Source of the DNA: a virus
DNA length: 20,501 bases
Direction: 5' to 3' (one strand)
Virus record (IMG/VR): IMGVR_UViG_3300008448_000845
Coordinates: 1-20,501 of that record
Shown here: piece by piece, positions 1 to 20,501 of the stretch
Layout of the letters: each line of letters opens with the position of its first letter
How positions within the stretch are numbered: the stretch's first letter is position 1
The notes under the pieces: model-generated
What the model saw: only the letters and a program-made list of their open reading frames with translations
Databases searched by the model: none
What the model was told of the DNA's origin: nothing
Position numbers and translations under genes: made by a program

Positions 1-1
1 A

Positions 2-1114
2 TCTGGAGCAAATGGAGCCCCTGGCTCATCTGGAACATCTGGCTCGTCTGGTACTAGTGGAGCAAATGGAGCCCCTGGCTCATCTGGAACATCTGGCTCG
101 TCTGGTACTAGTGGAGCAAATGGAGCCCCTGGCTCATCTGGAACATCTGGACAAACTGGTGCACCTGGCTCATCTGGAACATCTGGCTCGTCTGGTACAT
201 CTGGCACTAGAGGAAGTAGCGGCACATCTGGAACATCTGGACAAACTGGTGGACCTGGATCATCTGGTAGTTCAGGTACTAGTGGTACATCAGTAGCTGT
301 ATCAGGAACAACAAACTATGTAGCTAAATTTACTTCTGCTACTACTATTGGTAATACAGGCGTTCCAATATTTGATAATGGCACCAATGTTGGTATAGGC
401 ACAGTATCACCAGGATCAAAACTTACATTAACAGGAGGAGACTTATTCTTAACAGATTCTGTTACTAATATATGGATGGGTAATAATGCCGATTCAGGAA
501 ATAGATTTAGACTGCATTTAAACGGTACAGAAAATTATATGGATTTTGGTACTGGCGGTCTACACATTAGAAGCTCAGACACATCAGAAAGAGTTACATT
601 AAAATCTAGTGGTGAAGTTGGTATTAATAATACGAACCCAACATATAGACTAGATATAGTAGGAGATGCTAGAGTTAACACAGGAGCTCTAGGTGTGAAT
701 GTAGCACCAAATGCGACTGATGGTAGAATAGATGCATCAAATGATATAGTAGCATACTCATCAGATAGACGTTTAAAGACTAATATTAAGTCTATAGAAA
801 CACCATTAGAGAAAGTAGAAAAATTGATAGGCTTTACTTATAACTGGAATAATAAAGCAAAAGAATTAGCCAACTACAACACAGAAGAATCATTAGTTGG
901 CGTATTTGCACAAGACGTTCAAGCAGTACTTCCTGAAGCAGTTAAATTAGCTCCATTCGATAATAATGGAAATGACAAGTCAATAACAGGAGAAGACTAT
1001 TTAACTGTACAATATGAGAAGTTAGTACCACTATTGATAGAGGCAATAAAAGAACAGCAAAAGCAAATAAACAATCTACAAACCCAAATTAATTATTTAG
1101 TAAATAATAAATAA
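2..1114 (+). CDS. Tail fibre, collagen-like with C-terminal S74 chaperone domain (5' end missing)
   Basis: The frame is open from the window edge, so this is the last 370 residues of a longer fibre; the ATG at 476 is internal. Residues 1 to about 97 are uninterrupted Gly-X-Y triplets rich in Ser, Thr and Ala, which would form a collagen-like triple helix. A linker containing NYVAKFT follows, then beta-type repeats with the usual VGIGT...P and VGIN...NP signatures. From residue 254 the SDRRLKTNI motif opens an intramolecular chaperone (peptidase S74) domain. In this family the Ser-Asp pair cleaves the domain off after the trimer has folded. The protein ends in a Gln/Asn-rich coiled coil. It probably acts as a distal, host-contacting fibre. 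The stop is followed after 2 bases by the next gene. Domain calls are firm; which fibre it is cannot be told. Confidence 0.88.
   Translation, partial: SGANGAPGSSGTSGSSGTSGANGAPGSSGTSGSSGTSGANGAPGSSGTSGQTGAPGSSGTSGSSGTSGTRGSSGTSGTSGQTGGPGSSGSSGTSGTSVAVSGTTNYVAKFTSATTIGNTGVPIFDNGTNVGIGTVSPGSKLTLTGGDLFLTDSVTNIWMGNNADSGNRFRLHLNGTENYMDFGTGGLHIRSSDTSERVTLKSSGEVGINNTNPTYRLDIVGDARVNTGALGVNVAPNATDGRIDASNDIVAYSSDRRLKTNIKSIETPLEKVEKLIGFTYNWNNKAKELANYNTEESLVGVFAQDVQAVLPEAVKLAPFDNNGNDKSITGEDYLTVQYEKLVPLLIEAIKEQQKQINNLQTQINYLVNNK
5..150 (+). repeat. 54-bp tandem repeat coding for Gly-X-Y triplets
   Basis: Two perfect 54-bp units (5-58 and 59-112) are followed by a third that matches for 38 bases, to about 150. 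Each unit encodes 18 residues, i.e. six Gly-X-Y triplets. Shorter, less exact copies of its sub-motifs (catctggaacatctgg) continue to about 290. The nucleotide identity, not just protein identity, points to recent unequal recombination or slippage that could change fibre length. Confidence 0.9.
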
Positions 1115-1116
1115 TA

Positions 1117-1455
1117 ATGGCTATAAATTACACTTGGAATTTCAATCCATTAGAATCATACCCAACAGCATCAGGACAAACTGATGTAGTATTCTTAGTT
1201 CACTGGCAACTTTATGGATCAACTGGATCATACCAAGGATCTTGTATAGGAACTCAAGCTATAACATACGAATCAGGATCTACTTTTATCCCATTTAATG
1301 ATTTAACTTATAATACAGTATACAATTGGATGACTGCTTCTATGGGTGAAGAAAAAATGAATCAATATACTGCTAGTGTATATCAACAAATAGAAAATCA
1401 AATTAATCCTCCTGTATTAGTTCAAACAGCACCTTGGTTAACAGGTTCAATGTAA
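1117..1455 (+). CDS. Small tail-fibre-associated protein, unknown
   Basis: 112 residues. It starts MAINYTW and is rich in aromatic, Thr, Ser and Gly residues, with an alternating pattern that suggests a beta structure (DVVFLVHW, then a Gly/Ser loop). The second half (about residues 66-95) looks helical, with several Gln and Glu, and the protein ends in a Pro/Trp-containing tail. There is no signal peptide or membrane segment. It follows the fibre stop with a 2-base gap and lies 6 bases before the next gene, so it is almost certainly co-transcribed with the fibre. I recall similar small proteins beside tail fibres in marine phages, but I cannot name a family. Possibly a virion accessory or a fibre assembly factor. 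Confidence 0.7.
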   Translation: MAINYTWNFNPLESYPTASGQTDVVFLVHWQLYGSTGSYQGSCIGTQAITYESGSTFIPFNDLTYNTVYNWMTASMGEEKMNQYTASVYQQIENQINPPVLVQTAPWLTGSM

Positions 1456-1461
1456 TAAATT

Positions 1462-2025
1462 ATGGCATTACCTAGTAGTGGACAAATATCGTTTAATGAT
1501 GTAAGAGTAGAAACATCTCAAAGTATAATGACAAATTATGCTATAAGTGGATGGACTTGGGGATTGGGACAAGCTTTTTGCGGAGGATACGGTACAGTAT
1601 ATGCCCCAATAAATGTATTATCTTCAGGATCTAGATTTTCTCAATCTAATAAACTTACTTTATCTAACTTATCAATGTCTGCTTGGTATAACTATAACCA
1701 TAATGCCTCTATTGATACCGGAATAACTGGAACATTATACCAGCATGCTGATCGCAATTCACAATGCTATCCTACAACAATGCTTCCTATTGAATTAGGA
1801 ACCACTAATGTTACTTATAGTATTAATGTTTCGGGAAGTGATGATGGGTATTTTGCTATTTATTATGGAAAACCATGGAGATCTGATGGAGCTCCCTTAG
1901 CTTCTTCTGTTGAACTTGTATATGTAAATTCGGGTATTATAACAGCTAGTTTTAATTATAATTATACTTACAATGCTGCTAGTGGTAGTAAAATATATTG
2001 TGTTTTATTTGGTGAATGTCCTTAA
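1462..2025 (+). CDS. Probable virion/tail structural protein, LPSSGQIS N-terminus
   Basis: 187 residues. The N-terminus, MALPSSGQISFNDVRVE, matches a short leader (LPSSG-I-S-N-D) that recurs at the start of many phage tail and fibre-associated proteins; this is recalled, not searched. The rest is rich in Tyr, Ser, Asn and Thr with alternating hydrophobic residues, as in beta-sandwich virion proteins. About residues 110-187 read as a separate beta domain ending in a Cys-containing tail (FGECP). It sits 6 bases after the preceding gene and shares its strand and probably its transcript. Role by context: fibre or baseplate decoration, possibly receptor contact. Confidence 0.65.
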   Translation: MALPSSGQISFNDVRVETSQSIMTNYAISGWTWGLGQAFCGGYGTVYAPINVLSSGSRFSQSNKLTLSNLSMSAWYNYNHNASIDTGITGTLYQHADRNSQCYPTTMLPIELGTTNVTYSINVSGSDDGYFAIYYGKPWRSDGAPLASSVELVYVNSGIITASFNYNYTYNAASGSKIYCVLFGECP

Positions 2026-2037
2026 AATTATTATATT

Positions 2038-2400
2038 ATGCCTTACAAAATCTGGGTACAATCTGCAGTTGTTGTATATACAGTAACCTTTTATGCTAAA
2101 TTAGATACAGTTAATCCACCAGGAGTGGATCCTCAATTTTATATATCAACAGATGGAACTAATTATTCATTAGTAGGATCTTTAATTAATAGTACCTCAT
2201 GTACATTAAGATATTCAGCTGGATATGCATCAGGTACATCAGTTACAGTTAAAATAGTCGATCCAAATAACACGTCTATTGAATATAGATTTGGAAGATC
2301 ATTAACAACATCAACTTGCCCGGCAGTAGGTATATTCACTTCAGCTAATTTTACTGTAACAGCAAATAGAGATACTGCTTATACTGTTCAAGATGCCTAA
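2038..2400 (+). CDS. Small beta-rich protein at end of fibre cluster, unknown
   Basis: 120 residues. It is nearly all alternating hydrophobic and polar residues with many Thr, Ser, Val and Tyr, suggesting a single immunoglobulin-like or fibronectin-like beta domain; DPQFYISTDGTNYSLVGS is a typical strand-turn-strand stretch. The start (MPYKIWVQSAVVVY) is moderately hydrophobic but has no clear signal peptide. It lies 12 bases after the preceding gene and is the last gene before the first ATATTTAT motif, so it likely closes the fibre transcript. Function unknown; a carbohydrate- or surface-binding accessory is possible but not shown. Confidence 0.6.
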   Translation: MPYKIWVQSAVVVYTVTFYAKLDTVNPPGVDPQFYISTDGTNYSLVGSLINSTSCTLRYSAGYASGTSVTVKIVDPNNTSIEYRFGRSLTTSTCPAVGIFTSANFTVTANRDTAYTVQDA

Positions 2401-2409
2401 TAATTTTAA

Positions 2410-2417
2410 ATATTTAT
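2410..2417 (+). promoter_or_regulatory. ATATTTAT motif, candidate phage promoter (copy 1)
   Basis: First of eight exact copies, all in gaps in front of genes. It starts 19 bases before the ATG of the 55-aa gene. Its action as a promoter is inferred from position only. Confidence 0.45.
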
Positions 2418-2428
2418 TGTAAAAGATT

Positions 2429-2596
2429 ATGTATATTGTATTAAAACAATTCATACCAGGAAATGATCAGATCTGGGTATCTAAATTAAATGATACAGAT
2501 CCAATCTATTCTTATGATAATGAACAAGAAGCTATAGATAAAGCAGCAGAGTTGCAAGCTAATGATCTAACAGGGAGATTATACAAAGTAGGATAG
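2429..2596 (+). CDS. Small acidic protein of 55 aa, unknown
   Basis: A short ORF fills most of a gap that otherwise looks empty. It starts MYIVLKQFIPGND and ends LTGRLYKVG, with a TAG stop at 2594-2596. It has a plausible beta-then-helix pattern: a first half with strand-like IWVSKL, then a helical stretch NEQEAIDKAAELQAND. Support for it being real is the ATATTTAT motif 19 bases upstream, the A-rich leader (aaaagatt before the ATG), full use of the gap, and codons like those of its neighbours. There is no recognisable family and nothing suggests export. Its role is unknown. Confidence 0.6.
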   Translation: MYIVLKQFIPGNDQIWVSKLNDTDPIYSYDNEQEAIDKAAELQANDLTGRLYKVG

Positions 2597-2620
2597 ATAT
2601 AACTTTTCATCAGTTCTTAT

Positions 2621-2628
2621 ATATTTAT
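2621..2628 (+). promoter_or_regulatory. ATATTTAT motif, candidate phage promoter (copy 2)
   Basis: Starts 24 bases before the ATG at 2645. It overlaps a perfect TATAAATA (2626-2633), the consensus of T4 late promoters. Since the other copies lack TATAAATA, that overlap may be chance. Confidence 0.45.
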
Positions 2629-2644
2629 AAATAAATAAACATCT

Positions 2645-2935
2645 ATGACAATTGTAATTATCGCCGTGGCTTTGGTTGTAGCTATTATTATTGCATACAA
2701 CATGGACAAAAAGCCAGTTAAAAAAGAAGAGCCAGTACAAGTCCCAGAAAAGATTGAACCACCTGTAGTAGTAGAAGAAGTTCCTGTAGTAGTTGAGCAA
2801 CCTGTGGCAACCCAAGAAGAAATTGTAGAAAGAAAAAAGAGAGTAGTAAAGAAGGTCGCTGAGAAAAAAGCACCAGTAACTAAGCCTACTCAAAAAAAAG
2901 AAGTAGTAAAGAAAGCAATAAAAAAATCTAAATAA
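2645..2935 (+). CDS. Membrane-anchored Pro/Val/Lys-rich protein, TonB-like composition
   Basis: 96 residues. Residues 2-18 are an unbroken hydrophobic stretch (TIVIIAVALVVAIIIAY), a clear single membrane helix, followed at once by KK, so the long C-terminal part may stay on the cytoplasmic side or act as a stiff spacer. Residues 23-55 are Pro/Val/Glu-rich (PVQVPEKIEPP, VPVVVEQPV), and residues 60-96 are strongly basic, Lys-rich and likely helical. The layout (N-terminal anchor, Pro-rich extension, basic segments) resembles the anchor and spacer of TonB or a small spanin. However, the TonB C-terminal domain and a lipobox are absent. It is followed 3 bases later by the 153-aa gene and probably co-transcribed. 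Function unknown. Confidence 0.65.
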   Translation: MTIVIIAVALVVAIIIAYNMDKKPVKKEEPVQVPEKIEPPVVVEEVPVVVEQPVATQEEIVERKKRVVKKVAEKKAPVTKPTQKKEVVKKAIKKSK

Positions 2936-2938
2936 TAT

Positions 2939-3400
2939 ATGGAAAAAGTTTCGCTTAAATTATTCGAGTTCTATAACTTAGAAGCCGAATTATCTGGTTT
3001 GACTAATCAACAAACAGGTCAAGTTATATCTAAAGGTTTATTAAATGAAAAGATAAAGTTAACTACAAAGTATTGGTTAACAGATCTTTTGAAAAAAGTA
3101 GTAGAAGAAAAAAAGTCTGTAGATTTGTTAAGAGAAGATCTTATTAAAAAGTTCGGTGAGACTGATGAATCTGGTAATACTTCTATTCCTATCTATTCAA
3201 AAGTAGAAAAAGATGAAGAGGGCAAAATTATTTTAGCAGAGCCTAATCCAAAGTATGTAGAATTCCAAACCGAGTTTAATAACCTTCTTCAAGAAGAAAA
3301 AGAGCTTGAGTATAAATCTCTAAGCTTAGAAGATCTTGATTCTGTAGAATCAGAAGGAAACTATCCTACTTTATTCAAACTAGTTAAAATAGATGAATAA
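2939..3400 (+). CDS. Conserved-looking phage protein of 153 aa, unknown
   Basis: 153 residues, soluble, acidic at the C-terminus, mostly helical. It starts with MEKVSLKLFEFYNLEAELSG, then a helical region with LLNEKIKLTTKYWLTDLL and a long charged helix to about residue 75. After that comes a loop with Gly/Asn/Ser (about 78-90) and NPKYVEFQTEFNNLLQEE. The helix-rich layout, with a leading 'LKLFEFYNL' strand and a region ending in a Leu/Glu-rich tail, recalls the small DUF1617-type phage proteins; I cannot confirm this. It starts 3 bases after the membrane protein gene and is followed by a rho-independent terminator, so it closes that two-gene unit. Function unknown. Confidence 0.7.
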   Translation: MEKVSLKLFEFYNLEAELSGLTNQQTGQVISKGLLNEKIKLTTKYWLTDLLKKVVEEKKSVDLLREDLIKKFGETDESGNTSIPIYSKVEKDEEGKIILAEPNPKYVEFQTEFNNLLQEEKELEYKSLSLEDLDSVESEGNYPTLFKLVKIDE

Positions 3401-3428
3401 TCATATTTTTGTTCTTTAATATAAAAGG

Positions 3429-3457
3429 TGGCTCTCTTTAATTAGAGGGCCATTTTA
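3429..3457 (+). terminator. Rho-independent terminator after the 153-aa gene
   Basis: A stem of about 9 pairs (tggctctct with agagggcca, one G-U pair) closes a 6-base loop (ttaatt) and is followed by ttttattt. It lies 29 bases after the stop at 3400 and ahead of the next ATATTTAT motif, so it separates two transcription units. Confidence 0.8.
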
Positions 3458-3475
3458 TTTCTCTCAACAATTAGC

Positions 3476-3483
3476 ATATTTAT
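3476..3483 (+). promoter_or_regulatory. ATATTTAT motif, candidate phage promoter (copy 3, unusually close to the ATG)
   Basis: It ends one base before the ATG at 3485. The other seven exact copies begin 19-32 bases before their ATG. If the motif is a -10-type element, transcription would begin inside this gene. Confidence 0.35.
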
Positions 3484-3484
3484 T

Positions 3485-3721
3485 ATGGGTAATATAACCG
3501 AAACAGAATTACAAAGGATACAGTTAATTAAAAAAGACTCTATCGAAGTTGCATCTACTCTAGGAGAGCTAGAGTACCAAAAAATAACAATTGAGTTGTT
3601 AGTAGAAGAAGAAAAGAAAAAAATTAAGGAAATAAAAGACAGAGAAAGAAAACTTCTAGAAGAGCTTAAAGACAAATACGGTAACGTCAACATAAATATA
3701 GAAACTGGAGAATTCCAATAA
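3485..3721 (+). CDS. Small coiled-coil protein of 78 aa, unknown
   Basis: 78 residues. Residues 5-65 form one long charged helix with heptad-like spacing of Leu and Ile and many Glu and Lys (LLVEEEKKKIKEIKDRERKL), most likely a coiled coil. The C-terminus, KYGNVNINIETGEF, forms a short strand-like tail. I recall this helix-plus-'KYG...TGE' layout in small proteins of other marine T4-like phages, but it has no known function. The ATG at 3485 is the only Met and gives the full helix, so I kept it, although the candidate promoter lies directly against it. The gene is 50 bases upstream of the tail sheath, between two promoter-like motifs. Confidence 0.65.
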   Translation: MGNITETELQRIQLIKKDSIEVASTLGELEYQKITIELLVEEEKKKIKEIKDRERKLLEELKDKYGNVNINIETGEFQ

Positions 3722-3742
3722 AGTGTTTTGAATAAAAGATAG

Positions 3743-3750
3743 ATATTTAT
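3743..3750 (+). promoter_or_regulatory. ATATTTAT motif, candidate promoter of the tail sheath gene (copy 4)
   Basis: Starts 29 bases before the sheath ATG. The leader between is A-rich with no Shine-Dalgarno sequence. Confidence 0.5.
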
Positions 3751-3771
3751 TACTAGATAAAAATAATATAA

Positions 3772-5517
3772 ATGGCCGAAACACTTATTAGCCCAGGAGT
3801 TTTCTTAAATGAAAACGATTTATCCCAAATAACACAAGGACCTGTTGCCGCTGGCGCAGCACTTTTAGGACCTACTGTAACTGGACCAGTTAATATTCCT
3901 ACATTAGTAACTTCCTATTCAGAATATAAAGCGCTCTTTGGTGCTTCATTTATTTCTGGAGGTTTTAACTATGAGTATTTAACTTCAATTGCTGCCCTCA
4001 ATTACTTTGAGCAAGGTGGTGATTCTTTGTTAATTACTAGAGTAGCTTCTGGTTCTTATACAGCAGCAACCTCTTCAGTACTCAATCCTTCAACGTCTTC
4101 ATCATTTGATTTAGAAACATTATCTGTAGGTACAGTAATGAATAATGTTGGAGGACTATCTGTAAATGGATCACTTCCTTCAGGATCGTCTTCTAATGTA
4201 CGTTGGGAAATTACTTCTGTTGATACAGGTTCAGGTGTATTTAATTTAATTATTCGTCGTGGCGACGATTACAATAATAGTAAGACTATCCTTGAAACAT
4301 GGAATGGTCTTTCTTTAGATCCTAATCAAAATAACTATATTGCTTATGTGATTGGTGATCAAACCCAAACTCTTCGTACAGATTCTACTGGTGATTATTA
4401 TTTACAAACTACAGGATCTTATGCAAATAGGAGCCGTTATGTAAGAGTTAAGTCTGTAAATTTACCAACACCTGGATATTTTAGCCAAAACGGAATAGCC
4501 CAAAACCAATATACATCTTCGATGCCTAAAGTAGGTTCTGGATCTTTTGGTGGTGCAATTGGAGCTCTTTTTGGTTCATTAGGAAAAGCTCCTGTAAATT
4601 TCTTTGAAAGTATTCCATCTGCTAATTCAGTAGTTGCAACTCCAACAACTAATATTCAAGGTGTACATTCAGCAGATTATGCCGTTGGTATAAATTTACT
4701 TGAAAATCAAGATACATACGACTTTAATGTTGTTTATGCTCCTGGTTTAACTAATGAAAATTCTGAAACTACAATTGGTTCTATTCTTACTTTAGCTCAA
4801 GATCGTGGTGATGCTATCGCAGTAATTGACATGGTAGGATATGGAGCTCAAATCAATAGCGTACTTACACAAGCTGTAAATTATGACAACTCTTATGGTG
4901 CAACATATTGGCCATGGGTACAAATTAGAAGCCGTGAGACTGGTAAATTGAATTTTGTTCCTGCTTCTACCTTGGTACCAGCAGTATATGAATACAATGA
5001 TAAAGTATCTGCAGAATGGTTTGCCCCAGCAGGTTTAAATCGCGGTGCATTAGCAACCGTGCTTCAACCAGAAAGAAAGTTAACTGTTAATGATCGCAAC
5101 CTTCTTTATCAAGGAAAAATCAATCCGATCGCTGCATTCCCTGGAGTTGGTACTGTTATCTATGGTCAAAAGACTTTACAACAGAAGCCTTCTGCTCTTG
5201 ATCGTGTAAACGTTCGCAGATTGTTGATTGCTCTTAAAGATTACATTGGACAAATTGGTGAAACAATTGTGTTTGAACCAAATACCCAAGTAACTCGTAA
5301 TAAATTCTTAAATCAAGTTAATCCTTACTTAGAGTCTGTACAACAAAGACAAGGTTTGTATGCATTCCAAGTGGTGATGGACGAGACAAATAATACACCA
5401 GATGTAGTAGATCGTAACCAATTAGTTGGTACCATTTACTTGCAACCAACCAAGACTGCGGAATTCATTCAACTTGACTTCAACATTCTTCCAACTGGCA
5501 CAACATTTGGTCAATAA
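3772..5517 (+). CDS. 18: Contractile tail sheath protein, T4 gp18-like
   Basis: 581 residues (T4 gp18 has 659). It forms the outer tail cylinder that contracts and drives the tube through the envelope. The N-terminus, with ISPGVFLNENDLS, then GPAVAAGAA-type and GPVNIPTLVTSYSEYKALFG stretches, is typical of the phage sheath family. So is LNYFEQGGDSLLITRV at about residues 77-92. A variable Ser/Thr/Gly-rich insertion follows at about 95-260. The conserved C-terminal domain (about 400-575) has DYIGQIGETIVFEPN, then RNKFLNQVNPYLESV and the LVGTIYLQPTKTAEFIQLDF strand used in the handshake between subunits. Codons look somewhat optimised (more CGT, AAC, CCA than its neighbours), in keeping with high expression. 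It has its own promoter-like motif and no terminator before the next gene. Confidence 0.95.
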   Translation: MAETLISPGVFLNENDLSQITQGPVAAGAALLGPTVTGPVNIPTLVTSYSEYKALFGASFISGGFNYEYLTSIAALNYFEQGGDSLLITRVASGSYTAATSSVLNPSTSSSFDLETLSVGTVMNNVGGLSVNGSLPSGSSSNVRWEITSVDTGSGVFNLIIRRGDDYNNSKTILETWNGLSLDPNQNNYIAYVIGDQTQTLRTDSTGDYYLQTTGSYANRSRYVRVKSVNLPTPGYFSQNGIAQNQYTSSMPKVGSGSFGGAIGALFGSLGKAPVNFFESIPSANSVVATPTTNIQGVHSADYAVGINLLENQDTYDFNVVYAPGLTNENSETTIGSILTLAQDRGDAIAVIDMVGYGAQINSVLTQAVNYDNSYGATYWPWVQIRSRETGKLNFVPASTLVPAVYEYNDKVSAEWFAPAGLNRGALATVLQPERKLTVNDRNLLYQGKINPIAAFPGVGTVIYGQKTLQQKPSALDRVNVRRLLIALKDYIGQIGETIVFEPNTQVTRNKFLNQVNPYLESVQQRQGLYAFQVVMDETNNTPDVVDRNQLVGTIYLQPTKTAEFIQLDFNILPTGTTFGQ

Positions 5518-5534
5518 TATAAAAGATTTTTAAG

Positions 5535-6056
5535 ATGAATGATAATACAGTATTAAGAATCAAAGTTCCAGCACACTTGTATGAGAGTGTAAAAAAACAA
5601 TTGACTATAACTGAAGCTAAAAAGTCTGGAAAGGCTTTTGGTGACTGGACAGTAGTTAAAGAAAAGAAGCTTCCTAAAGACGGAATGAAAAAAGTTGAAG
5701 AAGTAAATCAAATAGAAGAAATAGATAAAGAAATGGAAAAGAAAACTCGTACATTAGACGAATTAAAAGCTGCTAAAGAAAAGCTTGATAAGAAGATCAA
5801 TGAAATGGAAATGGGTTCAAAAGATAAAGTAGAAGAGGGACAGCTTAACGAAGGTGTTCAAGAAATTATATCACAAATATTTGCAGATCCTGCAAATGCA
5901 TATGATATACTCAAGTCTGCTTCTAAAATGGCCGGACACGAGTTTGATATTCTTCTATCTGGAGTATCAACATTAGCTGCATTATTAGGTGGTGCTGCAG
6001 CAATAGAAATAAAAAATGCAATTAATAAAATTAAGGGCAAAAAAGCACAAGCATAA
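5535..6056 (+). CDS. Unknown protein between sheath and tube genes
   Basis: 173 residues. The N-terminus is MNDNTVLRIKVPAHLYESVKKQL followed by TITEAKKSGKAFGDW. A very charged Lys/Glu coiled-coil stretch runs from about 55 to 95. After a linker, the C-terminal part has a helix (IISQIFADPANAYDIL), then a hydrophobic Gly/Ala-rich segment at about 138-160 (LLSGVSTLAALLGGAAAI) and a basic end (KIKGKKAQA). The hydrophobic segment could be a membrane helix or a buried hairpin. The gene follows the sheath by 17 bases with no promoter motif, so it is likely co-transcribed with it. T4 has no gene at this place between 18 and 19. Function unknown; a tail-assembly or membrane role are both open. Confidence 0.7.
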   Translation: MNDNTVLRIKVPAHLYESVKKQLTITEAKKSGKAFGDWTVVKEKKLPKDGMKKVEEVNQIEEIDKEMEKKTRTLDELKAAKEKLDKKINEMEMGSKDKVEEGQLNEGVQEIISQIFADPANAYDILKSASKMAGHEFDILLSGVSTLAALLGGAAAIEIKNAINKIKGKKAQA

Positions 6057-6072
6057 ATAAATTCGTTATCGA

Positions 6073-6080
6073 ATATTTAT
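6073..6080 (+). promoter_or_regulatory. ATATTTAT motif, candidate promoter of the tail tube gene (copy 5)
   Basis: Starts 32 bases before the tube ATG. A small inverted repeat (ATTCG-ttat-CGAAT, 6061-6074) overlaps its left edge; it may be a weak hairpin ending the upstream transcript, or chance. Confidence 0.5.
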
Positions 6081-6104
6081 AAGTAGAATAAAACTTAATA
6101 TACA

Positions 6105-6590
6105 ATGCCAGTATTGGATCCAAATGAAATAATGTTCACAGCGTTTGAACCTACGGTATCAAACCGCTTTGTGATGTATATCGACGGTATCCCTTCTTAC
6201 ATGATTAAGAAGGCAGACGCTCCAGGTGTAACTTTAAACGAGATCAAACTCGACCACATCAATGTTTACCGTAAGATTAAAGGTAAAGCTGAATGGAGAG
6301 ATATGAGTTTGTCACTCTATAACCCAATTTCTCCTTCTGGTCAACAAGCCGTGATTGAGTGGGTTCGTCTTCACCATGAGTCTGTAACTGGTCGTGACGG
6401 TTATTCTGACTTCTATAAGAAAGATCTTAACTTGTCTATCATAGGTCCAGTAGGTGACATTGTAAGTGAGTGGATTATCAAAGGTGCGTTCATTAAAGAA
6501 GCTACTTTTGGTAACTATGACTGGTCTACTTCTGATCCTACCGAATTGGTAATGTCTATCGGAATGGACTACTGCGTACTCAACTACTAG
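6105..6590 (+). CDS. 19: Tail tube protein, T4 gp19-like
   Basis: 161 residues (T4 gp19 has 163). It stacks as hexamers to form the inner tail tube. Typical features are a start with NRFVMYIDGIPSYMIKKADAPG at about 21-42, the central KIKGKAEWRDMSLSLYNPISPSG block, and the GDIVSEWIIKGAFIKEATFGNYDW strand pair near the end. The C-terminus (LVMSIGMDYCVLNY) is the usual last strand. Codon choice is richer in C-ending and CGT codons than neighbouring genes, as expected for a major structural protein. It has its own promoter-like motif, 48 bases of leader gap and a strong terminator 21 bases behind it, so it can be made as a separate short transcript. Confidence 0.95.
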   Translation: MPVLDPNEIMFTAFEPTVSNRFVMYIDGIPSYMIKKADAPGVTLNEIKLDHINVYRKIKGKAEWRDMSLSLYNPISPSGQQAVIEWVRLHHESVTGRDGYSDFYKKDLNLSIIGPVGDIVSEWIIKGAFIKEATFGNYDWSTSDPTELVMSIGMDYCVLNY

Positions 6591-6611
6591 TCTAATAAAC
6601 AAATATTTAAT

Positions 6612-6638
6612 AAAAGGCCCCTTACTAGGGGCTTTTTT
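6612..6638 (+). terminator. Strong rho-independent terminator after tail tube gene
   Basis: A GC stem (gcccc with ggggc, extended by flanking A-T pairs with one bulged G) has loop ttacta and is followed by seven T. It lies 21 bases after the tube stop and before the next promoter-like motif. Confidence 0.88.
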
Positions 6639-6662
6639 TATTTTACAAAATTAATTATTCAT

Positions 6663-6670
6663 ATATTTAT
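6663..6670 (+). promoter_or_regulatory. ATATTTAT motif, candidate promoter of the gp26-like gene (copy 6)
   Basis: Starts 27 bases before the ATG at 6690 and lies just after the tube terminator, so a new transcript is needed here. This makes it one of the better-supported copies. Confidence 0.5.
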
Positions 6671-6689
6671 ATATAAAAAGAATAGTTTT

Positions 6690-7457
6690 ATGGCAGAACA
6701 AAAGTTTACGGTACCGACAGAATTGGTAGACCTACCTTCAAAAGGTCTAGTATATGCAAAAGAAAACACATTATCTTCTGGACAAGTCGAAATGAAGTAT
6801 ATGACAGCTAAAGAGGAAGACATCCTCACAAATGTCAATCTGCTGCGCCAGGGCCTCGCCATTGAGAAGATGCTCAAGAGTCTAATTAAGTCATCAATTA
6901 ACTATGAAGACCTAACCTTGGGTGACAGAAATGGCTTACTGATAGCCGCTAGGATTCTTGCTTATGGTAAGGAATACTCTTTTAAGTATAACAATCCTAA
7001 TACAGGAGAAGAAGAGACTGTACAAGCAGACTTACAAAATCTTAAGTATAAAGAGATTGACTTCTCTCTTCTTAACAATAAGAATGAGTTTGAATTTAAA
7101 CTTCCTAAATCAGGCAATACAATTACTTTTAAGGTATTAACAGTTGCTGATGATAAAAAGATTGATGAAGAGATTAAGGGCATAAAGAAAAATCTAGGTC
7201 AAGATGCAGGAATTATATCAACTAGACTTAAACATCAGATTGTAGCTGTTAATGGTGATTATTCTGTAAAAACAATCAGAGATTTTATTGATCAAGGTTA
7301 TTTATTAGCTATTGATTCTATTGAGCTTCGTAAGTATATTGCCTCTGTTACTCCTGATATTGATATGAAATTACTTATCATATTTAAAGATGGTACAGAA
7401 TTGACTGTAGATTTACCTATGACAGCTGAATTCTTTTTTCCCGGGAGCGGACTATAG
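6690..7457 (+). CDS. 26: T4 gp26-like baseplate/tail-assembly protein, probable frameshift donor
   Basis: 255 residues (T4 gp26 has 208). The N-terminal part has the pattern of the T4 gp26 family (Pfam T4_baseplate): TELVDLPSKGLVYA, then MKYMTAKEEDILTNVNLLRQG at about 30-54 and a helix with MLKSLI. After that come DRNGLLIAARILAYGKEYSF and a ThrGly/Glu loop (NPNTGEEETVQA) like a small beta or zinc-ribbon-type finger without Cys. The C-terminal half (about 140-245) is mixed helix and strand. In T4 gp26 acts in baseplate hub assembly. Here the gene lies between tube and tape measure, the classic place of a tail-assembly chaperone. Its last codons, TTT TTT CCC GGG, and a hairpin over the stop suggest +1 frameshifting into the next ORF. 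Confidence 0.82.
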   Translation: MAEQKFTVPTELVDLPSKGLVYAKENTLSSGQVEMKYMTAKEEDILTNVNLLRQGLAIEKMLKSLIKSSINYEDLTLGDRNGLLIAARILAYGKEYSFKYNNPNTGEEETVQADLQNLKYKEIDFSLLNNKNEFEFKLPKSGNTITFKVLTVADDKKIDEEIKGIKKNLGQDAGIISTRLKHQIVAVNGDYSVKTIRDFIDQGYLLAIDSIELRKYIASVTPDIDMKLLIIFKDGTELTVDLPMTAEFFFPGSGL

Positions 7458-7463
7458 GTCCGC
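7431..7463 (+). promoter_or_regulatory. Probable programmed +1 frameshift signal (slip site plus hairpin)
   Basis: In frame, the gene reads TTC TTT TTT CCC GGG AGC GGA CTA TAG. The next ORF is in the +1 frame, open from 7423. A Pro-tRNA on CCC (7440-7442) can slip one base onto CCG (7441-7443) and continue GGA GCG GAC. Right after it is a perfect 6-bp GC-rich stem, GCGGAC (7447-7452) with GTCCGC (7458-7463). Its 5-base loop, tatag, holds the stop codon. The fused product would be 344 residues (251 + 93). The -1 frame closes at 7469-7471, so -1 slipping gives only a short tail. An alternative is stop-restart coupling to the ATG at 7468. Confidence 0.62.
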
Positions 7464-7467
7464 ATTC

Positions 7468-7725
7468 ATGACAGAATGCTTTGAATTAACTTATCATGGT
7501 GGTGGCGGCTTTAGTTGGTCTGAGGTTTGGAATATGTCTATAGGTACAAGAAGATTTAATCTTAAAAAAATCAATGAGTATCTAGAAAAGCTAGAAGAGG
7601 TCCGTAACCAAAATAATCAAAAGGTTACAGAAAAAACAGATATGAATAAATTCAAGATCCCAGACGTGGTCAAAAATAAGTTGGAAGAGCCTACATTTGT
7701 TTCTAAGGTAAAAAACAAAAAGTAA
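7468..7725 (+). CDS. Short ORF before tape measure, candidate chaperone T-domain
   Basis: 85 residues if the ATG at 7468 is used; the frame is open upstream to 7423, so it may be made only as a frameshift extension of the gp26-like protein. The first 40 residues are compact and Trp/Gly-rich (FELTYHGGGGFSWSEVWNMS), followed by a basic helix (RRFNLKKINEYLEKLEEV) and a Lys-rich tail. A short Trp-containing domain with helix, coming just before the tape measure, matches in position and kind the 'T' part of lambda GT and E+E' of P2. Identity with those is not visible. There is no convincing Shine-Dalgarno sequence; only AGG at 7456-7458 inside the hairpin region. An 11-base step separates the previous stop and this ATG. 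ATATTTAT follows its stop directly. Confidence 0.72.
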   Translation: MTECFELTYHGGGGFSWSEVWNMSIGTRRFNLKKINEYLEKLEEVRNQNNQKVTEKTDMNKFKIPDVVKNKLEEPTFVSKVKNKK

Positions 7726-7733
7726 ATATTTAT
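7726..7733 (+). promoter_or_regulatory. ATATTTAT motif, candidate promoter of the tape measure/baseplate block (copy 7)
   Basis: Begins at the base after the TAA at 7723-7725 and 27 bases before the tape measure ATG. No other copy is seen until 19843, so it could drive the whole 7753-18482 block. Confidence 0.5.
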
Positions 7734-7752
7734 TTGTAGGTAATACTAATAA

Positions 7753-10700
7753 ATGGCCAACGAAAATCAAAATACAGGTGCTAATCCAGGACTAAATTTA
7801 AATCAACAATTGTCAGATCTTCAAAATCTTAGACAAGGTTTAAAAGATTTATTAGATGATCAAGGAGACTATAATAATCTATTAAAAAACTCTTTAAAAG
7901 ATCTTGAAAAAACTACTATTCAATACAAAAAGATAGAGGATAGATTATCTGCATTATCTAAAGAATCAATTAATGTTAAGGAAGTAAATCAAGAGCTTTA
8001 TAAACTTAGACAAAAAGAGTCAGATGAGCAAAAAAAGCTTACACAGTTACAATCTTTGTATGGTAAACAAACTGTTTCTGGTTTAGAAAATGCAAAAAAA
8101 CGAGCTTTAGAAGATAAAAAACTGTATGAATCTCAAGGAACTTCTTTTGATTTACAAAAAGAAATACTAAATAATTTACAAGAACAAGGTAATTTAGAAG
8201 CAGTAAAAATATTTACTCAACAAAAACAACTTGAGTTTGCTAAACAGAAAACAAGAGAGGCAGAATTAGCTTTAGAGAATGAAAAAAATCTTTCTAAACA
8301 GTTAGGAATTACTGGAAACTCTGCTGAAGTATTAGCAAAAAAATTAAGTGTAGGAAAAGAAGCTTATGCAATAATGGTAGCAGAAGCTAGAAAGTTATTA
8401 GAAGAGCAAAAAACACTATCACAGTTACCCCAACAAAAACTTTTAGATAACCCTCAGCAATCTCAAGCACCAGCTCAAGTACAACAAGTACAGTCGCAAC
8501 CTCAAATTCAACAAGCACAAGTACAACAAGCCCAAATACAGCCTCAGGTACAACAAGCTCAAACTCAACAAGCTCAAGCCCAGAGTCAAGCCCAGCAAAC
8601 TATTAGCCAGGCCCAAGCCCAGGCTCAAACTCAACAAGCTCAAGCCCAGAGTCAAGCCCAGCAAACTATTAGTCAAGCTTTAGTTCAAGCTCTGCAAACT
8701 ATTGGACAAGCTTTAGCTCAAGGTCAACAAATTATTAGTCAGGCCCAAGCCCAAGCTCAACCTCAGGCTCAACAACCTACTGGACAAGCTACTATTCAAC
8801 CTCAACAAGCTCCTTTAAATAATCCAATACAACCTCAACAAGCGGTTTCTACTATAGAACAAATAGATGTTGGTAAAAGTTTAGAGCAGTCTATAAGAGA
8901 TTCTAGAAGACTTCAAGGAGATACTAATTCTGAATTAAATAAATCAATAAATCTCATATCTCAGATTAATGATTTAAGAGATCAATCTATTTCAAAAGTA
9001 AAGGCTTTAAATAAAGAGACTATCAATACTAGAGATATTCAGAAGGAGTTTCAAAAAGCTAAAGAAAAAGAGGCATTATCACTAGCAAAAGTAACAAAGT
9101 TAGAAAGTTCATTAGGCGATGTTGAAAAACAAAATGCTAGAACTTATTTAGAAGATATAGAAAAGAGAGAGAGGCTAGAGCAAGATATTCAAAGAGCTAG
9201 ATTAAGAGGAAATACAGCTTTAGTAGTCGCATTAGGAAATGACTTAGCTCTTGTAGATCAAAGAATAGAAGATGCTCAATTAGGATTAAATATAGACGAA
9301 AGAAGATACGCTGCTGCTATACAAGCAAATAAAGTAGCTAGTGAAACAAAAAATTTACTAAAAGGTGAATTAGATATAGAAAAAGAAATACAAAAAAGTG
9401 TAGGTCTTACAGGTGTAGCTTTAGGTAAGGTTTCAGAAAAATTAGGTTTAGGATCAAAATATTCAGCAGAATTAGTTGAAAAAGCAAGAGAGCTTGAAGA
9501 TGAAGGTAAAAAACTTACTTTTGGTGATAAGCTTTCTGCATTAAAAAAAGCAGGCGTAGGAGCAATAAGAGAAACTTTTACAGATCCTTTAACTGCTATT
9601 CCTGCTGCCGCTGCAATTGCAGTAGGGGCATATAAAGCTGTTGAAGCAGGTCTTACTATGATAGGAAACGCTGCTGCAAAAACTGGTAATTTTGTAGCAG
9701 GATTATCAGAGGATTCTAGTAATATTGTAAGAGGACTAGCTAGTAATGTATCTGGTCTAGCTAGAAATATACCATTAGTAGGAGGACTTCTTGGAGGTTT
9801 AATAGATGGCTTTGCTGCAATATTAGATTTAGTTCTAGGTGTGGACAATATGATTGTCAAAACAGGTAGACAATTAAATATGTCCGCAGAAGCGGCTAGA
9901 GGTTTATATAGGCAATTTGGAGCTATATCACAAGCTTCAGGTGATATCTATATGAATGGTAAAAAGTACTTAGAATCACAATTAGAGTTAACTAAAGAGC
10001 TAGGTACTACTAACGTATTAAGTAAAGAAATACTTAGAACCAATATTCAGTTAAAAGATTTTGCAGGTCTTGAAGCTGATACAAGAGCTAAAATTGCAGA
10101 ATCTGCTCAAATAACAGGAGAAAGAGCAGACGATACTGTTAAATCAGTACTTTCTCAAGTTTCAGGATTACAAAAGGCAACAGGCGTAAGCTTTCAATAT
10201 CAAAGGGTTTTAAAAGAGGTATCAAATTTAGGAGGCTATTTAGGTCTTCAATTTGCAAAATATCCTAAAGAATTAACTAAATCATTTCTTGCTGCAAAAA
10301 CTCTTGGTTTAGAGTTAAAACAGCTTGATGGAATGGCTAACTCTTTCTTAGATTTTGAATCATCTATATCAAAAGAGTTTGAAGCCCAACTATTAACCGG
10401 AAAAGATATTAATTTAAATAAAGCAAGAGAAGCGTTTCTTAATAATGATCTTGCAGGTGCCGCAGCAGAGATTGCAAAATATACAGGTGATGCTGCAGGA
10501 TATTCTAAGATGAATAGAATACAACAAGATTCTTTAGCAGATGCTATGGGTATGTCTAGAGATCAAATGGCAGACATGCTTAAACAGCAAGAATTGTATT
10601 CTAAGTTTGGAGTTAAAAATAGAGAAGACTTATTAAAACAAGTTGATCTATTAAGAAAAGCAGGAAAAGAACAAGAAGCTATAAATAAAGCAGGCGGTGA

Positions 10701-11289
10701 AGCCGCATATAATGATTTAGTAAGATCAGCAGCGCAAGAAAAACTTGCACTATTTATAGAGAAGATAAAACAGTCTATTGTAGAGTTTATTGAGAGCACT
10801 AACTTAATAGACAAAGTAGAAAAGTTTATAAACATGTTGTCTGATCCTAGTACAATACAAGGAATACTAGGAAAGATTAAAAGTATAATTGCTAGTTTTA
10901 TTGAAATAGCAGGAGAATTAATTGCAGATGTAGTTGAAGGAGTGGGTTGGATTAAAAACTTTTTTACTACAGGCAGATCTGGAGATATTGCTGAACAGAA
11001 AGCAAAAGAAAGGGCAAGTTCTATAAGAGAAGGATCTGCTTCTATGGCAGCAGGATTAAGAGATTTTGGTGTAGAATATAAAGGTGTTTCTGTAGGAGAG
11101 AACGTAGCTAATTCACAAGTAAAAAGAACAGAGCAAAATCAAAATGCTATGGCAATGATAGGAACTGCTGGAGGAAACGCACCTAGTCCTACATTCTATT
11201 TTGTAAATAAAAATGAAATATCAGATACAGCAAAAGCAATGGAAGACAGATTAATTAAAGCCGTTCCAATGGATACCCAAACCGGATAA
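7753..11289 (+). CDS. Tail tape measure protein
   Basis: 1178 residues, the longest helical protein of the tail block, directly after the chaperone-like pair: the standard place and form of a tape measure. Residues 1-228 are charged coiled coil. About 229-362 is a Gln/Ala-rich low-complexity linker made of QAQ-type repeats. About 375-600 is a second coiled coil that resembles the first (residues 67-223 against 418-589, e.g. ALSKESIN with ALNKETIN). Hydrophobic Gly/Ala-rich segments at about 613-640 and 667-698 are likely membrane-active parts. The C-terminal half (about 700-1010) is helical and carries VSGLQKATG-type and MSRDQMADML motifs seen in phage tape measures. No lysozyme motif is visible. 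It sets tail length and is ejected with the DNA. Confidence 0.85.
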   Translation: MANENQNTGANPGLNLNQQLSDLQNLRQGLKDLLDDQGDYNNLLKNSLKDLEKTTIQYKKIEDRLSALSKESINVKEVNQELYKLRQKESDEQKKLTQLQSLYGKQTVSGLENAKKRALEDKKLYESQGTSFDLQKEILNNLQEQGNLEAVKIFTQQKQLEFAKQKTREAELALENEKNLSKQLGITGNSAEVLAKKLSVGKEAYAIMVAEARKLLEEQKTLSQLPQQKLLDNPQQSQAPAQVQQVQSQPQIQQAQVQQAQIQPQVQQAQTQQAQAQSQAQQTISQAQAQAQTQQAQAQSQAQQTISQALVQALQTIGQALAQGQQIISQAQAQAQPQAQQPTGQATIQPQQAPLNNPIQPQQAVSTIEQIDVGKSLEQSIRDSRRLQGDTNSELNKSINLISQINDLRDQSISKVKALNKETINTRDIQKEFQKAKEKEALSLAKVTKLESSLGDVEKQNARTYLEDIEKRERLEQDIQRARLRGNTALVVALGNDLALVDQRIEDAQLGLNIDERRYAAAIQANKVASETKNLLKGELDIEKEIQKSVGLTGVALGKVSEKLGLGSKYSAELVEKARELEDEGKKLTFGDKLSALKKAGVGAIRETFTDPLTAIPAAAAIAVGAYKAVEAGLTMIGNAAAKTGNFVAGLSEDSSNIVRGLASNVSGLARNIPLVGGLLGGLIDGFAAILDLVLGVDNMIVKTGRQLNMSAEAARGLYRQFGAISQASGDIYMNGKKYLESQLELTKELGTTNVLSKEILRTNIQLKDFAGLEADTRAKIAESAQITGERADDTVKSVLSQVSGLQKATGVSFQYQRVLKEVSNLGGYLGLQFAKYPKELTKSFLAAKTLGLELKQLDGMANSFLDFESSISKEFEAQLLTGKDINLNKAREAFLNNDLAGAAAEIAKYTGDAAGYSKMNRIQQDSLADAMGMSRDQMADMLKQQELYSKFGVKNREDLLKQVDLLRKAGKEQEAINKAGGEAAYNDLVRSAAQEKLALFIEKIKQSIVEFIESTNLIDKVEKFINMLSDPSTIQGILGKIKSIIASFIEIAGELIADVVEGVGWIKNFFTTGRSGDIAEQKAKERASSIREGSASMAAGLRDFGVEYKGVSVGENVANSQVKRTEQNQNAMAMIGTAGGNAPSPTFYFVNKNEISDTAKAMEDRLIKAVPMDTQTG
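8557..8672 (+). repeat. 66-bp spaced direct repeat in the Gln-rich linker
   Basis: Fifty bases (8557-8606) recur exactly at 8623-8672, a period of 66 bases or 22 codons. They code for Gln/Ala-rich sequence. The whole stretch from about 8440 to 8850 is built of similar caagcccag and caacaagct units. Recombination between copies would change the linker by steps of 22 residues while keeping the frame. Confidence 0.85.
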
Positions 11290-11298
11290 AAATAAAAG

Positions 11299-13212
11299 AT
11301 GCCACTAATAACTATAAAGAGTAATTTAACTAATATAAAGTTTGGTAATGATAGACCATTAGGTGGATCATCAAAGCAACCTTATATAAAGTTTCCTGTA
11401 CCAAGTCAATTTGCTACAGACGAAACTATTAATGGTTCAAATTTCTTTTCTCCTCAATTTGCTAATCTAAATCCGGGTCAAGTAGCTCCTGTAGAGTTTT
11501 TAGATCTATATAGAGCAAATGAAAGCGGGCTTGATTTTCCTATTAGAGGAGGGCTTAATTTTAATATTGGTACTCAAACGTTTACTTTATCTAGTAAACT
11601 AGATAAGACAAGAATAAAAAGATTTTTTGATGATGCCCCAAGAGGCTCAGCATTCATACAAAAGCAAATAGGCTTACAACTATCTAACCCTAAAATAGAG
11701 ACTGGTAATACATTGTATGGCTTTGGTCAAAGCGTACCTTTTCCTGGATTGTTAGAGAATACTAGAGTCTATAATAACGGTTTAAATACATTAGCTCAAG
11801 TAGGAGTACAAGGTACAGGATTTCATGCCACTAGGCATGGTTTAGTACCATTTAATCCTGGGCAAAAATATTATTACGATATAGTTAATGCTCAGAATGT
11901 AAATAATACTATTGAAACAAATAGACTTCTCATCTTGAATAATCTTAAGATGAGTACATCTGCTACTCAATTTACAGATCCTAATAATCTAACTAATATC
12001 AACACTGTTAATACTTTAGGCATTTCTTTAAACAAGAACTTGATCTTCCAATATCTTGGTGGACCTGGTTCTGTATATGGAGTTGGAACTACCACAATAA
12101 AAAGAGTTGTTGATACAACTAAGTTGAAGTCTAGAAATGCAATGATATATCAAGAATTAAAAGAACAAACTATCAATGCTAATAGAGTTTTTGATAAAGA
12201 AACAAGAACTACTAAAGTAACTACTAATATACAAGACTTTAGAAATACAACTCAAGGAGATGGTTGGACAGGCTCACCATTACAAACAGATAAGAGATTC
12301 TATGTATCAGCAGGTTCATATAAAGATAAAATGAATCTTCTCTATCCTTTTGTATTTAAGAATGATACCGCCCCTTGGGAATTAGATAAGACAGGTACAG
12401 ATGATTTAATTAAATTTGTATTTGAAGCTATATCAAATGATGATCCTTCTTATTCAATGGCGTTATTCTTTAGGGCTTTCTTAACAGCAGGAATAACTGA
12501 TAATAATACCGCGCAATTAAATGCATTTAAATATCAAGGTAGAGGTGAAAATTTTTATACCTATCAAGGATTTGATAGAACAATAGGATTCTCATTCAGA
12601 GTTGCTGCAGGATCTAAAGACGAATTAAGACCTTTGTATAATAAAGTCAACTCATTAATTAGTCAAGTTTATCCTGATTATAGTCCTAAACAAGGTATTA
12701 TGAGAGCTCCTGTAGTTAGAATAACAATAGGAGATTATCTTTATCGTGTACCAGGATTTTTAGAAAGCGTGAATGTAACTATCGATAATAACTATCCTTG
12801 GGAAGTTAATTTAGAGAAAAGTCAAACAGGTGATATTGCCCAACTTCCACAAGTTATGGATATAGCAATATCATTCAAACCTATCATGGACATACTTCCT
12901 AAGAGAGCATCTATTAATAAGTTGATAGAAACAACAGCAGTAACTAATAATATAAATCAAGAAACTACAACAGTTTCTACTAGTATACCTGCTCTTATAG
13001 CAAACGTAAAATATGGTCCAAAAGAAAGTCCTATAAGCTTTATAAAACCTGGAGATGTTGTAGAAACTACATCTAGATATGTATTTGCTGAAAACAAACC
13101 GTTTAAATTTACTGCTCCAAATAAAATAAATCCTTTTGAATCAACTTTTGATAGAGATGTAAGAACAGGAGACTTTTTTAATGCTTTTGCAACTGCTAGA
13201 TTAAATTCATAA
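11299..13212 (+). CDS. Baseplate/tail-tube-initiator-like structural protein
   Basis: 637 residues with no membrane segment. The N-terminal half is rich in Asn, Gly and aromatic residues, with short strands and loops. Residues about 420-540 look like a tube-type beta domain: RTIGFSFRVAAGSKDELRPL, then NSLISQVYPDY, RAPVVRITIGDYLYRVPGFLESV and a closing strand MDIAISFKPIMDI. In T4 the tube initiators gp48 and gp54 share the tube fold and lie just downstream of the tape measure, where this gene also lies (9 bases after it). I infer a similar role connecting baseplate and tube; there is no direct sequence match to name the gene. It is followed 4 bases later by the gp53-like gene, indicating tight coupling. 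Confidence 0.6.
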   Translation: MPLITIKSNLTNIKFGNDRPLGGSSKQPYIKFPVPSQFATDETINGSNFFSPQFANLNPGQVAPVEFLDLYRANESGLDFPIRGGLNFNIGTQTFTLSSKLDKTRIKRFFDDAPRGSAFIQKQIGLQLSNPKIETGNTLYGFGQSVPFPGLLENTRVYNNGLNTLAQVGVQGTGFHATRHGLVPFNPGQKYYYDIVNAQNVNNTIETNRLLILNNLKMSTSATQFTDPNNLTNINTVNTLGISLNKNLIFQYLGGPGSVYGVGTTTIKRVVDTTKLKSRNAMIYQELKEQTINANRVFDKETRTTKVTTNIQDFRNTTQGDGWTGSPLQTDKRFYVSAGSYKDKMNLLYPFVFKNDTAPWELDKTGTDDLIKFVFEAISNDDPSYSMALFFRAFLTAGITDNNTAQLNAFKYQGRGENFYTYQGFDRTIGFSFRVAAGSKDELRPLYNKVNSLISQVYPDYSPKQGIMRAPVVRITIGDYLYRVPGFLESVNVTIDNNYPWEVNLEKSQTGDIAQLPQVMDIAISFKPIMDILPKRASINKLIETTAVTNNINQETTTVSTSIPALIANVKYGPKESPISFIKPGDVVETTSRYVFAENKPFKFTAPNKINPFESTFDRDVRTGDFFNAFATARLNS

Positions 13213-13216
13213 GATA

Positions 13217-13525
13217 ATGAGTTATAGATATCAAAACATACAAATAGCAAAGTCATCAGTATCAGGTAGCCAATACTATTTAAATAACATCTATCCTGAT
13301 ATTCCATTATCTAATGAAGATAATTATATTATAACTACAGTAGGTGATAGATTAGATTTATTAGCATTTGACTTTTATGGAGATACTATATTTTGGTGGG
13401 TTATAGCATCAGCAAATGCATTACCTGGAGATTCATTATATATAGAACCAGGAACACAACTTCGTATACCTGTAGACTTATCTGGAATAGTAAATGATTA
13501 TAAACTAGTAAATACAATAAGATAG
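13217..13525 (+). CDS. 53: Baseplate wedge protein, gp53/LysM-like
   Basis: 102 residues. The core, DRLDLLAFDFYGDTIFWWVI followed by ASANALPGDSLYIEPGTQLRIP, is the typical LysM-like pattern of gp53-type baseplate wedge proteins and the small tail X proteins. These read 'D-L-A-Y-G-...-W-I...N...G..L.IP'. T4 gp53 is longer (196 residues), so this is a minimal form with the LysM-like domain and a short N-terminal arm. In virions it joins wedges to the hub; the LysM-like fold here is used for protein contact rather than as a proven peptidoglycan binder. Its start lies 4 bases after the preceding stop and its stop 2 bases before the hub ATG, so all three are one translation unit. Confidence 0.8.
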   Translation: MSYRYQNIQIAKSSVSGSQYYLNNIYPDIPLSNEDNYIITTVGDRLDLLAFDFYGDTIFWWVIASANALPGDSLYIEPGTQLRIPVDLSGIVNDYKLVNTIR

Positions 13526-13527
13526 TT

Positions 13528-16500
13528 ATGCAAAGTCAAGGTTTAGATAACAAAATATCTAATGTTATTGGTGCTAAATTACCCCAATGGGTATTAAATC
13601 AATTAGGTACTAGATCTAATCAAAATAATCAAGACTCTAGAAATAATAATAATATTTTATATCTAGCAAATAAAACTGCTTGGGTAAGGCTTGTGTCTTC
13701 TGTTAATATTGGTAGCGAAGATCTTTTGTATTTTAAAAATACAGTTGGTGCTAACTTAAAAGTAGTAGGTCTAGGAGTAGAAGAATCAAGTTTAAATCCT
13801 ATTCTAAATCCTGCTAGTTTAGCTAAAGAGTATGTTTTGTATGGTGGTACATCAAAATACTTACAAAAAAATAGCTATCAACAAAGAGCTGGTTTAGGTA
13901 AAGACGGTTCTTATGGCATATTTGGACAAAATGAAATTCAAAAGTATGGTTATAAACCTATGCCAGGTATTACTAGCGTTAATATCGAGACACAAGGTAG
14001 ATTAGGTTCTGTTAGATCAGCAACAATAAGCTTTAAATGTTGGGATAAAAATCAACTAGATGTTATGGATGCTCTTTATTTCAAACTTGGTTTTACCATG
14101 TTCTTGGAATGGGGACATACATTTTATTATCCTAGTCCTGCTACTTCTGGTAATATTCAAAAATATGATCCTAGTGAAATAAAATCTACGGAATTTTTTA
14201 GCATAGATCCTTTTGAAAAAGGTTTGAATAAAGAAGATATATTATCTAAAATAAGCCAAAACTCAAGAGACTCAGAAGGTAACTATGATGGTATGCTTGG
14301 TATAGTTACTAACTTTAATTTTACTTATACTCAAGATGGTGGTTACGAATGTACAGTAAGACTCATGGCTCTTGGAGCATTGGCAGATAGCATAAAGATT
14401 AATAATCCAGGAGTACTTCCTGATATCTTAAAAGAAGAAATTGTTAAATTAAATAATACACTAATTCAAATATCTGAAGCTCAAAGAAAAGCAGAAGAAG
14501 CAGCAAGAAATTTAGAAGCACAAAAAAACGCTCAAAATAAAGCTTTAGAAACTAAAAATATATCTGCTGATGAGTTATTTAATAAATATATAACCTACGA
14601 TCCTACAAGAACTAGCGAAAATAAATATTCAGGAGGACAAATAGCTTTTCCTTCAAATAAATCTAAGAGTGTAAATAATGCAGATGCTGCATTTAATACA
14701 GATACAGGTTGGGTTTATTTAATAAGAAATTTAAAAGGTTATATACCACTATCTGATGATTTGCTATCTAAAGTTAATGTTAGTTTAGATACACAAAAGT
14801 TTTCGTCTCAATTTAATGCTATTAATTTAGAAGATAATAGAATATGGGAATATCCGTCTAGTTATCTAGAATCTTCAAAAGATATATTTGTACAAAATTT
14901 AACTAATCCTGTAACAGCGGTTTTTAGGAATACAAAATTTTTATTAGAATTAATTAATCCATTTAAATCAGGAGAAAATATAACAGAATTAGATAAAAAG
15001 AATGATGTTGCTATAGAAAAACTTGCTTATAAAAGCAATAATGGATCTGTTTATAATATTGAAATAAAAAGAAAACTTTGGGGTACAACAGAAAGAGCAG
15101 ACGTGCTAGATTCGTATGGAGCTACTTCTGCTGGATTTACTTTTACTAATAGTGCATACTATTATATAGATACCCCTACTTTTGCTAAACAATTAAAAAA
15201 TGCTATTAGCAATCCTAATAATACTTTTAAGATAAAAACAGTACAACCTAGACCAGGAAATATAACAACTGTTCTTTATTTTAAGGTTCCCTTTACAAGA
15301 TCTGTAAAAGTAATTGTTCCAGAAACACCAAACCCCGACTTAACTATTGCTCCTGAAACATTAAAAGATGAAAATGTTACATTTAATGTTGATGTAGAAA
15401 TATCAATAAATGATAGTGCTTTAATAAAAAGTTTTACAACACAAGATGTAACTCAACCAGTAGACTTTTTACAGAATCAAAAAAATATAGCTAGTCAAAA
15501 TCAGAAACAAACAACCACTCAAGAAAATCAGGCACTAACTCAGGAAGCAATAAGTACTCAAGTATCTCAAGCCTTAAATTTACAATCATCATTAGAGATT
15601 ATACTTAGAACTATACAAGTACATGCTTTAAACAAAGCCATAAATCAAACACAAAAGCCTGATTTAGAAATAGGTAAAAAAGTATTTGTTAATAACTTTT
15701 GGCTAGATAGTATAGAAAATAAAAAACCATTTTTAGAACAAATATTTTCTAATGGTATATTTAGTTCAATAATTAGAGAGTTAGTAGATCAAAAAGTTAC
15801 TGATACCGATTATACTACTAAAGAAAAAATGAATCCTATACAAAGGTTTAAAATACAAGCCAAATATGGATTCGCTACTAATTTAATAGGTAATAAAGCT
15901 GCAATAAGTGAACTAAAAGGTAGAGATGTGAATTATAAAGAATTATTAAGAGCTTTTGTAGTACCATATCAGATTAATCAAGAGATCATCAAAGGAACTA
16001 GTACAAATCATCCAGTTTATATTCCTTTAGGACTTCTTCTTTTAATATTAAATCATACATGTACTATATATGATACTAAAGAAGACTTCCAAACACCATT
16101 AGTATATATAGATTTTAATCCTGAATTAAACTTTTGTCTTACTAATACTAAGCAACTTTCAACTAATCCTTGGAAAACACTTATTCCTTTTGAAGGAACT
16201 TTTGAAGATTATAAAACATTGTTTGATAGTGAGATTATAAAAAATAATACAATAGTTCCAATATCAGGATCTACCGAATCCACTCCTTTATTTAATCCAG
16301 AAACTCAAGATGTATTATCAGGAGAGCTTCCTAAATTAAAGTTTGGTAAAATAGAAAATGATTCTGTTTATAGAGGCAGGATGATGAATATTTTACTTAA
16401 TATAGACTATGTAGTTAGTTTAGTACAACAATATAGTACTAATGATACTATTAATAATGTTTATTTAAAACCATTTTTAGAACAAATATTAGCCGATCTT

Positions 16501-17853
16501 AATAAATATTTAGGTAACTTTAATGCGTTTAGATTATCGTATAGCGATGCAGCTAACACATTCCAATTAACAGATGATCAGTTTTTACCTGCAACTTCTA
16601 ATGAACAACAGATTAGTCCTAATGAAATTAATACTGAGACTAATAGAACAGAAATACCTTTAGTGGGAAAAGCATCAATTGCTAAATCATTAGATATAAA
16701 AACAGACATATCTAGTAAACTTACTAATATGTTGGCTATATCTGCTAACTCTACAATATCTAATAAGTCTAGTTTATCAACTAACGGTAGTAGTTATGGT
16801 TACATAAATACAAATTATTTTGATAGATATATTACTAATAGACAAGAACCTGTTGGAAGTACGAATGACGCAAAAGGACTAGATACAATTAAAATATCTG
16901 CTGCGCAGTTTAATCAGGCTATATCAGACTTTTATAGTAAAATTAATCCATCTGAAGCTACCGTATCTCATGCTACTAACTACTATATTCAAAAGATGAG
17001 TAGAATAAAAAATGACGAGTATCCTACTAGAGCTTCATCAATGATTCCCGTATCTGTTAATTTTGCAACAGATGGTATATCAGGTTTAGCTATGGGTCAA
17101 GCATTTACTATATCTGATGAACTTCTTCCATATACTTATAGTACTAAAAAAATAGAAGGGCTTCCTAAAGATCATATCAATAATGTTGGTTTTGTAATGG
17201 TAGGACTTACTCATACTATTGAAAATAATAGTTGGAATACTGCTGTTAGAGCTAATATGATATTCTTAAAAGATAAGACAGAGTTTATTTCAGGTGTTAC
17301 TAGAGTAGAAAATAGAGTGGGAACCTTTGATGTTAATGCTGCAAATGAATTTACTGGCAACACTTCTTATCAGCAAACAAACTTTAAAGCAGAAAATACA
17401 GAAGCTAAAAAAGCCGCTGAAAACTATTTAGGTAGAATAATGACAGACTTAGAATGGAGTCAATTAGTTGCAGCAACTTACGCTGAAGCTAGTAGGAATC
17501 AAACTGAAAGAGCTTGGGTAATGGCAGTTATGTTAAATAGAACAAGAAATAGTAGTAGGTCAATTACAGATACTTTAACAGCAAAAAATCAATTTCAATC
17601 AGTTACAGGAACATCAGCAGATGGTAATAAACCCAGCCCTAATTATGTGAATGGACCAGGATCACAAGACGCTACTGCTATATATGGAGCTGCAGTTAAT
17701 ATATTGTCTCAAGTTCCTAAAAACTATGTATTTTTTACATCTAATAATGAAAAAGCATATGGTGCAGGAACGAATATATCATTCTTATTTAAATTAAGAA
17801 GTAATCCGACTGCTAAAATTATAGGCCAAACTGTATTCTCAACAACTGCTTAA
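13528..17853 (+). CDS. Large baseplate hub protein with C-terminal SleB-like cell wall hydrolase domain
   Basis: 1441 residues. About 147-205 holds GITSVNIETQGRLGSVRSAT and FKCWDKNQLDVMDALYFKLG followed by LEWGHT. This pattern I associate with hub/VgrG-type beta domains. A coiled coil lies at about 308-345, a Gln-rich linker at about 650-690. Near 1220-1245, GLTHTIENNSWNTAVRANMIF looks like the closing strand of a hub barrel ('H.i..n.W.T'). Residues about 1305-1435 are a SleB-like hydrolase: LVAATYAEASRN with likely catalytic Glu1320, then AWVMAVMLNRTR and, later, QFQSVTG. T4 carries its lysozyme in gp5 of the hub, but with an unrelated fold; here the enzyme is at the C-terminus. It would cut peptidoglycan during DNA entry. 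The gene is followed by the next after 2 bases. Confidence 0.75.
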   Translation: MQSQGLDNKISNVIGAKLPQWVLNQLGTRSNQNNQDSRNNNNILYLANKTAWVRLVSSVNIGSEDLLYFKNTVGANLKVVGLGVEESSLNPILNPASLAKEYVLYGGTSKYLQKNSYQQRAGLGKDGSYGIFGQNEIQKYGYKPMPGITSVNIETQGRLGSVRSATISFKCWDKNQLDVMDALYFKLGFTMFLEWGHTFYYPSPATSGNIQKYDPSEIKSTEFFSIDPFEKGLNKEDILSKISQNSRDSEGNYDGMLGIVTNFNFTYTQDGGYECTVRLMALGALADSIKINNPGVLPDILKEEIVKLNNTLIQISEAQRKAEEAARNLEAQKNAQNKALETKNISADELFNKYITYDPTRTSENKYSGGQIAFPSNKSKSVNNADAAFNTDTGWVYLIRNLKGYIPLSDDLLSKVNVSLDTQKFSSQFNAINLEDNRIWEYPSSYLESSKDIFVQNLTNPVTAVFRNTKFLLELINPFKSGENITELDKKNDVAIEKLAYKSNNGSVYNIEIKRKLWGTTERADVLDSYGATSAGFTFTNSAYYYIDTPTFAKQLKNAISNPNNTFKIKTVQPRPGNITTVLYFKVPFTRSVKVIVPETPNPDLTIAPETLKDENVTFNVDVEISINDSALIKSFTTQDVTQPVDFLQNQKNIASQNQKQTTTQENQALTQEAISTQVSQALNLQSSLEIILRTIQVHALNKAINQTQKPDLEIGKKVFVNNFWLDSIENKKPFLEQIFSNGIFSSIIRELVDQKVTDTDYTTKEKMNPIQRFKIQAKYGFATNLIGNKAAISELKGRDVNYKELLRAFVVPYQINQEIIKGTSTNHPVYIPLGLLLLILNHTCTIYDTKEDFQTPLVYIDFNPELNFCLTNTKQLSTNPWKTLIPFEGTFEDYKTLFDSEIIKNNTIVPISGSTESTPLFNPETQDVLSGELPKLKFGKIENDSVYRGRMMNILLNIDYVVSLVQQYSTNDTINNVYLKPFLEQILADLNKYLGNFNAFRLSYSDAANTFQLTDDQFLPATSNEQQISPNEINTETNRTEIPLVGKASIAKSLDIKTDISSKLTNMLAISANSTISNKSSLSTNGSSYGYINTNYFDRYITNRQEPVGSTNDAKGLDTIKISAAQFNQAISDFYSKINPSEATVSHATNYYIQKMSRIKNDEYPTRASSMIPVSVNFATDGISGLAMGQAFTISDELLPYTYSTKKIEGLPKDHINNVGFVMVGLTHTIENNSWNTAVRANMIFLKDKTEFISGVTRVENRVGTFDVNAANEFTGNTSYQQTNFKAENTEAKKAAENYLGRIMTDLEWSQLVAATYAEASRNQTERAWVMAVMLNRTRNSSRSITDTLTAKNQFQSVTGTSADGNKPSPNYVNGPGSQDATAIYGAAVNILSQVPKNYVFFTSNNEKAYGAGTNISFLFKLRSNPTAKIIGQTVFSTTA

Positions 17854-17855
17854 TT

Positions 17856-18482
17856 ATGCTTAGATATTACCCATCATTTAAAATAATAGAAAATCAATCC
17901 ACATCAGGTGGAGAATTTACTTTAAATGGTAAACCATACAAAGGTAAATACTATCGTACATATGATAATAGAGCTTTTACAGGAACATCACCAGAAACAG
18001 GTCCTAGTCAACAGCTCAATAAAATTATTAGATATCAAAATGCTCCTGGACTAAATAATGCTAATTTATCTGATAAAGATAAAACAAATCTTGCAGCTAA
18101 AAGTGGAGTTAGTACAAGAATTCCTGGTAAGCCTAATAGCTTTTATCCAAATCCAACAGAAGAAGATTATGCTAGAGGATATATCATCAGATATTTTACT
18201 AAGAAAGAAAATGAGAAAGGATTTATAATAGAGATATCAAAAGATGAGTATAATAATATAACTAATGGTACCGCAGACTACGATATTACTTTATATCAAG
18301 TAACTCAAATATTTTGGAAAATAACCGGTCCATTAAAAAGTTTTAGAACATCTCAATATAATATAACAGCAGGTATAATTGATACAAATCAAAGGCTTGT
18401 TGAAACTACAAATAAAAACTTTTTTGGTTTAATTGAGTTTATTGGTGGCGACTATGCAAAGTTTGCAAGACCTACTCAGTAG
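17856..18482 (+). CDS. Probable baseplate/virion protein of 208 aa, unknown
   Basis: 208 residues. The N-terminal third contains GGEFTLNGKPYKGKYYRTYD and AFTGTSPETGPSQQL, a 'G-Y-G-Y...ftG..P..G' arrangement I recall from structural proteins of large marine and gut phages. The middle has a polar Asn/Pro-rich loop. The C-terminal part (about 105-205) is alternating strand and helix (YARGYIIRYFTKKE, LYQVTQIFWKITGPL). No signal peptide or membrane segment. It begins 2 bases after the hub gene and is the last gene of the tail block, so a baseplate or hub accessory is likely. There is no terminator with a clear stem behind it. Function unknown. Confidence 0.65.
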   Translation: MLRYYPSFKIIENQSTSGGEFTLNGKPYKGKYYRTYDNRAFTGTSPETGPSQQLNKIIRYQNAPGLNNANLSDKDKTNLAAKSGVSTRIPGKPNSFYPNPTEEDYARGYIIRYFTKKENEKGFIIEISKDEYNNITNGTADYDITLYQVTQIFWKITGPLKSFRTSQYNITAGIIDTNQRLVETTNKNFFGLIEFIGGDYAKFARPTQ

Positions 18483-18536
18483 ATTAATAGCATAATATTC
18501 AGTTTATTTTCTTATTATTGTGATTAATAAAAGGTT

Positions 18537-19832
18537 ATGTATTTCATTATTGAAAATAAAGATCAGTTAAGTAGGCTAGAAGTATCTGAAGATGCTTTTA
18601 TTCAAGTCGTTACTTCTAACGATTATTACCATCCTAAGTTGACTAGGCCTAGCTTAGTATACTACAATAATTCTAAAAAAGGATACATATTTGTTATTAA
18701 CCATTCAGAAGGGTTTTCTTTAGATTTTAAGTTAGTAGAAGAATTCTTACAAAAGCATAGTAAGATCTATCTACTAGATAAAAAGCTACATTCATACTTT
18801 TTAGATCTACCTAAATCTATTGATGTACAATTTATCTGTTTAGACAAAAACAATGAGTATAGCTCTTTTGAATGCAATACACCTATTCATAGGGACTTTT
18901 ATATAAAGTATCCTGTAATGCCAACTATAAATGAGATCATTCCAATATCTAAGCACTATGAAAAATGTGAGTGTTTATATCAACTAGTCAAAGACTATTT
19001 TGAGCTTGAGATGGACATAGAACTTCAAGACAAGCTAGTAGACGCTTATAAACATGTAGAAGAGGTTGGTATCAAAGTAGATCTAGACTGTTTTCATAAT
19101 AAGTACCAGTTCCAACATGAGCAGTACTCACTATTAGGAGATACAATCTATTCTTACTATAATCTTTATAATTTAACTGGTAGACCAACCAATTCATTTA
19201 ATAGTATTAATTTCTTGGCTATCCCAAAAGACAAGGACTTTAGAGAGTGTTTTGTACCTAAGAATGATATTCTAGTTGAATTTGACTTTGATGCCTACCA
19301 TCTGAGGTTAATATCTAGGTTGATTGGGTTTGAGCCTCCTAAAGACTCAATGCACAACTACCTTGGACGCGCATATTTCCACGTGGATGAGCTCACGCCT
19401 GAACAGTATAAAGAATCAAAGGCTATCACATTCAAGCAGCTTTATGGCGGTATAGAACCGCAATACAAAGATATAGACTTCTTTAAGTCTCTAGATGAGT
19501 ACATAAATAACGAGTGGAAGAAGTATAATGCTCACAAAGCCTTGGTACTACCTACAGGAAGGATCCTAAAAAAGCTTCCTGGAATGAATAAACTTAAATT
19601 GTTCAACTACATTATCCAGAACCTGGAGACCAAAGAGAACATATATAAGATCTTGGAGATCAATAAACTTCTAAGTAAGAAGAAGACCAAGCTAATCTTG
19701 ATCACATACGATTCTTTCTTATTTGACTTTTCTAAAGAAGATGATAAAAACACACTAAAAAAGATTAAAACAATCCTAGAAGGCAAAGACATGGTAGTCA
19801 AACATAAGTATGGAGTAAACTACGCTTTCTAA
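18537..19832 (+). CDS. Short divergent family A DNA polymerase-like protein
   Basis: 431 residues against more than 900 for E. coli Pol I. Palm and finger motifs are visible: YNLTGRPTNS (Arg216, as Arg668), motif A VEFDFDAYHLRL (Asp250, as Asp705), and motif B KESKAITFKQLYGG (Lys295, Phe299, Tyr303, as Lys758, Phe762, Tyr766). NYIIQ holds Asn357 and Gln361 (as Asn845, Gln849), and motif C is LITYDSFLFDF (Asp392, as Asp882). Changes: His255 replaces the motif A Glu710, Tyr391-Asp-Ser393 replaces His-Asp-Glu, and Tyr291 sits at Arg754. Residues 1-150 have the size of a reduced 3'-5' exonuclease domain but I see no DxE active site. Both metal-binding Asp remain, so it may be active. Leader ataaaaggtt before the ATG is shared with the next gene. 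It sits between the tail block and gp32. Confidence 0.78.
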   Translation: MYFIIENKDQLSRLEVSEDAFIQVVTSNDYYHPKLTRPSLVYYNNSKKGYIFVINHSEGFSLDFKLVEEFLQKHSKIYLLDKKLHSYFLDLPKSIDVQFICLDKNNEYSSFECNTPIHRDFYIKYPVMPTINEIIPISKHYEKCECLYQLVKDYFELEMDIELQDKLVDAYKHVEEVGIKVDLDCFHNKYQFQHEQYSLLGDTIYSYYNLYNLTGRPTNSFNSINFLAIPKDKDFRECFVPKNDILVEFDFDAYHLRLISRLIGFEPPKDSMHNYLGRAYFHVDELTPEQYKESKAITFKQLYGGIEPQYKDIDFFKSLDEYINNEWKKYNAHKALVLPTGRILKKLPGMNKLKLFNYIIQNLETKENIYKILEINKLLSKKKTKLILITYDSFLFDFSKEDDKNTLKKIKTILEGKDMVVKHKYGVNYAF

Positions 19833-19842
19833 CATATTAGCA

Positions 19843-19850
19843 ATATTTAT
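19843..19850 (+). promoter_or_regulatory. ATATTTAT motif, candidate promoter (copy 8)
   Basis: Starts 29 bases before the ATG at 19872, in a 39-base gap. It shows the motif is not limited to structural genes. Confidence 0.45.
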
Positions 19851-19871
19851 TAACAGTATATAAAAAAGGTT

Positions 19872-20300
19872 ATGGAGGAAATGAAATTAATAGAAATCAC
19901 GTCTGAATCAATTATGAATAAGTTATTTTGTACCTTTTCATCTAAAGAGGGTCTTGATGAGACTCTAAGAGAGATCAATAAAGAGTACACCATTCTATAT
20001 AAAAAGATCTTTGTTCTGGCTTCCCAAGACTCAGAAGAGTTCTTATGCACTTACAATATCGAGATTGAAGGATCACAAACCAAGATCCTCCCAAATACAA
20101 TCCTTCTTCACAGAAAGAAAGATTCAAATACACTCTATACCATTAATGCATTGAACACCTTGATCAAACAATTAAATGGTGGAGTATTAGACACATCTTT
20201 TCCTATTAACTGGCAAGACTATAAGAATAGTGTCTTGTTGACTCAAGGAGATGATCTCAAAAGATTAAACACTACTATCCACAAGATAATTGCTGTTTAA
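19872..20300 (+). CDS. Unknown protein of 142 aa upstream of gp32
   Basis: 142 residues, soluble, mixed alpha/beta. It has a charged first helix (EGLDETLREINKEYTILYKK), a strand-rich middle (EFLCTYNIEIEG, then NTILLHRKKDSNTLYTINALN) and a C-terminal part with FPINWQDYKNSVLLTQGDDLKRL. I recall proteins with this 'HRKK.SNTLYTINALN...INW..Y' arrangement in marine T4-like phages, without a function. In T4 genes 59 (helicase loader) and 33 (late transcription co-activator) lie before gene 32; the position invites the comparison, but I see no sequence match. An alternative start at 19881 (Met4) has GGAGGA right before it, too close for normal spacing, so I keep 19872, which carries the same aaaggtt leader as the polymerase gene. 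Confidence 0.7.
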   Translation: MEEMKLIEITSESIMNKLFCTFSSKEGLDETLREINKEYTILYKKIFVLASQDSEEFLCTYNIEIEGSQTKILPNTILLHRKKDSNTLYTINALNTLIKQLNGGVLDTSFPINWQDYKNSVLLTQGDDLKRLNTTIHKIIAV

Positions 20301-20309
20301 CTTAGAAGA

Positions 20310-20335
20310 ACGATTTTTCTATCGTATCTTTTTGT
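20310..20335 (+). terminator. Weak hairpin with T-run, possible terminator
   Basis: ACGAT (20310-20314) can pair with ATCGT (20321-20325) around ttttct, followed by atctttttgtctt. Only five pairs, so it is weak and may merely attenuate transcription into gp32. Confidence 0.35.
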
Positions 20336-20338
20336 CTT

Positions 20339-20346
20339 ACATTTAT
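20339..20346 (+). promoter_or_regulatory. ACATTTAT, one-base variant of the promoter-like motif
   Basis: Starts 23 bases before the gp32 ATG and differs from ATATTTAT at the second base. Position fits the exact copies; identity as a promoter is uncertain. Confidence 0.3.
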
Positions 20347-20361
20347 CGAAATTAGTTACAT

Positions 20362-20501
20362 ATGGATATATCCGTTTTAAAATCAAGATTGTCGGCTCTA
20401 CAAAATCCACGTGGAGGACAAAAAAAGGACCTATCCCAGACTATCTGGAGGCCTACCGTGGGAAAACATTCAGTACGTATTGTACCTTCTAAGTTTGACA
20501 A
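20362..20501 (+). CDS. 32: Single-stranded DNA-binding protein, T4 gp32-like (3' end missing)
   Basis: The first 46 residues are in the window. MDISVLKSRLSALQNPRGGQ opens the protein, then KKDLSQTIWRPTVGKHSVRIVPSKFD. The W-P-x-x-G-x-x-x-VRI-PSK pattern is that of the start of the gp32 core domain in T4-like phages. The basic N-terminal stretch would serve as the segment for cooperative binding. gp32 coats single-stranded DNA and organises replication, recombination and repair. The ATG has an A/T-rich leader without a Shine-Dalgarno sequence. A weak hairpin and a variant promoter-like motif lie in the 61-base gap before it, so it may be transcribed separately from the 142-aa gene. Zinc finger and acidic tail lie beyond the window. 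Confidence 0.85.
   Translation, partial: MDISVLKSRLSALQNPRGGQKKDLSQTIWRPTVGKHSVRIVPSKFD

What the first reader, a model, noticed from the sequence alone, without database searches (positions are those of the whole stretch)
7431..7468. Probable programmed +1 frameshift joining the gp26-like gene to the next ORF
The slip site TTT TTT CCC GGG uses two codons that are rare in this AT-rich window. One tRNA can re-pair from CCC to CCG. It is followed after 4 bases by a perfect 6-bp GC-rich hairpin whose loop holds the stop codon. The downstream ORF is in exactly the +1 frame and is open across the site. Frameshifted tail chaperones are well known (lambda G/GT at -1), and +1 shifting is known in Listeria phage PSA. 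A +1 signal at the end of a T4 gp26-type gene is, to my knowledge, not described.
Basis: partly seen in the sequence, partly recalled or inferred. Interest (0 to 1): 0.8.

Follow-up and report, generated by a model that had tools for sequence, protein, structure and literature searches.

The report
Frameshifted tail chaperone in T4-type phages
Next to its tape-measure gene this phage appears to make a short and a long version of one tail-assembly protein by letting some ribosomes skip a base, and T4-type phages in general seem to do the same, except T4 itself, which appears to have turned the two versions into two genes (26 and 51).

Summary
The gp26-like gene (6690-7457, Pfam T4_baseplate PF12322) ends in TTT CCC GGG, and a conserved ORF runs on in the +1 frame to 7725. 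In 243 of 246 related loci the downstream ORF is again in the +1 frame. Shift-site codons are frozen at the synonymous level (CCC in 72/72 window-clade genes, 3% of Pro codons elsewhere; CCT in 156/156 in two sister clades). The hairpin covaries but exists only in the window's clade, so it is an accessory stimulator. Seventeen relatives have no start codon for the second ORF before its conserved core. In one relative a homing endonuclease sits exactly at the site; there the slip site is gone and ORF B has its own ATG. The pair lies between tail tube and tape measure, the place of lambda G/GT. Cyanophages, HTVC008M, Cr30 and KVP40 show the same with a -1 shift. T4 alone among the phages searched has two PF12322 genes: gp26 (short form) and gp51 (long form). 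Best reading: the gp26/gp51 family is a G/GT-type frameshifted tail chaperone, split into two genes in T4. No protein data were available.

The parts
6690..7457 (+). ORF A, short product (255 aa), T4 gp26/gp51 family (PF12322, phrog_150 'baseplate hub')
   Evidence: Pfam E 7e-11; phrog_150 E 6e-16; AlphaFold2 model pLDDT 91 matching phage 'baseplate hub' models
7437..7445 (+). shift site TTT CCC GGG; P-site CCC 7440-7442 with rare GGG in the A-site is the favoured slip (UUU_C the alternative)
   Evidence: CCC in 72/72 and TTT in 71/71 window-clade relatives, other Pro codons 3% CCC; CCC followed by TAG/TAA in 8 relatives
7455..7457 (+). 0-frame stop TAG of ORF A, in the hairpin loop
7447..7463 (+). 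hairpin GCGGACT-ATA-GGTCCGC, probable 3' stimulator, window clade only
   Evidence: covariation score 0.247 vs shuffled 0.133, 15 double-change cells vs 6.3; mean z -1.78 vs -0.14 and -0.34 in sister clades
7444..7725 (+). ORF B read after the +1 shift (GADYRSAFMTECFELTYHGGGGFSWSEVWNM...), C-terminal extension of the long product (344 aa in all); the frame is open from 7423
   Evidence: profile match to the -1-frame extension of cyanophages
7468..7470 (+). in-frame ATG of ORF B, probably not a real start: 20 nt upstream 45% A+T against 70-95% for 16 window genes, next to the 3' arm of the hairpin
7753..11289 (+). tape-measure protein gene, immediately downstream
   Evidence: 30% identity, E 2e-24, to the annotated tape measure of Flavobacterium phage immuto
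6105..6590 (+). tail tube protein gene, upstream
   Evidence: phrog_4542 tail tube E 2e-19
3772..5517 (+). tail sheath gene
   Evidence: PF17482, PF04984, phrog_23
6612..6637 (+). terminator-like hairpin between tube gene and ORF A
   Evidence: 11 pairs + T run; 5 such sites found in the region vs 0.8 expected

Best explanation
The gp26-like gene and the next ORF are one gene read in two ways. Most ribosomes stop at TAG 7455 and make the short protein A. A minority slip forward one base at TTT-CCC-G (most likely peptidyl-tRNA-Pro re-pairing from CCC to CCG while the rare GGG waits in the A-site, aided in this clade by the hairpin) and make A+B (344 aa). The pair lies between tail tube and tape-measure genes and works like lambda gpG/gpGT: short and long forms of a tail assembly chaperone at a set ratio. 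This holds for the family of T4 gp26 and gp51 at large. T4-like cyanophages reach the same extension by a -1 shift, and in T4 itself gp26 is the short and gp51 the long form, now two genes. Shown by sequence: frame relation, frozen codons, homology of the extensions, gene order, the two-gene state in T4. Inferred: that the shift happens, its rate, and the chaperone role.
For: +1 relation in 243/246 loci, about 126 of them below 90% identity. Shift-site codons frozen while other conserved codons vary: only 3-5 of 89-153 conserved degenerate columns are codon-invariant per clade, and the site codons are among them. CCC 72/72 vs 19/601 elsewhere. Hairpin covariation by synonymous double changes (GCG..TCC to GCC..TCG; GAC..AGG to GAT..AGA). 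No ATG/GTG/TTG before the conserved core of B in 17 loci; poor ATG context in the window. YR-like motif conserved 5' of the window's ATG position in 231 of 239. L069: site destroyed at a homing endonuclease insertion and B given an ATG. Order sheath-tube-A/B-tape measure in the window, immuto and LIS04, and tube-A/B-long ORF in Mel-JY01. -1 version: all listed P-SSM2 relatives carry T_TTT_TTC before the stop and a conserved -1 ORF; also HTVC008M, KVP40, P-SSM2, Cr30. B(+1) vs B(-1) profiles 47.7 vs 19.6 best of 60 shuffles; B(-1) vs gp51 C-terminus 39.6 vs 14.2. T4 has two PF12322 copies, the other 12 records with a match have one; gp26 and gp51 are sisters in the tree, 99/97. gp26 and gp51 are listed as hub assembly chaperones (PMC3004832).
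Against: No protein or reporter data. B(+1) does not match the gp51 C-terminus directly (11.8, within shuffles); the link runs through cyanophages. L069 keeps both ORFs without the site, so a covalent fusion may not be strictly needed. The hairpin is missing in several relatives and in sister clades. A has no solved relative and no significant PDB fold match, so homology to lambda gpG is not shown. Codons after CCT vary widely in the Mel clade, so one slip rule does not cover all clades.
Confidence: 0.85

Rival explanations
1. Two separate genes: ORF B is translated by its own start at ATG 7468, perhaps by coupling to the end of ORF A.
For: ATG 7468 lies 11 nt after the stop of A, and 71 of 72 window-clade loci have an ATG before the core; L069 has B with its own ATG.
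Against: 17 loci, all but one in sister clades, have no ATG/GTG/TTG before the conserved core. Residues 5' of the ATG (YR) are conserved across clades. Constant +1 relation and frozen TTT CCC codons are not expected. The upstream context is atypical for this genome.
Confidence: 0.06
2. The same shift happens, but the slipping tRNA is tRNA-Phe on UUU (UUU_C to UUC, or UUU_U) with CCC as slow A-site codon, not tRNA-Pro on CCC. The protein is identical in the window. (A variant of the best explanation, not exclusive of it.)
For: In-frame TTT followed by T/C lies in the overlap of all 243 loci; an aromatic codon then CCY in 239. TTT before CCC is invariant (71/71) while the two Phe codons before it vary. 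The Listeria LIS04 clade has no 0-frame Pro there.
Against: CCC is followed by rare GGG or a stop in 73 of 74 window-clade loci (leaving out L076), matching known CCC_stop sites (PSA tsh, SPP1 17.1, E. coli pheL with penultimate Phe).
Confidence: 0.35
3. A -2 shift on the T run, or transcriptional slippage on the T run, reaches the same frame.
For: Six T before CCC in the window; -2 is used by phage Mu (PMC5009743).
Against: L002, L048, L057 and L068 have TTC TTT CCC, and the immuto clade TTT CTT TGG, without a long T run, yet keep the frame relation.
Confidence: 0.04
4. Sequencing or assembly error, or a decayed gene.
For: Two ORFs offset by one base at a homopolymer is the usual look of an error.
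Against: The same offset in 243 loci from many samples and in isolated phages with complete genomes.
Confidence: 0.01

Closest known systems
Lambda gpG/gpGT-type tail assembly chaperones (frameshifted G-T)
   Same: Place between tail tube and tape-measure genes; short form plus C-terminally extended form in another frame; extension conserved while the shift direction differs between phages (PMC5009743).
   Different: Different protein family (PF12322), no detectable sequence or fold match to gpG; here +1. The review says G-T frameshifting is widely conserved 'except T4'; this is the T4-side counterpart.
+1 shift sites of the CCC_stop kind (Listeria PSA tsh CCC_UGA, SPP1 17.1 CCCUAA, E. coli pheL)
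   Same: CCC in the P-site, slow or stop codon next, Phe before Pro as in pheL; eight relatives here have exactly CCC TAG or CCC TAA.
   Different: Those extend tail tube or capsid proteins or are incidental; here the chaperone-like gene is extended, mostly with a sense codon (GGG) in the A-site, plus a hairpin.
T4 gp26 and gp51 (hub assembly chaperones)
   Same: Both contain the whole PF12322 domain; the extra C-terminus of gp51 matches the -1-frame extension of cyanophages.
   Different: Two separate genes, on opposite strands, no frameshift.
HSTV-2 (archaeal myovirus) +1 tail chaperone frameshift
   Same: A myovirus with a presumed +1 shift in the G-T position (PMC5009743).
   Different: Known to me from the review only; relation to PF12322 not tested here.

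Membership tests
G/GT-type frameshifted tail assembly chaperone | Located between major tail (tube) protein gene and tape-measure gene | tested here: met
G/GT-type frameshifted tail assembly chaperone | Second ORF overlaps the 3' end of the first in another frame, with a conserved slip site | tested here: met
G/GT-type frameshifted tail assembly chaperone | Fusion protein actually made, at a low fixed ratio | not testable with these tools
   needs mass spectrometry or reporters
G/GT-type frameshifted tail assembly chaperone | Binds tape measure and tail tube; absent from the virion | not testable with these tools
   T4 gp51 is needed but absent from the particle (PMC3004832); not tested for this phage
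G/GT-type frameshifted tail assembly chaperone | Sequence or fold homology to known G-type chaperones | tested here: inconclusive
   only PF12322 found; no significant PDB fold match, YqbN (3klu) at E 1.7 only
T4 gp26/gp51 family (PF12322) | Profile match over the domain above the curated cut-off | tested here: met
   42.6 bits vs 24.5; phrog_150 residues 1-250; fold matches to baseplate hub models
T4 gp51-like long form | C-terminal extension homologous to that of gp51 | tested here: inconclusive
   B(+1)~B(-1) and B(-1)~gp51 significant, B(+1)~gp51 direct not
CCC_stop type +1 shift site | P-site CCC followed by stop or slow codon, tRNA-Pro re-pairs on CCN | tested here: inconclusive
   sequence pattern met; slip codon not determined, sister clades use CCT

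The most novel reading that the evidence does not exclude
T4-type myophages are not an exception to the G/GT rule. Their tail chaperone is the gp26/gp51 family, with a programmed frameshift (-1 or +1 by lineage), and T4 replaced the frameshift by gene duplication, gp26 being the short and gp51 the long form.
Probability: 0.7. Interest if true: 0.85.

Novelty: new variant of a known kind. Interest (0 to 1): 0.78.

Why it matters
A standard review states that the tail-chaperone frameshift is conserved in long-tailed phages except T4 (PMC5009743). The data here suggest the exception comes from a gene split and that most T4-type phages frameshift. [quoted passage not shown]

Tried and rejected
Sequencing error and decayed gene: rejected by conservation. 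Transcriptional slippage and a -2 shift on the T run: disfavoured because relatives without the run keep the frame. The hairpin as essential signal: rejected, absent from sister clades. PDB sequence and fold searches gave no homologue. A scan of bacterial genomes found no relative of ORF A. Literature searches in the open-access library for a frameshift in gp26/gp51 or in T4-like cyanophages found none; subscription journals and preprints are not held. A direct profile match of B to the gp51 C-terminus failed.

Full report
OBSERVATION. ORF A (6690-7457) ends TTC TTT TTT CCC GGG AGC GGA CTA TAG. The +1 frame is open from 7423 to 7725, and the hairpin 7447-7453/7457-7463 holds the stop in its loop. 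CCC and GGG are 3.5% and 2.4% of their codon families in the window's genes. ORF A is a member of Pfam T4_baseplate (PF12322) and phrog_150 'baseplate hub'. ORF B has no Pfam or PHROG match.

CONSERVATION OF THE FRAME RELATION. Searching IMG/VR with the fusion gave 80 relatives. Of those in which both parts were found, all but L069 have ORF B in the +1 frame. Isolated phages show it too: Flavobacterium phage immuto, Microcystis phage Mel-JY01, Listeria phage LIS04 and Streptococcus phage GXN1. Adding relatives of these and searching all frames with a profile of B, 243 of 246 loci have B in the +1 frame. The other three are L069, Agrobacterium phage Atu_ph07 (-1 frame, read by eye) and T4. About 126 of the A proteins are below 90% identity (a quick ungapped comparison). 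In the immuto record the tail of B appears only as a 36-aa hypothetical protein.

CODON-LEVEL SELECTION. In the window clade CCC at the site is 72/72, while Pro elsewhere in the same genes is CCC in 19/601. Among 153 conserved degenerate columns only 5 have a single codon, and TTT CCC are two of them. In the immuto and Mel clades the site is TTT [CT]T[TA] TGG CCT in most, with CCT 93/93 and 63/63 against 46% and 24% elsewhere. Sequences are related, so these are not independent counts. But neighbouring Pro columns vary freely in the same sequences.

WHERE IT SLIPS. In the window UUU_C and CCC_G slips give the same protein. For CCC: the next codon is GGG (65), TAG (4), TAA (4) or AGT (1) in the window clade (leaving out the outlier L076). 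This is the pattern of known sites, PSA tsh CCC_UGA and SPP1 CCCUAA, and of E. coli pheL, where CCC_UGA shifts at 15% and the preceding Phe matters (PMC5009743; PMC6316719). For UUU: an in-frame TTT followed by T or C is present in all 243 overlaps. CCC is favoured for this clade; the question is open for the others.

HAIRPIN. On 20 distinct sequences the stem pairs in 80% of cells. There are 15 cells with changes on both sides (6.3 in shuffles), and the covariation score is 0.247 against 0.133 in shuffles and at most 0.132 when slid. The double changes are synonymous in the +1 frame (Ala GCG/GCC with Ser TCC/TCG; Asp GAC/GAT with Arg AGG/AGA). It is lost in several relatives and has no counterpart in sister clades. 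It is therefore a stimulator at most.

NO SEPARATE START. Seventeen loci have no ATG, GTG or TTG in the B frame before its conserved core. In the window the 20 nt before ATG 7468 are 45% A+T, against 70-95% before 16 other genes, and ORF A starts in this clade almost never have a Shine-Dalgarno-like motif. A YR-like motif upstream of that ATG position is conserved in 231 of 239. In L069 a gene of the GIY-YIG/NUMOD homing-endonuclease kind (phrog_314 E 2.5e-16; NUMOD1 E 9.5e-6) sits exactly at the site. The A end keeps FFFPGSGL but is recoded to TTT TTC TTC CCA GGA TCT GGA TTA TAA, and B begins with its own ATG. This shows that B is worth keeping, and that a covalent fusion may be dispensable, at least in that phage.

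THE FAMILY AND T4. The gene lies between tail tube and tape measure, the place of lambda G/GT. In P-SSM2, Cr30, HTVC008M and KVP40 the PF12322 gene ends on a T_TTT_TTC or T_TTT_TTT heptamer, with a conserved ORF in the -1 frame. Every listed IMG/VR relative of P-SSM2 has NNT TTT TTC just before the stop, with the -1 extension. RM378 has the +1 arrangement by eye. Profiles of the +1 and -1 extensions match each other (score 47.7; best of 60 column shuffles 19.6). The -1 extension matches the C-terminus of gp51 (39.6 against 14.2). The +1 extension does not match gp51 directly. T4 has two PF12322 genes and the other 12 records with a match have one; three records had no match above threshold, two of which (immuto, Mel-JY01) do carry the gene. 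gp26 is all domain (1-206 of 208); gp51 is domain plus about 48 residues. In a maximum-likelihood tree the +1 rows form one side of a branch (97/86), and gp26 and gp51 are sisters (99/97), fitting a duplication in T4's lineage. Long branches (Atu_ph07, RM378) make the deep order unsure.

FUNCTION. Inferred from gene order, the two-form logic, and the listing of gp26 and gp51 as hub assembly chaperones (PMC3004832). No homology to gpG could be shown: the AlphaFold2 model of A is confident (pLDDT 91) but has no significant PDB match. It matches predicted phage 'baseplate hub' and 'hub assembly' proteins. Some Acinetobacter phage records already call the T4 gp26 and gp51 homologues 'tape measure protein assembly chaperone'.

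NOVELTY. The kind, a frameshifted tail chaperone, is known. What appears new is its presence throughout the gp26/gp51 family, the +1 version, the clade-specific hairpin, and the reading of T4 26/51 as a split G/GT pair. A review excludes T4 from G-T frameshifting (PMC5009743), and open-access searches found no description for its relatives. Subscription papers could not be checked.

Noticed in passing
L069:3768-4328: A GIY-YIG/NUMOD homing-endonuclease-like gene sits exactly at the frameshift site of a relative; a second endonuclease-like ORF (2244-2927, HNH by eye) lies between its tail tube gene and ORF A.
   Followed up: partly
window 6612-6637: Strong terminator-like hairpin between the tail tube gene and ORF A, so ORF A/B may have its own promoter or depend on read-through.
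   Followed up: partly
window 7462-7479: A second inverted repeat GCATTC-ATGACA-GAATGC overlaps the 3' arm of the first hairpin and puts ATG 7468 in its loop; the downstream arm is not kept in many relatives.
   Followed up: no
window 8472-8747: Gln/Ala-rich tandem repeats (15-66 bp units) inside the tape-measure gene.
   Followed up: no
window 2-1114: Collagen-like GSSGTSG repeats (54-bp units) leading into a C-terminal part that looks, by eye, like a tail-fibre intramolecular chaperone.
   Followed up: no
window 18537-19832: 431-aa protein with a partial family A DNA polymerase match (PF00476, below cut-off) next to the tail genes; possibly a split polymerase.
   Followed up: no
L086 (Agrobacterium phage Atu_ph07) 3816-4040: The family's extension seems to lie in the -1 frame (CAT TTT TTC GCA TGA), with part of the region annotated as a separate small hypothetical protein.
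   Followed up: partly
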